Positions 1-64,000 of a stretch of 64,000 nt of DNA are shown here, piece by piece. The notes under the pieces are model-generated. The model was not told the DNA's origin, searched no databases, and was given only the letters and a program-made list of their open reading frames with translations. How positions within the stretch are numbered: position 1 is the stretch's first letter; the number at the start of each line of letters is the position of its first letter. The position numbers were made by a program, and so were the translations under genes. The DNA is from Streptomyces sp. NBC_00539 (lineage in GTDB: Bacteria > Actinomycetota > Actinomycetes > Streptomycetales > Streptomycetaceae), in NCBI RefSeq assembly GCF_036346105.1, contig NZ_CP107811.1:310001-374000 (forward strand), written 5' to 3'.

Positions 1-89
1 GTACCGACTACCAGCAGGTGATCAAGGGCCTGGTACTGCTGGCGGCCGTCGGCTTCGACGTCTACAACAAGCGCAAGGCCGGATCCTGA
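1..89 (+). CDS. Sugar ABC transporter permease, C-terminal end
   Basis: Only the last 28 residues are in the window, read in the frame that starts at base 3 and ending at TGA 87-89. The tail (YQQVIKGLVLLAAVGFD, then VYNKRKAG) is a hydrophobic helix followed by a short basic end. This is how permeases of the xylose/ribose/multi-sugar ABC type (XylH/MmsB, BPD_transp_2 family) finish. The neighbouring expansin, xyloglucanase and arabinoxylanase genes make a pentose or oligosaccharide importer plausible. Family assignment rests on a short stretch, so the sugar is unknown. Confidence 0.55.
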   Translation, partial: TDYQQVIKGLVLLAAVGFDVYNKRKAGS

Positions 90-112
90 CCTCGCCCCTG
101 CCCCCACCCTGC

Positions 113-166
113 CCCCCTCCTCGGCCCGGCGCCGCCGCCGCTCGCCCGAGGAGGGGGCGCCCTTTT
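113..166 (+). terminator. Rho-independent terminator after the permease
   Basis: A perfect 12-bp stem (CCCCCTCCTCGG at 113-124 pairing with 146-157) is followed by CGCCCTTTTG, with a four-T run at 163-166. It lies 24 bases after the permease stop codon, so it ends the transport operon. Confidence 0.8.
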
Positions 167-436
167 GTCGGGGCCCCGACTCCCGCTGCTCCGGCCGGAC
201 TTCGACGATCTGCGCGAAGACGAACTCCGAACTCGGCGGCCGAGCGCCCAGTTGCAGCAAGCACTGGCGGCCTGGCCGAAGGCCCGGCACGGGCTGCCCG
301 CCCCGCTGCGGGTCGCCCGCATCGCCCCGCGAGGGCGCGGAACACACAGGTCGCTCATCCGGCGGTCACGGCCGCCGTGGCGTACGGGACAACGCCGCCC
401 GGTCGCCCCGAGGACCCGCCCGCTCCCCATATCGCC

Positions 437-463
437 GGCAACCTTTTCGCGTCCTGCGGCGAC
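437..463 (+). promoter_or_regulatory. ECF-type promoter candidate of the expansin gene
   Basis: GGCAACC (437-443), followed by TTTT, then GGCGAC (458-463) with exactly 14 bases between. The same two boxes with the same spacing occur before the GH74 gene (5860-5886, minus strand). The AAC-containing upstream box and CGAC downstream box look like the -35 and -10 elements of an ECF sigma factor promoter. The start codon at 504 would give a leader of about 35 bases. Confidence 0.6.
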
Positions 464-503
464 CAGGCAGTGCACCTTGACCCGGATCTTCGAACGGACG
501 GAC

Positions 504-1451
504 ATGCAGACTGCACGGCAGGCCGCGCGGCAGCGCAGGCGTAGACACAGGCTGATGCTGGCGACGGCAGTGATACTGACCGCCGCCGGCGTCCTCTCCT
601 GCCTGGTACCGGCCATGCTCCCCGGCGCCAAAGCCGGGGCCGGCGCCCCGGCCGACGTGGCCGCCCCCGCCGCCACCCTGACGGGAGCCACGCCCCCGGC
701 CCCGACGAGTCCGTCGCCGGCGGACAGCTCCCCCGCCGCGCCAACCCCGGGTGCGGCCGGTGCGACGGCCACCGCGCAGACGCCACGGCCTTCGGCGAAG
801 GAAACCCCACCGTTGGCGGCCACCCCGGCTCCGGCCGCAGGGCGCATCCAGCCCTGGACCACCTACAAGGGCTTGGCCACCGCCTACGCCGCCGGCGACG
901 GCAACGGCGCCTGCCTGTTCGGCCCGAGCGACGACCTCATGATCGCGGCGATGAACACCACCGACTACGAGTCGTCCAGGGCCTGCGGCGCGTACGTGCG
1001 CGTACGCGCCGGGAACGGCGCTTCGATCACGGTCCGGATCACCAACGAATGCCCGCTGCCCTGCGCCCCCGGACAACTGGACCTCAGCCAACAGGCCTTC
1101 GCGAAACTGGCCGACCCCGAGCTCGGCCGCATCCCGATCACCTGGAGCCTGCTGAGCCCCCACACATCCGGCGCGATCTCCCTCCGTTACAAGACCGGGT
1201 CCAGCCCCTACTGGTGCGGCATCCAGGTGATCGACCACCGCAATCCGGTCGCGCGGCTGGAGGTACGCACCGCCGCGGGCTGGCGGAGACTGCCCCGTAC
1301 CGACTACAACTACTTCCTCTCCGCCGACGGCGGCGGGTGCGGCGGCGCGGTGAGGATCACCGACGTCTACGGAGAGCAGCTGACGGTCGAGGGCACCGCG
1401 CTGCTCCCGGACGTCGCACAACCGACCCGGGTCCAGTTCGCCCCGCACTGA
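504..1451 (+). CDS. Expansin-like secreted cell-wall loosening protein
   Basis: 315 residues. Expansins bind cellulose and loosen plant walls without hydrolysis. A basic N-terminus and hydrophobic segment (about residues 18-40) form a signal peptide or anchor, followed by a long Pro/Ala/Thr/Ser linker (about 40-115). The expansin core then begins with GLATAYAAGDGNGACLF and contains ITVRITNECP and the LDLSQQAF segment (double-psi beta-barrel, with the conserved catalytic-like Asp). The C-terminal half (SSPYWCGIQVIDHRNPV, then YNYFLSADGGG) matches the CBM63-like binding domain of bacterial EXLX1/YoaJ proteins. ATG 504 is chosen because it starts the basic signal sequence; the open frame upstream has no such feature. 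Promoter boxes at 437-463 suggest ECF sigma control shared with the xyloglucanase. Confidence 0.9.
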   Translation: MQTARQAARQRRRRHRLMLATAVILTAAGVLSCLVPAMLPGAKAGAGAPADVAAPAATLTGATPPAPTSPSPADSSPAAPTPGAAGATATAQTPRPSAKETPPLAATPAPAAGRIQPWTTYKGLATAYAAGDGNGACLFGPSDDLMIAAMNTTDYESSRACGAYVRVRAGNGASITVRITNECPLPCAPGQLDLSQQAFAKLADPELGRIPITWSLLSPHTSGAISLRYKTGSSPYWCGIQVIDHRNPVARLEVRTAAGWRRLPRTDYNYFLSADGGGCGGAVRITDVYGEQLTVEGTALLPDVAQPTRVQFAPH

Positions 1452-1537
1452 ATCCACACGGCGGCCGGGGGGCCGCTCCGGTCCGGCGGATCGGAGCGTC
1501 CTGGGCCGCGCCGGGCGCTGATACGCTGCCACCCGAT

Positions 1538-1551
1538 TGTTAGCGCAAACA
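1538..1551. promoter_or_regulatory. LacI-family-type operator before the ECF sigma gene
   Basis: TGTTAGCGCAAACA matches its own reverse complement at 12 of 14 positions, centred on CG. TGTTAGCGCTAACA-like palindromes with a central CG are typical of LacI-family sugar repressors in Streptomyces. It lies 25 bases before the start codon at 1577 and so could let a sugar repressor control the sigma factor. No LacI gene is in the window. Confidence 0.5.
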
Positions 1552-1576
1552 TTGGCGGAAGGGACGACGCCCGGAC

Positions 1577-2110
1577 ATGGTCCTCGATGACGCGTCCGCG
1601 GAGTTCCACGACTTCTTCGAACGCCACTACGCCGAACTCGCCCGTCTCGCCCATCTCCTGACGGGCGAGACGGACGGCGCCGACGATCTGGCCGCGGACG
1701 CCTTGATCGCACTGTGGCAGCGCTGGGACCGGCTGCGCCAGGCCGAGTACCCGCTCGCCTACGCCCGTGGCGTGGTCGCCAACCTGGCGCGGTCACGGAT
1801 CCGCAGCGCGGTGCGCGAGCGCCGCCGGACCGCCCTGTTCTGGTCCCGCGGTGCGGAGCCGTCGCGCGGTCCGGACGTGGCCGCCGTGGTGGACGTGCGG
1901 ACCGCTCTGGCCCGGTTGCCGTTCCGGAAGCGGACGTGCGTGGTCCTGCGTTACGCCTTCGACCTGTCGGAGAAGGACACCGCGCTGGCGCTCGGCATCT
2001 CGGTCGGTACGGTGAAGAGCCAGACCTCGAAGGGGATGGCCGAACTGGAACGGATGCTGGACGCCACGGGATCGGCCGGGGAACTGCCGGCGGGGAGGTG
2101 GAGTCGTTGA
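1577..2110 (+). CDS. ECF sigma factor, SigE family
   Basis: 177 residues, normal for a group 4 sigma factor with only regions 2 and 4. Region 2 carries LAHLLTGETDGADDLAADAL and the WQRWDRLRQ helix; region 4 carries SEKDTALALGISVGTVKSQ, a clear helix-turn-helix for -35 recognition. It directs RNA polymerase to a specific set of promoters. The stop overlaps the start of the next gene by 13 bases, so the two are translationally coupled and the next product (a membrane protein) is its probable partner. It sits between the expansin and xyloglucanase genes, both preceded by the same promoter boxes, and is the nearest candidate to read them. An operator of LacI type lies upstream. The regulon is inference. 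Confidence 0.88.
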   Translation: MVLDDASAEFHDFFERHYAELARLAHLLTGETDGADDLAADALIALWQRWDRLRQAEYPLAYARGVVANLARSRIRSAVRERRRTALFWSRGAEPSRGPDVAAVVDVRTALARLPFRKRTCVVLRYAFDLSEKDTALALGISVGTVKSQTSKGMAELERMLDATGSAGELPAGRWSR

Positions 2111-2955
2111 ACGAGGAGCTCACCGAGCGGCTGCGCGCAGCCGCCGGGGCCCACCAGCCCGACCACGCCCGGATGCTGGCCCGCCTGGAACGCGGCATGT
2201 CCGGCGCCACCGCGAGCCACCGCGAGCCGTCCGGCGCGAGGCCCTGGCCCAGGGTCGCGCTCGCCTCCCTCGCGGTCGGCGCTCTGGCGGTCGGTGGCTT
2301 CGCCGGCGCCGCCCTCGTCCAGTCACCGCCGGCCCGGCCGCACGTCTCGACCACCCCCGCCGCGCCGTCCTCCGCGTCCGCGCCGACTGCGGCGTCCGCC
2401 TCGTCCGCACCGTCCGCACCGTCCGCATCCGGGACTCCCCGCCCGACGCCGTCGGTGGCCGCCACCGGCGACCCGGCCACACCGGACCGTTCGTCCTCGA
2501 CGGGCCCCGGCCCGACTGCGTCAGGCGGCGCCGGTTCGGCCCGGCCCGGCGGCGCGCACGTTCAGGACGGCCCCCTGTCGTCGGCCGGCTCCGTGGACCC
2601 GGGGAGCAACACCTTCTGGGCGCAGAGCGACATCACCGTCAAGACCACCCAGCCGCTCACCGCACTCACCGTGGAACTGCGCATCGCGCAGAGCGGCGGA
2701 GTGCGGAGCACCGGCAGCTGGCGGACGCTGCCCGCGGACGACTTCACCCTCACCATTCGTGACGAGGGCGCGGCCGTGGTCTACCGCTGGACCCTCAAGC
2801 CGGGCCGTACGGTCCCGACCGGGCAGCACGTCTTCGCCGGCCAGTACGACCATGCCGCCGGCGAGCGCGAGGCCGGGCACGACGGCTACCGCATCGACGC
2901 CAACGGTCCCCGCGGCGCCCTCTCGGTTGGGGGCGGCTTCACCCCGGCACGATGA
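2098..2955 (+). CDS. Membrane-anchored partner of the ECF sigma factor with external domain
   Basis: 285 residues from GTG 2098 (TTG 2107 is an alternative). A cytoplasmic N-terminus of about 48 residues is followed by one membrane helix (VALASLAVGALAVGGFAGAA), a long Ser/Ala/Pro/Thr linker and an external domain of about 130 residues (SNTFWAQSDITVK, then FTLTIRDEG and VFAGQYDH). This layout (short inside part, one helix, linker, outside domain) is that of an anti-sigma or sensor protein, but the cytoplasmic part lacks a zinc HxxxCxxC motif. The outside part looks like an all-beta sandwich and could bind a wall polysaccharide; I cannot name a family. The 13-base overlap with the sigma gene supports joint function. 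Confidence 0.6.
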   Translation: MESLNEELTERLRAAAGAHQPDHARMLARLERGMSGATASHREPSGARPWPRVALASLAVGALAVGGFAGAALVQSPPARPHVSTTPAAPSSASAPTAASASSAPSAPSASGTPRPTPSVAATGDPATPDRSSSTGPGPTASGGAGSARPGGAHVQDGPLSSAGSVDPGSNTFWAQSDITVKTTQPLTALTVELRIAQSGGVRSTGSWRTLPADDFTLTIRDEGAAVVYRWTLKPGRTVPTGQHVFAGQYDHAAGEREAGHDGYRIDANGPRGALSVGGGFTPAR

Positions 2956-3042
2956 GGCCGTGCCCGTAGCCGGGTCGAAGCCGCCCGTGCACCTGTGCGC
3001 CGCCTGCCCCACCCTCGCCGAACGCCGTGCGGTCCCGCTCCC

Positions 3043-3088
3043 CGGCCCGTGGGTGGAACGGCGCTGACCGCCGCACGCCCACGGGCCG
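3043..3088. terminator. Hairpin between convergent genes
   Basis: CGGCCCGTGGG (3043-3053) pairs perfectly with 3078-3088, with an inner CGGCG/CGCCG stem in the loop. There is no T tail. It sits between the stop codons of the convergent sigma-partner and xyloglucanase genes and could end transcription from both sides. Confidence 0.5.
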
Positions 3089-3094
3089 AGGCGA

Positions 3095-5743
3095 TCAGGA
3101 CGGGTCCCCGTACACCACGCCGCGGCCGTAGCCACCCAGGTAGACCCGCCCGTAGGCGTCGGGGTCGCCAGTGATGACGTTGATCGCGCTGCCACCGAAC
3201 TGGTGCTGGTCGTCGTTGATCCGGACCCAGGTCGAGCCGCCGTCAGTGGAACGGAACAGCCCGGCGACGCCCTTCACCTGCCCGCTGAGGTAGAGCGCCT
3301 GGTACCCGGCACCCGGGGCCGGCTTGCCGAATCCGACGGCGGTCGCCCGCTCCACGTCGCCGGGCTTGCCGAAGCTCTTCCCCCCGTTGGTGGAGTGCAG
3401 GAGTCCGTTGCCCCCGCCGGCGATCCACAGGTCACCGGCGACGCCCGGAACCGCCTTGAGCTGCCCGTCGGGCAGGCCGGTGGCCCGGGCGCCGAAGTGC
3501 TTCCCGCCGTCGGTGCTGGCGTACAGGGTGCCGCCGCTGAGGGCGTAGAAGGTGTTCGCCGCCGACCGGTCGGCCACCACGGACGTGTCCTTGGGCAGAC
3601 CCGAGGCCGCCGCCCAGGCCGAGCCGCGGTCGGTCGAGTAGAACGGGACCTGGCCCGCGGGGGTCCACACCACGGTGGCGCCGTCCGCCGAGACTGCCGC
3701 GGAACCGCCGCCCGCGTCGCGCACCGGCGCCGCGGCGAAGGGCGCCCAGGCGACTCCGCCGTCGGTCGAATAGGCGCCGTGCTGCGCGCCGCCGAGACCG
3801 ACCCGCACGATGAACTGCGGCTTCGACTGTGCGAAGTCGATACCCGTGGTGTTGGTGAACAAGGGTCCGGAGAGCGCCTTGGTGGGCACCTTGGTCAGGT
3901 CCTCGTGCCGGAACCCGCTGACATCGCCGAGCGCACTGATCAGCGGAAGACCGGGGGGCTTGATCAGTCCGAGAGTCGCGGTCTCCTCCAGGCCCTTGGC
4001 CGGGATCGTCCAGTGCGTCGCCCGCCCGCTGTCCGCCGCCGTCACGTCGCGGCTGCCCCACATCCCCGATCCCGTGCCGTACAGCACGTGCCCGGAATCG
4101 AAGGGGTCGATGGCCAGGGCGCCCATCCAGTGCCCGATGCCGGTGCCCACGTAGGGGGCTGCGGAGGCGTCCCGCACCGAAGTCGCGCCGAGTGCCTTCC
4201 AGGAGGCGCCGCCGTCGGCCGACCGGTAGATCTCGTCCGAGGGCCACCAGCGGTCCAGCGTGGTGACCATGACCGTGGACGGGTGCTGCGGATCGACCGC
4301 CAGGCCGGCGAAGCCGAACCCGCCGCTGGACGGCGAGATGTCCTTCCAGCCCCCGGTGGTCGGCGTGTACTTCCACACCGAACCGGCCGTCACTCCGTTC
4401 GGGCCCGGCGCGTTGGTGTACGTCAGGTAGAGCGAGCCGTCGCCGGACAGCACACCGTGCTGGGGCAGCTGCCCCTTCGGCTGGCCGGGCACGGCCTGCC
4501 AGGTGCTGCCGCCGTCGGTGGAGCGGTACAGCGAGGTGGTCTTGTCCGCCACCCCGGCATAGATCGTCCGGCTGCCGGACGGGCCGAAGGTCACGAAGGA
4601 AAGGCCGACCCCGCTGCTCGCACCGTCCTTCACGGGGAAGCTGGTGACCTGGTTCCAGGTCACGCCGTAGTCGGTGCTGCGCCAGAGCCCGTTCTTGCGG
4701 GTACCCAGGTAGAGCGTGCCGTGGTCGGACGGGTCCACCACCAGCCGCTCGCCCATGGACCGGCCGTCCTCGTTGCCGCCCAGTTTGAACGGCAGGTCGG
4801 TGCGCTGGAACGTCCTGCCCTGGTCGGTGGAGCGGAGGATCGCGCCGTTGCCCGCCCAGTCGTTGGTGTAGGTGCCGCTCGCGAGGTACAGGCGGTTCGG
4901 GTCGACCGGGTCGGTCGCCAGGCTCTCGATCCCCAGCAGGTTCCAGTCGGCTCCGCCGATCCAGTCGGTCAAGGAGGTCCACCGGGCTGCGGTCGCGTCC
5001 CACCGGTAGGCGCCGCCGATGTCGGTCCGTGCGTACAGCAGGTCCTTGCGGGTGGGGTTGAAGACCAGCCCGGTGACGAACCCACCACCGACGATCTGCG
5101 CGTTGTGCCAGGTGTACGCCCCCGAGCCGGCCACCTTCACCAGCTTCCACTGCTGGTTGGTGCTGCCCCTGTCGGCGTACTGGATGAGCGGCACCCCTTC
5201 GGCGGTCGAGCCGCCCCACACGTCCAGCACCATGCCGCTGCTCCGGCTGACGATCTTCACCGCCGTGCCGCCGACGTCCTCGATCTTCCACTGCTGGGCG
5301 GCGGCACCGTGGTCGGACTGCTGCTCGATGGCGGCCGCCGGCTGCCTGGAAGCATCCCGCACTCCGAGGACCTTCTTGCTGCCGCGGTTCTCCAGCGCGT
5401 AGTAGCCGTCCCCCGTCGGTCTCAGCCGCCACTGCTGGCTCGCGGCACCGGCCACGCGGCTCTGCTGCCGTGTCCAGGCACCGTCCGACGTGTCCGCCCC
5501 GGGCACGTCCAGCACCTTGTCGCTGCGCACGGACACCAACTCGTAGTAGGCGTCGGCATCCGGCGTCGCGGCCTCCGAGTCGGCCTGCACGAACAGCAGG
5601 TACGGGCCGAGCACACCGGGCACGCCCAGCGCCAGGACCCACCCCGTCCAACGCCGGCGATGGCGTCCACGCGTACGCCGCTCGCCACCGGCCGCGCGCG
5701 TGCGCCGACCGCGTCCGTGCGCAGTGGGATCCGTCTCGTTCAT
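3095..5743 (-). CDS. Secreted xyloglucanase, GH74 with ricin-type lectin domain
   Basis: 882 residues. A very basic N-terminus and one hydrophobic segment (about 32-53) form a signal peptide. Residues 63-203 are a ricin-type beta-trefoil (CBM13-like) with QQW motifs at about 103, 150 and 197. From about 210 the chain is a GH74 double seven-bladed propeller: VTGLVFNPTRKDLLYARTDI contains the conserved catalytic Asp (about 241), and many Asp-box motifs follow (STDQGRTF, STDYGVTW, STDGGSTW, SADGGASW, STDRGSAW). GH74 enzymes cut xyloglucan. ATG 5743 is chosen for its AAGGAG site and signal sequence. An N-terminal rather than C-terminal carbohydrate-binding module is less usual. The promoter boxes at 5860-5886 match those of the expansin gene. 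Confidence 0.92.
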   Translation of the reverse strand: MNETDPTAHGRGRRTRAAGGERRTRGRHRRRWTGWVLALGVPGVLGPYLLFVQADSEAATPDADAYYELVSVRSDKVLDVPGADTSDGAWTRQQSRVAGAASQQWRLRPTGDGYYALENRGSKKVLGVRDASRQPAAAIEQQSDHGAAAQQWKIEDVGGTAVKIVSRSSGMVLDVWGGSTAEGVPLIQYADRGSTNQQWKLVKVAGSGAYTWHNAQIVGGGFVTGLVFNPTRKDLLYARTDIGGAYRWDATAARWTSLTDWIGGADWNLLGIESLATDPVDPNRLYLASGTYTNDWAGNGAILRSTDQGRTFQRTDLPFKLGGNEDGRSMGERLVVDPSDHGTLYLGTRKNGLWRSTDYGVTWNQVTSFPVKDGASSGVGLSFVTFGPSGSRTIYAGVADKTTSLYRSTDGGSTWQAVPGQPKGQLPQHGVLSGDGSLYLTYTNAPGPNGVTAGSVWKYTPTTGGWKDISPSSGGFGFAGLAVDPQHPSTVMVTTLDRWWPSDEIYRSADGGASWKALGATSVRDASAAPYVGTGIGHWMGALAIDPFDSGHVLYGTGSGMWGSRDVTAADSGRATHWTIPAKGLEETATLGLIKPPGLPLISALGDVSGFRHEDLTKVPTKALSGPLFTNTTGIDFAQSKPQFIVRVGLGGAQHGAYSTDGGVAWAPFAAAPVRDAGGGSAAVSADGATVVWTPAGQVPFYSTDRGSAWAAASGLPKDTSVVADRSAANTFYALSGGTLYASTDGGKHFGARATGLPDGQLKAVPGVAGDLWIAGGGNGLLHSTNGGKSFGKPGDVERATAVGFGKPAPGAGYQALYLSGQVKGVAGLFRSTDGGSTWVRINDDQHQFGGSAINVITGDPDAYGRVYLGGYGRGVVYGDPS

Positions 5744-6239
5744 GTGGGGCTCCTTGCTCCGGCCCTGCCTGCGGGCACCCGCCCGGTCAGCGGTGCGCAG
5801 CGGCACGCCGCGGTGTGGTCGACGATCCGTGGGTGTGATCGTCTTCGTGTCACCCGTCAGTCGCCACCGACCGCCAAAAGGTTGCCGCCTGTCGAAGTTC
5901 TTCTTCGAGCACTGACGGCCCGGCCCGGCGCGCGCACATCGCGGCGACGCGCGTGCCGCGAGCGGTACAACACCATGGTGGCAGTGCGGCTGCGTACAAG
6001 ACGCAAGACATGAATGCCGGCTGCTCCCGGCGGCAGCAGAGGCCGCCGGGTTCACCCTGTACGCTCGCTCACCGCGAAGGTGCACCTGTTCTTGCGGCGG
6101 ATCCGAGCTGGACACTCGAATCCGCGCAGCTCAGAGGTACCTGCTCCTGACTTGGTGTCAGACTGTCAGGCCCAGTTGCGTATCCGGGGTGAAGGTGCGG
6201 CGCCGTACTCGGCGGACCGCTCCCCCGAGGGAGGTGGGA
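5744..6239. other. Divergent promoter region, GH74 and sigma-CBM42 genes
   Basis: 496 bases between two divergent starts. It holds the GH74 promoter boxes (5860-5886), a short inverted repeat around TCGAAGTTCTTCTTCGA (about 5892-5908), and direct repeats TGTCAGACTGTCAG just before the sigma gene. No separate gene is convincing here. Confidence 0.5.
5860..5886 (-). promoter_or_regulatory. ECF-type promoter candidate of the GH74 gene
   Basis: On the minus strand GGCAACC (5886-5880) plus TTTT, then GGCGAC (5865-5860), 14 bases apart. Sequence and spacing match the element before the expansin gene (437-463). It lies about 117 bases before the GH74 start codon. Confidence 0.6.
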
Positions 6240-7802
6240 ATGGGGCTCATGGATGCGGACCACGTGAGGTTGGTCGTCGCCGCGCAGGCCGGTGACGATC
6301 GGGCGCGCGAGAAACTGATCGCCGCGTACCTGCCGTTGCTCTACAACATCGTCGGGCGAGCGCTGAGCGGGCATGCCGACGTCGACGACGTCGTCCAGGA
6401 AACCCTGCTGCGCGTGGTGCGCGACCTGCCCGCCCTGCGCGCACCGGAAAGCTTCCGGTCCTGGCTGGTGTCGATCACGCTCCGCCAGGTCAATTCCTAC
6501 TGGCACCGGCAACGCGCCTTCGCCGGCCGGACCACGGTCATCGACGAGGCACTCCAGGTACCGGACGCCGGCGCCGCACCTGAGGACGTGACGATCCTGC
6601 GGCTGCACGTGTCGGACGAGCGCCGTCAGCTCGTCGAGGCCGGCCGGTGGCTCGATCCGGACCATCGGGTGCTGCTGTCGTTGTGGTGGCAGGAACGCGC
6701 CGGCTCGCTGAGCCGTGATGACATCGCCGCCGCGACGGAGCTCAGTGTCGCCCACGTCGGAGTACGCCTCCAACGCATGCGCGAGCAGCTGGAACTGAGC
6801 CGGACGATCGTCGCCGCGCTGCAGACCGACCCGCGCTGTCCGCAGTTGGACGAGACCGTCGCCGGCTGGGACGGTCTCCCCGCATCGGTGTGGCGCAAGC
6901 GGATCGCGCGGCACACCCGCGGCTGCCCGGTCTGCGGGGGGACGACGACCCAACGGGTTCCGGCCGAACTTCTGCTCATGGACCTCGCGCCGCTGGCGGT
7001 CCCGGCCGGGCTCATCACCGCACTGGCGGCAAAGGGCCTGCTGTCGGGTACGGCCGCGAGCGCCGCCGCACTGGCCACGGCACCCGCCGCCTTCGGCACG
7101 GCCACGGGTGGAAGCAGTCTGCACAGCTCGCTGATCGGCAAACTCCACGCCGCGGCGACCGCTCATCCGCTGGTGGGCCTCGCCGCCGGCGCGGTACTCA
7201 TCGCCGGGACCGCCACCTACGCGACCTGGCCCGAACCGGCGCACCGGGAGCCGGGCGCCAACGCCGCTCCCACGGTCGGCAACCCCACGCCGATTCCGTC
7301 GAGCACCACCACGTCGGCCGGACCGTCACCGGTGAGTCCGTCCGCCGTCGCAGGCACTGTCCCGCTGGGCGCACAGTCGATGGAGTCCGTGGACGACCCC
7401 GCCCTGTACCTCGGGTATGCCGAGCACTTCGCGACGCTCGCCCGCGTCTCGGCGTCCAGCAGCGCGCAGACACGGCAGCGGGTCACGTTCACGGTCGTCC
7501 GGGGGCTGGCCGACACGCGGTGCGTCACCCTCCGCGCAATCGACGGCCGCTATCTGCGCCATCAGGACCTGCGGCTGCGGCTGAGCACCGACGACGGCAG
7601 CGAACTGTTCCGTGAAGACGCCACCTTCTGTCCGCGCCCGGGGGCGGTCGCCGGATCGGTGACCCTGCACGCGCACAACTATCCCGGATCGGTCCTCCGC
7701 CACCGCGACGGTGGCATCTGGCTCGACGGCTCCGACGGCACTCGGGCTTTCGCCGGTCAGTCCTCCTTCATCGTGCGAAGGCCCTGGGTCAACGCTCGTT
7801 GA
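6240..7802 (+). CDS. ECF sigma factor fused to zinc motif, membrane segments and AbfB (CBM42) domain
   Basis: 520 residues, about three times a normal ECF factor. Residues 1-95 are sigma region 2 (DVDDVVQETLLRVV) and about 130-190 region 4 (SRDDIAAATELSVAHVGVRL). Next comes H225-xxx-C229-xx-C232, the HxxxCxxC pattern of zinc anti-sigma domains, hydrophobic stretches at about 248-290, a good membrane helix at about 308-328, a Pro/Ser/Thr linker (335-370) and an AbfB domain (about 378-516) with the family repeats YLRHQDLRLRL, FREDATFC and VLRHRDGGIWL. AbfB/CBM42 binds arabinofuranose side chains. The protein thus joins sugar sensor, anti-sigma element and sigma factor in one chain. ATG 6240 has a GGGAGGTGG site. 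It is followed by its own terminator and the arabinoxylanase gene. Signal release might need proteolysis. Confidence 0.85.
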   Translation: MGLMDADHVRLVVAAQAGDDRAREKLIAAYLPLLYNIVGRALSGHADVDDVVQETLLRVVRDLPALRAPESFRSWLVSITLRQVNSYWHRQRAFAGRTTVIDEALQVPDAGAAPEDVTILRLHVSDERRQLVEAGRWLDPDHRVLLSLWWQERAGSLSRDDIAAATELSVAHVGVRLQRMREQLELSRTIVAALQTDPRCPQLDETVAGWDGLPASVWRKRIARHTRGCPVCGGTTTQRVPAELLLMDLAPLAVPAGLITALAAKGLLSGTAASAAALATAPAAFGTATGGSSLHSSLIGKLHAAATAHPLVGLAAGAVLIAGTATYATWPEPAHREPGANAAPTVGNPTPIPSSTTTSAGPSPVSPSAVAGTVPLGAQSMESVDDPALYLGYAEHFATLARVSASSSAQTRQRVTFTVVRGLADTRCVTLRAIDGRYLRHQDLRLRLSTDDGSELFREDATFCPRPGAVAGSVTLHAHNYPGSVLRHRDGGIWLDGSDGTRAFAGQSSFIVRRPWVNAR

Positions 7803-7827
7803 GCATGTGGGACCCCCTTTCCACGGG

Positions 7828-7862
7828 ACGACCAGCCCGCAGGGCTTGTCGTAACGTTTTTT
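7828..7862 (+). terminator. Rho-independent terminator after the sigma-CBM42 gene
   Basis: Stem ACGAC plus AGCCC (7828-7838) pairs with GGGCT plus GTCGT (7842-7852) around one mismatch and a three-base loop. It is followed by AACG and a six-T run (7857-7862), 25 bases after the stop codon. Confidence 0.75.
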
Positions 7863-7918
7863 GCCTGCGAGATGCATCACCGGGCAATCGCCCGGACTGC
7901 GCGCAGTTTTCGTTACGA
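7849..7918. promoter_or_regulatory. Paired TCGTAACG/CGTTACGA sites before the GH10 gene
   Basis: TCGTAACG (7849-7856) and its exact inverse CGTTACGA (7911-7918) flank 54 bases containing a 6-bp hairpin (CCGGGC 7880-7885 with 7890-7895). The rest of the 389-base gap (to 8191) shows no gene. GTAACG has the AAC core of an ECF -35 box, so these may be regulator sites or opposed promoters for the arabinoxylanase. The left copy overlaps the terminator stem. Confidence 0.4.
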
Positions 7919-8026
7919 GACCGCGGGTGCGCAAGCCTCCACTTCATGGGGTGCCCTTCCCGCCGCTCATATGACGCACCGGCGCGGCAGGGGTTCCCCG
8001 GCTTCCCCCGTTGACGTTTCTCCTGA

Positions 8027-10555
<2,529 letters not shown>

Positions 10556-10655
10556 CCTGCCGGGTATTCGGGTGATGCCGGTGCGGAGGACCTGCCGGCG
10601 CGGAGACGGGCGGTCCACCGCACGGGCAACTCCACCTCCCGACTGATACCGCCCG

Positions 10656-10692
10656 GAGGAACCCCCAGCCATGCGCCGGCTGGGGGTTCCTC
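10656..10692. terminator. Strong bidirectional terminator
   Basis: A perfect 15-bp stem (GAGGAACCCCCAGCC, 10656-10670, with 10678-10692) around a 7-base loop, between the convergent arabinoxylanase and protease-operon genes. Confidence 0.85.
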
Positions 10693-10727
10693 TCCTTCGT
10701 ACGGCGCCGGTGGTGGACCCGCGCAGG

Positions 10728-11660
10728 TCAGCGCGCGGCGTCTCTCCGTCGGCGGCGCGCGTACACCACCGCACCGCCGGCCGCCGCCAGGGCCGCGGCC
10801 CCGGTTGCGGCAGCCGACTGCCAGGACGCGCCGGCCGCCGGTCGCGTGAACGCGGCTACGGACTCGGCCGGTTGGTCCTCCCCCAGACCGTCGTACCCGC
10901 CGGCGAGGCCCTTCCGGTCGTACTCCGAGCCGGGCAGCTTGTCACCGTATCGGGCGGTGACCAGCTTCTGGTAGGCAGCGAGGGTGAGGGAGCGCTTTCC
11001 ACCGAGGCCGGCGGTCGCCTCCTCGTTGAGGGGTTCGACCAGGCCTTCGGCGGTGAGCCGGTACCAGGCGTGGATCTGCGGCTCGGTGAAGGTGCGGGCC
11101 TGCGGGGTGCCGCGTTCGGCAAGGCTGAGCTCGGTGTCCCCGTCCCGGATGCCGGCCAGCTGCCAGCCCTCGGCGCCGACGGCCTGCCCGCCGCTTGCCG
11201 GTGCAGCCGGGTTTCCCTGGGGCGAGAGCAGGACGGCAGCCCGGTGGCCGTCGGAGGCGGTCACCCGTGAGGCCAGATAGGAGAGCCGCAGCGCGTTCTG
11301 GGGGGTCGCCTGTGTCTTGCCGGCCACCAACTCGGGGCTGACCTCGAACATCGGCACCGGGTCCTTGAGCTCGAACCTGGGCGGCGCGGCGACTGCCGAG
11401 GGGGCGTTCCGGGGAGTGCCGACGGCGCCGCCGTCCGCGGCGGCGGCACTGCCGGGCGTCCGGGCCGAGACCAGGAAGCGGGAGACGGTGCCGCGGAGCT
11501 GGTCGCTGCGGAGGGTCTGCTGGGCAGACTGGTAGCCCGCGATGCCGTCGCCGTCCGCACCCTGCGCGGAAACGTTTCCGCACAGGGTGGCGGCGAGAGC
11601 GGTCGTGGCGAGGACGGCGGCCCGGACTGCCGCGCGCCTGGTGCGTCGCATGCTCTGCAT
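10728..11660 (-). CDS. Secreted protein with C-terminal membrane anchor
   Basis: 310 residues. A twin-Arg-like basic start (MQSMRRTRRAAVRAAV) and hydrophobic core give a signal peptide ending near SAQGA. The mature part (AGYQSAQQTL, FELKDPVPMFEVSPELV, a Gly/Ala-rich middle) has no family I recognise. The C-terminus has a hydrophobic helix and an Arg tail (VVYARRRRRDAAR), as in surface-anchored actinobacterial proteins, but no LPXTG motif is seen. It starts 14 bases after the papain-like protease gene and is surely co-transcribed, so it may be a substrate, chaperone or anchor for that protease. ATG 11660 has a GAGGAG site. Confidence 0.65.
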   Translation of the reverse strand: MQSMRRTRRAAVRAAVLATTALAATLCGNVSAQGADGDGIAGYQSAQQTLRSDQLRGTVSRFLVSARTPGSAAAADGGAVGTPRNAPSAVAAPPRFELKDPVPMFEVSPELVAGKTQATPQNALRLSYLASRVTASDGHRAAVLLSPQGNPAAPASGGQAVGAEGWQLAGIRDGDTELSLAERGTPQARTFTEPQIHAWYRLTAEGLVEPLNEEATAGLGGKRSLTLAAYQKLVTARYGDKLPGSEYDRKGLAGGYDGLGEDQPAESVAAFTRPAAGASWQSAAATGAAALAAAGGAVVYARRRRRDAAR

Positions 11661-11674
11661 GGTCGGTCTTCTCC

Positions 11675-12523
11675 TCAGCCCTGGATGCCGACGCGGGAGT
11701 GCGTCCACTGGAACGAGTTGTTGTTCGCGTAGGTGGAGTAGTTCCACCAGGTATAGGTCTGCGTGGTCTGCCACGGGTCGCCCACCGCGATCATGTTGCT
11801 GGCGCTGTCGTAGCCGTAGATGACGTTCATGTGGCCGCCGCCGCTGCGCCAGCCGATCCGTACGGCGAACGGCCGGCCCGCGGCGATCTCGCTGGTCGAC
11901 TCGCTGAACGAGGCGTTGCGGTACAGGCTGCGGCCACTGTTGCCGAGTCCCACCCTGGCCAGGCCGTTGGCCATGTCTTCCAGCGTCGCGGGCTGGTTGT
12001 TGCAGTCCACCCAGCTCCCCTGGGCGGCGAGTTGGCAGAACCGCTCCTGACTGACGGTGCGGCCCCAGTATTTGGCGATGGTCACGCCGGAGGCGTCCCA
12101 GCACCACTGGGTCCTGACCTGCTTCTGCATGTCGATCTGGAGCGTCCTCGCGGTCGTGGGAGTCGGCTTCGGGTTCGAGCCGCAGACCGGCAGGACGGTG
12201 GTGTTCTCCCGGATGAACGCGTCCGCGATGTAGTACGAGCCGGTGTAGATCCACCGCGGGTTGTTCTCCACCGTGTCGCCGGTGGTACGGCAGGACATCT
12301 GGATCCTGTCACCGACCCTGGAGGAGCCGTTGACCTGGGCCGAGAGGGACGGCTTGGCGCGGTGGTTGACGGTGCTGTAGTTGCCCTGCCCGCCGATGAC
12401 CGTGCCGCTGACCGCATCGGCCTGGGCGAGGGCACCGAAGCCGAACAACAGACCGCCGGAGAGTACGGCGGTGAAGGCGGCTATCAGCGCCTTCTTCCGG
12501 CGGGACGTGCGACGTTTGTGCAT
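11675..12523 (-). CDS. Secreted papain-like cysteine protease with SH3-like domain
   Basis: 282 residues. A signal peptide (MHKRRTSRRKKALIAAF, hydrophobic core, ALAQA) is followed by an SH3b-like segment (about 45-115; NYSTVNHRAKPSLSAQVNG and WIYTGSYYIADAFI). The catalytic domain (about 130-282) contains RTQWCWDAS, placing the nucleophile Cys, and GGHMNVIYGYD with the His, the arrangement of the papain-like/C39_2 peptidase families. It is exported and may act on the cell wall or on proteins outside. An alternative start is three bases upstream (12526); 12523 gives better distance to AAGGAG. First gene of a two-gene operon. Confidence 0.8.
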   Translation of the reverse strand: MHKRRTSRRKKALIAAFTAVLSGGLLFGFGALAQADAVSGTVIGGQGNYSTVNHRAKPSLSAQVNGSSRVGDRIQMSCRTTGDTVENNPRWIYTGSYYIADAFIRENTTVLPVCGSNPKPTPTTARTLQIDMQKQVRTQWCWDASGVTIAKYWGRTVSQERFCQLAAQGSWVDCNNQPATLEDMANGLARVGLGNSGRSLYRNASFSESTSEIAAGRPFAVRIGWRSGGGHMNVIYGYDSASNMIAVGDPWQTTQTYTWWNYSTYANNNSFQWTHSRVGIQG

Positions 12524-13379
12524 CATGCTCCTTGATTCGGAAAATTCCGGACTCGCTCGCTCGGCACCCTGACCCGGCCTTCCGGGCTGGGGGCGCGGCG
12601 CGTCCGGGCCGTGGGTGCCGTAGCCGTGGCCTGCACTCGGGAGGCCGGCGCGGCACTCCCCCGGATCCGCCCGCCGCCCGGCGGAGAGCATGCCGGCGGG
12701 CAGAACCAGGTATCGGGGCCGCCGCTAGGGGCAGCCCGCCCCGCTTGGGCTCGGACGCCGATGCGGCGTCGCCCGCAGAGACGTGAGCCGACGCAGCGCC
12801 TCGTTCGTCGGTGAAGGCGGTTGCACCCGACGGCACACGGGTGTTGTGCCGCGGCTTGACACGCTTCTACGGGCAGGCATAACCGCACCGCTTCCTCGAT
12901 TGGATTGGGTGCGGGAATCCTGCCAGACGGATAAGGAGAGATTTAAACGCCGTTGCTCTACGCGCAAAGATGTCGCCAGTTCAACTACTGGACACGACTA
13001 TGACGGTTCGTCAATTTGTTTACTGCGCCGTCTACTTGATTGCCGCGCTACCATTGGTCCAGGCCATCCCGGTGGGTCGCTGACGCGTGGACTTTGCTCA
13101 AACTTGACGGTCGATCACCTTCATTAGACGCACCGTCAAATAGCGGAAATAGCCCAGCGTATAAGGCATGTGACTGTGAATCATTCCGGGAGAAGGGAAT
13201 CTCTACTCGCGCATGCGTGCAAGAGACTGAAAGCGAAGACGGCCGCGGTGGACACCGCCCGCTCTCGCCGGCGGAGGTGGGGGTGGATCACGCCGGGCTG
13301 CGTCACTGTCTCTTACGACATCGGAAGACGGACGACTCTGCGACGCAGCGACCCGGTCGCGGCCGTCGATCGCGGCCGG
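12524..13379. other. Gene-poor segment of lowered GC
   Basis: No convincing gene. From about 12880 to 13240 the GC content drops well below the surroundings. Here TTGACGGT (13104-13111) and ACCGTCAA (13132-13139) form an inverted pair, and TGACGGTTCGTCA (13001-13013) is a perfect 5+3+5 dyad with the same core. The repeated TTGACG cores suggest regulator or promoter sites, but no gene start follows within range on either strand. Confidence 0.4.
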
Positions 13380-13741
13380 TCGAACGCGGACTCGCCGCCC
13401 AGGCACACCGGCCGATCGTGGCTCTGCTCCAGTACAGGCGGGAAACGTACGGCGACTCTCATCCGTACGGCGCCCCTGTCGAAGCCCCCGCAAGGGGGGC
13501 CGGCATGCCGACCCCCGGGTCGCGGCGGGTCATCCTCCCCGGGCGATCCGAGACAGCCAGCTATCAAGCGACTCCGGACCGAGAACGGCCGGCTGCGGCA
13601 ACAAGGCCCGCGTTCACCTCGGGCAGCAGGTCGAACAGCTCGGCAGCCACGGCCTCGTCTACCGCGTCAACGAGCTCAGGACGACCTCAGCGCCGCCCGC
13701 ACCAGCCTCCGCCGGATGATCCGCAAACGAGAACCGCTAGA
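13380..13741 (+). pseudogene. Decayed DUF6262-like (transposon accessory) gene
   Basis: Pieces of one protein appear in order but in different frames: RSWL, then RSETASYQ, then RLRTENGRLRQQ, then ARVHLGQQVEQL and VYRVNELR, then DDLSAARTSLRRMIRKRE. This order (SRSWLY motif, then a coiled coil of RLR/ENRRLR type) is what I know of DUF6262 proteins, which accompany tyrosine-recombinase transposons of the Tn554 type in actinomycetes. At least three frame changes make it a pseudogene. No recombinase genes remain next to it. The end meets the GNAT gene tail to tail. Family assignment is from memory of the pattern. Confidence 0.45.
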
Positions 13742-14252
13742 TCTTGATCCAATAACGCCGCGCGGGACCGAACTCGGTGTCCCGGATGCCCTCGAAGACG
13801 CCGCCGCAGCGCTCGATGGTCTTCACCGAAGCGACATTGTCGACCGCGCAGACGGCCAACACCCGATCCAGGCCGAGCGCCCGCGCCTCGTCGAGCAGCT
13901 GCTCCACCGCCCAACTGGCCAAACCGCGCCGCCGCGCGGACGGCCTGATCCCATACCCGATGTTTCCAGCCCACGACACGTAGTCGTCGCCGCCATATCG
14001 CAGTGCGATTCCGCCGAGCACCCGATCACCTTCTACGACCCATCGATGGATGCACCGCATGGCATCGGCCGCTTTCGCAGCGTCCGACTGCTCCGTCAGC
14101 CGGCGCACCCAGGCCGCAAATCCTGCGGCCGAGTCCACATCGTCGGACGGACCCAGCCCGAAGCCGTCCTCGTGTTGACCAGGACCCCACTCAGCGCGGG
14201 CCTCAAGCCAGGGGACGTGCAGGCGGACAGTGGACGCGATCAACTCTGGCAT
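13737..14252 (-). CDS. GNAT family N-acetyltransferase
   Basis: 171 residues, full length for the family. The acetyl-CoA site is IRPSARRRGLASWAVEQLL, the Q/RxxGxG/A-type loop (here RRRGLA), followed by the typical LDRVLAVCAVDNVASVKTIE segment (residues with Asn before the C-terminal strand) and FEGIRDTEFGPARRYWI. It transfers an acetyl group to an amine of unknown identity. The start at 14252 lacks a clear ribosome site. It stands alone, convergent with a decayed transposon gene. Confidence 0.85.
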   Translation of the reverse strand: MPELIASTVRLHVPWLEARAEWGPGQHEDGFGLGPSDDVDSAAGFAAWVRRLTEQSDAAKAADAMRCIHRWVVEGDRVLGGIALRYGGDDYVSWAGNIGYGIRPSARRRGLASWAVEQLLDEARALGLDRVLAVCAVDNVASVKTIERCGGVFEGIRDTEFGPARRYWIKI

Positions 14253-14538
14253 CCGGTAACACTAACGTCGGAACGCGTCCCTGACCCCGGTCATTGCCTG
14301 ATATCCCTCACTCCGCACGGGACCGCGCACCGCACGCCCCCCGGCGCCCTCGACGTGCGTCTCAACAGCCGGGATCCGGTCGAGGAACGCCTCGCACCAC
14401 GTGCGGCCAAGTGGAACCTCCGAACCACGACAGCTGACCCAGGCGGTACGCGGCCGCACATGCTGTCACGCCAGGCAGCGAGCACAACGTCATGGCTTGC
14501 TTCGCGCAGACCCGCCGAAGCGGCGGGCGCGCCCGGGC

Positions 14539-14877
14539 TCACGCCGCAGCCGTGGGATTCGCCGATTCGGCAGCGCGGCGGTATTCGGCGTTGATGCGCT
14601 GGGCTTCTTCGAGCTGGTCTTCGAGGATGATGATGCGGCAGGCGGCCTCGATGGGGGTGCCTTGATCGACGAGTTCGCGGGCACGGGCGGCGATCCGCAG
14701 CTGATAGCGGGAGTAGCGGCGGTGTCCGCCGGCGGAGCGCAGCGGGGTGATGAGGCGGGCTTCGCCGATGGCGCGCAGGAAGCCCTGGGTAGTGCCGAGC
14801 ATCTCGGCGGCCCGGCCCATCGTGAAGGCGGGGTAATCGTCGTCGTCGAGACGGCCGAACGAGTCGTCTGCTGTCAT
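14539..14877 (-). CDS. MerR-type helix-turn-helix regulator
   Basis: 112 residues. The MerR winged helix-turn-helix (YPAFTMGRAAEMLGTTQGFL, then ITPLRSAGGHRRYSRYQL) is followed by a short coiled coil (IIILEDQLEEAQRINAEYR). This compact MerR-like protein is repeated in many Streptomyces genomes; it has no effector-binding domain, so it probably responds through interaction or level. Start ATG 14877 has GAGAGGTG just before it. A 32-bp perfect palindrome stands 26 bases upstream of the start and is the best candidate for autoregulation. Confidence 0.85.
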   Translation of the reverse strand: MTADDSFGRLDDDDYPAFTMGRAAEMLGTTQGFLRAIGEARLITPLRSAGGHRRYSRYQLRIAARARELVDQGTPIEAACRIIILEDQLEEAQRINAEYRRAAESANPTAAA

Positions 14878-14902
14878 GTCACCTCTCTGTGGAACGCGTC
14901 GA

Positions 14903-14934
14903 GGGGCCCTGGTGCCGTACGGCACCAGGGCCCC
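14903..14934. promoter_or_regulatory. 32-bp perfect palindrome in the MerR leader
   Basis: The stretch from GGGGCCCTGGTGCC through GTAC to the exact inverse is self-complementary over all 32 bases. It would form a very stable hairpin in the transcript, 13 bases ahead of the ribosome site, or serve as a two-fold protein site. There is no T tail in the MerR direction. Confidence 0.7.
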
Positions 14935-15769
14935 GAAGGAACTTGTTACACCATCTGCCGGCCCTGGTCGTGCGCCGGCCTTCTGTTTCCGCCCACCCGG
15001 TCTGAGCTTCGCCGGGTTTGCGGGGATCGCGGATGCGTGACCGGAGACCACCTCACTATCGATGTCCTGCGGTACCCGGGCTGCGCACTGCTCGCCCGGG
15101 CGATCCTGATGGCGCTCGGCTCCTCCGTTCTTCCCTCTGGATCAATCACTTACCAAACGGGTACTGCGTACTGCTGGTGTGTTGCGTACTGCTGGTGGCC
15201 TCTCACAGCGCCACTTCGGCAGCCAGCCCCGTCGCCCATCCTGCGTCTGCTCTGGCTTAGAACCCCACTGCCGAACCTCCCGGTGCGCGCGCCCGCAGCC
15301 GACGCCTTCACCGAGGTACTGCTCACTGACTTCACTGCTGGGTACTGCCAACTGCACCTACTACGGGTACTGCCACTGCGGTACTGCTCACGGCGGCCCC
15401 TGATCACTGCGGGCCACCCGGTCCGGTCACCAATCCCGTCGCCGTCCTGCAACCAACCTGGCTTCGGAACTCCGTCACCGCACCGTCCTTCGCACTGCAA
15501 CTGCGGGTGCTGCGGTCTTGCTGCCCGGCAGTTCGTCTCTGCCGGGCTCTTCGATCTCTTCGGGCTACGAGAGAAACCATAGCCACACCCCAGCCCGATG
15601 TCTACTCCGGCCACCATAGATTTCCGAGTGTTCGAAGAGGAGGTAGTCGACCTCGAACAGCGTCGCCAAGAGGTACGAGGTGTCCCACCCGGGTTGCTCG
15701 CCACTGGCGCGGGTACAAGCGCGGCGGACAGGAGCGGGCAGGGGCGAACCAGAGACCAAGGTGAATCTG
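14935..15769. other. Intergenic region with GTACTGC array
   Basis: About 830 bases without a gene I can support. Codon pattern is weak in all frames. The middle carries a scattered heptamer array (15161-15387). A short open frame at 15598 (MSTPATIDFRVFEEEVVDLE) runs into the next gene out of frame and has no ribosome site; it could be the remains of a gene. Confidence 0.5.
15161..15387 (+). repeat. Seven GTACTGC heptamers
   Basis: Exact copies start at 15161, 15168, 15186, 15316, 15342, 15367 and 15381, all in one orientation, several preceded by G. They form two groups, 130 bases apart. Spacing is irregular (7, 18, 26, 25, 14), so they are neither a simple tandem repeat nor a CRISPR array. 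Regulator sites or relics of slippage are possible. Confidence 0.6.
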
Positions 15770-16204
15770 ATGGACACAGTGAGCGTCGATGTCGCAGCCG
15801 CCCGCTCCAGCGCCTCCATCGCCGACGCCCGCGAACGCGCCCGGGCCTTCCTCGATGGCCTCGTATGCCCTGTCAGGGCCGAGGCTGCCGAAACGGTGGT
15901 CCTGGTCGTCTCGGAACTCGTCACCAACGCTCTGCGCCACGCCGGCGGCACCTGCACCCTGGGCCTGACCGCCCGCCCCGCCAGCATCGAGGTGGCCGTC
16001 CACGACCCCAGCCCGCAGCCGCCGCGCATGCGCACCCCCGACCTGCTCGCCGGCACCGGAGGCTTCGGCTGGCCCATGGTCAACCGTCTCGCCCACGCCA
16101 CCCGCGTCACCGCCACCCCGAACGGCGGCAAAACCGTACGCGCCTTCCTGCCCCGACATCCCCCGCCGCAGCACGTCCCTCACCGGGCGGCGTTGCCACG
16201 ATGA
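15770..16204 (+). CDS. RsbW-like ATP-binding protein (anti-sigma type)
   Basis: 144 residues, usual for the stand-alone HATPase_c proteins of Streptomyces. The N box is VVLVVSELVTNALRHAGG (Asn in VTNALRH), the G1 box is VHDPSPQPP (Asp as in DxSxxxP) and the G2 box is GGFGWPMVNRLA. These are GHKL ATPase motifs of the RsbW/SpoIIAB anti-sigma kinase class. It would bind a sigma-B-type sigma factor or an anti-sigma antagonist and phosphorylate the latter. No partner gene is adjacent, which is common for this class. ATG 15770 with AAGGTG six bases before is preferred over GTG 15761. Confidence 0.85.
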   Translation: MDTVSVDVAAARSSASIADARERARAFLDGLVCPVRAEAAETVVLVVSELVTNALRHAGGTCTLGLTARPASIEVAVHDPSPQPPRMRTPDLLAGTGGFGWPMVNRLAHATRVTATPNGGKTVRAFLPRHPPPQHVPHRAALPR

Positions 16205-16370
16205 ACCGACGTCGTTGAAGCGGACGGACCTGGTCAGCCGCTCCAGCCACTCAAGGGAGACGACCAGATCGTTCGAGTGCGCCATACCCAGCACCCCTCA
16301 CTGGCGGCGACGACGTACGGTCACCGACTTCGACGGTCCGTAGTAGACGGTCGGCCTCCACTGCCCATAC

Positions 16371-16622
16371 TCACCGGCTATGCCCGACGGTGACGCCCCG
16401 CCGGCCCCGGACCCCCGGAACTCTTCCGTCGTCGGAGCCGAAGCAGGTGGCCAGGGCGGCGGCCTCTTCGGGCGTCACAGGGCGGGAGATCGCCGTCAGC
16501 CGGCGTTCACGCCGATCGATCTCTTCCCCGTTCGCATCCCAGCCCGGAAGCGGTCCGTCGGCGACGAACGCCCTTACTGCGTGGAATGCCCGGCACCGCA
16601 TGGATGCCGGGTCAGCGCCCAT
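16371..16622 (-). pseudogene. Remnant of a small Streptomyces protein
   Basis: A frame of 83 residues whose middle (FVADGPLPGWDANGEEIDRR, LTAISRPVTPEEAAALATCF) looks like real protein. The end (after CFGSDD) turns into Arg/Gly-rich sequence, as after a frameshift. No domain name can be given. It overlaps the end of the lipoprotein gene by 11 bases on the same strand. Function unknown. Confidence 0.35.
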
Positions 16623-17109
16623 ACGTGCCGGTACAGAGCTGTGTGACGGTGGGGGTGGTGATCCCGCGTGAGGCTGCGCAGAGCTGAGCCATCTCGCGCC
16701 GGCCGGCTGCGGGTGCGGCGGGGTGGTTGCGGGGAGCGGGTGCCGGGCGGAACCGGCGGGGTGCGGGAGCTGGCAGGCGGCGGGGCCTGGAGTGCGGAGC
16801 CGACGGGTGGTCGGCGGCGCTGCCCTCGGTGCGGCGGCTGTGATTCCCCAGTGGCGCCGGGCTCGCCTCGGCCTCCGCCGGCTCGGGGACTGGCCCGGGC
16901 GCAGGGTCGGCGGGGACGGGGTCTTCGGAGAGCCGGGTGAGCGGCGCGCCGTACTGGATCCCCCGGCTCACCGCATGGGCGCCGGTGCGGGCCGCGGGTT
17001 CGCTGGGAGCAGCGGGCGCGGCGGGCTGGGGGGCGGTGCCGTTCACAGTGACGCATCCGGATGCGGTGAGGAGGGCAGCGAGCGTGAGCGTGAGGACGGT
17101 TCGGCGCAT
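16612..17109 (-). CDS. Small Pro-rich lipoprotein
   Basis: 165 residues from ATG 17109. MRRTVLTLTLAALLTASGC is a type II signal peptide with lipobox (LTASGC, Cys19). The mature part is a long Pro/Ala/Arg linker and a short C-terminal region with two Cys (QLCAASRG, then TQLCTGTYGR) that may form a disulfide. It would be tethered to the outer face of the membrane. The role is unknown; similar short lipoproteins with a conserved Cys-containing end are common in Streptomyces. Confidence 0.65.
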   Translation of the reverse strand: MRRTVLTLTLAALLTASGCVTVNGTAPQPAAPAAPSEPAARTGAHAVSRGIQYGAPLTRLSEDPVPADPAPGPVPEPAEAEASPAPLGNHSRRTEGSAADHPSAPHSRPRRLPAPAPRRFRPAPAPRNHPAAPAAGRREMAQLCAASRGITTPTVTQLCTGTYGR

Positions 17110-17228
17110 CCGCCCACTGTGGCGAGTAGGCGCCGACGGGCGGGCCGGGGCGCGCGCCCATGCCCTCCATCGAGTGACCTCGGGCAGACGGGTCGGCAAC
17201 CGCCCGAGGAAACCAGCACGGCGGGTTC

Positions 17229-17706
17229 GTGGACATCGACAGCGACCTCTACAAGCCCTGCCACCCGGCCTACAGCGCGCTGATGACGCAGGACGACACC
17301 CTGATGGCTGCCTTCACCCGGGCCCACGGACGCGCGTGGATGGCACTGGCCGAGGAGTACGTCCGCTCCCACAAGCTGCACGCGATCATCCAGGAGACCT
17401 CGCAGAACGCACGGGCCGTGGAAGGCAAGATGCTGGCCCACCGCCGCACGGGGACCCGCATCGAGGCGCTCTTCATGGGCGTCCCACAGGCGATGAGCAA
17501 CCAAGGCATCGTCAACCGGTACTTCGAGCAGCTCGCCGATCGCGGCCAGGGACGGCCAGACCGCCTGCCACGGTGCTCTTGAGGTTCTCCCCGATACCGC
17601 AGGGCTGCTCGACTCTCCCAAGGGCCGCGAGTTGCTCGCGCTCTGTGAGGACTTCGGCGAAGAGCTCGTCACAACGATGCAGTGGCTCCGCATGACGGGT
17701 CACTAA
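17229..17706 (+). pseudogene. Frameshifted gene of unknown function
   Basis: From GTG 17229 a protein-like frame (DLYKPCHPAYSALMTQDDTL, ARAVEGKMLAHRRTGTRIEA, QGIVNRYFEQ) runs to about 17535. The coherent sequence then continues in the +1 frame (SPIAARDGQTACHGALEVLP, SPKGRELLALCEDFGEELVT) to TAA 17704-17706. Together about 158 residues, cytosolic, mostly helical. I do not recognise it. A single-base change near 17535 explains the break. The frame is also open for some codons before 17229, so the original start may be lost. Confidence 0.45.
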
Positions 17707-18049
17707 TGTCGTGAGCCGGATGGCGAGTGCGGCAGCCGTGACAGACGGGTGACCTGGAACGGAGAGCTGCTACGGGCGGCGGTGGATGAACAGGCCCGGT
17801 TCGGCCTCGGCGAGGACGCTCAGGCGCGGGGCGCGCGGCGCCTGCTGCGCGTTGCCCAGTCAGACCGGTCGTGTGCCCACTCCGGAGGTGCCGGGTTCGC
17901 AGCGCCGGAGCGGGCAGTCCCGTGGACCCGGCGGGCGGGACGCCACCATCCCACGAAGCCCGGGGCGAGGCGGTCAGGCGCGGGCCTGACGAGACCCACC
18001 CCGACTCGTGGGGAGGCCGCCCGGGCGCGGGGGCGGCGGTGTCGGAGGG
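17707..18049. other. Intergenic, no feature seen
   Basis: 343 GC-rich bases between a broken gene and the end of the NTPase gene. No coding pattern, repeat or clear hairpin stood out. Confidence 0.5.
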
Positions 18050-21000
18050 TCAGTCGGGTGCGCGGAGGCCCCAGCGGCGCCGAGGCTTCTCCTTGGTTGC
18101 CCTGAACAGTCGGCCGCTCAGCAGCTTCGCGGCCGTCGCGTCGCCCGCCGCTGCGGCCCGCCTGTACCACTGTTCGGCCTCCGCCTTGTGCCCGCTGTGG
18201 AAGAGCAGGTACCCCATGTTGACCATGGAGGTGACATCACCGGCGTCACCCGCGCGCCGCAGCCACGGCTCGGCCTCGCGCCACCTGGCGAGCTCGCAGA
18301 GCAGGCCCCCGAGCGGTCCCATGGCCCCGACCTCCCCGCCCTCGGCGGCCCGCCGCAGCCACTGTTCGGCCTCCGGGACCCGGCCGGTGCGCCCGAGCAG
18401 GAGCCCGAGGTTGACCATCGAGCCCGGGTCTCCCGCGTCGCTCGCGCGCCGCAGCCATGGTTCGGCCTCGCGCAGCCTCCCGGCCTCGCACAACTTGCTG
18501 GCCAGGGCGGAAACGGCAAGCAGGTGTCCGGATTCGGCGGCCCGGCGGTACCACTGCTCGGCCTCTGCGGGCCGCCCGGTGTTCTCCATGAGTACGCCGA
18601 GGTCGTACTGGGCGCGGTCGAATCCGGCGTCCACCGCGCGCCGGTAGGCGTCCTCCGCCTCCCGCGTCCGGCCCGCGGTGTAGAGGAGCGTTCCGAGGTT
18701 GCTCATCGCGCTCGCGCTACCGGCGTCGGCCGCCTGCCGCAGGAACGGTTCTGCTTCCTGTGCCCGGCCGCTGTCGTATAGGAGGACGCCGAGGGTGCCG
18801 GCGGCCCGTGGGTGGCCCGCCCGTACGGCCTGGCGTAGCCGGAGTTCGGCTTCCTCCGCCCGCCCGGTGTTCTCCAGGAGGACCCCGAATTCGTAGAGGG
18901 CGGTGCTGTCGCCCGCCTCGGCGGCCTTGCGCAGCCACGGCTCCGCCTGGGATCCGCGGCCCGTCCTGATCAGCTGCTCGCCGAGCAGGCTCATGGCGGT
19001 GACGTCGCCGGTGCGGGCGGACCGCTCCAGCCAGGGTTCGGCCTCGTCGGCCCGCCCCCGGCTGAGCAGGGCGCCGGCCAGGAGCACGATGGCCGTGGGC
19101 TGGCCGGTCTCGGCGGCGCGCCGCAGCCATGGTTCGGCCTCATCCATCCGGTCCGCCTGCTCCAGCAGACGCCCGAGGTGGATCATCGCGGGTACGTGGC
19201 CCGCCTCGGCTTCCGCCCGGTAGGCACGTTCGAGGTGGTCCTTCGCGTCGGGTCCGCCGGGTCCGCCGGGTCCGCCGGGATCAAATCCTTCGCGTCCGGC
19301 ACGTCCGTCGGTGGCCGTCTCCGCGCGCCGCCGGGCGGCCATGATGCGCACGTCTGCGGCCTCATCGCCCCGGCCGAGGCGTTCCAGCAGGTCGGCGAGG
19401 AGTGCGTATCCGCCCAGGAGGTCGGCGGTGTACTCCTGCGGGTTCCCTTTCGCCAGATCACGAAAAACGAGGACGGCCCCGGCCGCCGCGACGAGTCCGT
19501 CACGGAGATCGGTGTCCAGGACGGACCTGACGAACGCGTACGCCCACTGGGCGCGCGCCAGCTCCGGGAGGTGGGATCCGGGTTCGGCTGCGTTCGACTG
19601 GCCGCCCGATTCCTTCCCGCTCGGCCCCCCGCCCGATTCCCCGCTCAGCTCCTCTGCCAGCTCCAGGGCCCAGCGCGAGTAGTCCAGGGCGTCCTCGCGC
19701 CGGTCGGCCTGCGCGAGGAACCCGGCGTGGTTGCGCAACGCCGAGACCAGGCCCGCCCGGTACCCGCCGGGGTTCTGGTCGGCCAGTTTGTCCCAGGCCG
19801 CGATCGCCTGCCGGGACCGCTCCAGGGCTTCTTCGCGGAGCCCGAACGTCCACAGGTGTCCGGTGTGCGTGGCCAGGGCACTGGCTAGGTCCGGCAGATG
19901 GCTTCCCGGATTGGTCTCAGCCAGTTCCGTCAAGTGCTCGACCGCCACCGCGGAACGGGCCACCGCCTCCACCAAGTCGCCCGCTGCGGCATCCAGGAGC
20001 GACTGGTTCAGCGACAGACGTGCCTCCATGGGGCGGGTGACGGCGTGGTCGACCTCGCCCAGGCCACGGAACTGCTCCGTGGCACGGCGGTAGTAGTTGC
20101 GCGCCTCCTCGTACCGCCCCTCCTCGGACAGCAGGGTGGCGTGGTTGGCCAACGTCATGCCCGTGGAGAGCGACTGGACGCGGGGGAACGGAATGGATTC
20201 GGGCAGCGACGATCCGATCAACTCGACGGAGCGGGCGGAACACTCCAGGGCCTCGCGCCGCCGTCCGGCCTTCGCCAGCCGGTTGGCGTGGTTGCCCAGT
20301 GCCTCCGCGAGCAGCACCGTGTGGGCGTCGGGGTCGGCCCGCACCAGGGTCTCGTAGAGGTCCACGGCCTGCCGGGACCTCTCCATGGCCTCCTCGTGCT
20401 TCCCGGCGTGCGCCAGGGCGACCGCCAGCGCGGACAACGCCCCGGCCCGGTCCCGTGCCGGGGCGGCAGGGTGACTGTGGAGGTCCACGGTCCGCCGCGC
20501 GTACGTGAGGGCCTCCGACCACCGCCCCGCGCGGCCCAGGCGCAGTACGAGGTGCCGGTACAGCCCGGCCCGTCCGGCATCGGAGGCGCCGGGTTCGACG
20601 AGGGCGGCCAAGCGTACGGCGACGGCGGCCAGGCCGGTGTCGAGGTCCACGTGCGGCATGCCGCCCAGCCTCCGGAACGCGGCCCGTTCGACGGCTTCGA
20701 GGACTTCCCTGTCGGTCCCGTCGATGGCGCTGATGGCCACCAGGGCGGCGCTGCCCGCGTCGAGCGCGACGTCGGGGTGGTCCCGCAGCAGGGGGTGCAG
20801 GACCTGTTCGGCGAGGTGCGGCCACCGATCGGCCGCCGACGCCAGGAGGGTCACGGCGCGCGGGGCGACGGCGGCGGCGCCGGGCGCCGTCAGCAGTGCC
20901 TTCGGGACCCCCGTCGCCCACGCGTCGGCGCGGTAGCCGGTGACCGTGTGCCCGGGCACGGTCAGTGCCAGGAAGTCCTCGGCCAGCCGGTCGGGGTAGA

Positions 21001-22240
21001 GCGGTTCGAGTACGGTGCGCGGGTCCAGCGGCGGGTAGACGCGGGCGTGGTCGCGCAGGAGGGTCCGCAGGGTCCCGGGTACGTCGGCCACGCCCGCTCG
21101 TTCCAGCGCCGTCGCGGCCGCCTCCCAGGTGGAGGCTCCGGTCAGGGTGGCGACGAACGCGACGCTCGCCATGTCGTCCGGTGAGGTCCGGAAGTCCAGG
21201 CCCGCCGCGCCGTTCTCGTACAGCCTCCGCCAGTTCTCGTGCTCCCGCTCCAACAGGTAGGCCGACATCCCGGCCGGGTCGCGAGGGGCCGTTCGCCCGT
21301 GGACGTGAGCGTCCACGGTGACGAGGGCTGCCATGTGCACGGTGAGCGTGAGTCCGAATGCGGGGTCCGCCAGCGACACCGTGGAGGGGGCCGATGCCGC
21401 GTCTGGTCGCCCGTACAGTTCCGCGAACTCGGTGCGCGCGGTCGCGAACATGCGCTCCCGGTCTCCCGGTTCCACCGCCAGTGGCGCCAGCTCGTACTCG
21501 GAGGCATCCGCCCGTCCACCGATCATGGACTTCACCGCCGGCCACGCGTGCGGCGTACGGGCCATCAGCAGGACCCGTACCGGAACCCGCTCCCCTTGGT
21601 CGCCGCCGCGCGGGCCACCGTCGAACATGCTGTTGGCGAACAGCCAGGCCAGGTCCCGCAGGGGCCACCGGTCGGCGTAGTCCACCAGGACGAGCAGCCC
21701 GCGGAGGTGGCCGGCGCGGGCGTCGTGGCTGCCCGCGGACTCGGGCAGGACCGTACCGCCGTGCCGGACGACGATCGTCTTCCAACCCTGGCGGACGGAC
21801 CGCGCGGCGAAGTGATCGGCCAGCCGGGTCTTGCCCCGGCCGCCCGGGCCGTGCAGCCAACGGACGGCCAGGGCGCGGCCGCCGTGCCCGGTGCTACGGG
21901 CTCCGGTAGCGCTGTGGCTGCCCGCGCCCGGGCCGCGCCACCGGATCAACTCGTCCACTTCGCCCCCGCGTCCGGTGAACGGCACGACCGCGTTGCCCGC
22001 GTTGAGCAGTCGGCTGGGCTGCTCGATCCAGGCCGGGTCGGGATCGCCGTCCGGCGGCTCGTGCTCGGCGAGTACGTACACGGGCCGGCCGTCACCGTGG
22101 ATGTGGACGTCCGCGTTGATCGCCCCGTACGCGAAGCCGTCGAAGGCGTAGACGTTCTGGACGATCCTGGCGCCCTCGGCGCCGCCGCCCCGGAATGCCT
22201 CTGCGGGCTCCTCTCCACCGGGCGACCGGGGCACCGTCAT
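18050..22240 (-). CDS. STAND/NLR-like NTPase with TPR and Sel1-like repeats
   Basis: 1396 residues. Near the N-terminus (about 26-49) is IVQNVYAFDGFAYGAINADV followed by HIHGDG, a short Gly/His motif also found in the partner protein. Then come a P-loop NTPase with Walker A GPGGRGKTR (131-139) and Walker B LLVLVDYAD (182-190), an all-helical NTPase module, TPR-like helices (about 600-930; GRWSEALTYARRTVDL, GKHEEAMERSRQAVDL), and eleven full plus one partial 32-residue repeats (1011-1380). This is a signal-transduction NTPase in which the repeats sense a ligand and the NTPase oligomerises. Start and stop overlap as ATGA with the upstream small gene, so both are made together. The likely role is phage defence or another conflict response; the trigger is unknown. 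Confidence 0.8.
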   Translation of the reverse strand: MTVPRSPGGEEPAEAFRGGGAEGARIVQNVYAFDGFAYGAINADVHIHGDGRPVYVLAEHEPPDGDPDPAWIEQPSRLLNAGNAVVPFTGRGGEVDELIRWRGPGAGSHSATGARSTGHGGRALAVRWLHGPGGRGKTRLADHFAARSVRQGWKTIVVRHGGTVLPESAGSHDARAGHLRGLLVLVDYADRWPLRDLAWLFANSMFDGGPRGGDQGERVPVRVLLMARTPHAWPAVKSMIGGRADASEYELAPLAVEPGDRERMFATARTEFAELYGRPDAASAPSTVSLADPAFGLTLTVHMAALVTVDAHVHGRTAPRDPAGMSAYLLEREHENWRRLYENGAAGLDFRTSPDDMASVAFVATLTGASTWEAAATALERAGVADVPGTLRTLLRDHARVYPPLDPRTVLEPLYPDRLAEDFLALTVPGHTVTGYRADAWATGVPKALLTAPGAAAVAPRAVTLLASAADRWPHLAEQVLHPLLRDHPDVALDAGSAALVAISAIDGTDREVLEAVERAAFRRLGGMPHVDLDTGLAAVAVRLAALVEPGASDAGRAGLYRHLVLRLGRAGRWSEALTYARRTVDLHSHPAAPARDRAGALSALAVALAHAGKHEEAMERSRQAVDLYETLVRADPDAHTVLLAEALGNHANRLAKAGRRREALECSARSVELIGSSLPESIPFPRVQSLSTGMTLANHATLLSEEGRYEEARNYYRRATEQFRGLGEVDHAVTRPMEARLSLNQSLLDAAAGDLVEAVARSAVAVEHLTELAETNPGSHLPDLASALATHTGHLWTFGLREEALERSRQAIAAWDKLADQNPGGYRAGLVSALRNHAGFLAQADRREDALDYSRWALELAEELSGESGGGPSGKESGGQSNAAEPGSHLPELARAQWAYAFVRSVLDTDLRDGLVAAAGAVLVFRDLAKGNPQEYTADLLGGYALLADLLERLGRGDEAADVRIMAARRRAETATDGRAGREGFDPGGPGGPGGPDAKDHLERAYRAEAEAGHVPAMIHLGRLLEQADRMDEAEPWLRRAAETGQPTAIVLLAGALLSRGRADEAEPWLERSARTGDVTAMSLLGEQLIRTGRGSQAEPWLRKAAEAGDSTALYEFGVLLENTGRAEEAELRLRQAVRAGHPRAAGTLGVLLYDSGRAQEAEPFLRQAADAGSASAMSNLGTLLYTAGRTREAEDAYRRAVDAGFDRAQYDLGVLMENTGRPAEAEQWYRRAAESGHLLAVSALASKLCEAGRLREAEPWLRRASDAGDPGSMVNLGLLLGRTGRVPEAEQWLRRAAEGGEVGAMGPLGGLLCELARWREAEPWLRRAGDAGDVTSMVNMGYLLFHSGHKAEAEQWYRRAAAAGDATAAKLLSGRLFRATKEKPRRRWGLRAPD
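18101..19210 (-). repeat. 96-bp coding repeats (32-residue Sel1/TPR-like units)
   Basis: Eleven complete units and part of a twelfth follow one another without gaps. The consensus is roughly AxAGDxxAMxxLGxLLxxxG, then RxxEAEPWLRRA. The period of 32 residues is shorter than classical TPR (34) or Sel1 (36). Units differ enough in DNA to be read reliably, yet the array could expand or contract by recombination. Confidence 0.8.
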
Positions 22241-22692
22241 GCCCCGGTCTCCGACGACGGGAGCGCGCCGAGACCGGGCGGGGCGGCAGGAGCGTGGTTG
22301 TGGATGCTGCCTCCGATCACGCCCTGCGCCGTCGAGTTCGGGGCGCTCGCCGTGATGTGCTGGGTGGTGGTCGTCGTCGCCTGCGGGTGTTCGCGCCGCA
22401 TATCGGCCAGGAGCTGCTCCAGTTCGCCGCGGGCCGCCGGATCGGTCAGCAGCAGGTCGCGCAACCGGGTCTCCCACACCACCGCCACGCGCGCCCCGGC
22501 ATCGGGGGTCTCGGGCGGCGAGTCGGCGAGCTCCCGGGCCGAACGCTCCAACTCCGCCGCCATCCGTTCCTCGGCGCCCTCACGGCGCCAAAGCTGCGGG
22601 AGCCTGCGCGCGGCGCCCACCAGCCCGGTGGCCAACGCGGTGACGAGCACGGTGCCACCCTCGTGTGCCAGGCTCTCGATCACTTCCGACAT
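22237..22692 (-). CDS. Small helical partner of the NLR-like NTPase (Bell-like effector candidate)
   Basis: 151 residues from ATG 22692 with GAGGGGA before it. Residues 1-103 are helical: a first hydrophobic helix (GGTVLVTALATGLVGAA), then charged helices (EERMAAELERSARELA, RGELEQLLADMRRE). A Thr-rich hinge leads to SAPNSTAQGVIGGSIHNH (117-133). That motif aligns with the N-terminal motif of the NTPase at A-x-G-x-I-x-x-x-(I/V)-H-x-H. A roughly 100-residue helical domain with such a C-terminal motif next to an NLR is the layout of Bell-domain effectors triggered by amyloid templating. The membrane would be the target. Assignment is by architecture, not by search. Confidence 0.6.
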   Translation of the reverse strand: MSEVIESLAHEGGTVLVTALATGLVGAARRLPQLWRREGAEERMAAELERSARELADSPPETPDAGARVAVVWETRLRDLLLTDPAARGELEQLLADMRREHPQATTTTTQHITASAPNSTAQGVIGGSIHNHAPAAPPGLGALPSSETGA

Positions 22693-23013
22693 GGTCGGCT
22701 CCCCTCTTGCGCTCCTTCGACGGCGGCTCGAACAACCGCTCCACACCCAGACGCTACGAGCCGACGGCCGACGACGCAGGAAGATCACCGAACAGGCAGG
22801 TCACACGAGGGCGGAGCGACCGGACGGCGTGGGCTGTGAGGCTCCGTCCACGGCCGGAGCGGTCCGCTTCCTCGCCGCGTGGACGGACTGTCCTGGCGCT
22901 CGGTGTGTCAGCCCGGGCGGCGCCCTTCCCCGTGTGGTGCCATGAGGTGTCTCCCCCTCGGGCTCCGCGCCCCGCTAGGCCGCGGACCCGGGCGCCACCT
23001 CTTGGAGGAAAGC
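22693..23013. other. Divergent promoter region, NTPase pair and SDR
   Basis: 321 bases between divergent starts. GC-rich, without a distinct operator or hairpin. Promoters for both directions must lie here but no clear -10/-35 pair was found. Confidence 0.4.
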
Positions 23014-23904
23014 ATGCCGCAGCGCAATCCCTTGGCGGGCCGCACAGCCGTTGTCACGGGCGCTGCGCGCGGGCTGGGAGAGGGGCTGTGCAGGCAATTG
23101 GCGAAGCGGGGCATGCGGATCGCCTTGCTCGGGCGTGAGGCCGAAACGCTCGAACGGGTGGCGCGCTCGCTGCCGGTGGAGTCCCGCTGCTACGAGGCGG
23201 ACGTCACGGATGACGAGGTGATGGGCCGCACCGCCCTGCGTGTCTCCCGCGACATGGGAGACCCGGCGGTCGTCATCGCGAACGCGGGAGTCGCGGAAGG
23301 CGGACCGTTCGCGACGTCGGATCCGAAGACGTGGCGTCGTGTCATCGAGGTCAATCTCGTCGGCAGCGCCGTGACGGCACGGGTATTCCTTCCCGCGCTC
23401 CTGAGGTCGCGAGGCTATTTCCTCCAGGTGGCCTCGACAGCCGCCTTCGGGGCGGCTCCCATGATGAGCGCCTACTGCGCCTCGAAAGCGGGAGTGGAGT
23501 CCTTCGCCCAGTCGCTGCGTGCCGAACTCGGGTACCAGGGAGTGGGCGTGGGCATCGCCTATCTGCACTGGACGGACACCGACATGGTTCGCGACGTCGA
23601 CGCCCACGATGTCCTGCGCGAACTGCGTTCGCACATGCCCGCTCCGGCACGGAAGGTGTATTCGGTCGAGCAGGTGGCCGGGTGGCTGGTCAAGGCGGTG
23701 CACCACCGGGCGGCGACCGTGTACGCGCCGCCCTGGCTCCGGCTCGCGCAGCCCGTCCGCCCGGTGCTGCCCCTTCTTGTGGCGATGGCCTCGGCGAGAA
23801 CACTGCCCCGCGTCACACGCCACGGCTCCCTGCCCCCGACCGGGTTGCTCGGCGCCGGCGGCCTGGCCGACACCCAGGCCCACGGCCGGAGGAACGACCC
23901 CTGA
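23014..23904 (+). CDS. Short-chain dehydrogenase/reductase
   Basis: 296 residues. The cofactor site TGAARGLG, the NAG motif (ANAGVA), a Ser in QVASTA and the catalytic YCASK show a classical SDR that oxidises or reduces an alcohol/carbonyl with NAD(P). A C-terminal extension (about 230-296; WLRLAQPVRPVLPLLVAMAS) contains an amphipathic or membrane-touching helix as in SDRs acting on lipids or sterols. ATG 23014 with GGAGG six bases before. Stands alone; substrate unknown. Confidence 0.88.
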   Translation: MPQRNPLAGRTAVVTGAARGLGEGLCRQLAKRGMRIALLGREAETLERVARSLPVESRCYEADVTDDEVMGRTALRVSRDMGDPAVVIANAGVAEGGPFATSDPKTWRRVIEVNLVGSAVTARVFLPALLRSRGYFLQVASTAAFGAAPMMSAYCASKAGVESFAQSLRAELGYQGVGVGIAYLHWTDTDMVRDVDAHDVLRELRSHMPAPARKVYSVEQVAGWLVKAVHHRAATVYAPPWLRLAQPVRPVLPLLVAMASARTLPRVTRHGSLPPTGLLGAGGLADTQAHGRRNDP

Positions 23905-24093
23905 CCGGAACCGGGCCGGTGGATCAGGCCGGACGCAGAGCGATCCAGGGCACGGTGTCAGCGGGAGCGTCGGGCGCCTCGGGGAAGGTGGTCTGGATGA
24001 CAACCCGTACGGACTGGCAGGCATTTCGTGGTCCATCGGCCGGTCTCCCGTGTCGGGGGAAGTGGCAGATCTCGTCAGCACCACCTCACTGTC

Positions 24094-24663
24094 TCAATTC
24101 GCGTCGAACGACCAGAAGACGCCGACCTCGTCCGAGGACACCGCGATCAGACCCACGTCCATGACGTGCTCGGTGAAGGACCGACCACCTTCCAGACGGC
24201 CCACCAGGAAGTCGGGAGACGTTGACGTCCGGGCCAGGTCGGAGGAAGACCAGTAGCCCGCGCCGGGGCCGAACCGGGCGAGTACGGTGCGGGCGTCGGT
24301 CAACACGTCGTCGCGGTCGGCCCGGGACCGGAGAGGGTATGCCTCGAAGGACCACTCCTGGGTCAGCGAGGCGAGCAGCTCGACGGCCGCTCCTTCCGTG
24401 ATCGGGTGGACACCCGCACGGATGTCCTGCGCCACGAGTGTCCCGAAGGGGTACGAGGGATGCCCTGCCACGCGAACCGCCCGGTCGCATTGCCATTCCA
24501 TCACGCGCCAACCCCGCGGGTCGGTGACGCGACGCTCCAGGACGGCGAGGACGTCCTGAGTCCAGTCCTCGTGCAGGCGGGGCCCTGCCATCGCGAAGGT
24601 GTAGACGTCGTCGAGGAGCCGCACCAGTGCGGCTTCCCCGACGTTGCCGTCGAGAGGCTTCAT
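24094..24663 (-). CDS. Cytosolic protein of unknown function
   Basis: 189 residues from ATG 24663; an in-frame GTG at 24687 is an alternative. Soluble, Trp-rich (WTQDVLAVLERRV, WRVMEWQCDRAVRV, VGVFWSFDAN at the end). No signal peptide, no domain I can name. It follows the two membrane proteins (24768-27274) in the same direction after a 104-base gap, so it may be the last gene of their operon. Confidence 0.6.
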   Translation of the reverse strand: MKPLDGNVGEAALVRLLDDVYTFAMAGPRLHEDWTQDVLAVLERRVTDPRGWRVMEWQCDRAVRVAGHPSYPFGTLVAQDIRAGVHPITEGAAVELLASLTQEWSFEAYPLRSRADRDDVLTDARTVLARFGPGAGYWSSSDLARTSTSPDFLVGRLEGGRSFTEHVMDVGLIAVSSDEVGVFWSFDAN

Positions 24664-24767
24664 CGAGTTTCCGGAGTTGTCGGTCACGGCACCGGCACGA
24701 GCGTGTAGTTGATGCAGGACGGGATGAGACCGGAATCGTACTTGGGGACGTCGGCGACACAACACCG

Positions 24768-26258
24768 CTAGAGGCGTTCCTCGTCGTAATGGAAGCGCGG
24801 GCCCGAGTTCGGCTCTTCATAGTTCTCTTGGTGGGCCGGGGTCAGCATGTCGGTGCAGGGCCCCAGCAGGAACGGCTTGCCGTGGTCGGTCAGGGTGAAA
24901 TCGGCACGTTCGCCGCTCGGCATGGTGACGGTCACTTCCACCGTCATGCCGTAGGTGGCTTCCTGGGGCACGATGACGCGGCCGATGCCGTATGCACCTC
25001 GGCCGTCCGGGCGGGTCCGGCCGTCCAGGCCGGTCCGGCTGAAGGAGAACGTCTCGTCCGTGGCGAGCGGCATCGAGAGGCCGACACCCAGTCCGGGATG
25101 TCCACGCATGAGGGTGTGGGGAAGCAGATCCGGTGTGGTGCTGAGGCTATTGGCGTGGGCATGCGGGTTCACGCCGGAGCGCGCGCACGCGTAGCGGTAG
25201 CGCTGCTCGGCGTCGAGACGGACCGTTTCGAGCCGTACTCGTGCGTTCAGCACGGCCCCCTCCACGCCGGCGGGGCCCGTGATCACGAGTTGGAGTTCGT
25301 GATCACCGGCCGGAACGCCCCCGGCTCGGACCACGGAGTCGTACATGCGGTGACAGCCCATCCCACCGAGGCGTGCTTCGCCTCCGACGGCGGCCGCGGG
25401 GTCCAGCGGTCGGTCGGACTCCGCCTGCCAGCTCTCGGACGTCGGGAGCAGCGCGGCTACCGCGGAGACCCCGGCCTGAGGCGGTTGCGGGTCGCCGGCG
25501 CCACGGGACAGCGGCCGTTGCACTACCGACTCTTGGTCGGCGGAGGTGGCGAGGGGGGGCACCGGCGGTGCGAGGGTGAACGGCCGGCCGTCGTCGTCCA
25601 CCCGTACGGTGACCTGCTCGCCGTTCTCCTCCACGTCCAGTTCGAGCCACCAGGCGCAGGAGCAGGCCGCCGTCGTGACGGTGACCAGCCCCGTGGCCGT
25701 GCCGCCCGCCCGAACCGCGAGCGGGGCCTCCTGACGGGATCCGGCATCGTCCAGGGAGAGGCGGACGGGACGTACCGGCTTGCCGCGGGCCACGCTCACG
25801 GCGGCCAGCCGTTCGTCCTTCACCTGTCCCGCGCAGGCGACGTCGTCACCGCGGGGCACGGGGACGTCCGGCCCTCTGACCACGCGGATCCCCCGGACCA
25901 GGGCCGCGCGGGACGGGGACGCCCCGACGGAGTACGCGAGGGTCACCTGCCCGCGGGGCACGGCACGGGCTTCGGTGGCCCACTGGAAGAGGGGGACGCA
26001 GCCCAGCGCGTTGCGCATCAGCTCGGCCGGAGGCTGCCGGCCGGGCTCCGGGAGGGTGGCGGCCCAGGTGTCCTCGTTCCCCAGCAGCGGGGCACCGGTC
26101 GCGTACATCCCCGCGTCCGGCCGATCGGCGCCGTCCGGGGCGCGGGACGGTGAACGCAGCAGCGTAACGGTCAGGGCGGAGCACAGGGTGAGGACGAGTG
26201 CGGCGGTGGCCGTGGCGAGGACGGAACGGCGTCGGGCTCCCGACTTGTCCGGCGTCAT
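24768..26258 (-). CDS. Membrane-anchored external protein of unknown function
   Basis: 496 residues. One membrane helix at the N-terminus (SVLATATAALVLTLCSALTV after a basic start) puts about 460 residues outside. Two similar parts are seen: each has a Cys-containing strand, a segment of VTVRVDDDGRPFTLAPP or ADFTLTDHGKPFLLGPC type, and a preceding TVEVT/WWLELDV strand. This suggests an internal duplication of a beta domain. The same D-x-G-x-PF-x-L ending occurs in the upstream gene (VDRAGRPFVLAQG). The start overlaps the stop of that gene (ATGA), so they are coupled. Function unknown. Confidence 0.6.
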   Translation of the reverse strand: MTPDKSGARRRSVLATATAALVLTLCSALTVTLLRSPSRAPDGADRPDAGMYATGAPLLGNEDTWAATLPEPGRQPPAELMRNALGCVPLFQWATEARAVPRGQVTLAYSVGASPSRAALVRGIRVVRGPDVPVPRGDDVACAGQVKDERLAAVSVARGKPVRPVRLSLDDAGSRQEAPLAVRAGGTATGLVTVTTAACSCAWWLELDVEENGEQVTVRVDDDGRPFTLAPPVPPLATSADQESVVQRPLSRGAGDPQPPQAGVSAVAALLPTSESWQAESDRPLDPAAAVGGEARLGGMGCHRMYDSVVRAGGVPAGDHELQLVITGPAGVEGAVLNARVRLETVRLDAEQRYRYACARSGVNPHAHANSLSTTPDLLPHTLMRGHPGLGVGLSMPLATDETFSFSRTGLDGRTRPDGRGAYGIGRVIVPQEATYGMTVEVTVTMPSGERADFTLTDHGKPFLLGPCTDMLTPAHQENYEEPNSGPRFHYDEERL

Positions 26259-27274
26259 GCCGCGATCCACTTGTAGCCGACGCAGTGGAACCCCTGAGTC
26301 CAGTTGTCGGTCCCCTGGGCGAGGACGAACGGGCGCCCGGCCCTGTCCACGAGCAGGTGCTGCTGCTTGTCCCCTTGCGTGTAGGTGACGTCGAGCACGA
26401 ACTCGTAGGCGACGGAGGACGCGCCCGTCGCGTTGCCCGTTCTGACCTCGATGTCGAAGTAGGCCGGGTCCCCCTGTGCCGCTACCTGGACCTTGGTACT
26501 CGGGTACTGCGCCGTCAGGCGGCGTTCGGCGTCCTGCTCCATGGCCGGCCGCCAAGGGGTGGACAGGTCGAGGAGCACCCGGCTGACCTCGGAACTTCCC
26601 TGGGATCCGCCGCAGTAGAAGAGCGGGCCGGTGGGCGCGGGGCGCGTGCGCTCGATGCGGGCCCGGACGGAGGTGATGGTGGCGGGTGTCCGGGTGAAGT
26701 TCGTGACGATCAGACGGACCCGCATCATGCCCGCGTCGGTCCCGCCCTCGGTGACCATGCGGACGAGGGTCTCCTGGGCGTCGCCCAGGGGCACCGGCTC
26801 CCTGTCGTACGCCGAGCCGGGCGCGGACCGCACCAGGTGCCGGTCTTGCATCAGATCCCACCAGACCTCGGAGCCGGCCGTGATCCGCGGTGCGCCGGGC
26901 GGCGGTTCCCGTACCGACCAGATGTCGAGGTACGCCGAGACGACCGCGGCGACGACGGCGCTGAGCACCACCCCCGCGGCCGCGAGCCCCACTGTCCGCA
27001 ACCGCCTGGGCAGCCACCTTCCGGCCGGGCCGCCTTCCGGCTCCGGCGCTGGCTCCGGCTCCGACTCCGACTGCGACTCCGGCCCCGGCTCCGGCTCTTC
27101 GTGCGGGGCGGCGGCCTCGGCTCCGGGCTCTTCCCCGGCCTCCGCGTCGCGCCCGGCGTCCGGCGTGGCCTCGGCTTCCGGCCCGGGATCCGGTTCCGAG
27201 TCGGCGTCGAGCTCCTCGCCCTGCTCGCTTCCGGGCTCCGGCACCGGTTCCTGCTCACTGTGCGTCTGTGTCAC
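26255..27274 (-). CDS. Membrane-anchored external protein with acidic N-terminus
   Basis: 339 residues from GTG 27274, preceded by GGGGGAG. The first 80 residues are cytosolic and almost all Glu, Pro, Ser, Asp and Gly (repeats of the kind EPEPGPE). A basic patch (RWLPRRLRT) and one membrane helix (VGLAAAGVVLSAVVAAVVSA) follow, then an external domain of about 220 residues with strands LVRMVTEGG, MMRVRLIVTNFTR and the closing VDRAGRPFVLAQG, which resembles pieces of the next protein. It heads a two- or three-gene operon. An acidic, disordered inner tail could bind basic proteins. No family recognised. Confidence 0.6.
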   Translation of the reverse strand: MTQTHSEQEPVPEPGSEQGEELDADSEPDPGPEAEATPDAGRDAEAGEEPGAEAAAPHEEPEPGPESQSESEPEPAPEPEGGPAGRWLPRRLRTVGLAAAGVVLSAVVAAVVSAYLDIWSVREPPPGAPRITAGSEVWWDLMQDRHLVRSAPGSAYDREPVPLGDAQETLVRMVTEGGTDAGMMRVRLIVTNFTRTPATITSVRARIERTRPAPTGPLFYCGGSQGSSEVSRVLLDLSTPWRPAMEQDAERRLTAQYPSTKVQVAAQGDPAYFDIEVRTGNATGASSVAYEFVLDVTYTQGDKQQHLLVDRAGRPFVLAQGTDNWTQGFHCVGYKWIAA

Positions 27275-27605
27275 GGCTCCCCCAAGCCCTTCGCCCCGGT
27301 CACCCCGGGAATCGCCATGGTGCGGCACCCAAGGCCCAGAGTGGAGGCGAAATGCGGCCGATCCGGGAAAGGCCGGGGCTTCCCCGTAAGGGACCGCCGG
27401 CGCTACAGCCTGCGCACCCTGCGGGGGACTTCCGCCCTGGTGGGTGCAATTCAGCCGTCGCACCATCCCGGACCGGTCGCCTCTGCTCGGTGCGCTCGCC
27501 GGCGAGCGCGGAGGGGTCAGCCAAGCAACACCCCGAAGCGTGCAGGCACTTAGCCCCTCACCGACGCGACAGCGGTGACGCAGGAGGCCGGCCAACTCTC
27601 CAGAA

Positions 27606-27653
27606 TATTTTCTGCAAAAATACTTTTGGAAACCCCTTCGGGCACCCTAGTCT
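27606..27653 (+). promoter_or_regulatory. Promoter and operator of the ArsR-MFS operon
   Basis: The AT-rich inverted repeat TATTTTCTGCAAAAATA (27606-27622; arms TATTTT and AAAATA) precedes TTGGAA (27626-27631), 16 bases, then TAGTCT (27648-27653). The ATG at 27660 starts at the expected transcription start, and no ribosome site is present, so the message appears leaderless. The repeat just upstream of -35 suits binding by the ArsR-type protein itself. The rest of the 385-base gap (from 27275) shows no gene. Confidence 0.65.
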
Positions 27654-27659
27654 CCCGTC

Positions 27660-28304
27660 ATGATCAGTGATGAGCAGAAGCGCGTACTCGATCCGGAGCA
27701 GGACGCAGCAGCCCTGAAGGCCCTCACCCACCCTCTGCGTATCCGGCTGCTCGGGATGCTGCGACAGGACGGCCCGGCCACCGCGAGTGAGCTCGCGGTG
27801 AGGACCGGGGAGTCATCCGCCTCCACTAGTTACCACCTGCGCGTCTTGGCGAAGTACGCCTTCGTCGCCGAGGCCGAGCACCGCGACGGGCGGGAGCGCC
27901 GCTGGCAGGCGGTGCACGCCGTGACCTCCTGGAGCAGCAAGGCGATGGAAGCCACGACCGGCAGCCGCGCCTACGTCAGCTTGTCGCGCAGGGCCCAGAT
28001 CCAGCACCTGGAGGCTTCTCTCGTCCGGCACGAGGCAGACATCGCCGACGGCCGACTGGGCCCGGAGTGGGTGGAGCCCTCCGGCATCAGCGACCTACTG
28101 CCCCGCCTGACCCCCGAGTCGCTCACCGAACTCTGGGAAGTCTTCCACCACAAACTGACGGAACTGACCACCCGCGATGCGGAGGATCCGCGCTCCGCGC
28201 AGGTCGTGCTCCTCACCGCCGGACTTCCCCTGGCTCCACGTGACCCCGGGGCGGAACCGGCCGCTTCTTCCCCGGCGGGTGCACAGACCGAGGACGCCTC
28301 ATGA
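27660..28304 (+). CDS. ArsR-family winged-helix regulator
   Basis: 214 residues. The HTH (LKALTHPLRIRLLGMLRQ, ASELAVRTGESSASTSYHLR) is at residues 22-75 and the wing follows (HRDGRERRWQAV). The C-terminal 130 residues are helical and have no metal-binding Cys pairs, as in the ArsR-like regulators of drug transporters. It ends in ATGA overlapping the MFS gene, so it most likely represses this operon and is released by a transported compound. The start follows a leaderless promoter. Confidence 0.88.
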   Translation: MISDEQKRVLDPEQDAAALKALTHPLRIRLLGMLRQDGPATASELAVRTGESSASTSYHLRVLAKYAFVAEAEHRDGRERRWQAVHAVTSWSSKAMEATTGSRAYVSLSRRAQIQHLEASLVRHEADIADGRLGPEWVEPSGISDLLPRLTPESLTELWEVFHHKLTELTTRDAEDPRSAQVVLLTAGLPLAPRDPGAEPAASSPAGAQTEDAS

Positions 28305-29680
28305 CCGGGCTGCTGGACGTTCGCACGGCACGCCGCCGGTACGTCACGGTCTGCGTTCTGTTCTGGCTGCCGCTGGGACTGACCATCGCTCCCCTGATCC
28401 TGCTGTTCACCGAGCGCGGCATGGCCATGGAAGCCATCGCAGGCTACTTCGCCGCACACTCCCTTGCCGCCGCCGCGCTGGAACTGCCCACCGGAGGACT
28501 CTCCGACGTCCTGGGACGCCGCGCGGTCCTGGCGACCGCCGGCCTGCTGAACCTGACCGCCCTCACCCTTCTGGGCCTGGGCACCGCCGGCTGGCTGCTC
28601 GGACTCGGCATGGCCCTGATGGGCGCGGGTCGCGCGCTGTCCAGCGGACCGGCCGAAGCCTGGTACGTCGACACCCTCCACACGCACTCCGGGCCCGGCG
28701 CCGAATTACACACCGGACTGGCCCGCGGCTCCGCCGCAACATCCGCCGCACTCGCCACCGGCACCCTGCTCGGCGGTGTCCTTCCCTGGCTGCTGGCACT
28801 CGGCCCCGATCTCGGCGCCCGACTGAGCGGGGCAACCTCCGGACTCGTAGTACCCCTTTCCACTCCGCTGCTCCTGGGCGCAGCGGTCGAGGTCGCCTTC
28901 GTTATGTACGTCCTGACCGCCCTGCGGGAACCGCCCAGGCCGAGGGTCACCCTGCATGACGTGCTCCGAGGCATCCCGGCGACCGTAGGGGATGGACTGC
29001 GCCTGGGCGGCCGCGACGCACTGGTCCGTCGGATCCTCCTCAGCGCAGGGGCAGCCGGCAGCGCTCTGGCCGCGATCGAATTGCTCACACCGGGCCGGTC
29101 CGCAGCCCTCACCGGTGCATCGGAGTCGGGCGCGGTGATCTTCGCGGCACTCGCCTGTGCCGGATTCATCTGCTCCGGCATCGGAAGCCACTTCGCACCG
29201 CTGGCCGCCCGACTCGCGGGCAGCGGCGAGCGCGCAGTCATGGCGAGTCTGGGTACGAGCGCCGGCGGCCTGCTTCTGCTCGGCGCCACCGCAGGTTCCA
29301 CGGGAGCGGGCTCCATGGTCCTCGCGGCCACCGGCTACGGCCTGGTCTACCTCGGGCTCGGCTCGGCAGGACCGACCGAGAACGACATCCTGCACCGCCG
29401 TGTCACCCGTTCGGTCCGGGCCACCGCACTGTCCGTCCAGTCCTTGGCCCTGCAACTGACGGGAGCCCTCAGCGGCTTGATCATCGGCGTACTTCGGCCA
29501 GGCCCGCTGCCCTGGCTGCTGGGAGGTACTGTGCTGCTCGCCGGAGCCCTCCTGTGGATTCACCACGGTGGAGTCACACCCCGGCCCACCGAGTCAACTC
29601 CTCGGCCACTCGCCAAGTCGTCCTCCCCGAGCTCTGCCGCCTCCGCCCCCGACCCGCATCATAAACATGTCGATCAGTAG
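28301..29680 (+). CDS. MFS transporter
   Basis: 459 residues with about 12 membrane helices. GLSDVLGRRAVLATAGLLN is the conserved loop 2-3 motif (D-x-x-G-R-R) of the major facilitator superfamily; later GPTENDILHRRV and a soluble tail of about 40 residues are seen. Antiporters of this kind export drugs or metabolites using the proton gradient. Coupled to the ArsR gene by a 4-base overlap. The substrate cannot be told from sequence. Confidence 0.88.
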   Translation: MTGLLDVRTARRRYVTVCVLFWLPLGLTIAPLILLFTERGMAMEAIAGYFAAHSLAAAALELPTGGLSDVLGRRAVLATAGLLNLTALTLLGLGTAGWLLGLGMALMGAGRALSSGPAEAWYVDTLHTHSGPGAELHTGLARGSAATSAALATGTLLGGVLPWLLALGPDLGARLSGATSGLVVPLSTPLLLGAAVEVAFVMYVLTALREPPRPRVTLHDVLRGIPATVGDGLRLGGRDALVRRILLSAGAAGSALAAIELLTPGRSAALTGASESGAVIFAALACAGFICSGIGSHFAPLAARLAGSGERAVMASLGTSAGGLLLLGATAGSTGAGSMVLAATGYGLVYLGLGSAGPTENDILHRRVTRSVRATALSVQSLALQLTGALSGLIIGVLRPGPLPWLLGGTVLLAGALLWIHHGGVTPRPTESTPRPLAKSSSPSSAASAPDPHHKHVDQ

Positions 29681-30091
29681 CGCTCGGACGAACTCCAGAC
29701 CCGCACAAGCGCGCAGGCGACCGCGGCCTCACCCCCGTCCTCGGCCGTCATGAGGGTGACGAGGATGTCGTCCGGCATTGGTCGGACCCATCGGGGACGG
29801 GGAGAGGGACCGGCGGCGAGCCGTCCGCGGACGATCCCCGACGGGTCGGTTGCCAAGGGGGCGAGTCGTGCGGGGTCGATGTGCCTGTTGCCCGCGAGCG
29901 CGCGGCGGATCGCTCTGGCCGGGTGGTGGAGGGCTGCGTCGATGACGGCGTCGGGTAGGTCACGACCCTCGCACACCAGCAGACCCGCCTTACCGGGCTG
30001 CTTGATCCACGAGGCGTATCAGTACGTCGGAGGGCGCCGCCGGATTGAAGGCGATGCCGCGCAACCACGATTCATGCGGAGAGTCGGACAC
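29674..30091 (-). pseudogene. Frameshifted and truncated leucine-rich-repeat-variant-like protein
   Basis: The N-terminus from GTG 30091 (SDSPHESWLRGIAFNPAAPS, DVLIRLVDQAAR) stops, and the sequence resumes in the next frame at about 29995 (KAGLLVCEGRDLPDAVIDAA, RRALAGNRHIDPARLAPLAT). A one-base loss near a CCCGG run explains it. The C-terminal part ends early after TLMTAEDGGE. The short helical units (NPAAP, NRHIDPARLAPLATDPS) are typical of LRV proteins found in many copies in Streptomyces. The 3' end overlaps the MFS gene by 7 bases. Confidence 0.5.
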
Positions 30092-30401
30092 CGCTCATCC
30101 TGCCACCTCACCTCCTGAACCGGGCCGCCGGACCGCCAGACAGCTACCGGCATGGGGAAGGTCCTTAAGCGAGGTCACCACTTGGCCTTCCGCCAGGCCG
30201 CAGCAGCTTGGCCAACCGTGTTCGACGGCAGCGCCGTTGCGGGAGCTACCTTGCGGATCTTGATCGCGTATCGCTGAGTTGCCGGCGTACGAATCGGAGA
30301 CCATCGGACGGGCCGGGAGAAGCCCTGGTTGACCTTCACCCTGGGGGAGCCCACAGCATCAGGGGAGCCAGGCGACGTGCCTGGCTTGAGGAGGAACGAG
30401 C
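30092..30401. other. Intergenic with relic coding traces
   Basis: 310 bases. On the minus strand a protein-like end (RYAIKIRKVAPATALPSN, then AAAAWRKAKW, stop at about 30175) suggests the tail of a lost gene. The right part contains the promoter of the MerR-PP2C gene. Confidence 0.35.
30329..30359 (+). promoter_or_regulatory. MerR-type promoter with 19-base spacer
   Basis: TTGACC (30329-30334) and CAGCAT (30354-30359) are 19 bases apart, the stretched spacing that MerR regulators activate. The spacer holds an imperfect dyad CTTCACCCTGGGGGAG. The regulated gene begins with a MerR domain, so autoregulation is likely. Confidence 0.5.
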
Positions 30402-31481
30402 ATGGAGTTGCTGACCATCGGGACGTTCGCGAAGGCGTCCCGGCTGTCACCGAAGGCGCTGCGTCTTTACGACGAGCTCGGCCTGCTGACTCCTGCGCGC
30501 GTCGATCCGGTGACCGGCTACCGCCTCTACGCACCGGAGCAACTGGATCAAGCCCGGCTGGTCGCCTGGCTCCGACGGCTGGGAATGCCTCTCGCCCGCA
30601 TTCAGCAGGTCTGCACGATGGAGGCAGGGCCGGCAGCCGAAGAGATCCGCGTGTTCTGGTCCCAGGTCGAAGCCGATACCGCCGCACGGCGGAACCTGGC
30701 CACCTTCCTCATCGACCACCTCTCCTGGAAGGACCCTGACATGCCCCCGACCGCCAAGCCCTTGAGTATCCGCTACGCCGCTCTTTCCGACACCGGCCTG
30801 GTTCGCGAGAGAAACCAGGACACCGCCTACGCGGGGTCCCGTCTCCTCGCCGTCGCCGACGGCTTCGGCGGCCAAGGAGCCCCCGCCAGCGCGGCCGCCA
30901 TCGACGCGCTCAAGCACCTCGAAACCCACAGCATCCCGGCTGGCAGTCTCCTCAATGTCCTCGACGACGCGATAGGACGGGCCAAACTGGCGGTGCACGG
31001 TGTCTCGGGGGCCGGCTTTTCCGCCGATGAGGCCGGGACCACGCTCACCGCGATGCTCTGGACCGGCTCGCAGTTGGCCCTTGTGCACATCGGCGATTCC
31101 CGCGTCTACCTGCTGCGTGACGGAGAGCTGTTCCAGATCACGCACGACCACACCATGGTGCAGTCGATGGTCGACGAGGGACGCCTCAGCCTGGAAGAAG
31201 CCGCCTCCCACCCCCAGCGGTCACTGCTGGTACGTGCTCTCGGCCATGGAGCCGACAGCACCCCCGATGTGCGCCTGCACGACGCTCAGAAGGGAGACCG
31301 CTACCTGCTCTGCTCCGACGGTCTGTCGACCGTCGTACCGATCGACGAGATCCATCGCGTGATCTCCCAGACCAGTGAGCCGGAGCAGGCTGTCCACGAA
31401 CTCATCGCCATTGCCAATGACTCTGGCGGCCCTGACAACGTCAGCTGCGTGGTCGCCGACGTCATGGAGATCCAGCAGTAG
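30402..31481 (+). CDS. MerR DNA-binding domain fused to PP2C phosphatase
   Basis: 359 residues. Residues 1-70 are a MerR helix-turn-helix (IGTFAKASRLSPKALRLYDE, VTGYRLYAPEQLDQARLVAW), then a helix (about 75-110). From about 120 comes a full PP2C serine/threonine phosphatase: LSDTGLVRERNQD, VADGFGGQG (metal Asp), LALVHIGDSRVYLLRDGEL, LLCSDGLSTV and GGPDNVSCVVADV. All metal-binding aspartates are present. The fusion suggests a DNA-bound phosphatase or a transcription factor whose effector domain is the phosphatase. GAGGAGG precedes ATG 30402. A MerR-type promoter lies upstream. No partner kinase is adjacent. Confidence 0.88.
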   Translation: MELLTIGTFAKASRLSPKALRLYDELGLLTPARVDPVTGYRLYAPEQLDQARLVAWLRRLGMPLARIQQVCTMEAGPAAEEIRVFWSQVEADTAARRNLATFLIDHLSWKDPDMPPTAKPLSIRYAALSDTGLVRERNQDTAYAGSRLLAVADGFGGQGAPASAAAIDALKHLETHSIPAGSLLNVLDDAIGRAKLAVHGVSGAGFSADEAGTTLTAMLWTGSQLALVHIGDSRVYLLRDGELFQITHDHTMVQSMVDEGRLSLEEAASHPQRSLLVRALGHGADSTPDVRLHDAQKGDRYLLCSDGLSTVVPIDEIHRVISQTSEPEQAVHELIAIANDSGGPDNVSCVVADVMEIQQ

Positions 31482-31492
31482 GAGCGAGCGGC

Positions 31493-31860
31493 ATGCACTT
31501 CGAGTTGCACCATATCCGCTCTTATCAACTCATCCGCGAGGCGGACGAATACCGTCTCGCTCAGCAAGTCAGGAGAGCCGAGTCTGCTCCACCACCCATG
31601 AGGGTCAGTACTTGCTACCGGCTCCACGACGCCTGCTGGATTGGCTCCGCGGGTGAACCAAAGCACTGTCTCCGGTTGAGCGGGACACCGACCGCCACCT
31701 GTTCCACTCAACCGGAGACGCCCTACGTCAGGCCCTCGCCTCGCCCTGCTCACAGTCGCAGCAGGCACAGCTCCGGCGCGCCCGAGACGAACGCCCGCTC
31801 CAGCAGCCCCTCTCCCCAGAAGTGTGGCAGCAGCGGCCGGTTGACCCGGCCCGGCCATGA
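31493..31860 (+). pseudogene. Broken small gene after the MerR-PP2C gene
   Basis: ATG 31493 follows GGAG and starts MHFELHHIRSYQLIREADEY, RLAQQVRRAE, like the short N-termini of several small Streptomyces proteins. After about 31590 the protein-like sequence is in another frame (ERDTDRHLFHSTGDALRQAL, then QAQLRRARDERPLQQ) up to TGA 31858-31860. It is either one frameshifted gene or two fused relics. Function unknown. Confidence 0.35.
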
Positions 31861-31875
31861 GGGACCAGGTGCTGT

Positions 31876-32325
31876 TCACGCTTGGGGCCCAGACGATATA
31901 GGTATCAGTTCGGTGTCCGTGGGTTCGGTTGAAGTGTGGGGGCGGCCAGCGAGGCGGCGGGCCTCATTCATGACCTTGGCATTGACCTGAGCTACTGCTC
32001 TGTCGTCGTCTTCGAGGATGGCATATTCGGCGTCCAGCTCGGCAAGCCGTTTGGTCAGGGGCAGTTCATGTCCGTGGAGCTGGTGAATTCGGAAAGTCAG
32101 CTCCCAAGGTGCCAGCTCACCGGCCAGCATACGGCGGGCCAGCACTCGTGCGGCGGCTTCGTGGAGCGCCTCGCTGGCAACCGTATGGACGATGAGGTCG
32201 AGTTCATCGAGCGCCACGGGGAGCAAGTCGTACACGTCGTAGTCCGCTTCGGCGCGTGTCCGACTGCCAACACCCGAAGTCCCGGGCTATCAATTCCCGC
32301 AACGAGAGCGTCACAGGCCGCGCTG
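31876..32325 (-). pseudogene. Frameshifted conserved Streptomyces protein
   Basis: LSLRELIARDFGCWQSDT (about 32310-32257) is in one frame; the text continues in another as AEADYDVYDLLPVALDELDL, HEAAARVLARRMLAGELAPW, LPLTKRLAELDAEYAILEDD and ends SSGPQA. Joined, they read as one helical protein of about 150 residues. The break is near 32255. GTG 32235 could still start the second part (119 residues). No domain name recalled. Confidence 0.45.
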
Positions 32326-32604
32326 ACGACATCTCTTGCGATGGCGCTGCTGCTCGGCGTCTCGTGTAGTCCGAACACCTCGGCCAGATGAAGCGGAGGT
32401 CGGAGACCGGGAGGATCGGTGGTACGCCAGTGGCGGTCATCGAGGACGACGTGGTGCCCGTTCGGGGTGGTGGGCGGCCCTGCTTTGAAATGCGCGGTCG
32501 GCGGCTGTCTTCGTCCGGCCGTGCTCACTCCTCGGACGCGCGCATCGCCCCGCGCTCGGGAAATGGGCCGCGGACTGTGCGGACGTCGCGGTGCCGTTGC
32601 CGTG

Positions 32605-32877
32605 TCAGCGGGCGCGGCGGATACGGATCGGACCGCGGGTCTTCGTCGGCTCCACCGGGCGGCCGCCCTGGGTGATCTCCACCTCACCCGACTCCACGAG
32701 CCGCCGGGCGGCACGTCGGACCGGTTCCATGAGGGCGCGCCAGCCGTCGTCGTCCCCGTCGTACACCGCCCGCGCGGCGTCGGAGGGACAGATCGTCGCG
32801 GTCGGACCGCGACGATCCAGCAGCTGCAGGATGACCCGTTCCAGGCGTCGGTCGGTCTGCCGGTCGCTGTCCGTCAC
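32605..32877 (-). CDS. DUF3253 protein
   Basis: 90 residues from GTG 32877. LERVILQLLDRRGPTATICP, then SDAARAVYDGDDDGWRALME and VRRAARRLVESGEVEITQGG match the small winged-helix-like DUF3253 family (Arg-rich C-terminus GPIRIRRAR). The family is widespread in proteobacteria and actinobacteria and has no proven function; DNA or RNA binding is possible. It stands alone. Confidence 0.8.
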   Translation of the reverse strand: MTDSDRQTDRRLERVILQLLDRRGPTATICPSDAARAVYDGDDDGWRALMEPVRRAARRLVESGEVEITQGGRPVEPTKTRGPIRIRRAR

Positions 32878-33053
32878 TCCGCCAGTGTCGCACCGCTGAT
32901 GTCCGGTACGCCGACAGCGGGCCGGCGCGACCGCCTCGGGCCGATATGCCGAAACCCTGAGGGGCGCGGCGCCTGAGGGGCGCGCCTACCTCACCAACGC
33001 CATGCCCGGGCTCACGCACGGCACCGGGCACGGCGGGGATGGGGGCAGGTTGG

Positions 33054-33503
33054 TCAGACTCCGCCGCGCCAGGCGCCGGTCTCGGTGCCCCGGTCCTCGA
33101 TGAAGTGCTTGAAGCGCTTCAGGTCGCCCTTGACCTGCCGGTCGACGAAGCCCAGCTTGTCGCCGATGCTCTCCGCCATGCCGTCGGGGTCGAAGTCCAT
33201 CATCAGGGTCACCTCGGTATGGGCCGGGTCGATCGGGCGGAAGGTGACCAGCCCCGACTGCTCGGTCTCGCCGCCCACGGTCACCCAGGCGACCTTCTGG
33301 TCCGGAACCTGCTCCGTGATCTCCGCATCGAACTCGCGTTTCACTCCCGCGACCTTCGTCACCCAGTGCGTGAGCGTCTGCGTGCGCTGCTCGATCCGCT
33401 CCACGCCGTCCATGAACTGCGGGAACGACTCGAACTGCGTCCACTGGTTGTAGGCCGTCGTCACCGGCACGCCAACCTCGATCGTTTCCTTCACCTGCGA
33501 CAT
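33054..33503 (-). CDS. SRPBCC (START-like) family protein
   Basis: 149 residues. MSQVKETIEVGVPVTTAYNQ, then FESFPQFMDGVERIEQ and a closing helix (DLKRFKHFIEDRG) are the helix-grip fold of SRPBCC/polyketide-cyclase-like proteins, which hold a hydrophobic ligand in a central cavity. The WTQFESFPQFM start of the domain is the form often labelled cyclase/dehydrase in Streptomyces, usually with no known substrate. ATG 33503 with AAGGA before it. The repeat-rich region lies directly upstream. Confidence 0.85.
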   Translation of the reverse strand: MSQVKETIEVGVPVTTAYNQWTQFESFPQFMDGVERIEQRTQTLTHWVTKVAGVKREFDAEITEQVPDQKVAWVTVGGETEQSGLVTFRPIDPAHTEVTLMMDFDPDGMAESIGDKLGFVDRQVKGDLKRFKHFIEDRGTETGAWRGGV

Positions 33504-33673
33504 CGGAGAAGTCCTTCCACGACTGGGGGCACCGCCGACGGTGGCCGGCGGGCGCGAGCCATCCCTCCCCCGCCCGGCGTGCCCGCCCCTCCACCCTTCG
33601 GCGACACCACCCGCCCGAGGTCGATACGCCTGGCGTGTCCCCGGCAACCGGCCCACCCCGGCCCACCCCGGCC

Positions 33674-33773
33674 CGGATCGGCCGGATCGGCCGGATCGGC
33701 CGGATCGGCCGGATCGGCCGGATCGGCCGGATCGGCCGGATCGGCCGGATCGGCCGGATCGGGCCGGATCGGG
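33674..33773. repeat. Tandem 9-bp repeat (CGGATCGGC)
   Basis: Nine exact copies of CGGATCGGC (33674-33754) and two further copies with one extra G. It lies in the 446-base gap between the SRPBCC and flavoprotein genes. As a 9-bp unit it keeps reading frame in any direction (IGR or PDR/RPI repeats), but no gene frame uses it. Replication slippage is the likely origin. Confidence 0.9.
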
Positions 33774-33812
33774 CGCCCTGCCGTACGCGCGATGGGGCGC
33801 GGGGTGGTCTCC

Positions 33813-33886
33813 GGGCACGGACCGTCATCCGCGCCCCGCGCGGACAGGTCGTTCACCGCGCGGGGCGCGGATGACGGTCCGTGCCC
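33813..33886. repeat. Perfect inverted repeat, 31-bp arms
   Basis: GGGCACGGACCGTCATCCGC (33813-33832, continuing to 33843) is matched exactly in inverse by 33856-33886, around a 12-base loop (ACAGGTCGTTCA). The centre (CCCCGCGCGG, loop, CCGCGCGGG) occurs again directly at 33883-33914. It may act as a terminator for the flavoprotein gene or be a small mobile element relic. Confidence 0.85.
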
Positions 33887-33949
33887 CGCGCGGACAGGTC
33901 GTTCACCGCGCGGGCCGCCCCCTCGACGGTCTGCCCGACCCCGCCGGTC

Positions 33950-35293
33950 TCACCGTCGTACGGACGGTACGAGGCGCAACAGGGTGTGGAGGACGGCGTC
34001 GACGCTGTCGTGGGCCGGTTCGTCGGTGACGTGGGTGAGGAGGCGGGCCAGGTAGCGCAACAGCGGGGGCGAGGCCATGACGCGGGGGTGCAGGAGCGGC
34101 CGGTAGCCGTACCGGGCGAAGAGGAGATCACCGGCGAGGTTGCCCAGCCGGTAGTACCGCCCCCAGCGGCGGTGGATCTCGGCGGGGTATTGCCCCAGCG
34201 CGTGTTCACGACGCGGCCCCTCCGGTCTGGCCAGCGCCAAGGCGATGGTTTCGGCGGCAACCTCCGCGGCCTCCATCGCCTGGGCGATCCCCTCGCCACT
34301 CCACGGGCTGATCATGCCCGCGCTGTCTCCGACCAGGAGCAGTCCCCGACGGTATTGGGGGCGCCGGTTCAACCCCATCGGCAGGGGGGCGCTGCGCAGG
34401 GGCGATTCCGCGTTCTCCTCCCGCACCCCCCACTCGGCGGGCAGGCGCGGTAGCCAGTTGTCCAGGGCCGCCCTCAGTTCCACCGGACGGCGCCGTCGCT
34501 GCGGCAATGCGCCGAGGCCGACGTTGACGCGCCCGTCGCCGAGCGGGAACACCCAGCCGTATCCGGGCAGGTCCAGCCCGGTGCGCGGACAACGCAGGTC
34601 GGCCCACAGCTCCAGATACGGATCGTTGGTCCGGGCCGGGCTGCGGTAGTAGCGGCGGGCCGCTGCGGCGACCGGCCGGCTCGTGTCACGTTCGAGCCCG
34701 AGGGCCAGAGCGGTCCTCGCCGACGCGCCGTCGGCCGCCACGACGATCGGCGCCCGGTAACGGACCGGCTCGCGGTCCGGCCCGCGGGTCGCGGTCACTC
34801 CCGTGACGTTTCCCGCCCGGTCGGTCAGCGGTGCCGTGACCTTCACCCGGGTGCGCAGGCGCGCTCCGGCGGTACGGGCGTGCGCGGCGAGCAGGTCGTC
34901 GAAGTCGTGTCGGCTACGGGTGAGCCCGAAGTCGGGGAGGCTACCGAGCCGCGGCCAGTCCAGGTCGGCCTGGTGTCCTTCGCAGACCCACCGCATTCCG
35001 CGGTTGCGCATCCAGCCCGGTGCGTCGATGTCGACACCCATCCTCACCAGCTGGGCCACTCCGCGCGGCGTCAGTCCGTCGCCGCACACCTTCTCCCGAG
35101 GAAAAGCCCCCTTCTCCAGCAGGAGTACGTCTACGCCGGCGCGGGCCAAGTGGAGGGCGGCGGCGGAACCGGCCGGTCCGGCACCCACCACGATGACCTG
35201 CGCCTCCTCGTCACCTACGCCGTCATCCTGCGGTGCAAGGCTGTTGCCCTCGGAGGGGCGGTCGTCGCGCGCGTCATCACGTTCGGCGGTCAC
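33950..35293 (-). CDS. FAD-dependent oxidoreductase, geranylgeranyl reductase family
   Basis: 447 residues. VIVVGAGPAGSAAALHLARA is the FAD-binding Rossmann motif; FPREKVCGDGLTPRG is the signature loop of the geranylgeranyl reductase/halogenase-like group; DGASART and LLLVGDSAGMISPWSGEGIA (GD motif) follow. Such flavoproteins reduce isoprenoid double bonds or act as monooxygenases. No isoprenoid or menaquinone gene is adjacent, so the substrate is open. It starts with GTG 35293; the N-terminal 30 residues are acidic and disordered. Confidence 0.85.
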   Translation of the reverse strand: MTAERDDARDDRPSEGNSLAPQDDGVGDEEAQVIVVGAGPAGSAAALHLARAGVDVLLLEKGAFPREKVCGDGLTPRGVAQLVRMGVDIDAPGWMRNRGMRWVCEGHQADLDWPRLGSLPDFGLTRSRHDFDDLLAAHARTAGARLRTRVKVTAPLTDRAGNVTGVTATRGPDREPVRYRAPIVVAADGASARTALALGLERDTSRPVAAAARRYYRSPARTNDPYLELWADLRCPRTGLDLPGYGWVFPLGDGRVNVGLGALPQRRRRPVELRAALDNWLPRLPAEWGVREENAESPLRSAPLPMGLNRRPQYRRGLLLVGDSAGMISPWSGEGIAQAMEAAEVAAETIALALARPEGPRREHALGQYPAEIHRRWGRYYRLGNLAGDLLFARYGYRPLLHPRVMASPPLLRYLARLLTHVTDEPAHDSVDAVLHTLLRLVPSVRR

Positions 35294-35540
35294 CCCATCA
35301 CTATGCCGTCTCCCGTGCGGGCCGGTCCGTGAGACAGGCCCGAGGGGGCCGACGAGTTGTCCCCGGGTGTGGCGCGCGTACCGCCCGGCCGTCGTCGCCC
35401 CCGCCGGGGGCGACGGGGCGGTACGAGACGGGGCGGGGCGAGTCCCGGCGGGGCGAGGCCTGGTGGGGCGCGCGCTGGTGGGACGTGCGGTGGTGGGACG
35501 TGCGGTAATGGGACGTGGTGTGGCTCGTCGCGGCCGGAGG

Positions 35541-36137
35541 TCAGTGCGTGAGGTGCCAGTTGGCTGCGGCGGGCACGTGCGGCGCGAGGGTGCGCGCGCG
35601 CTGCCACATGCCGTGGAGCTGCTCGGTGGGACGCTGCTGCTCGCCGTGCAGGGCGTTGAGGATGACCAGGCCGCCCGTCAGGGCGGGTACGACCCACTGC
35701 AGGCACGCCAGGTGCCGCTGCGCCCTGTCGGTGTCGATGGGGTGCTTGGCCGCCTTTTCGGCGTCCTGCGAATTGGTGGACCCGGCCAGTTCGATCTTCT
35801 TGCCCAGGATGCGGCTGTGGGCGGTTGCCACGAGGGCGGCGCCCGTCAGGACGGTCTTGGCGAGCGTCGACGCGGCGACCCCCTGCTGGGTCGCGACTCG
35901 CGGCGCGTTCGCGGCGAGCAGGCCGCCCGAGCCGAACAGGTGCGCGGCGATCGCGGCGGCGTTTACGGGCGTCCACTTCGCCCAACCGGCGCTTGCGATC
36001 CTCGCCGAAGTGGCCCAGGTGCCGCCCTCTTCGCGCGCGGCGCCGTTCAGGCCCACCGCACCCATCAGCGATCCCCCGAACCAGACGGCGAGACCCACGT
36101 CGTGGAGGCTGCGCAGCATCGTGTGACGATCGGACAT
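35541..36137 (-). CDS. Integral membrane protein
   Basis: 198 residues with four probable helices (HDVGLAVWFGGSLMGAVGLN, AAAIAAHLFGSGGLLA, TLAKTVLTGAALVAT, LQWVVPALTGGLVILNAL). The N-terminal HDVGLAVWFGG resembles small membrane proteins common in Streptomyces with His near the first helix. ATG 36137 has AAGGGA before it. No enzyme motif; function unknown. Confidence 0.7.
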   Translation of the reverse strand: MSDRHTMLRSLHDVGLAVWFGGSLMGAVGLNGAAREEGGTWATSARIASAGWAKWTPVNAAAIAAHLFGSGGLLAANAPRVATQQGVAASTLAKTVLTGAALVATAHSRILGKKIELAGSTNSQDAEKAAKHPIDTDRAQRHLACLQWVVPALTGGLVILNALHGEQQRPTEQLHGMWQRARTLAPHVPAAANWHLTH

Positions 36138-36469
36138 GAACGGCTCCCTTGCCCATGCGGAAGAAACACCGGCGAAGCGGCCGGCGCCCTGGCCACCGTC
36201 ATTCACCGGGCGGGTCATCGCCACCGGGCTGGTGCGAACGGAGCAGACACCGGCAACCTTTCCGGCCTCCGCCTGCGACCGTCAACCGCGGAGGGAAGCG
36301 GAAGAGCGGTCCATCGAGCTCCTGGCGCTCAGGGCCCTGTCCGTGTCGCGCAGGCGGGGTGCCGACGACAGCCGGATTGCCCCAGCCGTCATCGCTCCCT
36401 GGGCACGGACTGACGGGGTGCGGTCTAGGCAGGACCACCGCAGAGGTACGGCGGACGTGCCGACGCCGG
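36138..36469. other. Intergenic with a promoter-like match
   Basis: 332 bases without a gene. At 36252-36258 there is GGCAACC followed by TTTCC and TGCGAC (36274-36279), similar to the expansin/GH74 promoter boxes but with one more base in the spacer, and no gene follows on the plus strand. Confidence 0.3.
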
Positions 36470-37153
36470 TCAGCCGGGTGACCTGCCCGGAGTCGGTCCG
36501 GCCAGCGGGGAGCGTTGGCCCTTGCCGAGAGCGCGTACGGCCGGCCAGTCCACCTCCGGGTGTTCGGCCGGAATACGGTCGACGTCCGCGCCACGGTAGA
36601 GCCGAACCCGTACGGTGCCGCCTCGGGCCGCGCCGAACTTCACCTTCACCTCCTGTGCGCAGGTGATCCAGCCGAGCCGTACCAGGTGGTCGAAGTCCGT
36701 TCGGCGCACCCGGAGGCGGGCGGCGCACTGGTCCGGGCCCAGTGGGGTGGATTCGGAGATCAGGCGGTCCAGGTCGGGGCGCCGGGCCAGGTCCCTCACC
36801 TGATCGGGGTGCAACAGCGGCCGGTTCGGATCGTCGGACAGATCGGCTAGGTACCCGGCCGCCGCCATCTCCCGCACGGTCGCCACGCTCACCCTGGCCG
36901 GCCCCTCAGGCGGGTTCGGCGTACCCAAGGCCTGGGCGAGCCGGTCGGCGGCTTCCGCCCCGGACAACGCGTACGGCAGCCGACCGCGGATCGCTTCGCC
37001 GTCCATCGACTCCACCGAGGCCCGCGACCACACCACGGGCCCTGCATCGGCCGGAGGCACCGCCCCGATGTGGACCGCCCACCGGAACGCCGCCCTCGAC
37101 ACCCGCAGCCGCGCGGCGACCCGACCTTCGTCGAATACGGCCTCTTGCCCCAC
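36470..37153 (-). CDS. Putative DNA-binding protein with repeated helix-turn-helix-like modules
   Basis: 227 residues from GTG 37153, with AGGAGG nine bases before. Several segments look like excisionase/MerR-type half helix-turn-helices: GRVAARLRVSRAAFRWAVHI, VSVATVREMAAAGYLADLS, and PDQCAARLRVRRTDFDHLV followed by RLGWI. Such serial modules occur in poorly studied Streptomyces proteins. No enzyme motif, signal or membrane part. Its promoter must be in the gap toward 37598. Function is inferred only as nucleic-acid binding. Confidence 0.6.
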   Translation of the reverse strand: MGQEAVFDEGRVAARLRVSRAAFRWAVHIGAVPPADAGPVVWSRASVESMDGEAIRGRLPYALSGAEAADRLAQALGTPNPPEGPARVSVATVREMAAAGYLADLSDDPNRPLLHPDQVRDLARRPDLDRLISESTPLGPDQCAARLRVRRTDFDHLVRLGWITCAQEVKVKFGAARGGTVRVRLYRGADVDRIPAEHPEVDWPAVRALGKGQRSPLAGPTPGRSPG

Positions 37154-37561
37154 CGCCGGCCTCCTCTCGCTCGACCGCCTCACCCGGTGCCCGCGAGGCC
37201 CCGTTGCATGCGGAGAGCTACCGGTATGGCCGAGCAGGAGTGGAAACGAGGAGCGGCTGCGTGCCCGGTCTCCGGCCGGTGGCAGGCCGTACGCGCGGTG
37301 ACTGCCGCCCGACCATGCCGGTCGAGCCCCGTCCGGCCGCGCGCCCCCGCTCCCGCAGGCCGCGGTACCGGAGCGAGATCTCCTGTGACCTGCGGCGATT
37401 CGCGCTGCTGCGGTTCCTTCCCTGCCCGACCCGGCCCCCCGAACCGTGGACTGCGACGTGGTTCCCGATACGGACCGGACCACGACGGGCACCCGGTACC
37501 ACCCCCGGAGCGGCCTTCGCCCGGCGCCGGGCAGGGCGGCGCCGAGCGCGGCGGGCACACC
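37154..37561. other. Intergenic, no gene seen
   Basis: About 400 GC-rich bases upstream of the SoxR-type promoter. Open frames here have no ribosome site or protein-like content. Confidence 0.45.
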
Positions 37562-37592
37562 TTGACCTCAAGTTCGCTTGAGGTAGGAGACT
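37562..37592 (+). promoter_or_regulatory. SoxR box and promoter of the NTF2-like gene
   Basis: ACCTCAAGTTCGCTTGAGGT (37565-37584) is a near-perfect palindrome and has the CCTCAAG/CTTGAGG arms of the SoxR operator. It is bracketed by TTGACC (37562-37567) and GAGACT (37587-37592), 19 bases apart, as in MerR/SoxR-activated promoters. The start codon at 37599 is at the expected transcript start, though AGGAG (37585-37589) could also serve as ribosome site. Confidence 0.8.
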
Positions 37593-37598
37593 TCCGGC

Positions 37599-38078
37599 AT
37601 GGATACCAACGAAATGCAGCGGCAACTGCGGGCCCTGACCGACCGCGCGGAGATCACCGATCTGATGGACCGCTACCTGCGTTCGCTGGACGACAGGGTC
37701 TTCGACGAAGCGTGGGCGCGCGCCTTCCACACCGAGGACGTCACCGCGGAGATGCCCATCGGCACCGTCCATGGTCGCGCTGCCCTGCTGACCCATATCC
37801 GGCGGGGAATGGCACTGTTCGACCGGACCGTTCACATGGGTAGCAACAACGTCGTCGAGGTGGACGGTGACCGGGCGACCGTCCGCGGCGCCCAGTTGAG
37901 CACCCACGTCCTGGCCGATGACCCCGGCGGTGTCTTCGTCTCCGCCGGTCATACCGAGACGGAACTGGCCAGGACCGCCGACGGCTGGCGGATCTCCGCC
38001 TCGGCACTGCGAGTGGTGTGGACCCAGGGCACGCCGCCCCGGCTTCCGGAGGACCTGACCGCGGCCTCCGCGGAGTAG
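37599..38078 (+). CDS. NTF2-like (SnoaL-type) protein under SoxR control
   Basis: 159 residues. LTDRAEITDLMDRYLRSLDD, then FHTEDVTAEMPIGTVHGRAA and the strands NVVEVDGDRATVRG and ELARTADGWRISASALRVVW give the cone-shaped NTF2 fold of SnoaL-like proteins (hydrolases, isomerases, or ligand binders). The SoxR box directly upstream means it is induced by redox-active compounds such as quinones or phenazines. It may detoxify or modify such a compound. No soxR gene is in the window. Confidence 0.85.
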   Translation: MDTNEMQRQLRALTDRAEITDLMDRYLRSLDDRVFDEAWARAFHTEDVTAEMPIGTVHGRAALLTHIRRGMALFDRTVHMGSNNVVEVDGDRATVRGAQLSTHVLADDPGGVFVSAGHTETELARTADGWRISASALRVVWTQGTPPRLPEDLTAASAE

Positions 38079-38181
38079 GCGTACCGACCCGGGTCGTGGG
38101 GTGTCTGCGGGTCAGTAACGGGTGCGTGCCGGAGAAGACGGCGCCTACGGTGAGCTGCGGGGCGGCGGATAGCGTGGCGGC

Positions 38182-38529
38182 ATGACGATGACCGGGAAGC
38201 GACGGGTCCTGTACCGGCAGAGCACTGGGTTTTGGCGGATGACGGCGAAGTGGGTTGCGGTCTTCGGAGTCCTGTACCTGCTGGACGGGGGGCTGCTCCG
38301 GTCGTGGGGAGACGCTCTGGTCTGGCCGATGACCGGGATCCTGCTGTGGGTGCCGTTCGGGATCGGGGTCGCCTGGTACCCGAAGAAGGACCAGCGCGTC
38401 GAGCTGACGGCGCGTGAACTGCGGGTGCGGCGCAAGCGGCTGCCGATGAAAGAGGTGAACCTGCTGCACGTGGCGCGGAGGTGGCTGGAGGGGCGGTCGA
38501 CCGCGGACGACCAGCCGGTGTCGGAGTAG
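38182..38529 (+). CDS. Small membrane protein, first part of a split gene
   Basis: 115 residues. Basic N-terminus (MTMTGKRRVLYRQSTGF), two membrane helices (TAKWVAVFGVLYLLDGGLL, LVWPMTGILLWVPFGIGVAW), then a soluble stretch (VELTARELRVRRKRLPMKEV). It ends in TAG (38527-38529) and is followed without any gap and in the same frame by the next open frame. The two may be one protein of 195 residues interrupted by an amber codon (for example TGG to TAG). The layout, two helices and a beta-rich tail, is like DUF3093/PH-like small membrane proteins. Confidence 0.55.
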   Translation: MTMTGKRRVLYRQSTGFWRMTAKWVAVFGVLYLLDGGLLRSWGDALVWPMTGILLWVPFGIGVAWYPKKDQRVELTARELRVRRKRLPMKEVNLLHVARRWLEGRSTADDQPVSE

Positions 38530-38769
38530 ATGCGGCTCGACCGGGTGGTGTGGGTGCCGCTGCAGGACGGCCGGGCGTTCGGCGTGGAGTTCCGTGACCC
38601 GGCCGCGTTCGCCAAGGTCTTCGGCGCCTTCGCGGTCGCGGCGTGCGGCGGGCCCGACATCGTCCGCGCGAGGCCCGCAGCGGAGACCTACCCCGACCCG
38701 CGCCCGATGCGGGGCCGCCCCGCTGACGACGCAGGCTCCTGGCTGGACGCCCTCGACGCCTTCAACTGA
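38530..38769 (+). CDS. Second part of the split membrane protein
   Basis: 79 residues starting with the ATG right after the stop of the preceding frame, in the same frame. No proper ribosome site is present (GGAG only 4 bases before). VVWVPLQDGRAFGVEFRDPA looks like the continuation of the beta-rich domain of the first part, and FAKVFGAFAVAACGG its closing helix. Either a coupled second gene or the read-through part of one gene. Confidence 0.45.
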   Translation: MRLDRVVWVPLQDGRAFGVEFRDPAAFAKVFGAFAVAACGGPDIVRARPAAETYPDPRPMRGRPADDAGSWLDALDAFN

Positions 38770-38793
38770 CAGCCGAAAACGGCGAAACGCCGC

Positions 38794-39000
38794 TCAGGAG
38801 GGAAGTCGGCCGACCCTGTTCGGTTCGGTTCCCTGCCACTGGGCCCACCGTCCCGGGACGGCGGTGCAGGCAGCCGAGAGGTGGGCCGGCGTCTTCCCTC
38901 GGACGTGCAGCCAGCTCTCGGCCGTCAGCCCGTCCTGCCGCAAGAGAAGTCCTGGCGCGGAGAACCAGCGGACCGGGGACTCGTCACTGCCCGTCCACAT
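38794..39000 (-). CDS. Possible small protein or gene remnant
   Basis: 68 residues. RWFSAPGLLLRQDGLTAESW, LHVRGKTPAHLSAACTAVPG and WAQWQGTEPNRVGRLPS are protein-like, and the frame remains protein-like upstream of the ATG at 39000 (ALQRIALPDYP) until a stop near 39095. There is no good start site, so it may be the end of a lost gene. The rest of the 418-base gap to 39187 is AT-richer from about 39060 and holds no other gene. Confidence 0.35.
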   Translation of the reverse strand: MWTGSDESPVRWFSAPGLLLRQDGLTAESWLHVRGKTPAHLSAACTAVPGRWAQWQGTEPNRVGRLPS

Positions 39001-39187
39001 GGGGTAGTCCGGGAGAGCGATCCGCTGGAGAGCTGTGAGGGATGCAGCATCGGATCCTGAGGCCCGGACAATCCATAATATCGACTCATCTACCCATCAA
39101 ATGCGAGGGGTTGTGGCTCAACACTCACTGCATAAGGCTTGAAACGATCGAAAGCATCACGCGATCGCGGGATCTCTTGGAGCTTGC

Positions 39188-40573
39188 ATGGCTTTCACAG
39201 CGCTGCACCCCGAGGCGGGGCGCCTTGACGCCTCACAGCCCGACCTCGGTGGCGGCCTGGCCTGGTCCGACATCCACCGCGCCCGACCGCGCCCCGGCTT
39301 GACCTGTCCCGAGTGTGGGTGGGGCGTCCACGCCAAACACACCCCGCGCCCCCGACGCTTGCGCATCTTCGCCCACGACGCGGGCCGGCCGCCGGAATGC
39401 ACGATGGCCGAGGAGTCGTGGGAACACCACATGCTGAAATTGGAGATGGCCGCAGCGATCCGCGCCGCCGGCTGGCACGCCGAACTCGAAGTGCCGGCGC
39501 AAGACAGGACGTGGCGCGCGGACGTGATGGCGACTTCCCCGGACGGCGCACGACGCATGGCGTGGGAAGCTCAGCTTTCCCCGATCACCGTAGACGACAT
39601 CCGGACGCGAACGGATCGCTACCGCGCCCACGGCATCGACGTCTGCTGGGTCTCGCCTCACGCGCGCACGCCCGTGTGGATGGGCGAGGTCCCGTCCATA
39701 CGCGTTCGCCCGCCGCTCGGTCCGGACCCCTGGACCGTGGACGACGGGCTCGCCGGATTCAATGCGGCCGGCGGCCGGTGGGAGTTCCGAGAGGAGCCGC
39801 TCCCCCACTTCGTGGCGTGGGTGCTCCGGGGCTCCGTCATCACGCGCCGAACCCTGCCCGCCTACCGCAGGGTGTCACGGACCGTGGAGGACGAGTACCA
39901 GACCTACGTCCGAGACCTGTGGTGGACCTCCCGGAAGTCGGCGCAGGCGCAGGTGGAACACGAGCAGATGCGGCTCCAGCGCGAGGCAGAGGCACAGGCC
40001 CGCGAAGCGGAGCGGCAGAAGCGGGCAGCGGAAGCGGCGCGCAAGCGGGAGGAGCGCGCGGCTGACAACCGGCGCCGCCGGGCTGAGGTGGTCGAACGAG
40101 GGCGGCGGGCTCGCGAGGGCCAGGCCGAGCGTGCCAGGGTGCTGCGGCAGGAGGCTGCGCGGCTGCGCCGCGCGGCGGAGGAACAGCAGCGCGCCCGCGA
40201 CGAGGCCGAGCACGCTCGCCGGGCTGAGTTGGGACGGAACGCGGAGGGGATCGCGGCTGCCTGGTGGGCCCGCCTCTCACCCGCTCAGGTCGAGGAGTTG
40301 TTCGCCGCGGTCATCGAGGAGGCCGAGGAGGACGGCGTGCCGCTGAGTAACCCCCGTGCCCGTGCCGGGGTGCCGGCCTTCGCGTACGGCGTGCCCATGC
40401 ACGGCGGCGGGCTGTACGGCATCGTTCGTCCGTGCCCGGCTCTCGCCGTCCTCTCGCCGCAGCTCGCGTTCCAACGGATCTTCGTCCGTAACGCCGAAGA
40501 GGCCCAGGAACTGATCGGTGCCGGACTCCCGCCGTGGAGGATCAGGGACCTGGAGCTCCCGAACCCCCGATAG
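39188..40573 (+). CDS. CoiA-like competence nuclease with long coiled coil
   Basis: 461 residues. The start (MAFTALHPEAGRLDASQPDL) and a zinc-like cluster (LTCPECGWGVHAKH, FAHDAG, PPECTMAEES) lead to a nuclease core of PD-(D/E)xK type: HMLKLEMAAAIRAAGWHAEL, RADVMATSPDG (Asp) and RMAWEAQLS (Glu-x-Gln). This order is that of CoiA-like proteins linked to competence and DNA uptake. Residues 255-360 are a long Arg/Glu/Ala coiled coil, followed by a C-terminal helical domain. The upstream region is AT-richer. It stands alone and could process incoming DNA or act in defence. Confidence 0.8.
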   Translation: MAFTALHPEAGRLDASQPDLGGGLAWSDIHRARPRPGLTCPECGWGVHAKHTPRPRRLRIFAHDAGRPPECTMAEESWEHHMLKLEMAAAIRAAGWHAELEVPAQDRTWRADVMATSPDGARRMAWEAQLSPITVDDIRTRTDRYRAHGIDVCWVSPHARTPVWMGEVPSIRVRPPLGPDPWTVDDGLAGFNAAGGRWEFREEPLPHFVAWVLRGSVITRRTLPAYRRVSRTVEDEYQTYVRDLWWTSRKSAQAQVEHEQMRLQREAEAQAREAERQKRAAEAARKREERAADNRRRRAEVVERGRRAREGQAERARVLRQEAARLRRAAEEQQRARDEAEHARRAELGRNAEGIAAAWWARLSPAQVEELFAAVIEEAEEDGVPLSNPRARAGVPAFAYGVPMHGGGLYGIVRPCPALAVLSPQLAFQRIFVRNAEEAQELIGAGLPPWRIRDLELPNPR

Positions 40574-40758
40574 CCGGGCCCGGCCCAGGACCCCGCGGCA
40601 AGGCGACGATTGAGGTGTCGGAGGACAGTGGTGTTTCGGGCGTCCTGTGACGACGGTGAGCCAGGCCCGGCCCCCGGAGCAACCGCCCGCACCAACTCGT
40701 CCGCGCATCCACTGATCCCCGGTAGTGTGGCTCGGCAGTCGCGCGGTGAGGGGGACGC

Positions 40759-41790
40759 ATGGGGCGGGGGCGTTGGCCGCGCTGGGGGGCTTGTGCGGGG
40801 CTGGTCGCGCTTCTCGTCGCCGGGTCGGGATACCCAGACGGTCCGCAGGGAGCTTCCGGCCCAGTCATGTCGCCCGACGCCCGGTCGTACCTGTCGAACG
40901 CACTGGACATCATGGAGAAGAACTCACTGATGCGCCATCAGGTTACCTGGGCAGACGTACGGCGCACCGCCTTCTCCCAGGCCCAGGGCGCGCGGGAGCC
41001 GGCCAACACCTACGACGCGATCAATGCCGCCCTGCAGACGGTCGGTGCCGGGCACAGTTCCTTCATGCCGCCGAAGCAGGTGGAGGAGGTCCTCAACTCG
41101 TCGCCGGACACCGCCATCGACGGACCGGAAGGCCGTACGACAGGAGAGCGCATCGGCTACGTCTCCCTTCCCGGTGTTCTGGCTTCCGACGCAGCGTATG
41201 CACAGTACGTGCGGCAGGGCCGAGACGCCGTGGCGAGGGCAGATAGTCCTGCGGCCTGCGGCTGGGTGGTGGATCTGCGGGACAACCGGGGTGGGAACAT
41301 GTGGCCGATGCTCGCCGTCGTGGCACCGCTCCTGGGCAGCGGCACGGTGGGCATGTTCGTGGACACCGACGGCAAGAAGTCCCTGTGGACGGTGGAGGAC
41401 GGCAGCCCTCGCGAGGACGGCAGGCCCTTCGGGTGGGGAGACAGCGCACCGGTGACCAACGCCGGCGCTCCGGTCGCCGTACTGACAAGTGGCGAGACGG
41501 CCAGTTCGGGTGAGGCGGTGGTGATCGCCTTCCAGGGACGGCCGGATACGCCCTTCTTCGGCCAGTACACCGGGGGCATCCCGACGGGCAACGCGGTGCA
41601 CCGCCTGTCCGACGGAGCCATGCTGGTCCTCACAGAAGTCAGGGACGCCGACCGCACGGGACGTACGTACGACGCGTCGATCCCTCCCGACGAAGTGATC
41701 GACGCCGACGGGCGCTCATCCGAAGCCCGCCCGGACAAAGCCCTGGCCGCGGCGAAAGACTGGCTGCTGCGGCATGAGGCATGCCACTGA
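40759..41790 (+). CDS. S41 family peptidase (tail-specific protease type), secreted
   Basis: 343 residues. A hydrophobic N-terminus (WGACAGLVALLVAGSG) is a signal or anchor. TVGAGHSSFMPP, the strand AACGWVVDLRDNRGGNMWPM and VAVLTSGETASSGEAVVIAF (with the catalytic Ser in ASSGEA) are S41 motifs; VRDADRTGRTYDASIPPDE closes the domain. It lacks a PDZ domain, like the shorter IRBP/C-terminal-processing relatives. It would cleave exported or damaged proteins outside the membrane. ATG 40759 with GAGGGGG before it. Confidence 0.88.
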   Translation: MGRGRWPRWGACAGLVALLVAGSGYPDGPQGASGPVMSPDARSYLSNALDIMEKNSLMRHQVTWADVRRTAFSQAQGAREPANTYDAINAALQTVGAGHSSFMPPKQVEEVLNSSPDTAIDGPEGRTTGERIGYVSLPGVLASDAAYAQYVRQGRDAVARADSPAACGWVVDLRDNRGGNMWPMLAVVAPLLGSGTVGMFVDTDGKKSLWTVEDGSPREDGRPFGWGDSAPVTNAGAPVAVLTSGETASSGEAVVIAFQGRPDTPFFGQYTGGIPTGNAVHRLSDGAMLVLTEVRDADRTGRTYDASIPPDEVIDADGRSSEARPDKALAAAKDWLLRHEACH

Positions 41791-42184
41791 GCCCGACCTT
41801 CCGGGTGCCGCTACAAAGGCGGACCTCGGCGTCGCGGGACGCCGACTCGCAGGGCCTCAGCGGCCGATGGTGCTGTGGAAGTGTTCGCGGATGACGTCCG
41901 CGCGAGGCCCTCGCGCGGTTCGGACCTGTTGAAGTGGCTTGCCCGCCTGACGCCCTGGGTGCCCGAGCCGGCCCCGATACCAGCGCCGCCTGGCCTGGCA
42001 CTGCTGTCCATCACCTCCGAACCCACGCAGACGCGCCGCCACACACCTCTGCCCGGCCAGCGGCGCATGGACGGCCAGCAGAGCGCCCCCGGACCAACAC
42101 ATTGTGTGCTGCTCCGGGGGCGGTTCTTGAGTCTGCCCGCCAGCCGGGAAAGCCAGGCGGTCAGGACAGCATGAGGCTCGCCCG
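41791..42184. other. Intergenic, possible relic frame and hairpin
   Basis: 394 bases. A GTG frame (41875-42174, VEVFADDVRARPSRG, LLKWLARLTPWVPEP) has GC-rich third positions but no ribosome site and no known motif. GCCCCCGGA (42085-42093) pairs with TCCGGGGGC (42113-42121) around ACAC/GTGT, a hairpin that might end transcription. Confidence 0.35.
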
Positions 42185-43036
42185 CTACCCGCCGAGGCGA
42201 GCCTTGGCCACCGGAGGCACGTCCGCGTTGTCCGCCGCGCCCAGTCCTGCGAGCAGCCGCAGGCCGTCCTCAGCGGGGCTGCCGGCCGCCGCGGAGAGCA
42301 CTATCAGCTCCATTCCCGACTCGTCCGGCAGCGCGAAGTTCTCCTGGTGCAGTTCCAGCAGGCCCACCAGCGGGTGCCGGTAGGCCTTGCACCCGTGCGT
42401 ACGGGCCCGCACGTCCGCACGCGCCCACAGGCGACGGAACCGTTCGCAGCCCATCGCCAGCTCACCGATGAGCGAGGCCAGGCGGGGATCGTCGGGGTAC
42501 TTCCCGGCGGCCAGGCGCAGGTGCCCGACCACGTCGAGGGTGCATTTCTCCCACTCCGCGTAGAGGCCTCGCTCGGCCTCTTCGAGGAAGATGTGGCGGG
42601 CGGTGTTCAAGCCGGGCAGCGGCCGGCCGTAGAGGAGCTGGGCGAGGCGGTTCCCGGCGACCACGTCCAGGCGGTGGTCCACGATCAGCGCCGGTGCGTC
42701 GACGACCAGTTCGAGCACGCGCAGCAGTTCCGGCCGGACCCGCCCGCCCGGCGCCTTCGCGCGTCGGCGCCGCTGCCGGGCGAGCCGCGTCAGGTGCCCG
42801 CGCTCGGTCTCGTCGAGGCCGAGGACGCGGGCGAGCGCGTCGAGGACCTGCTCGGAGGGCTGGGTCGCGCGGCCCTGCTCCAGGCGCACGTAGTAGTCCA
42901 CGCTGACTCCGGAGAGGTGCGCGACCTCCTCGCGGCGCAGCCCCGCCACCCGTCGTCGGCTGTCGGTGGGGATGCCGACGTCCGCCGGTTCGACCCGGGA
43001 ACGCCGGGTCCGCAGGAAGCCCGCAAGATCGTCCAT
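42185..43036 (-). CDS. XRE-family regulator with MmyB-like ligand domain
   Basis: 283 residues. LRREEVAHLSGVSVDYYVRL, EQGRATQPSEQVLDALARV is the helix-turn-helix; the preceding RVAGLRREEVA and the following domain (VVDAPALIVDHRLDVVAGNR, DDPRLASLIGELAMGCERFR, LWARADVRARTHGCKAYRHP) are characteristic of the MmyB-like ligand-binding XRE regulators of actinomycetes. It is divergent from a quinone reductase gene over 181 bases and likely regulates it; triple repeats lie between. Confidence 0.9.
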   Translation of the reverse strand: MDDLAGFLRTRRSRVEPADVGIPTDSRRRVAGLRREEVAHLSGVSVDYYVRLEQGRATQPSEQVLDALARVLGLDETERGHLTRLARQRRRRAKAPGGRVRPELLRVLELVVDAPALIVDHRLDVVAGNRLAQLLYGRPLPGLNTARHIFLEEAERGLYAEWEKCTLDVVGHLRLAAGKYPDDPRLASLIGELAMGCERFRRLWARADVRARTHGCKAYRHPLVGLLELHQENFALPDESGMELIVLSAAAGSPAEDGLRLLAGLGAADNADVPPVAKARLGG

Positions 43037-43146
43037 GCCCCCAGTATGGCCTCGGCGCCGCCCGGGAAGGTGGTACTGCCGTTACCAGGAAGTCCGGTCC
43101 GACGGATACGGCGCCCCTGAACACCGCACGCCGCGCTCCCCAGAAT

Positions 43147-43187
43147 CGAAGCCATCCGACGCGAAGCCATCCAGCGCGAAGCCGTCC
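43147..43187. repeat. Three CGAAGCC(A/G)TCC copies, 15-bp period
   Basis: CGAAGCCATCC at 43147 and 43162 and CGAAGCCGTCC at 43177. They lie between the divergent XRE regulator and quinone reductase starts, 30 bases before the latter. A 15-bp period places them on alternating faces of the helix; they may be operator sites. Confidence 0.6.
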
Positions 43188-43217
43188 GGTGAAGGCACCC
43201 GATTCGAAGGAGTTCCC

Positions 43218-44047
43218 GTGAAGACGCTGATCGTCTACGCCCACCCCGAGCCGCAGTCGCTCAACAATTCGCTGAAGGACCTCGCGGTCTCCACACTGGA
43301 GAACGCCGGGCACGAGGTGCGGGTGAGTGACCTGTACGCGATGAACTGGAAGGCGGTCGTGGACGCCTCGGACTACGGTCCCCACGCCTCGAATCCGCTT
43401 CGCGTCGCACGGGATTCGGGCCGCGCCTTCGACGCCGGGACGCTCACCCCGGACGTCCGTGCCGAACAGGAGAAGCTGCTCTGGGCCGACACGATCATCT
43501 TCCAGTTCCCGCTGTGGTGGTACACGATGCCCGCGATCCTCAAGGGCTGGGTGGACCGGGTGTTCACGTTCCATTTCGCGTACGGCGTCGGCGAGCACAG
43601 CGACACCAAGTACGGCGAGCGCTTCGGCGAGGGAACCCTCGCCGGCCGTAGGGCCCTGCTGTCGGTGACGGCCGGCGGCCCGCAGTCCCACTACTCCGCC
43701 CGCGGGATCAACGGGCCCATTGACGACCTGCTGTTCCCGATCCACCACGGCATCCTCTACTACCCCGGATCGAGGTCCTGCCCCCGTTCGTCCTGTACGG
43801 CACCGACCGGATCACCGACGAGCAGTACCCGGACATCGCCAAGGCCTGGAAGCAGCGTTTGCTCACCCTGGAGTCGACCGAACCGATCGCGTTCCGCCCG
43901 CAGAACTTCGGTGACTACGAAATCCCCTCCCTCCACCTGAAGGAGGGCCTCGAGCCCGCCGGCCGCACGGGCTTCGGGCTGCACGTCCGTCCCGCTCGAC
44001 GGACGGCGGTCGACGTGGGATCGGTACACCCGTCAACGAACGCGTGA
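43218..44047 (+). pseudogene. NAD(P)H:quinone reductase (flavodoxin-like), one-base frameshift
   Basis: From GTG 43218 (GAAGGAG before it) the sequence is a full flavodoxin-fold quinone reductase: TLIVYAHPEPQSLNNSLK, ADTIIFQFPLWWYTMPAILK, GWVDRVFTFHFAYG, ALLSVTAGGPQSHY, HHGILYYPG. At about 43765 (CCCCGG) the frame is lost; the correct text continues in the next frame (IEVLPPFVLYGTDRITDEQY, IAKAWKQRLLTLES) to TGA 44045-44047, total about 276 residues. Both halves are intact otherwise, so this is either a very recent mutation or a sequencing error. Functions in two-electron reduction of quinones. Likely controlled by the divergent XRE protein. Confidence 0.8.
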
Positions 44048-44050
44048 GCG

Positions 44051-44070
44051 CACCGGTCAACGAACCGGTG
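44051..44070 (+). terminator. Short hairpin after the quinone reductase
   Basis: CACCGGT (44051-44057) pairs with ACCGGTG (44064-44070) around six bases, three bases after the stop codon. No T run follows. Confidence 0.35.
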
Positions 44071-44356
44071 AGCGGCCGCTTGGCCGCCTCCAGGAACGCC
44101 CTCTCCCGCTCCGGGGTGAGCGGCTTGCAGCGCCGCCCACACGGATTCCGAGGAACTCGTCCCCGGCGCGGACGACGAGGGCGGTGGCACCGAGCGCGGC
44201 GAGGTGGCGCAGCAGCCGACCGATCTCGTCCGCGCCGTGGACACCGACCCCGAGCACGATGGCGTGCTCCGGATAGTGCTGCTCTTCGTACGGATCATGG
44301 ATGGCGACGCCACCGATCTCCCCGGCCGCGTCGGGGTCGCCGTACAGCAGGCCCAC
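44057..44356 (-). pseudogene. Remnant resembling a PucR-type N-terminal domain
   Basis: LVGLLYGDPDAAGEIGGVAI, PEHAIVLGVGVHGADEIGRL and HLAALGATALVVRAGDEFL resemble the start of a PucR-family regulator domain (purine catabolism regulator-like). After about 44125 the sequence becomes Arg/Ser-rich in this frame and the HTH part is absent. The start (GTG 44356) has no ribosome site. Probably a truncated relic. Confidence 0.35.
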
Positions 44357-44432
44357 GAGGGTGTGGCCTGATCATGTCCGCAGGTCAGGACGTGCGCAGC
44401 CCTCCGATGTGGTGCGTGCGGACGAGGGTACG

Positions 44433-45179
44433 TCAGCCTCTTCGTCCCCGGGCACGAACGACTTGGGCGGGTTGCCACAGACGGGCAACGGCGGCTTCGG
44501 CGAGGGCGTCGGTCGAGTCGACCAGCGGGAGCACACGAGCGGCCGCCCCGCTGATCAGAGGAATCTCCGTACACGCGGCGATCGCGGCCTGCGCGCCCTG
44601 CTCCTTGAGGCTCTCGGCGGCCGTGGCGATCCAGCGCTCGGGCGCGGCGGGGTCCGCGCCGCCCTTGACCGCGCGGATCGCCGCGTCCACGTACCTCTCC
44701 TGCACGCCGTCGGTCACCTGCACCACGTCGAGCCCCAGCCGAACGCCGGCCCGCTCGTACAGCCCGGTCAGCCGCGTACCCCGCGTCGCCAGGACGCCCA
44801 CCCGCTCCAGCCCCGGCGTTCGGCGCGCCGCCGCCTCGAGCGCGGCCCCGATCATGTCGAGGACCTCGGTACCGGTCGCCTTCGACAGCTGCTCGACATA
44901 GGCGTGCGCGGTGTTGCAGGGAACGGCTATGCAGCTCACTCCCGCACGCTGGAGCCAGCGGGCGCCTTCCACGAGGGCCGGGAGGGGGGACGGCCCCTGT
45001 CCGAGCAGCGCCTCGGTCCGGTCGGGGACGGCGGTATCGGCCCACATGACGACGGGCAGATGCGCCTGGTCGGAGCCGGCCGGCGTGCGCTCCACGAACC
45101 GGCGGTAGAAGTCAGCGGTCGCCGAAGGCCCCATGCCGCCCAGGATGCCGAGCGAGGGGCGCGGCCGGGGCCGTCTCAT
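44433..45179 (-). CDS. Aspartate/glutamate racemase family protein
   Basis: 248 residues. LGILGGMGPSATADFY is the family start; VSCIAVPCNTAHAYVE contains the first catalytic Cys and AAIAACTEIPLISG the second. Both Cys present, so a working racemase acting by two-base proton exchange, on aspartate or a similar amino acid. GERVGVLATRGT-like segment (LERVGVLATRGTRLTG) lies between. ATG 45179 with GAGGGAG. D-amino acids could go to the wall or to peptides. It is divergent from the PP2C gene. Confidence 0.9.
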   Translation of the reverse strand: MRRPRPRPSLGILGGMGPSATADFYRRFVERTPAGSDQAHLPVVMWADTAVPDRTEALLGQGPSPLPALVEGARWLQRAGVSCIAVPCNTAHAYVEQLSKATGTEVLDMIGAALEAAARRTPGLERVGVLATRGTRLTGLYERAGVRLGLDVVQVTDGVQERYVDAAIRAVKGGADPAAPERWIATAAESLKEQGAQAAIAACTEIPLISGAAARVLPLVDSTDALAEAAVARLWQPAQVVRARGRRG

Positions 45180-45611
45180 CGCCGGGCTCCCTCGCACGGC
45201 AGGACGAGACCGTACGACCGGGCGCCCTCGGCGCCCGTCGGTCGATGTCCGAGGGCTTGCATGGGCCACGACCTTTCGGGGTTCGGTTCGGGGTTCGCCG
45301 CCGATCCTTGTCCGCAGGTCTCGCCAAGAGGTCGTGCCGGGCTCCAAAAAACACAGCCGGCATTGGGGCGGACGGCCAACGGGTTGCGTTGCCCCTGTTT
45401 TCGGGCGGGGAACTTTTCCTGCTTCGGAGAGGTAGAGTGGATAGTTGTCGCATGACAACCTTTTAGGCATCTGAGTACCGGCTTGCCGCAAGCGGGCTTC
45501 GGGGCGGCTCGGCGTCACTCCGAACGCCGGGCCCTTCGATGCGGCGCTGCACCCGAGGCGTCACTGCGGCCCCGTTCGATCGGTCCGTTTTGCATTGAAG
45601 GATGTCCTGTC
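45180..45611. other. Divergent promoter region, racemase and PP2C genes
   Basis: 432 bases with no gene. Includes a GGGGAAC box (45407-45413), TAGAGT (45433-45438, a possible -10) and the palindrome at 45444-45459. Confidence 0.4.
45444..45459. promoter_or_regulatory. Palindromic operator GTTGTCGCATGACAAC
   Basis: GTTGTC and GACAAC are exact inverses around GCAT. It lies just after a TAGAGT -10-like box, where a bound repressor would block transcription toward the PP2C gene. The form fits a MarR-family site, and a MarR gene is the next gene but one. Confidence 0.55.
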
Positions 45612-46784
45612 ATGACGAATCTGCCGGCTGTGGAGCGCGCGCTGCGCACCGCGGCACCCCATGACCTCTTGCACAGACTCCGTGCGGCGCTGGTGGAGCA
45701 CTTCGGCGCGCGGGGAGTCGAGCTGCTGATGGCCGACTACGGCCTGACGGTCCTGCAGCCGGTGACGTCCCTCCCGCACACCGCGACGCCGCTGTCCGTC
45801 CGCACGACCCCGGAGGGGCGGGCCTTCGGCAGCCAGGAACCGTACGGGCAGTACGCCGTGCAGGACGGCGCCGTGGATCTGCACCTGCCCGTCACGGTGA
45901 GGGGCGACCGCCTCGGGATCTTGACCGTGCGCCTTCCCGAGGCCGCCTGCACCCCGGAAACCGTGGAACAGCTGCGGGACGTCGCGGAGCTGCTCGGCCA
46001 CGAGATCGTCGTCGCCGAGCGCGATACGGACGTCTACCTGCAGGCCCGGCGCGCAAACCGCCTGACCTTGGCGGCGGAGATGCAGTGGCAACTGCTGCCC
46101 GCCCGCTCCTGCGCCCGCCCCGAGTTCGCGATCGGCGCGCAGCTGGAACCCGCCTACGACATCCACGGCGACAACTTCGACTGGTCCTCCACGGCGGAGA
46201 CCCTCACGCTTACCGTCACCAATGGGATGGGCGAGGGTATCGATGCCGCACTGCTGACCAATCTGGCGGTCAACGCCCTGCGCAACGCGCGCCGTGCGGG
46301 GATCGACATCGCCGACCAGGCGGCGCTCGCGGATCAGGCGATCTACAGCCGCTACCAGGGGAGGGAGTACGTCTCCACCCTCCTGATCTCGCTCGATGTG
46401 GCCACCGGACGGGGGCACGTGGTCGATGCGGGCTCGCCCCAGCTGTGGCGTTACCGGGACCGAACGGTCGAGCGCGTCGAGTTCGAGGCGCAGTTCCCGC
46501 TCGGCATGTTCGAGGAGACGCCCTACGTCGCCCAGGATTTCCATGCGCTCCCCGGCGACCGACTGGTCTTCGTCAGCGACGGCGTGTACGCGACCGCCTC
46601 CGCGGCCGGCGAGGCATACAGCGAGCGGGCGCTCGCGCGGGCCATCCAGGCCACCGGTCTGCTGCCGGCCGCCGCGGTCCCCAGCGGCATCCTGCAGGAG
46701 CTGGCGGCGTACCGCGACGCGGACGCGGACGACGACGCGCTGGTGATGTGCATGGACTGGTTCGGCCGGTCCGCTCCCGCCTGA
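45612..46784 (+). CDS. PP2C-type (RsbU/SpoIIE-like) phosphatase with altered metal motif
   Basis: 390 residues. An N-terminal GAF-like sensor region (about 1-140; GARGVELLMADYGLTVLQPV, LHLPVTVRGDRLGILTVRLP) is followed by the phosphatase domain: AEMQWQLLPARS, DIHGDNFDW, LTVTNGMGEGIDAALLTNLA, VDAGSPQLWRYRDR and LVFVSDGVYA. In most relatives the second motif is DGMGHG; here it is NGMGEG, losing a metal-binding Asp. The last SDG is kept. Such proteins act on anti-sigma antagonists. The paralog at 47506-48708 has the opposite set of changes. ATG 45612 with AAGGA. Confidence 0.85.
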   Translation: MTNLPAVERALRTAAPHDLLHRLRAALVEHFGARGVELLMADYGLTVLQPVTSLPHTATPLSVRTTPEGRAFGSQEPYGQYAVQDGAVDLHLPVTVRGDRLGILTVRLPEAACTPETVEQLRDVAELLGHEIVVAERDTDVYLQARRANRLTLAAEMQWQLLPARSCARPEFAIGAQLEPAYDIHGDNFDWSSTAETLTLTVTNGMGEGIDAALLTNLAVNALRNARRAGIDIADQAALADQAIYSRYQGREYVSTLLISLDVATGRGHVVDAGSPQLWRYRDRTVERVEFEAQFPLGMFEETPYVAQDFHALPGDRLVFVSDGVYATASAAGEAYSERALARAIQATGLLPAAAVPSGILQELAAYRDADADDDALVMCMDWFGRSAPA

Positions 46785-46994
46785 CGACCACGACGACGGG
46801 TGGCGCCGGCATGACCGGTTAGCCCATCTGCCTGGCCGTCCGGCTGGATCACCGTGGCGACGGAGCGAAGACGTCCGTCCGGGCGGGGATATTCTCGTCA
46901 GAGAGGGCAGACGCGGAACATCCCGCGCAGAGGAGCCGCGCTTGGCGGCACCTTTGGGGGCCATTGCACCTGCTCATGGAGAGTGACCGCCACG

Positions 46995-47468
46995 ATGGAC
47001 CGCGCGGGATCGTCCGACGATCCTCTGCACGAGGCATCCCGTGAGGTCGCCGACGCCGCCGAGGCGTTGGTGGACTGCTGGACCCGCGCAGGTCAGAACA
47101 CTCCTCCCCGCCTTTCGGCCTTGCAGGTACGCGCCCTGCTGGCCGTACGGCGCTGCCCGGGGGTCAACCTCTCCCGGCTCGCGGACATGGTCGGTGTCTC
47201 GGTCCCGGCCGGGAGCAGGTTGTGTGACCGGCTCGAAGCCGCGGGTTTTCTCCGCCGGGAGCGTGCCGCCACCGACCGCAGGGAGATCGGCCTGTTCCTC
47301 ACCCGCGACGGTGGGGACTCCTTGCACCTGCTGTCCGAACTGCGGGCAGCGGATCTGCGTGCTGTTCTGCAGCGCATGTCGAACGAGGAACGGGAAGCGC
47401 TTCTCGCCGGCCTGCGCGCCTACACCCGCGCCGCCCACCCTCCGGACGGCGACACGGCCGACCGCTGA
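46995..47468 (+). CDS. MarR-family regulator
   Basis: 157 residues from ATG 46995 (GTG 46983 is an alternative). The winged helix is LSALQVRALLAVRRCPGVNL, SRLADMVGVSVPAGSRLCDR, then the wing RRERAATDRREIGLFLTRDG. It lies between two paralogous PP2C phosphatases, one on each strand, and probably controls them; the palindrome at 45444 suits a MarR dimer. Confidence 0.85.
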   Translation: MDRAGSSDDPLHEASREVADAAEALVDCWTRAGQNTPPRLSALQVRALLAVRRCPGVNLSRLADMVGVSVPAGSRLCDRLEAAGFLRRERAATDRREIGLFLTRDGGDSLHLLSELRAADLRAVLQRMSNEEREALLAGLRAYTRAAHPPDGDTADR

Positions 47469-47505
47469 CGGACACCCTGCCCCCGGGGGAGCAGGCCCAG
47501 CGCCG

Positions 47506-48708
47506 TCACGGGAGGGCACGCGTGCGGCCCCGCCAGTCCAGACACACCACGGCCGCGTCCTGCGACAGCTCGGCACCGTGGCGGTGCTGAACGAGGCCGT
47601 CGACGACGGCCCGCGCCGTCTCGTGCGGGGAGGCCGTACGGGTGGCGGCGATGGTCTCGCGCAGGGCGTGCTCACCGAAGGCGTGACTCCCCGCCCCTTG
47701 TGCGGACGAACCGTGTACCCCGCTGCTGACGACGACCAGCCTGTCACCGGGCAGTACCTGGAACGGCTGCTGGTGGTAATCGGTCTCCTCGAACATGCCC
47801 AGCGGGGCCTCGGGCTGGAACTCCACCCGTTCCACGATGTCGTCGCGCAACCGGAAGAGCTGGGGCGAGCCGGCATCGATGCCGTGCGCCCGGCCGGTTT
47901 CCAGATCGAAGTGCAGCAGCAGGGACGGCGCGTAACGCTTGCCGCCGTATTCCGCGTAGACCGCCTGGTCGGCCAGGCACGCCTGGTCTTCCAGCGAGAT
48001 CTCGGCGCGTCGTGCGTTGCGCAGCGCGTTGATCGTGAGGTTGGTCAGCAGGGCCGCGTCGATCCCGTGACCCTGTCCGTCCGTGACCGTGATGTTCAGG
48101 GTGTCGTCGGTGGCGCTCCAGTCGAAGTTGTCACCACCGATCGCGTAGGCGGGCTCCAGGTGGCCGCCCAGCGTGTATTCGGCCACCTCGAAACCCCTCC
48201 CGGGCAGCAGCTGCCACTGCATTTCCGCTGCCAGGGTCAGCCGTCTGCGGCGTCGCCCCTGCAGGTAGAGGTCGGTGTTGCGGTCGGCCACGACCAGTTC
48301 GTGTCCGAGGGCTGTGGCGAAGTCGGCCATCTCCAACACCGCCGACGCCCCCTGCCCCGGCTCGGGCAGCCGTACCGACAGCACCCCGATACGGTCACCG
48401 CGTACGGTGACCGGGAGGTGGACCACGACCAGGCCCGGCTCGTCGACGACCTCGACGACGGGCGCGCCGGCGGCGAAGGCCCGGGTCGCCGGCAGTCCGT
48501 CGCGCACCAGGACCGCTTCTCCGGTATGAGGGAGTCGGGTGACGGGCTGCAACGCGGTGAGGCTGTAGTCGGCCAGCAGCAACGTGACGGCCCTCGCACC
48601 CATGTACCGGATGAGCAGTTCCTCCGCCGCAGCCGGCAGAGCGGTAGGGGGCGCCGCCCGCAACGCCCTCTCCGCGGCCCCCAGCCAAACTCCGGAATGG
48701 TCGCTCAT
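47506..48708 (-). CDS. PP2C-type phosphatase, paralog of the 45612 gene
   Basis: 400 residues, aligned along its whole length with the 45612 product (LLLADYSLTALQPVTRLPHT, VHLPVTVRGDRIGVLSVRLP, AEMQWQLLPGRG, LLTNLTINALRNARRAE). The motif ITVTDGQGHGIDAALLTNL keeps the metal Asp lost in the paralog, but the later SDG motif is changed to SSG (LVVVSSGVHG). Each protein thus lacks a different metal ligand. An N-terminal GAF-like sensor is present. ATG 48708 with GAGAAGAGG. It faces the MarR gene tail to tail, so the pair arose by inverted duplication or rearrangement. Confidence 0.85.
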   Translation of the reverse strand: MSDHSGVWLGAAERALRAAPPTALPAAAEELLIRYMGARAVTLLLADYSLTALQPVTRLPHTGEAVLVRDGLPATRAFAAGAPVVEVVDEPGLVVVHLPVTVRGDRIGVLSVRLPEPGQGASAVLEMADFATALGHELVVADRNTDLYLQGRRRRRLTLAAEMQWQLLPGRGFEVAEYTLGGHLEPAYAIGGDNFDWSATDDTLNITVTDGQGHGIDAALLTNLTINALRNARRAEISLEDQACLADQAVYAEYGGKRYAPSLLLHFDLETGRAHGIDAGSPQLFRLRDDIVERVEFQPEAPLGMFEETDYHQQPFQVLPGDRLVVVSSGVHGSSAQGAGSHAFGEHALRETIAATRTASPHETARAVVDGLVQHRHGAELSQDAAVVCLDWRGRTRALP

Positions 48709-48874
48709 GGCCTCTTCTCCCCTCACCCGCACGATCAGTGCACGGGCGGCACAGCAAGCGGCGGCGGTCTCTCTTCGAGTCTTCCACCCGTCGGCACCGA
48801 CATGCGTGATCCGTCGGTGTCGGAGCCGGGTGTCGCGGTGTGCAGGGGAGGGGGCCGGCCGCGGAGCCGCGGGC

Positions 48875-49486
48875 TCACGCCTCGGGAGGGGCCTCGCTCC
48901 CCCGGCGCTGCCGTTGGCGGTAGTTGCGCATGGATACCTGGGAGCCGCAGCCGGTACTGCAGTAAAGCCCTGAGCCGTTGCGCGTGCGGTCGAAGAACCC
49001 GAAATGGCACGGAGGGTTGCGGCACGCCTTCACGCGCCCCCACTCGCCGGTCTGCGCGAAGGTCGTCACTGCGGCCAGTACGGTCCCGAGCACACGCGGC
49101 ACCCCTGTCTGCGGCGACGCCAGCTCGACACCACTGGCTGTGACCACCGTCGCCAGCGGGTAGAGCGCACCTGCGCGCCGCAGGTGTTGCTCGGCGTGCC
49201 GGAGCGGCTCGCCCAGGCTCTCCTCATCGCCCGAGTGCGCGAGCAGCAGGGTCACCAGGGCGTCACGCAGCTCCCGTGCGGCTGCGGCATCGGCATCGGT
49301 CGCCATGGCGTCGCCGCCGAATTCGTCGTGCTCCGCGAGCCACGCCGCGAAGGAGGGCCCGTCCGCGAACAGCTCCCGCTGGCCGCCACCGTTCGCGCGC
49401 GTGTTCACGAACGCGAGGACGGTCTCCACCACCGGCATGACGGCGCGCGGGCTGGGTTTCGCAGATCCGGCTGCAGCACTGCTCAT
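48875..49486 (-). CDS. CGNR zinc-finger (ABATE) regulator
   Basis: 203 residues. The N-terminal part (VETVLAFVNTRANGGGQREL, FAAWLAEHDEFGGDA) is the ABATE domain; the C-terminus is the zinc finger CRNPPCHFGFFDRTRNGS, then LYCSTGCGSQVSMRNYRQRQ. The usual CGNR signature appears here as CGSQ. Such proteins are taken to be stress or ligand-responsive regulators. It is divergent from the SDR at 49591 and the likely controller of that promoter. The start at 49486 is an ATG following a weak site. Confidence 0.88.
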   Translation of the reverse strand: MSSAAAGSAKPSPRAVMPVVETVLAFVNTRANGGGQRELFADGPSFAAWLAEHDEFGGDAMATDADAAAARELRDALVTLLLAHSGDEESLGEPLRHAEQHLRRAGALYPLATVVTASGVELASPQTGVPRVLGTVLAAVTTFAQTGEWGRVKACRNPPCHFGFFDRTRNGSGLYCSTGCGSQVSMRNYRQRQRRGSEAPPEA

Positions 49487-49554
49487 CCGCCCATCGTACC
49501 TGAGCGAGAAGAGGCGCTAAGTCGCCTCACACACAACATGCAGCATCGACCCGC

Positions 49555-49584
49555 TTGACGCGTTATGAGCTAACAGCTTACGGT
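49555..49584 (+). promoter_or_regulatory. Leaderless promoter of the SDR gene with dyad in the spacer
   Basis: TTGACG (49555-49560), 18 bases, TACGGT (49579-49584), then six bases and the ATG at 49591, so the message should start at the start codon. The spacer contains TGAGCTAACAGCTTA, a dyad with AGCT arms that a repressor such as the CGNR protein could occupy. Confidence 0.7.
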
Positions 49585-49590
49585 CGCAAC

Positions 49591-50439
49591 ATGAACGGAT
49601 CACCGAACCAGCAGACCAGCCCCCGCACATGGCTCATCACCGGCGCGACGTCCGGCATCGGCCGCGAACTGACCCTCCAGGCACTGGAGAACGGCGACGT
49701 CGTCTCCGCCCTCGCCCGCGACACCGCTTCACTGGACGAACTGACCGAAGCGCACGGCGACAACCTGCTCCTCATCCGGGCAGACGTACGTGACGAGCAA
49801 GCCGTGCAGGAAGCGGTGGAACGTACGCTCTCGCGGTTCGGCCGCATCGACGTGGTGGCCAACAACGCCGGCTACGGACTCTTCGGAGCCGTCGAGGAGG
49901 CCTCCGACACGCAAGTCCGCGCCGTGTTCGACACCAACGTCTTCGGCGTGCTCAACGTGCTGCGCGCGACGCTGCCGGTACTCCGCTCCCAGCGGTCCGG
50001 ACACATCCTCCAGGGCTCGTCGGTCTACGGGCAGTCCGCCCACCCCGGCGTGGGACTGCTGGCCGCGACCAAGTACGCGGTCGAGGGACTGTCGGACGCC
50101 CTGGTGGCCGAGGTCGCACCGCTCGGCATCAAAGTCACGATCATCCAGCCCGGAATGACCGCCACCCCCTTCCTGTCCAACCTCGACGTCGCAGCCGGCC
50201 TCGACGACTACGACCTGACCGTCCGCGAGGTCCAGAAGGGCATCGGAGAGATGCCCGCCTCGGCGTTCTCCTGCGCGGCCCGGATCGCCGAAGGCATCCG
50301 CACTGCGGTCGACAGCCCCAACCCCCCGCTGCGCCTGGCCCTCGGCACCTCCAGCGCCACCGGCATGCGCACCGCCCTGGAGGCCCGCACCGCAGACCTG
50401 GACGACTGGAATCGCGTGACCGACGCCGTCGACAGGTGA
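49591..50439 (+). CDS. Short-chain dehydrogenase/reductase
   Basis: 282 residues. TGATSGIG cofactor loop, NNAGYG, a Ser in LQGSSVYGQ and the catalytic Tyr-Lys in AATKYAVEG (YAVEG in place of the more usual YxxSK; the spacing S-Y-x-x-x requires checking, as K precedes Y here) show an SDR of the classical type, oxidoreductase on alcohols or carbonyls. The leaderless start suggests direct control. Regulated by the divergent CGNR gene. Substrate unknown. Confidence 0.88.
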   Translation: MNGSPNQQTSPRTWLITGATSGIGRELTLQALENGDVVSALARDTASLDELTEAHGDNLLLIRADVRDEQAVQEAVERTLSRFGRIDVVANNAGYGLFGAVEEASDTQVRAVFDTNVFGVLNVLRATLPVLRSQRSGHILQGSSVYGQSAHPGVGLLAATKYAVEGLSDALVAEVAPLGIKVTIIQPGMTATPFLSNLDVAAGLDDYDLTVREVQKGIGEMPASAFSCAARIAEGIRTAVDSPNPPLRLALGTSSATGMRTALEARTADLDDWNRVTDAVDR

Positions 50440-51015
50440 GCACGATTCCCACACGGGCCTCGGCATTTACGGCCGAGGCCCCCTCGGCGACGGGATCCGC
50501 CCGCGCGGTGCAGGGGCGCGCCGCTCGGCTTGGACAAGCGCCTGGCTGACAGAGGAATTTCTCCGCGGACCCTTGCCCACGCCCAGGCCGAACACCCCGA
50601 GAACCGGTCACACCAGCCCTTTGACCGGCAAGGTCATGTTGACGGAGGCTCACTGGCTACCCCGACGCCCCGGCCCGAACAGGGCGGTCACGAACAATCG
50701 CACGAGAGGTGCCGCAAGCACTTAGGAACCGGCTGCCCGAGCTGCAAGTCGTTCAGCACTTCCCCACCGGGGCTATGGCCGAAGGCGGAGTTGTGCGAGA
50801 TGGCGTCGAGCGTCGTTGTCCCACGCTGGGCACATCGCGATGAAGCCCGACAAGACGTCGATCCTGCGCGATCCCTCTGCCCGCTGCCAGATCTCGTACG
50901 GTCCCGCCATCCACCGTCCCTCTCCGCCGAGCGTGTCTCCGCGTCGCGAACCCTACGACGCGCCCCCATCAGCGGGGTCCAACGGGTTTCCCGGCTCGGC
51001 GGACGAGCCTCGTCT
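50440..51015. other. Intergenic, no gene seen
   Basis: 576 bases between convergent genes. Weakly protein-like stretches are present on the minus strand (LDAISHNSAFGHSPGGEVLN), but no start or frame can be supported; possibly relic sequence. Confidence 0.4.
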
Positions 51016-51960
51016 TCACTCTCGGGCGTGGAAGGCGTTGCGGTAGACGGCCGGGGTCATGCCGATCTGGCGGCTCAGGTGCTGGCGGAGCGACTCGCCG
51101 GAGCCGAGGCCACTGCGGCCGGCCACCTGGTCGACGGTGAGATCGGTGGTCTCCAGCGGTTCGCGGGCCCGCAGGAGCCTCTGCTGGAGCAGCCATTGGA
51201 ACGGGGTCACACCCGTCTCGGCGGTGAAGCGGCGGGTCAGGGTCCGCATACTGACCTTGGCTTGAGCGGCCAGGTCGCGCAGGGGGATCGGCTGGTCCAG
51301 GTGCTGTAGTGCCCAGATGCGGGCCGCGTCCAATGAGGAGTCGGTCTGGGCCGGGAGCGGGGTCTGTACGAACTGTGCCTGCCCGCCGTGACGCACGGGG
51401 GTGACGACGGCGGCGCGGGCCGCCGCGTTGGCCACGGCCGCGCCGTAGTCGGACCGGATCAGGTGCAGGCACAGGTCGATTCCGGCGGCCGAGCCCGCAC
51501 CGGTGATGACCGCTCCGTCCTCGGCGAACAGCCGGTCGGCGTCCACGCGCACGGACGGGAAGGTGCGCTGCATTTCCTCGGCCAGGACCCAGTGGGTGGT
51601 GGCGACACGGCCGTGGAGGAGTCCGGCTTGGGCGAGGACGAAGGCGCCGCTGCAGATCGAGGCAACGCGCTTGCCCGCGGCGGCCGCCTCCCGCAAGGCG
51701 TCCAGTGCGGCCGGCTCGGCGTCGTGCCGGCTGGCGGTCGAGGGGACGACCACCGTGTCCGCCGCCGCGACCGCCCCGAGGCCGTGCCGTACCACCACCT
51801 CGATGCCGCCGGAGGCGGCGATCACGCCGGGCGTGGCGGTGCACACCGTCACCTCGTAGCCGGGGCGTCCGTCGACTTCGACGGAGCCGAGCAGCGTGGA
51901 CGGCATGGACAGGTCGAAAGGTTTGACCGCGGGAACGGCCAGGACGGCGACACGATGCAT
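51016..51960 (-). CDS. GlxA-type regulator (DJ-1/PfpI plus AraC)
   Basis: 314 residues. The N-terminal 170 residues have the DJ-1/PfpI fold with VASICSGAFVLAQAGLLHG (Cys of the nucleophile elbow) and VITGAGSAAGIDLCLHLIR; the C-terminal 110 have two AraC helix-turn-helices (PLRDLAAQAKVSMRTLTRRF, VDQVAGRSGLGSGESLRQHL). These activators sense amide-like or unknown ligands. It is divergent from the dehydratase-like gene at 52108 and likely controls it. Confidence 0.92.
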   Translation of the reverse strand: MHRVAVLAVPAVKPFDLSMPSTLLGSVEVDGRPGYEVTVCTATPGVIAASGGIEVVVRHGLGAVAAADTVVVPSTASRHDAEPAALDALREAAAAGKRVASICSGAFVLAQAGLLHGRVATTHWVLAEEMQRTFPSVRVDADRLFAEDGAVITGAGSAAGIDLCLHLIRSDYGAAVANAAARAAVVTPVRHGGQAQFVQTPLPAQTDSSLDAARIWALQHLDQPIPLRDLAAQAKVSMRTLTRRFTAETGVTPFQWLLQQRLLRAREPLETTDLTVDQVAGRSGLGSGESLRQHLSRQIGMTPAVYRNAFHARE

Positions 51961-52107
51961 GGCTGGATCCTTGGAGGTCGTGGCTTTCGGGCCAGTAACC
52001 TACCCCGCGTCCGCGCGGCAGAGTGGGGCGTGCGCACGGGCCCTCCGTTAACCGCGTTTCCCCTTCGGGGAAGCGTTCCACTTTTGAAGGTGAACGGAGA
52101 CGAGACC

Positions 52108-53019
52108 ATGGGTGGATCAGTCGTGGGTGGATCAGTCGTCATCGGGGCTGGCGCGACCGGGGTCGCGACCGCCAGGCAGCTGGCAGAAAGCGGTGAGCGG
52201 GTCCGCCTCATCACCCGCAGCGGCAGCGGTCCTGACCACCCCGCCATCGAACGGGTCGCCCTGGACGCGGGGCGCACTGATGAGCTGGCCAAGGCTCTGG
52301 CCGGAGCGGCCACGGTCTTCAACGCCGCCATGACCGCGTATCAGAGCTGGCCGGAGACCATGCCACCGTTGTTCGCCTCGATTCTCGACGCGACCGAGCG
52401 GGCCGGGGCCGACTACGTGATGCTCGGCAATCACTACGGCTACCAGCAGACCAACGGGCCGGTCACCGAGCGCACCCCGATGGCCCCGCACACCCGAAAG
52501 GGCCGGGTGAGGGCCGAACTGTGGCAGCGGGCCAAGACGGCGAACGACGAAGGGCGGCTGAGGGTCGCCGAAGTGCGAGCCGGCCAGTACCTGGGCTCAG
52601 GCGCAGTCTCCGCGTTCACCCTGCTGGTCGCTCCCCGGGTCCGCGAGGGTGAACTGGCTCTCGTCCACGGCAACCCCGATGCGGCGCATTCGTTTTCCTA
52701 CACCGAGGACGTCGCAGCGGCGCTGGTGGCGGTCAGCCGGGATGAGCGGGCATGGGGACGCGCCTGGCACGCCCCGGTCATCACCACGACCGTGCGTCAT
52801 GCCGCAACTGACCTCGCCGCACTCCACGGAGCGCCCGAACCGCGGTTGGAGCCACTCACCGAACGGGACTTGGCACTGCCGTCCTTCGCCGATCCACTGT
52901 GGCGTGAGTTCGCCGAGATGAGCTACATGTCCGAGCGTCCGTTCATCGTGGACGACAGCGACATCCGCGACACCTTCGGCCTCAAACCTTCAACGCTCCG
53001 TCAGGCGCTGGCGGCCTGA
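52108..53019 (+). CDS. NAD(P)-dependent epimerase/dehydratase-like protein
   Basis: 303 residues. VVIGAGATGVATARQLAESG is the Rossmann loop (GxGxxG) of the extended SDR group; GADYVMLGNHYGYQ carries the Tyr region and PMAPHTRKGRVRAELWQRAK the Lys region. Substrate might be a nucleotide sugar or an alkene/ketone; not determined. The first codons hold a 15-bp tandem duplication (GGSVV repeated twice). GGAGA precedes the ATG. It is paired with the divergent GlxA-type regulator. Confidence 0.8.
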   Translation: MGGSVVGGSVVIGAGATGVATARQLAESGERVRLITRSGSGPDHPAIERVALDAGRTDELAKALAGAATVFNAAMTAYQSWPETMPPLFASILDATERAGADYVMLGNHYGYQQTNGPVTERTPMAPHTRKGRVRAELWQRAKTANDEGRLRVAEVRAGQYLGSGAVSAFTLLVAPRVREGELALVHGNPDAAHSFSYTEDVAAALVAVSRDERAWGRAWHAPVITTTVRHAATDLAALHGAPEPRLEPLTERDLALPSFADPLWREFAEMSYMSERPFIVDDSDIRDTFGLKPSTLRQALAA

Positions 53020-53108
53020 CGGGGCGGTGGGCGGCCAGGGGCTCCCGGGCCGCCCCCACACCACCCGGACATGGGCGGAGGGTGCCGCGGAGGGGCGGCG
53101 GAGGCCGG

Positions 53109-53573
53109 TCAGAGGCGGAAGAGCACTCCGCTCCGGGTCCAGCCCGCGTCGAGGACGGTCTGACGGAGCGGGTCCTTGATCTGGCTGGTCGCGAAGCGGA
53201 CGGTCCGGACTCTGTGTTCCCGTCCGTCGGGGCTCTTCTGTTTCTCGTAGACCCAGTACACCGCGTGGGCAGGGCCGCTGGAGCGCTGACCGCGGGTGTG
53301 CTCGGCGAACGAGCCCTCCCTTTGCTCGTCGAGGGCCCTCACCTCCCTCTTCACCGGGTCCAGGCGCATCCGGGTCCACAGTCGTACGCGCAGCCCGGGC
53401 ACCCGGCACTCCGCGACCAGATCACCCTCCTTCACGGTGCCGTGGCGCACGACGAAGGGAACGTCAGGTCCGTTGAGCGCGAGGAGCGCCGCGCGCAGCT
53501 CTTGGGCGGGCCTCGGTGTGACGTTTTCGTCGGGGTACCGAGTGCCGAGGTACTTGTCCGTAAATCGGCCCAC
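53109..53573 (-). CDS. Hypothetical conserved protein
   Basis: 154 residues from GTG 53573. MGRFTDKYLGTRYPDENVTP, then PRPAQELRAALLALNGPDVP and a beta-rich middle (VVRHGTVKEGDLVAECRVPG, RVRLWTRMRLDPVKREVRAL) suggest a small alpha/beta domain; a basic end (HRVRTVRFATSQIKDPLRQT) follows. Similar short proteins occur widely in Streptomyces with no known role. Confidence 0.65.
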   Translation of the reverse strand: MGRFTDKYLGTRYPDENVTPRPAQELRAALLALNGPDVPFVVRHGTVKEGDLVAECRVPGLRVRLWTRMRLDPVKREVRALDEQREGSFAEHTRGQRSSGPAHAVYWVYEKQKSPDGREHRVRTVRFATSQIKDPLRQTVLDAGWTRSGVLFRL

Positions 53574-53616
53574 GGCTATGTCACGTCCCCGGTGTGCTCG
53601 ATGGGTGCGTGCAGTG

Positions 53617-54099
53617 TCATGCGTGTCGAAGGGCGTGGCGGTCAGCGGTCAGCGCCGCCAGCTCCGCGTTGGCACGCTCGGTGACGTGGGCGAGGACCCG
53701 GGCGGCGGCGGCCAGGTCCTCGGCGGGTATCGCGCCCCAGATGCGGGCGGAGATGGGGGCGGTCTCCGCCCCGACGGCGGCCATGAGCTCGCTGCCCGCG
53801 TCCGTGGGGCAAAGGTGCGCGCCCTTCGCGACGAGCAGCTGCTTGGCCAGCAGTTCGTCGAGGGTGGCGCGGATGTCGGCCGGGTCGGTCTTGAGGGAGC
53901 CCTGGACCTGGGTGACGAGATCGTCCGGTGTCTGCGGGGCGTCGGCGATGAGGGCGGCGCGGAGGGCGACCTGCTGCTGGAACGTGATGCCGTGCCGGGC
54001 CAGCACGTGCTCCAGGACGCCGCGGGCGGCGTAGTGGGCCAGGGCGAGGTCCCGTGCGCCGGCGACGGGTGCGGTGGTGGTGGATGCACTGGTGGTCAT
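53617..54099 (-). CDS. Winged-helix protein, second gene of a MarR pair
   Basis: 160 residues. ITFQQQVALRAALIADAPQT, DDLVTQVQGSLKTDPADIRA, LDELLAKQLLVAKGAHLCPT look like a MarR-type winged helix without a clear wing arginine pair; the end has a helical dimerisation part (ARVLAHVTERANAELAALTA). Its ATG overlaps the stop of the MarR gene before it (ATGA), so the two are coupled and could form a heterodimer or act in sequence. Confidence 0.7.
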   Translation of the reverse strand: MTTSASTTTAPVAGARDLALAHYAARGVLEHVLARHGITFQQQVALRAALIADAPQTPDDLVTQVQGSLKTDPADIRATLDELLAKQLLVAKGAHLCPTDAGSELMAAVGAETAPISARIWGAIPAEDLAAAARVLAHVTERANAELAALTADRHALRHA

Positions 54100-54590
54100 G
54101 GTGTTGTCCCCTGAGGTCTCTCGTCGATCGGCACGGATGGGGTGAGAGGTGCGTCGAGCAGGGTCGTCAGCTCGTCGGTGAACGCGCGCGTCCGCGGGGC
54201 GTCGGGGCCGCCGAGAGGCTCCAGCAACTGCTGAAGCAGTTCCTGGACCGCCGCGATGGCCTGCCGCGTGACGGCCTGACCCTGCTCGGTGAGGGCGAGT
54301 TGCACGGCGCGCGGGTCGCGGGGGTCTCGTGTGCGCTCGATGAGACCGGCCGACTCCAGGGCGCGCGCCAGCTTCGAGACGTACAGCGCCTCCAGGCCGG
54401 TGTGGTCGGCGAGTCGGCGCTGGCTGGGCCGCTCGCCGGTGCGCTGCATGCCGTGCAGCGACGCGACCAGTACGTACTGCGCGTGGGTGAGGCCCAGCGG
54501 AGCCAGCGCGCGATCGACCGCGACGCGCCATTTGCCGGCGAGCCGCCATACCAGGAAGCCGGGCGTGGGGCCCGGTGAAGCCTTGCTCAT
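54096..54590 (-). CDS. MarR-family regulator
   Basis: 164 residues. LTHAQYVLVASLHGMQRTGE, SQRRLADHTGLEALYVSKLA, RALESAGLIERTRDPRDPRA is a complete MarR winged helix (wing RDPRDPRAVQLALTEQG). The start region lies by an AT-rich patch (54600-54640: ATAGAGTACATGACTACTAT, then GGCCATGGC) with a -10-like TACTCT seven bases before the ATG on the minus strand, suggesting a leaderless message and autorepression. Coupled with the next gene. Confidence 0.85.
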   Translation of the reverse strand: MSKASPGPTPGFLVWRLAGKWRVAVDRALAPLGLTHAQYVLVASLHGMQRTGERPSQRRLADHTGLEALYVSKLARALESAGLIERTRDPRDPRAVQLALTEQGQAVTRQAIAAVQELLQQLLEPLGGPDAPRTRAFTDELTTLLDAPLTPSVPIDERPQGTTP

Positions 54591-54751
54591 GGCAAATAGA
54601 GTACATGACTACTATGGCCATGGCTATTATTTAGGAGGCGGGTCGGCGCCGGCGGTCTGTTCGGGATGCAAGGCAGCGGTCTGGGACGGGACGCCCAGAC
54701 CGCTGCACCACGACCGTCAGGTCCGGTGCCCCTCGTCTGAGGTTCGATGGG

Positions 54752-55114
54752 CTACCCGAGCCAGGGACGGTTCCAGTACTCCGCCGTGTTCTGGTTCCTG
54801 GCGGCTTCCGTCACCGTCGCCCCGGACTCCGCCGCTTCGTCGGTTGCAGTGCTTTCGCCGACGTACCCGCTCTCGGCGAGGGTGGTGAGGATGTTCTGCC
54901 AGGTCCCGTCGATACTCCACAGGCGCAGGCGCTCCGCGCAGCGGTGCCAGGGTCCGTAGCGCGGCGGCAGGTCGTGCCAGCGGCGACCGCCGTCCTGCTG
55001 CCACAGGATGCCGTTGACAATGCTCCGGTAGTCCGGGCCGCCCGGTCCGCACCGCGGGAGCAAGCCGCAGACAGCCGCCCACTGCCGATCATCGAGGTCA
55101 TGGAATGCGTTCAC
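54752..55114 (-). CDS. Stand-alone DUF4096 (IS5-type transposase N-terminal domain)
   Basis: 120 residues from GTG 55114. VNAFHDLDDRQWAAVCGLLP, DYRSIVNGILWQQDGGRRWH, DLPPRYGPWHRCAERLRLWS and GTWQNILTTLAES are the N-terminal DNA-binding part of IS5-family transposases (DUF4096). The catalytic DDE part is replaced by an unrelated short acidic tail (TATDEAAESGATVTEAARNQ) and a natural end. No terminal repeats or second frame are seen. Such solo domains are either domesticated regulators or relics. Confidence 0.7.
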   Translation of the reverse strand: MNAFHDLDDRQWAAVCGLLPRCGPGGPDYRSIVNGILWQQDGGRRWHDLPPRYGPWHRCAERLRLWSIDGTWQNILTTLAESGYVGESTATDEAAESGATVTEAARNQNTAEYWNRPWLG

Positions 55115-55274
55115 ACCGGGTGAACGATCCGCCCGCGACCCAGGGCACGAGTCGCTTCGACCGTCGCCGATTCTCCGTAGGGGCCGGACTCGGGCCTCCG
55201 GTCGCGGCCGCGGGCAGTCGGTTTCGTATTCTCGTGGCGCCGGAGAGGAATCGGGCGGCCGCAAGGGGAAGCTG

Positions 55275-56024
55275 ATGGCATTCGGAAAGAACAGGCAGGA
55301 CGCGCCCTTCGAGGCGGTGCACTGGGACGAGATCACCCAGTTCACGGTGGGCAGGATGATGCGGCGCACGGTCCGCAAGTCGAAGCGGGGCGAGGGCCCG
55401 CACGCGGTCCGGTTCATGAGGGCGCGCGGGGGCGACGAGTACATGGTCCCCGGCGTCTACATAGTCCCCGCGGAACCGGCCGGACCACTCGCGAAGGGTG
55501 GCTTCCGGCTCTTCGAGGACGAGGGTGGACGGCAGTTGCTCTGTACGGTGCTCCCGGACCGCTCCGACCGCTTCCGGGTGACGGACGCCACCGGCCGGGA
55601 GCTCGGCTCGGTCCATCGCACTCCGACCGCGAAGCGACTCACCCAGCAGAGCCTGTGGATGGAACAGCCCGGTCATCCCGCCATCGTGGCGCCCCGCAAC
55701 TGGGCGAGGGGCGGCCCGGGGGCGGCCCTCGGGCGCGGGGTGGGCCGTGTCCTCGGCGGGGTCGTCGACTCCTTGCTGTCCTTCGGGTCCGACGAAGCGG
55801 GCTCCGGTGCCGACCTCAAGCCGGTGGTCTGGGTTGCGGGCGCGGAAGGCACCGAGGGGGAAGGGGCGGCCGGGGAGTACGGGCAAGCCGTGCTGACCTT
55901 CCCGCGCAGCACCGAGGGCAAGCGCTGGTACTTCGTCGAGCGGGACGGCTGGCTGGACAAACGCCTCGCCTTCGCGCTGGCGGTGCTGCGCGAGAGCGAA
56001 ACCCTCGGCGCCGACCACCGCTGA
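55275..56024 (+). CDS. Cytosolic protein of unknown function
   Basis: 249 residues, AAGGGGA before the ATG. Soluble, with a beta-rich core (VPGVYIVPAEPA, KGGFRLFEDEGGRQLLCTVL, DRFRVTDATGRELGSVHRTP) that resembles scramblase/LURP-one-type beta-barrels in its strand order, and a Gly-rich insertion (RGGPGAALGRGVGRVLGGVV). A last helix (LDKRLAFALAVLRESETLG) closes it. I do not recognise it with certainty. Confidence 0.55.
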   Translation: MAFGKNRQDAPFEAVHWDEITQFTVGRMMRRTVRKSKRGEGPHAVRFMRARGGDEYMVPGVYIVPAEPAGPLAKGGFRLFEDEGGRQLLCTVLPDRSDRFRVTDATGRELGSVHRTPTAKRLTQQSLWMEQPGHPAIVAPRNWARGGPGAALGRGVGRVLGGVVDSLLSFGSDEAGSGADLKPVVWVAGAEGTEGEGAAGEYGQAVLTFPRSTEGKRWYFVERDGWLDKRLAFALAVLRESETLGADHR

Positions 56025-56224
56025 ACGGCGCGCCCGGCCCGGGCGGGACCGACGCGGCGCCGTTCTGCCGGCGGGCTCTCGCCGGCCTGGTGTTCGGGTC
56101 GTGGAGAGAGCGTCGGGTCCGGAAGTACAAGAGGGACAGGTCCTACCAATTCGTTTTGCGTGTGGGGTATCCCTGGAGGACGGCCCTGCGCAGGGGTCGT
56201 TTCCCCCGCCCAAGGAGGCCTGCC

Positions 56225-57094
56225 GTGAACGGCTGGTACGTGGACGACCGTTGCTTCAACTGCGATGTCGCGCGGCAGCTCGCGCCCGGGCTGATCGGCG
56301 AGGTTGACGGAAGGTCCGAGATCCTGCGGCCGCCGCGCGATGAAGCGGAGACGCGGCGCTTACACGCAGCCGTCTTCGCCTGCCCCACCCGCTCCATCCG
56401 CCCCACCTCCGGACAACCGGACCGGCGGCTCGATCCCTTTCCCATGGCCTTGGACAGCGCCGTACTGTTGTGCGGGCACAACTCACAGCGCACTGCCGGA
56501 GCCAATTCCTACTTGCTCCTGCGGCCCTCCCGCACGGTCATGATGATCGACACTCCCCGCTGGAGCAGTGAACTCGCCGCGCGGTACTCAGCCTTGGGCC
56601 CGGTCACCGATGTGCTGCTCACCCATCGGGACCACGCTGCACACGGCCGCCGCTACGCGGACCACTTCGGGGCCCGGCTGTGGATCCACGAGGGCGACCT
56701 CGATGCGGCGCCGGACGCGGACCAGGTGATCCGGGGTCTTGAGCCTGTTGAAATCGGTGAGGGGGTCACCGCGCACCCGCTGCCCGGCCACACTCCGGGC
56801 AGCGTGCTCTACCTCGCCGACGACCGGTACTGCTTCAGCGGGGACAGCTTCTACTGGTCACGCACCACCGGCGATCTGGAAGTCGCGGAAAGCGTGATCT
56901 GGTACTCCGTCGAGGAGTTGACTGCCTCACTGGCCAGAACGGCCGGACGACTCCGGTTCGAATGGGTCCTGCCAGGCCACGGTGACCGCCGCCGGCTGCC
57001 CGCCGACGAAATGTCCCGGCGGCTGACCACGCTGGCCGTGCGCACGCGGCAGCTGCAGCCCCGGCCGGTCGACCTCAGCGCCGTTCGCTGGTGA
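56225..57094 (+). CDS. MBL-fold hydrolase with ferredoxin-like N-terminus
   Basis: 289 residues from GTG 56225, AAGGAGG before it. Residues 1-55 resemble a small ferredoxin (YVDDRCFNCDVARQLAPGLI, then FACPTRSIRP) but the usual third Cys of CxxCxxC is Ala, so an iron-sulfur cluster of normal kind is doubtful. From about 85 comes a metallo-beta-lactamase fold: VLLTHRDHAAHGRRYADHF (HxHDH-like; here HRDH), HPLPGHTPGSVLYL, CFSGDSFY (metal Asp) and WVLPGHGD. All usual metal-binding residues except one His are seen. It would be a hydrolase or a persulfide/glyoxalase-like enzyme. Convergent with the cluster genes, 14 bases apart. Confidence 0.8.
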   Translation: MNGWYVDDRCFNCDVARQLAPGLIGEVDGRSEILRPPRDEAETRRLHAAVFACPTRSIRPTSGQPDRRLDPFPMALDSAVLLCGHNSQRTAGANSYLLLRPSRTVMMIDTPRWSSELAARYSALGPVTDVLLTHRDHAAHGRRYADHFGARLWIHEGDLDAAPDADQVIRGLEPVEIGEGVTAHPLPGHTPGSVLYLADDRYCFSGDSFYWSRTTGDLEVAESVIWYSVEELTASLARTAGRLRFEWVLPGHGDRRRLPADEMSRRLTTLAVRTRQLQPRPVDLSAVRW

Positions 57095-57108
57095 AGGAGC
57101 GGAGCCGA

Positions 57109-59094
57109 TCACGGCGGGGGCGGTTGGCGGAAGAACACTGCCGCAGCCAGAGCGATCCGGCTGCCGGGGCGCACCAGCTCGACGGTGTCGGGCCAGACCG
57201 ACGGCTCCGGAAGGCCCAGGCACCGGGCGAGGCGCGCAGCGAAGCGGGGGACGACGGGCGCCGCGACGGCGGTCAGCAGGCGGGCCGCGGCCAGCTCCAG
57301 CGCGACGGCCGTACGGGTCTCGTCCGCCCAGGCCGGGTCGTCGGCGTGCAGCCGCTGCGCGGCGGAGAAGCGAACGGTGTCCTCGACCAGCCCGGTGAGT
57401 TCGGCCGCGGCGTCCCGCAGGGAGAAGCCCTCGGGGCCCAGCGCTCCGGTGGCGGCGGTGAGGCGGGTGCCGAGCCGGGCGAGGAAGGCGCAGTGTTCGG
57501 GGGTCCAGTTCCCGGCGTCGGGTGCGCAGCCGCCGTGGTGCATGGCGACGCGGGCGCCGAGGTCGTTCAGCCAGGACTGCCAGGTCCCGATGAGGGTGTC
57601 GGCCAGGGTGGTGTCGTACGCGGATCGCCGGAAATCGGTGCGGACGCCCTCGGGGCGGGTGGAGGCGAGGAAGTAACGGACCGAGTCGACGGTGTCGGGA
57701 CACAGGATGTCCTTGCCCCAGACGGCGTGGCGGCGGCTGGTGGAGAACTTGCTGCCCTCCAACAAGTAGAACTCGTTGACGTGGTAGTCGATATCGGGTT
57801 CCCAGTCCGGGTGGGCCAGCTCGTAGAGGATGGGGTAGAGCAGTGAGTGGTAGAAGCTGTTGTCGTAGCCGAAGAAGTGGACGATCTTCCATTCCCGCCG
57901 GGGTTCTGCCGCCCGCCAGTCACGGCCGAGGCGGGTGCCGAGCGACTGGATGCCGTGCAGGAAGCCGTAGCTCATCTCCGGCCACACCCAGATGACCTGG
58001 CCGGGTACCTCTCCGCCGGCCGGGGTGACGCCCCAGGTGGAGGGGTGGGTGAGGGGCAGGTCGAATCGTGGGCGGTCGAAGACGCGCCGGGCGAGGTCGG
58101 CGAGACGGGCCGGGACCCGGCCGAGCCGGTGGTGCTTGCGGACGGTGTCGCGGAAGGCGTGCACGGGCAGGGAGTAGCGGCTGATCCGCTCCCGGCGGGG
58201 CGCGGCGGAGGACCGCGCGGACATGGCGGCGGTGAGGTCGTGCACCAGGTTCGGCTCGCCGCACTCCTCGCAGATGTTGCCGCCGGTGGCCGCGGGGCAG
58301 TGCGGGCAGCCGCCGCTCACGTCGGCCTCGTACAGGTAATGGCCGTTCTCCGCGTCGACGAGGGCGTCGGATTCGGTCACGCGGACGGCGCCGGAGGCGG
58401 TGACGTGGGCGAAGAAGTCCCGCAGCCCGTCCGCGTACTCGGGATCCGTGCTGGTCACCGTGTACTGGTCGACGGTGATGTCCATCAGGCGCAGGGTCTG
58501 GGCGATCTCTGCGCTGAAGTGCGCGGCGGTCTCGGCGGGAGTGCGTCCGTCCCTCAGGCCGGCGGCGGGAACGTAGCTCTGGTAGTCGTCGCTGCCGGTG
58601 AGGTGGTAGGCCTCGGCGCCGGTCATCCGCTGGAAGCGGACGTACGCGTCGGCGCCCAGGTAGGGGCCGCAGAGGTGGCCCAGGTGCAGGTCACCGTTGG
58701 GGGTGGGTGGGGTGGAGAAGACGAAGACCGGGCGGTCGCCGAAGGAGGCGCGCCGGATGTCGGCGGCCGATGCGAGGGCCCGGCCGGGGTCGCGCCAGTA
58801 CTGGGTGACGAAGACCAGGTCGTTGTCCCCCGTGTTCTCCAGGACGTGCGACTCGAAGGGTTCGAAGAGGACGACGGTGCCGGGCTCCACGGGGTGACGC
58901 GCCCCGTCGACGTCGAACTCGCCGCGGCCCGCGACGATCACGAAGCACTCGGTCTCGTCGTGGTGGTGGCCGGTGGAGCGGACGCCGGGGGCCACCCGGC
59001 CCCAGCCCGCACCGACTCCGAGGCCGTCCATCGCGCTCATGTCGATGCCGAACGCCTCGCTGAGCGCATGCGGGTCGTACCTGTTGATGATCAT
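57109..59094 (-). CDS. Cupin/methionyl-tRNA-synthetase-like N-N bond forming enzyme
   Basis: 661 residues. Residues 1-105 are a cupin: GHHHDETECFVIVAGRGEFD and FESHVLEN give the metal His/Glu set. From about 120 the chain is class I tRNA synthetase of MetRS type: FSTPPTPNGDLHLGH (HIGH motif as HLGH), a zinc knuckle (C263, C266, C275, C278), and GSKFSTS (KMSKS-like, 448-453). The anticodon-binding region is short and divergent. Known relatives (Spb40 of s56-p1, Tri28 of triacsin) join N6-hydroxylysine and glycine through the nitrogens, with the synthetase part activating glycine as an adenylate. ATG 59094 overlaps the stop of the oxidase gene (ATGA). Last gene of the operon. Confidence 0.9.
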   Translation of the reverse strand: MIINRYDPHALSEAFGIDMSAMDGLGVGAGWGRVAPGVRSTGHHHDETECFVIVAGRGEFDVDGARHPVEPGTVVLFEPFESHVLENTGDNDLVFVTQYWRDPGRALASAADIRRASFGDRPVFVFSTPPTPNGDLHLGHLCGPYLGADAYVRFQRMTGAEAYHLTGSDDYQSYVPAAGLRDGRTPAETAAHFSAEIAQTLRLMDITVDQYTVTSTDPEYADGLRDFFAHVTASGAVRVTESDALVDAENGHYLYEADVSGGCPHCPAATGGNICEECGEPNLVHDLTAAMSARSSAAPRRERISRYSLPVHAFRDTVRKHHRLGRVPARLADLARRVFDRPRFDLPLTHPSTWGVTPAGGEVPGQVIWVWPEMSYGFLHGIQSLGTRLGRDWRAAEPRREWKIVHFFGYDNSFYHSLLYPILYELAHPDWEPDIDYHVNEFYLLEGSKFSTSRRHAVWGKDILCPDTVDSVRYFLASTRPEGVRTDFRRSAYDTTLADTLIGTWQSWLNDLGARVAMHHGGCAPDAGNWTPEHCAFLARLGTRLTAATGALGPEGFSLRDAAAELTGLVEDTVRFSAAQRLHADDPAWADETRTAVALELAAARLLTAVAAPVVPRFAARLARCLGLPEPSVWPDTVELVRPGSRIALAAAVFFRQPPPP

Positions 59095-60244
59095 TTGATG
59101 TCCCTCGTCTCGTCTGCTGCGGAGTCCCGCAGGTGCAGGAGGCCGGCGGCATCCGCCGCGAGTGCGGGGCGAGCCGGTAGCCGGAGCCGCCGGCCGCACC
59201 GGCGAAGACCAGGCGGCCCGCGGCGTCGAGTGCCGTGACGACGGGGCCGGAGCCGCGGGGGTGGTAGGCGTCGCAGAAGACCCGTCCCGAGGCGCAGCGT
59301 GCGGCGAACTCCGGCGCGTACCCGGCCAGGAGCTCCCGTGCCTCGTGCAGGTTCTGCGGCGACACGCCGCCGCTCAGGCCGTCCGGGGTGACGTCCCACT
59401 CCCGGCAGGTGTAGCTGAACAGCCAGTGACCGCGCTCGTGCAGGGGCAGGAGGAAGGCGTCCTCGTCGTGGAAGACGACCGCGCCGTCCCCCGTGGAGGT
59501 CGGGATGTCCACGTGCAGGGCCACGATCTTCTTCACGCGCAGCCCGAGCGGTGCGAGTGCCTTCGCCCACGCCGGGTCGTCGAGCCAGGGCCCGGGGGCC
59601 AGGACCACCCGGCCGGCGGTGACCTCGTCGCCCGTGCCGAGGCGGAGCGTGACGTCGTCAGGGCCGGGTCGCGCGGCGGTCACCCGTACGCCCTCCCGGA
59701 AGGCGGCGTACGGGCGCATGGCGCGGGCCAACCCGGCGGTGAGGGCGGCCACGTCGGCGTACTGGCAGCCGTCGGCCGTCCACGCCGCCTTGCCGTCGGG
59801 CACGGTGACCCGGCGTGCGGCGACCGGGCTCGGGGCGGGGCGCAGCCGGGCGGCGGGAAGGTAGGCGGTGTGGAGTGCGGCCTGCGCGTCCGCGTCGGCG
59901 ATCACCGTCATCCCGAGTGGGTGGACGGGTACGTCGGGCTGGGCCGCGCGCAGCTTCTCGTACCAGTCCTGGCTGTACGCGGTCATCCGTCGGACGTGCT
60001 CGGTGGCGCCGCGGGGGAAGTGCAGTCCGGCTGAGCGGCGGGTGGCGCCGGAGCCGACGGTGTCGCGGTCGAGGACCATGACGCTGGTGCCGGGGCTGCG
60101 GTGCAGGACCTCCCGGGCGGTCATGCAGCCGACGACCCCGGCGCCGACGACTGCCACGTCGACGTAGGTGCTCGTCCCGTGGGCCGGCCCGGCGGCTCCA
60201 GGCGCGGCGAGGCCGGAGGGTGCGGAGCCCGCGCGGGCGTTCAC
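59091..60244 (-). CDS. FAD amino-acid oxidase (DAO family), one-base frameshift near the end
   Basis: About 384 residues after correction. GTG 60244 overlaps the hydroxylase stop (GTGA). DVAVVGAGVVGCMTAREVL is the FAD motif; RRSAGLHFPRG, GRVVLAPGPWLDDPAWAKAL and RLVFAGAAGGSGYRLAP are of the glycine/D-amino-acid oxidase group. At the GGGG run 59166-59169 the frame is lost; with one base added the protein ends ALAADAAGLLHLRDSAADET, RDIK at TGA 59091, giving the expected ATGA junction with the next gene. In hydrazine clusters this enzyme oxidises the lysine-glycine hydrazine and releases hydrazinoacetic acid. Sequencing error is the most likely cause of the shift. Confidence 0.8.
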
Positions 60245-61563
60245 CGGTCGTTCCACGTCTGTTTGGAGTCCGGTTTCGAGGACCAGTCGATGAAGGAGGC
60301 CAGCTGATCGTCGCCGCGTACCCCGCGCAGCCGGTCCGCTATCCGGCGGCTGCGCCATGCGTTCAGGCTCAGGTTCACGTCGGCGAGCCCGCGCTGGGCG
60401 CGGACCGCGTTCTGCAGGAAGACGGCGTGCTGCGGCGGGCCGTCCCAGCGGACCGCGAAGTCCTCGTCCACGCGGAATTCGTCGCCCTCGCGCTCAAGGC
60501 GCCCCGCGATGGGGGCCAGGAACGGGGTGGGCGCGGGCCGGAAGCCGGTGGCCCAGACGATGAGGTCGGCTTCGTGCTGTTCGGCGGCGTCCGGTTCGTC
60601 GTTGTGCCGGGCGGTGACCTCCCAGTTGCCCCGGACGCCCCGGGTGACGGTGGTGACCTCACGGTTCGGGTAGAGCCCGACCAGGTCGGGCAGCCCCTCG
60701 ACGAACCGGTGGACGTACAGCTGCTGGTAGATGGCGCGCAGCGTGTCCTCGGAGATCCCGTCGCTGCTGAGCAGGGTGTCCTGGTTGACCGCGCGCCGGG
60801 CGTCGGCGGGCAGACGGTAGAAGTGGTCCGAGAAGGACGGCGTGTAGAAGTCATTGGTGAACGGCGAATCGTCGATCGGAAGGTAGGTCCGGCGCCGGGA
60901 GAGCCATGAGATCCGCCGTGGCCGGTCCGCCGCGGGTCGGGTAATGAGGTCGAGGAACGCCTCTGCGCCCGACTGGCCGCCGCCGACGACCATGACCCGC
61001 TTGCCGGCCAGGTGCACGGCCTTCGTGATGAACTCGCTGACGTGGAACTGGGTGGGACCGAGCAGTTCGCGGGCCTGCGGCGGGACGTACGGGCTGCTGC
61101 CGACACCGACCACGATGTGGTCGGCGGTGATCGTGCGCCGGCTCGTGCGGACCCGGAAGACCCGGTCGAAAGTGACCTCGTGGACCTCCTCGCCGAAGAC
61201 CACGTACGGATTGCGTTCGGCGGCCCAGGCCAGGTAGTTGCGGAACTCCTGGCGTGGGACGGCGGAGAACTGGGCGTTCAGGAAGTGGTAGACGCGGCCT
61301 TGCTCATGGAGGTACGAGAGGAAGGAGAATCGATTCGTCGGATCGGCGAGGCTCACGAGGTCCTTGAAGAGGGAGACCTGGAGGGTACTTCCGGGCATCT
61401 GCTGGCCGTCGTGCCAGGCGAACTCCTCTTTCCGGTCGAGGAAGAGGTTGGGCACGTCGGCGTGGTCGTGGAGCAGTGACGCGAGGCTGAGGTTCGCCGG
61501 TCCCACGCCGACACCGACGCACCGGTAGTGCACGGGTGGGTGGCCGCGGCTCTCGTTCCCCAT
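60241..61563 (-). CDS. Lysine N6-hydroxylase (SidA/IucD family)
   Basis: 440 residues, full length. VGVGVGPANLSLASLL is the FAD site, VMVVGGGQSGAEAFLDLI the NADPH site, and LIVWATGFRPAPTPFLAPI the ATGY-like closing motif (ATGF). LSSDGISEDTLRAIYQQLY lies before it. Members hydroxylate the side-chain amine of lysine or ornithine for siderophores or, with a cupin-MetRS gene nearby as here, for hydrazine formation. ATG 61563 with AAGGAAGG. Start and stop are in tight coupling with the FAD oxidase gene. Confidence 0.92.
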   Translation of the reverse strand: MGNESRGHPPVHYRCVGVGVGPANLSLASLLHDHADVPNLFLDRKEEFAWHDGQQMPGSTLQVSLFKDLVSLADPTNRFSFLSYLHEQGRVYHFLNAQFSAVPRQEFRNYLAWAAERNPYVVFGEEVHEVTFDRVFRVRTSRRTITADHIVVGVGSSPYVPPQARELLGPTQFHVSEFITKAVHLAGKRVMVVGGGQSGAEAFLDLITRPAADRPRRISWLSRRRTYLPIDDSPFTNDFYTPSFSDHFYRLPADARRAVNQDTLLSSDGISEDTLRAIYQQLYVHRFVEGLPDLVGLYPNREVTTVTRGVRGNWEVTARHNDEPDAAEQHEADLIVWATGFRPAPTPFLAPIAGRLEREGDEFRVDEDFAVRWDGPPQHAVFLQNAVRAQRGLADVNLSLNAWRSRRIADRLRGVRGDDQLASFIDWSSKPDSKQTWNDR

Positions 61564-61621
61564 ATCGGTGTCCTTCCTTGTCAGGTGAGTGGGTCAGAAG
61601 ATCGCGCGTGCTGCGCGGCCC

Positions 61622-62504
61622 TCACACGGACAGCTCCCGCAAGCGCGCTGCCACGCCGTGCTCCCGCAGGAAGGTCAGCCGGCGGGCCGTTTCCGGGCCC
61701 TGCGCCGCGCGCTGCAGGCCGGCCGGCAGCGCGCCGTCCAGCACCCGGGTCACGCCGAGGGCGAGCGGCAACGGGACGCAGAGCGCCATCGCGCTCTCCC
61801 GGGCGGTGCCCGTGAGAGCGAGCAGGCATTCGCCCCGCCGGCCGGGCCCGCCCCGCTCGGTACCGAGGGTCACGGAGACGGCGAGGACGACCCGGTCGCG
61901 GACCTCCCCCGTGGCCGGGCAGCGCTGGGCGAGGTCCTGCGCGAGGACGCGGATCCGGTCGGGGCCCCCGGGTCTCCACCCTGCGGAAGACCGGCTGCCA
62001 GGCCGCCTGCCGGCCGCTGCTGCACAGCGTGCCGCGGATGAAGGTGCGCAGCCGCCGGCCGTCCGGGATCCGGTACTGCGCGCTGAAGGGCACGCTGTTG
62101 TCGCGGTTCGGGTACGCGAACGCGTTCGGTGCGGCCGGCAGCCCGCCGCAGTACGAGGTCAGGTCGACGGGCCCGGCACTGTCCCCGACGGCCTTTCGGG
62201 CGACGTACACCAGTTCGTGCGCGAGGAGGTGGTCGATGCCGGGGTCGAGTCCCGCTTCGGTCTGGCCGACGAGCCCGCAGCGGCCCGCTTCGGCTCGGCC
62301 GGTCAGCCCGAGCCGGTCGAGCAGCGCCACGGCCTTGGACCGCGTACGGCCCCGTACGAAGACCCGTCCGGCCTGCTCGCACAGCAGGCCGAGTCCGCTG
62401 CGGCCGACGGACAGGCCGGTACCGATCCAGTGCACGGTGCGCCCGGGGCCGGCCGGGAGAGGGCGGGCGGCATCGCGCAGTGCAGCCGGCAGTGCATCGG
62501 GCAT
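61622..62504 (-). CDS. Saccharopine-dehydrogenase-like protein, one-base frameshift
   Basis: About 293 residues after correction. ATG 62504 has GAGGAGG before it. VHWIGTGLSVGRSGLGLLCE is a Rossmann-like start; GPVDLTSYCGGLPAAPNAFA is the typical saccharopine reductase segment (YCGGLP). At about 61961-61969 (GGGG plus CCCCC) the frame changes; the rest (RIRVLAQDLAQRCPATGEVR, VLAVSVTLGTERGG, AMALCVPLPLALGVTRVLDG) fits the same family and ends RLRELSV. This enzyme may handle the aminoadipate semialdehyde formed when the lysine part is cleaved, or reduce an imine. The shift probably comes from the homopolymer. Confidence 0.7.
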
Positions 62505-62614
62505 CGAAGGCCTCCTCGACGTGCTCGGCGGGGGCGGATCCGCTTGCTGCGCCCTCAGGACCGCCCCGTCCGGGGCGAGGGGCGCGGGCCGCTCGGGGTA
62601 CCGCGCGGGGCAGG

Positions 62615-64000
62615 TCAGCGAGCGGCCGGGAAGGGGGTGCCGCCGTCCGGCGCTCCGGCGCCCTGCGCACGCCACCAGGCGCGGCCCTCTTCGGGCAGGG
62701 TGTACAGCGGGTCGTAGTACTCGTGGAGCCGGTCGAGGTCGTCCTCGTTCCCGCTGTCCACGGCGGTGCGGTAGCTCTTCGACCAGTACGAGATTCCGCG
62801 TACCCCGTCGTAGTGCGTCGGCTGGTGCACCCATCGTTTGCCGACGAACGGTACGTCGCACACGATCCGCGGGGTGGCGAAGCCGGGCAGATAGCCCATG
62901 ATCGCGTGCTGGAGGCGCTGGGCCTCGGCGACCGAGGTCCGCCAGTGTTCACTGAACGGGATCATGTCGCACATGTAGAAGTAGTAGGGCATGATCCCGG
63001 CCCGGTCGAGCAGCGCGAAGCACAGGTCCAGCAGGGCCCTCGGAGTGTCGTTGACGGTGCGCAGGAGCACGGCCTGGTTGCGGATGTCGCGCAGTCCCGC
63101 GTCGAGCAGCAGCCGCGCGGCCTCCGCGACGCCGCTGGTAATCTGCTGGGCGGCGTTGGCGTGGGTGTGCAGCGCGATCTGCACCCCGCGGGCCCGCGCG
63201 GTCGCGGTGAGCCGCGAGATGCCGGCGAGCACGGGTTCGGCCGTCCAGTGCTGTGGCAGTCCGATGAGAGCCTTGCTGGCGAGCCGCACGTCCCGGACCG
63301 ACTCGATGTCGAGCAGGGACTCGACGAAGGATTCCACGCGCGGCCAGGGGACGTTCGCGACGTCGCCGCCGGAGACGACCACGTCACGGACGGCCGGGGT
63401 CTTGCGCAGGTAGTCGATCATCGCTTGGAGCCGGGCGCCGGGTTTGAGGGCGAAACTCGCCTTGGTGATCTGGGCGGTGGAGTTGCCGACGAGGTCCATG
63501 CGGGTGCAGTGGCCGCAGTACTGCGGGCAGGTGGCGACCAGTTCGGCGAGGACCTTGGTGGGGTAGCGGTGCGTCAGCCCCTCCGTGGCCCACATGTCGC
63601 GCTCGTGCAGGGAGTCCCGCTCGGCCTTGGGGTGGGAGGGGTAGTCGGTCCGGCGGTCGGAGAACACCGGGAGCATGTAGCGGCGTACCGGATCGGCGTA
63701 GTAGGCGTCGGTGAGGCTGTCGGGGCCGGTAGCCGCGACGTGCGGGGCAATGGTGTTGATCATGTACGGGGTGACGAGCATGGACATCGTGGCCCGCTCG
63801 CACTGGTCGCGGTCCAGGTCGGCCAGGAAGCGGTCGCCGAGCGCCGGTCCGGTCACCTCGCGGAGCTGGCGGAGGTTCTTGACGCAGTGGGCCCGTTGCC
63901 ACTGGGCGGAGCCCCACTCCTCCTGCGTGACATCACGCCAGCCGGGTAATCGGCGGTGGTCCGGCTCCAGGGCCGGGCTGTAGGCATAGGCGTACGGCTG
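62615..64000 (-). CDS. Lysine 2,3-aminomutase family radical SAM enzyme (start outside window)
   Basis: 461 residues visible; the N-terminus lies beyond 64000. PGWRDVTQEEWGSAQWQRAH is near the family start; CPQYCGHCTR is the CxxxCxxC iron-sulfur site; VVSGGDVANVPW, LASKALIGLPQHW, VQIALHTHANAAQQIT, RNQAVLLRTVNDTP and IMPYYFYMCDMI are KamA family motifs with the PLP- and substrate-binding regions. KamA-type enzymes move the 2-amino group of lysine to C3 (beta-lysine) using SAM and PLP; glutamate and other variants exist. It leads the hydrazine gene set on the minus strand, separated by 110 bases from the next gene. Which amino acid it uses is open. Confidence 0.85.
   Translation of the reverse strand, partial: QPYAYAYSPALEPDHRRLPGWRDVTQEEWGSAQWQRAHCVKNLRQLREVTGPALGDRFLADLDRDQCERATMSMLVTPYMINTIAPHVAATGPDSLTDAYYADPVRRYMLPVFSDRRTDYPSHPKAERDSLHERDMWATEGLTHRYPTKVLAELVATCPQYCGHCTRMDLVGNSTAQITKASFALKPGARLQAMIDYLRKTPAVRDVVVSGGDVANVPWPRVESFVESLLDIESVRDVRLASKALIGLPQHWTAEPVLAGISRLTATARARGVQIALHTHANAAQQITSGVAEAARLLLDAGLRDIRNQAVLLRTVNDTPRALLDLCFALLDRAGIMPYYFYMCDMIPFSEHWRTSVAEAQRLQHAIMGYLPGFATPRIVCDVPFVGKRWVHQPTHYDGVRGISYWSKSYRTAVDSGNEDDLDRLHEYYDPLYTLPEEGRAWWRAQGAGAPDGGTPFPAAR

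Follow-up and report, generated by a model that had tools for sequence, protein, structure and literature searches.

Published work on negamycin biosynthesis describes the formation of hydrazinoacetic acid (HAA) by the heme enzyme NegJ, and the negamycin (neg) cluster of Kitasatospora purpeofusca combines this enzyme for the N-N bond with β-lysine formation, N-methylation and an ATP-grasp enzyme. The s56-p1 (Spb38-40), triacsin (Tri26-28), azaserine (AzsL-N), N-nitroglycine (NngK-M) and dob systems share a three-gene N-N module for HAA, and genes for this module are present in the cluster reported here. From its gene content we consider it probable that what lies in the window is the right-hand portion of a negamycin-family cluster in which HAA would be made from lysine and glycine via a fused cupin-MetRS protein and not via NegJ.

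The window is a stretch of 64,000 nt from Streptomyces sp. NBC_00539 (assembly GCF_036346105.1, contig NZ_CP107811.1, positions 310,001-374,000, forward strand). The cluster unit comprises 11 genes and one dead gene, in the order FemAB-like transferase (FemX), ATP-grasp (ATP-grasp2), MFS, α/β-hydrolase, methyltransferase, PGM1-type ATP-grasp ligase, SET protein, lysine 2,3-aminomutase, (broken) saccharopine dehydrogenase, lysine N6-hydroxylase, FAD oxidase and cupin-MetRS. An earlier note had named the last five, on the minus strand and in this order, and Pfam/NCBIfam matches together with reading-frame calls bear this out with two corrections: the saccharopine dehydrogenase is broken and the oxidase carries a deletion. 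The note had also proposed that the cluster runs beyond the right window edge, where the aminomutase start and further genes of the unit indeed lie. To the left, a ferredoxin/metallo-β-lactamase-fold gene (56225-57094) was considered as a member and rejected, having no match at the fetched S. cirratus, OfavH-34-F, S. mashuensis, Lentzea or SAT1 loci. A 74% identical homologue of it was found near an aminomutase/ATP-grasp pair in another genome, G219.

Genes for all three enzymes of an Spb38-40-type module lie in the window, the oxidase gene with an altered 3' end. The lysine N6-hydroxylase (60241-61563, minus strand, 440 aa) matches Pfam Lys_Orn_oxgnase at 1.4e-96, is of the Spb38/AzsL kind, and its relatives with solved structures include lysine 6-monooxygenases. 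The cupin-MetRS fusion (57109-59094, minus strand, 661 aa; Pfam Cupin_2 and tRNA-synt_1g) is a predicted hydrazine synthetase of the Spb40/PyrN/AzsN kind: its H43-x-H45-x3-E49 and H83 have a spacing equal to that of H50/H52/E56/H90 in PyrN, and a KFSTSR motif lies at K449, so that both the zinc ligands of the cupin and the ATP motif of the MetRS-like domain are in place. Substrates of family members include Gly and Glu as well as further amino acids; glycine is assumed here by homology. The FAD-dependent DAO-family oxidase (59091-60244, minus strand; Pfam DAO) is of the Spb39/AzsM kind and is predicted to release HAA. It is 91% identical to the S. cirratus protein over 360 residues, after which the frame changes at a run of C that is one base shorter than in S. 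cirratus, altering the last 24 of 384 residues; the deletion could reflect either a true mutation or faulty assembly.

The saccharopine dehydrogenase-like gene (about 61622-62504, minus strand) is broken: relative to its S. cirratus counterpart, which is intact (394 aa), it lacks two internal stretches of roughly 55 and 48 residues and contains a frameshift. Among four relatives such a gene was seen between the aminomutase and the hydroxylase only in S. cirratus; none was found at the OfavH-34-F, S. mashuensis and SAT1 loci. In triacsin biosynthesis, disruption of tri23 and tri24, genes of the same kind, left production unaffected. On that result and the broken copy here, the dehydrogenase was rejected as a product-defining enzyme.

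The KamA-family radical SAM protein (467 aa) extends on the minus strand from 62615 past position 64000, its start lying 18 bases beyond the right edge, at contig position 374018. It has no Pfam match, and its NCBIfam matches fall under the curated cut-offs (171 of 525 bits for the equivalog). Alignment to 2A5H nevertheless shows the CxxxCxxC and CTR motifs retained and both lysine-binding aspartates aligned. In 2A5H we take the relevant residues to be an Arg for the carboxylate, two Asp for the ε-amine and the PLP lysine; all have counterparts in the window protein, the PLP lysine one position off. A β-lysine-forming activity, as a negamycin cluster requires, is thus predicted.

The SET, aminomutase, (saccharopine dehydrogenase), hydroxylase, oxidase and cupin-MetRS genes occur in the same order and on the same strand in four other streptomycetes. 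The five window-type loci are accordingly those of the window, S. cirratus, OfavH-34-F, S. mashuensis and SAT1, and the SET, aminomutase, hydroxylase and cupin-MetRS proteins of the four relatives are 71-96% identical to those of the window. Four of the five loci (three of the four relatives) have the full gene set; at the OfavH-34-F locus ATP-grasp2, MFS and hydrolase have no match and the rest is retained. Because the order is repeated in four other streptomycetes, the five-gene arrangement is not due to chance, and the aminomutase is a member of the cluster. Its origin from an unrelated neighboring cluster, which the earlier note had named as a refutation, is contradicted by the recurrence of the unit and by the SAT1 plasmid, where unrelated genes outside both ends mark the borders. 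The reading of that note is supported in part: it rightly placed an HAA module together with a lysine 2,3-aminomutase in a single cluster, which implies a β-lysine unit joined to a hydrazine, but it missed the resemblance to negamycin.

Taken together, β-lysine, HAA, an N-methyltransferase and a ligase make up the logic of negamycin, and both the N-methyltransferase and the ATP-grasp ligase are found in the window cluster, as are β-lysine formation and an HAA-type hydrazine by prediction. It differs from the neg cluster in its predicted use of the lysine hydroxylase, cupin-MetRS and oxidase for the N-N bond, in having another aminomutase subfamily and an extra ATP-grasp, and in having no homologue of a candidate hydroxylase. 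The KinJ/NegJ heme enzyme was not found in the window's genome: a NegJ query gives no homologue there at E ≤ 1e-10 and matches 32 of 395 genomes of the family. A second core type is present in a sister genus, where three genomes (G531, G551, G570) carry aminomutase, a 392-aa protein, methyltransferase, ATP-grasp, SET, FemX, hydrolase, MFS and NegJ. This content agrees with what has been published on the negamycin cluster, and SET, FemX, hydrolase and MFS are common to the window cluster too. The aminomutase of NegJ-type second-core loci belongs to a different subfamily, about 30% identical. The 392-aa protein, which as a query finds five of the other second-core loci, would be the lysine/β-lysine hydroxylase of negamycin-type loci. 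No homologue was found in the window's genome (E ≤ 0.001) or in the fetched window-type and Lentzea loci, and the possibility that such a hydroxylase is encoded outside the cluster was rejected on this one query.

Two further second-core loci (G139, G754) carry MetRS, hydroxylase, cupin and oxidase genes, and NegJ has no match across the fetched 20 kb. Their split MetRS and cupin resemble the Rhodococcus jostii RHS1-type arrangement of a split MetRS with a standalone cupin, here beside a negamycin-type core, and the cupin of G139 shares with RHS1 the D-x-H-x3-E pattern. The product of the R. jostii cluster is described as unknown. The amino acid used by such split systems might not be glycine.

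The converse combination is found in Lentzea pudingi. Its core (FemX, ATP-grasp2, MFS, hydrolase, methyltransferase, PGM1-type ATP-grasp, SET and aminomutase) is 48-63% identical to the window type, and over 21 kb neither the hydroxylase nor the oxidase nor the cupin-MetRS finds a match. A 515-aa Lentzea protein without Pfam or NCBIfam match, and matching no solved structure by sequence, carries R363, M364, N367, H407, R417 and R442, equivalent to the conserved KinJ residues R497, M498, N501, H541, R551 and R570 (PMC12154649). In an alignment of the Lentzea protein with 30 of the 32 NegJ matches, with KinJ compared by its reported residue positions, each is kept in 31 of 31 proteins. The KinJ spacing is exact in 14 of the 31, and in the Lentzea protein and eight others the last arginine comes 6 residues later. 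Judged by these residues, the Lentzea cluster has a NegJ-family protein in place of the cupin-MetRS set.

Two lines of evidence from the trees support repeated exchange of the N-N machinery. First, the concatenated methyltransferase, ATP-grasp and SET tree (14 rows) needs at least three changes of N-N type. Secondly, single clades were rejected both for NegJ carriers (p-AU 2.7e-46) and for cupin/MetRS carriers (p-AU 1.5e-40). For the five window-type cupin-MetRS genes, p-AU 0.45 allows one acquisition as well as several. The methyltransferase and concatenated trees place Lentzea with the window type (100/100); the ATP-grasp tree alone sets it apart, and in the 14-row tree long branches were flagged for Lentzea and G754 (treekit). 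Ligase, NegJ, aminomutase and SET sequences served as queries in finding the 14 loci, and since these are query-selected, proportions among them are not frequencies. A first ligase search matched 34 of 393 genomes at E ≤ 1e-30, mostly in other clusters, and 5 of 29 fetched loci (L017-L045, with short flanks) matched further core genes. Left out of the negamycin-type count were G566 (L085), G499 (L091) and G488 (L092), with NegJ-like genes but no core aminomutase, methyltransferase or SET within 20 kb, and L127, with a SET match only. The concatenated trees leave out G219 (L096), which has an aminomutase and an ATP-grasp alone.

In the proposed pathway, lysine would be N6-hydroxylated by the lysine hydroxylase; the cupin-MetRS would activate glycine with ATP, esterify N6-hydroxylysine and rearrange the ester to a hydrazine, which the FAD oxidase would cleave to HAA and aminoadipate semialdehyde. 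The NegJ route, by contrast, would use glycine plus, as in the NegJ family, nitrite. HAA would then be N-methylated by the methyltransferase or the SET protein, the aminomutase would supply (3S)-β-lysine, and the PGM1-type ATP-grasp would couple the two. FemX (or ATP-grasp2) may attach leucine, which the α/β-hydrolase may later take off, and export of the product would fall to the MFS protein; the substrates of FemX, SET and hydrolase are guesses. Since no homologue of the candidate lysine/β-lysine hydroxylase was found, a 5-deoxynegamycin is our best prediction, most simply 3-epi-deoxynegamycin. The aminomutase groups (100/100) with that of a streptothricin-type cluster on an S. globosus plasmid (64% identity), suggesting 3-epi-deoxynegamycin and its leucyl adduct as the outcome. 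Both are described (PMC10296333) as naturally occurring compounds that promote stop-codon readthrough and lack antimicrobial activity. The novelty that the earlier note had raised thus shifts: a known or nearly known congener of negamycin is a likelier product than a new scaffold, and the N-N chemistry used is the new part.

An extra residue, or another use for ATP-grasp2 and FemX, is possible because ATP-grasp2 gave no match in the eight second-core loci and FemX was found in only three of the eight. It is unlikely, in our judgment, that these enzymes add residues to give a pseudo-tripeptide or larger β-lysine-hydrazine peptide outside the negamycin family. In favor of such a peptide, ATP-grasp2 is present in four of five window-type loci and in Lentzea, and the PGM1-type ligases of the two core types are only 34-38% identical. 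Against it, OfavH-34-F keeps its other genes without ATP-grasp2, the methyltransferase, ATP-grasp and SET order is common to NegJ-type clusters, and FemX is found in three of six of these.

The oxidase frameshift and the broken dehydrogenase, both genes being open in S. cirratus, indicate that the window copy may be decaying. That it is a relic making nothing, with the compound produced only by relatives, nevertheless seems doubtful, since the remaining ten genes have open frames and share 87-96% identity with S. cirratus, the oxidase change is terminal and potentially an assembly error, triacsin production survives loss of the dehydrogenase kind, and the genome's second contig carries an azaserine-like cluster with another HAA set (cupin-MetRS 74% identical to the window's). 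Although such HAA genes occur apart, the related aminomutase occurs without annotated hydrazine genes, and cupin-MetRS was found at 25 sites across 23 of 393 Streptomyces genomes with 3 of 25 in negamycin-type loci (most other flanks being too short to place), a β-lysine peptide cluster merely adjoining an unrelated hydrazine module is very improbable and was rejected on the same-strand order in five of five streptomycete loci, the SAT1 borders, and the Lentzea locus, where a protein from a different family of hydrazine enzymes takes the place of the hydrazine part, which is not simply lacking.

Our results suggest that negamycin-family pathways exchange their N-N-bond machinery like a plug-in part. 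Tentatively, NegJ, fused cupin-MetRS and split MetRS plus cupin could have been swapped whole on two core types, in at least three changes, because all deliver diffusible HAA. If right, this would be a non-orthologous replacement of N-N-bond chemistry inside one antibiotic family, with a lysine/glycine route via N-hydroxylysine and a reductive heme route meeting at the same intermediate. HAA would then be a testable exchange unit, with two routes to negamycin analogues, and the window cluster would be a candidate source of 3-epi-deoxynegamycin and its leucyl adduct.

In the literature searched, whose coverage is incomplete, no described cluster had both an aminomutase and the cupin-MetRS set, and "aminomutase" has 0 occurrences in the main texts of PMC13274452, PMC13061610, PMC11705231 and PMC10445470. 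The S. globosus cluster, streptothricin-type by our reading of its annotated genes, shares the aminomutase clade but sets the enzyme beside capreomycidine synthase, carbamoyltransferase and glycosyltransferase genes, with no hydrazine genes annotated in 29 kb. The triacsin and azaserine clusters have accompanying saccharopine dehydrogenases, as the window locus does in broken form. The pathways named above for HAA modules lead to diazo, triazene, hydrazone or nitramine products, whereas those predicted here would be β-lysyl hydrazides.

The window cluster is best interpreted as belonging to the negamycin family and as carrying a non-orthologous N–N module, its functions being inferred throughout; the earlier note, which read it as a hydrazine cluster with a lysine aminomutase, was correct in outline and is recast in these terms. 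The five minus-strand genes it listed, from 57109 to the right edge of the window, are borne out and encode a cupin–MetRS fusion, an FAD oxidase, a lysine N6-hydroxylase, a saccharopine-dehydrogenase-like protein, whose gene is broken, and a lysine 2,3-aminomutase. The cluster is real and well conserved. It continues past the right edge, as had been anticipated, on the 7.07 Mb contig that carries the window (C1:310001-374000) in a genome (G000) with one further contig of 437 kb. Script-made gene calls placed there a SET protein (C1:374128-374763), a PGM1-type ATP-grasp (C1:374768-376069), a class I methyltransferase (C1:376114-376842), an α/β-hydrolase (C1:377015-377869), an MFS transporter named by eye (C1:377869-379062) and, on the strand opposite to the preceding cluster genes, a second ATP-grasp (C1:379579-380730) and a FemAB/GNAT_6 protein (C1:380723-381895). 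In a solved-structure search the first ATP-grasp matched PGM1 (3wvq) and the FemAB-like transferase matched no solved structure. Since the solved structure nearest by sequence to the SET protein is BurB (9l4t), this protein may methylate a small molecule. On the plus strand at 56225-57094, convergent with the cupin–MetRS gene, lies a gene for a single-cluster ferredoxin fused to a metallo-beta-lactamase fold; a 74% homologue occurs near an aminomutase/ATP-grasp pair in another surveyed genome (G219), and no match adjoined the cluster in the relatives' loci.

The window genes and their right-hand neighbours form one cluster unit. When the first ATP-grasp was used to scan named genomes, it returned four loci (Streptomyces sp. 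OfavH-34-F, S. cirratus JCM 4738, S. mashuensis JCM 4059 and Lentzea pudingi), and an aminomutase search of plasmids at E ≤ 1e-60 returned two records, from Streptomyces sp. SAT1 (81.5%) and S. globosus (63.6%). The full window-type set is present in S. cirratus (87-96% identity), S. mashuensis (54-76%) and SAT1 (62-81%), the oxidase being scored against the copy on the second contig of the window's genome (about 59-63%). In SAT1 the 11 cluster genes are flanked by annotated genes for a DUF2461 protein and a cold-shock protein. Among 393 Streptomyces genomes the cupin–MetRS was found in 23 (E ≤ 1e-120) and the first ATP-grasp at ≥74% in three, namely the window's own, OfavH-34-F (G147) and S. 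mashuensis (G035), in each of which that locus also holds the cupin–MetRS; at E ≤ 1e-15 the SET query had matches in 3 of the 394 genomes examined from the class, one of them the window's own. In the 37 kb examined of OfavH-34-F the second ATP-grasp, MFS and hydrolase genes were unmatched. Where other loci carry those three, OfavH-34-F has a copper amine oxidase (L046:6549-8612) and a luciferase-like protein (L046:5582-6538), possibly a further tailoring variant. The saccharopine dehydrogenase of the window lacks two internal stretches and has one frame change relative to its intact 394-aa counterpart in S. cirratus. The FAD oxidase is 91% identical to that of S. cirratus across 360 residues and shifts frame thereafter, with one C fewer in a C run in the DNA alignment, a putative lesion as read in one assembly of the window genome.

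In Lentzea pudingi the window-type core is present and the hydroxylase/oxidase/cupin–MetRS set was unmatched in 21 kb. Between its second ATP-grasp and MFS genes sits a 515-aa protein, which had no match in Pfam or NCBIfam and whose R363, M364, N367, H407, R417 and R442 are counterparts of residues reported to be important in KinJ. These six are kept in 31/31 aligned relatives; their spacing is exactly that of KinJ in 14 of the 31, and in the Lentzea protein the last is preceded by 6 additional residues. With this protein as query for NegJ, 32 of 395 genomes of the taxonomic family matched, the window's not among them. NegJ-like genes also occur in G566 (L085, 65% to Lentzea), G499 (L091, 43%) and G488 (L092, 44%), where the core aminomutase, methyltransferase and SET genes were unmatched within 20 kb. 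The G566 gene lies near two ATP-grasp genes and, as named by eye, an AMP-ligase and a GNAT gene, which suggests other hydrazine products.

A second core type is found in G531, G551 and G570, all from a single sister genus, and comprises an aminomutase about 30% identical to that of the window, then a 392-aa protein, methyltransferase, ATP-grasp, SET, FemX, hydrolase, MFS and NegJ. The G531 aminomutase exceeds the TIGR03822 cut-off; the 392-aa protein of that genome had no Pfam match and is, by position only, a candidate for the published lysine hydroxylation. G473, G697 and G379 have the aminomutase, 392-aa homologue, methyltransferase, ATP-grasp, SET and NegJ, with FemX and MFS unmatched. Two loci carry MetRS-like and cupin genes in split form. 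G139 (C854; L095:7609-15319) has the second core type at 76-77% identity to G531, with the 392-aa homologue, SET and FemX unmatched, together with genes for a MetRS-like protein, a hydroxylase, a standalone cupin and a DAO-like oxidase. G754, from another family (C30; L126:6248-15526), has the aminomutase, 392-aa homologue, methyltransferase, ATP-grasp, SET, MetRS-like, hydroxylase, cupin and oxidase genes. NegJ was unmatched in the 20 kb fetched from each.

Among the 14 loci with aminomutase, methyltransferase and ATP-grasp (G219, with aminomutase and ATP-grasp only, was left out), the N–N set is NegJ in seven, fused cupin/MetRS in five and split in two, which are not frequencies because NegJ itself was among the queries. 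A SET-domain protein is present in 13 of the 14 and was unmatched in G139. On the concatenated methyltransferase, ATP-grasp and SET tree (14 rows, G139 without SET) three changes of N–N type are needed, and a single clade was rejected both for the NegJ carriers (p-AU 2.7e-46) and for the cupin/MetRS carriers (p-AU 1.5e-40), the latter again with the aminomutase added and G754 removed (13 rows, p-AU 2.8e-7). For Lentzea and G754 the tree program gave a long-branch warning, and the ATP-grasp-only tree placed Lentzea elsewhere. The window-type and Lentzea aminomutases cluster with the S. globosus enzyme (support 100/100).

Aligned to 2A5H, the window aminomutase retains the iron–sulfur motif, the arginine and both aspartates, which we take to have the roles of their counterparts in that structure. 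Streptothricin-type and clostridial aminomutases yield (3S)-β-lysine, and the S. globosus cluster reads as streptothricin type, judged from its annotated genes. A (3S) aminomutase and no hydroxylase together point to 3-epi-deoxynegamycin as the predicted product. Negamycin has the (R,R) configuration (PMC12797225), and 3-epi-deoxynegamycin and its leucyl adduct are described as natural products that show readthrough activity but are not antimicrobial (PMC10296333). Leucyl-negamycin was proposed, without data, as a negamycin precursor (PMC12797225); a FemAB-like transferase that would add the leucyl group and a hydrolase that would remove it could fit as an on/off pair. The cupin–MetRS retains the PyrN metal-ligand pattern, and the products of the hydrazinoacetic acid (HAA) pathway are, as described in PMC13274452, HAA and 2-aminoadipate 6-semialdehyde.

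A second hydrazine cluster lies on the 437 kb contig (G000:C2 about 113300-138800; L012, L013). Its order, with some genes named by eye, is isocitrate lyase, KAS III, iron-containing redox enzyme, acyl-CoA dehydrogenase, P450, two saccharopine dehydrogenases, ATP-grasp, MFS, hydroxylase, oxidase, cupin-MetRS-carrier, NRPS, adenylase, carrier, GNAT and AAT; for the part of the azaserine (azs) table compared, gene content and order are the same. One plasmid each from S. lavendulae and Streptomyces sp. NBC_01276 would be too narrow a reading; plasmids from both S. lavendulae and Streptomyces sp. NBC_01276 carry stretches about 84% identical to it.

Among the papers listed by full-text search, none was noted that joins the cupin–MetRS route to negamycin or an aminomutase, and Wang, Wei and Ryan 2025 (NegJ) or Matsuda 2024 may mention such clusters; PMC13274452 was the sole paper found with both negamycin and cupin, negamycin being confined to its reference list. 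According to a preprint (PMC12154649), the cluster of K. purpeofusca encodes NegJ, a KinJ homologue making hydrazine acetic acid from glycine, alongside N-methylation, lysine hydroxylation, β-lysine formation and an ATP-grasp. NegJ is absent from the window cluster, whereas genes for β-lysine, methylation and ligation are common to it and the negamycin cluster.
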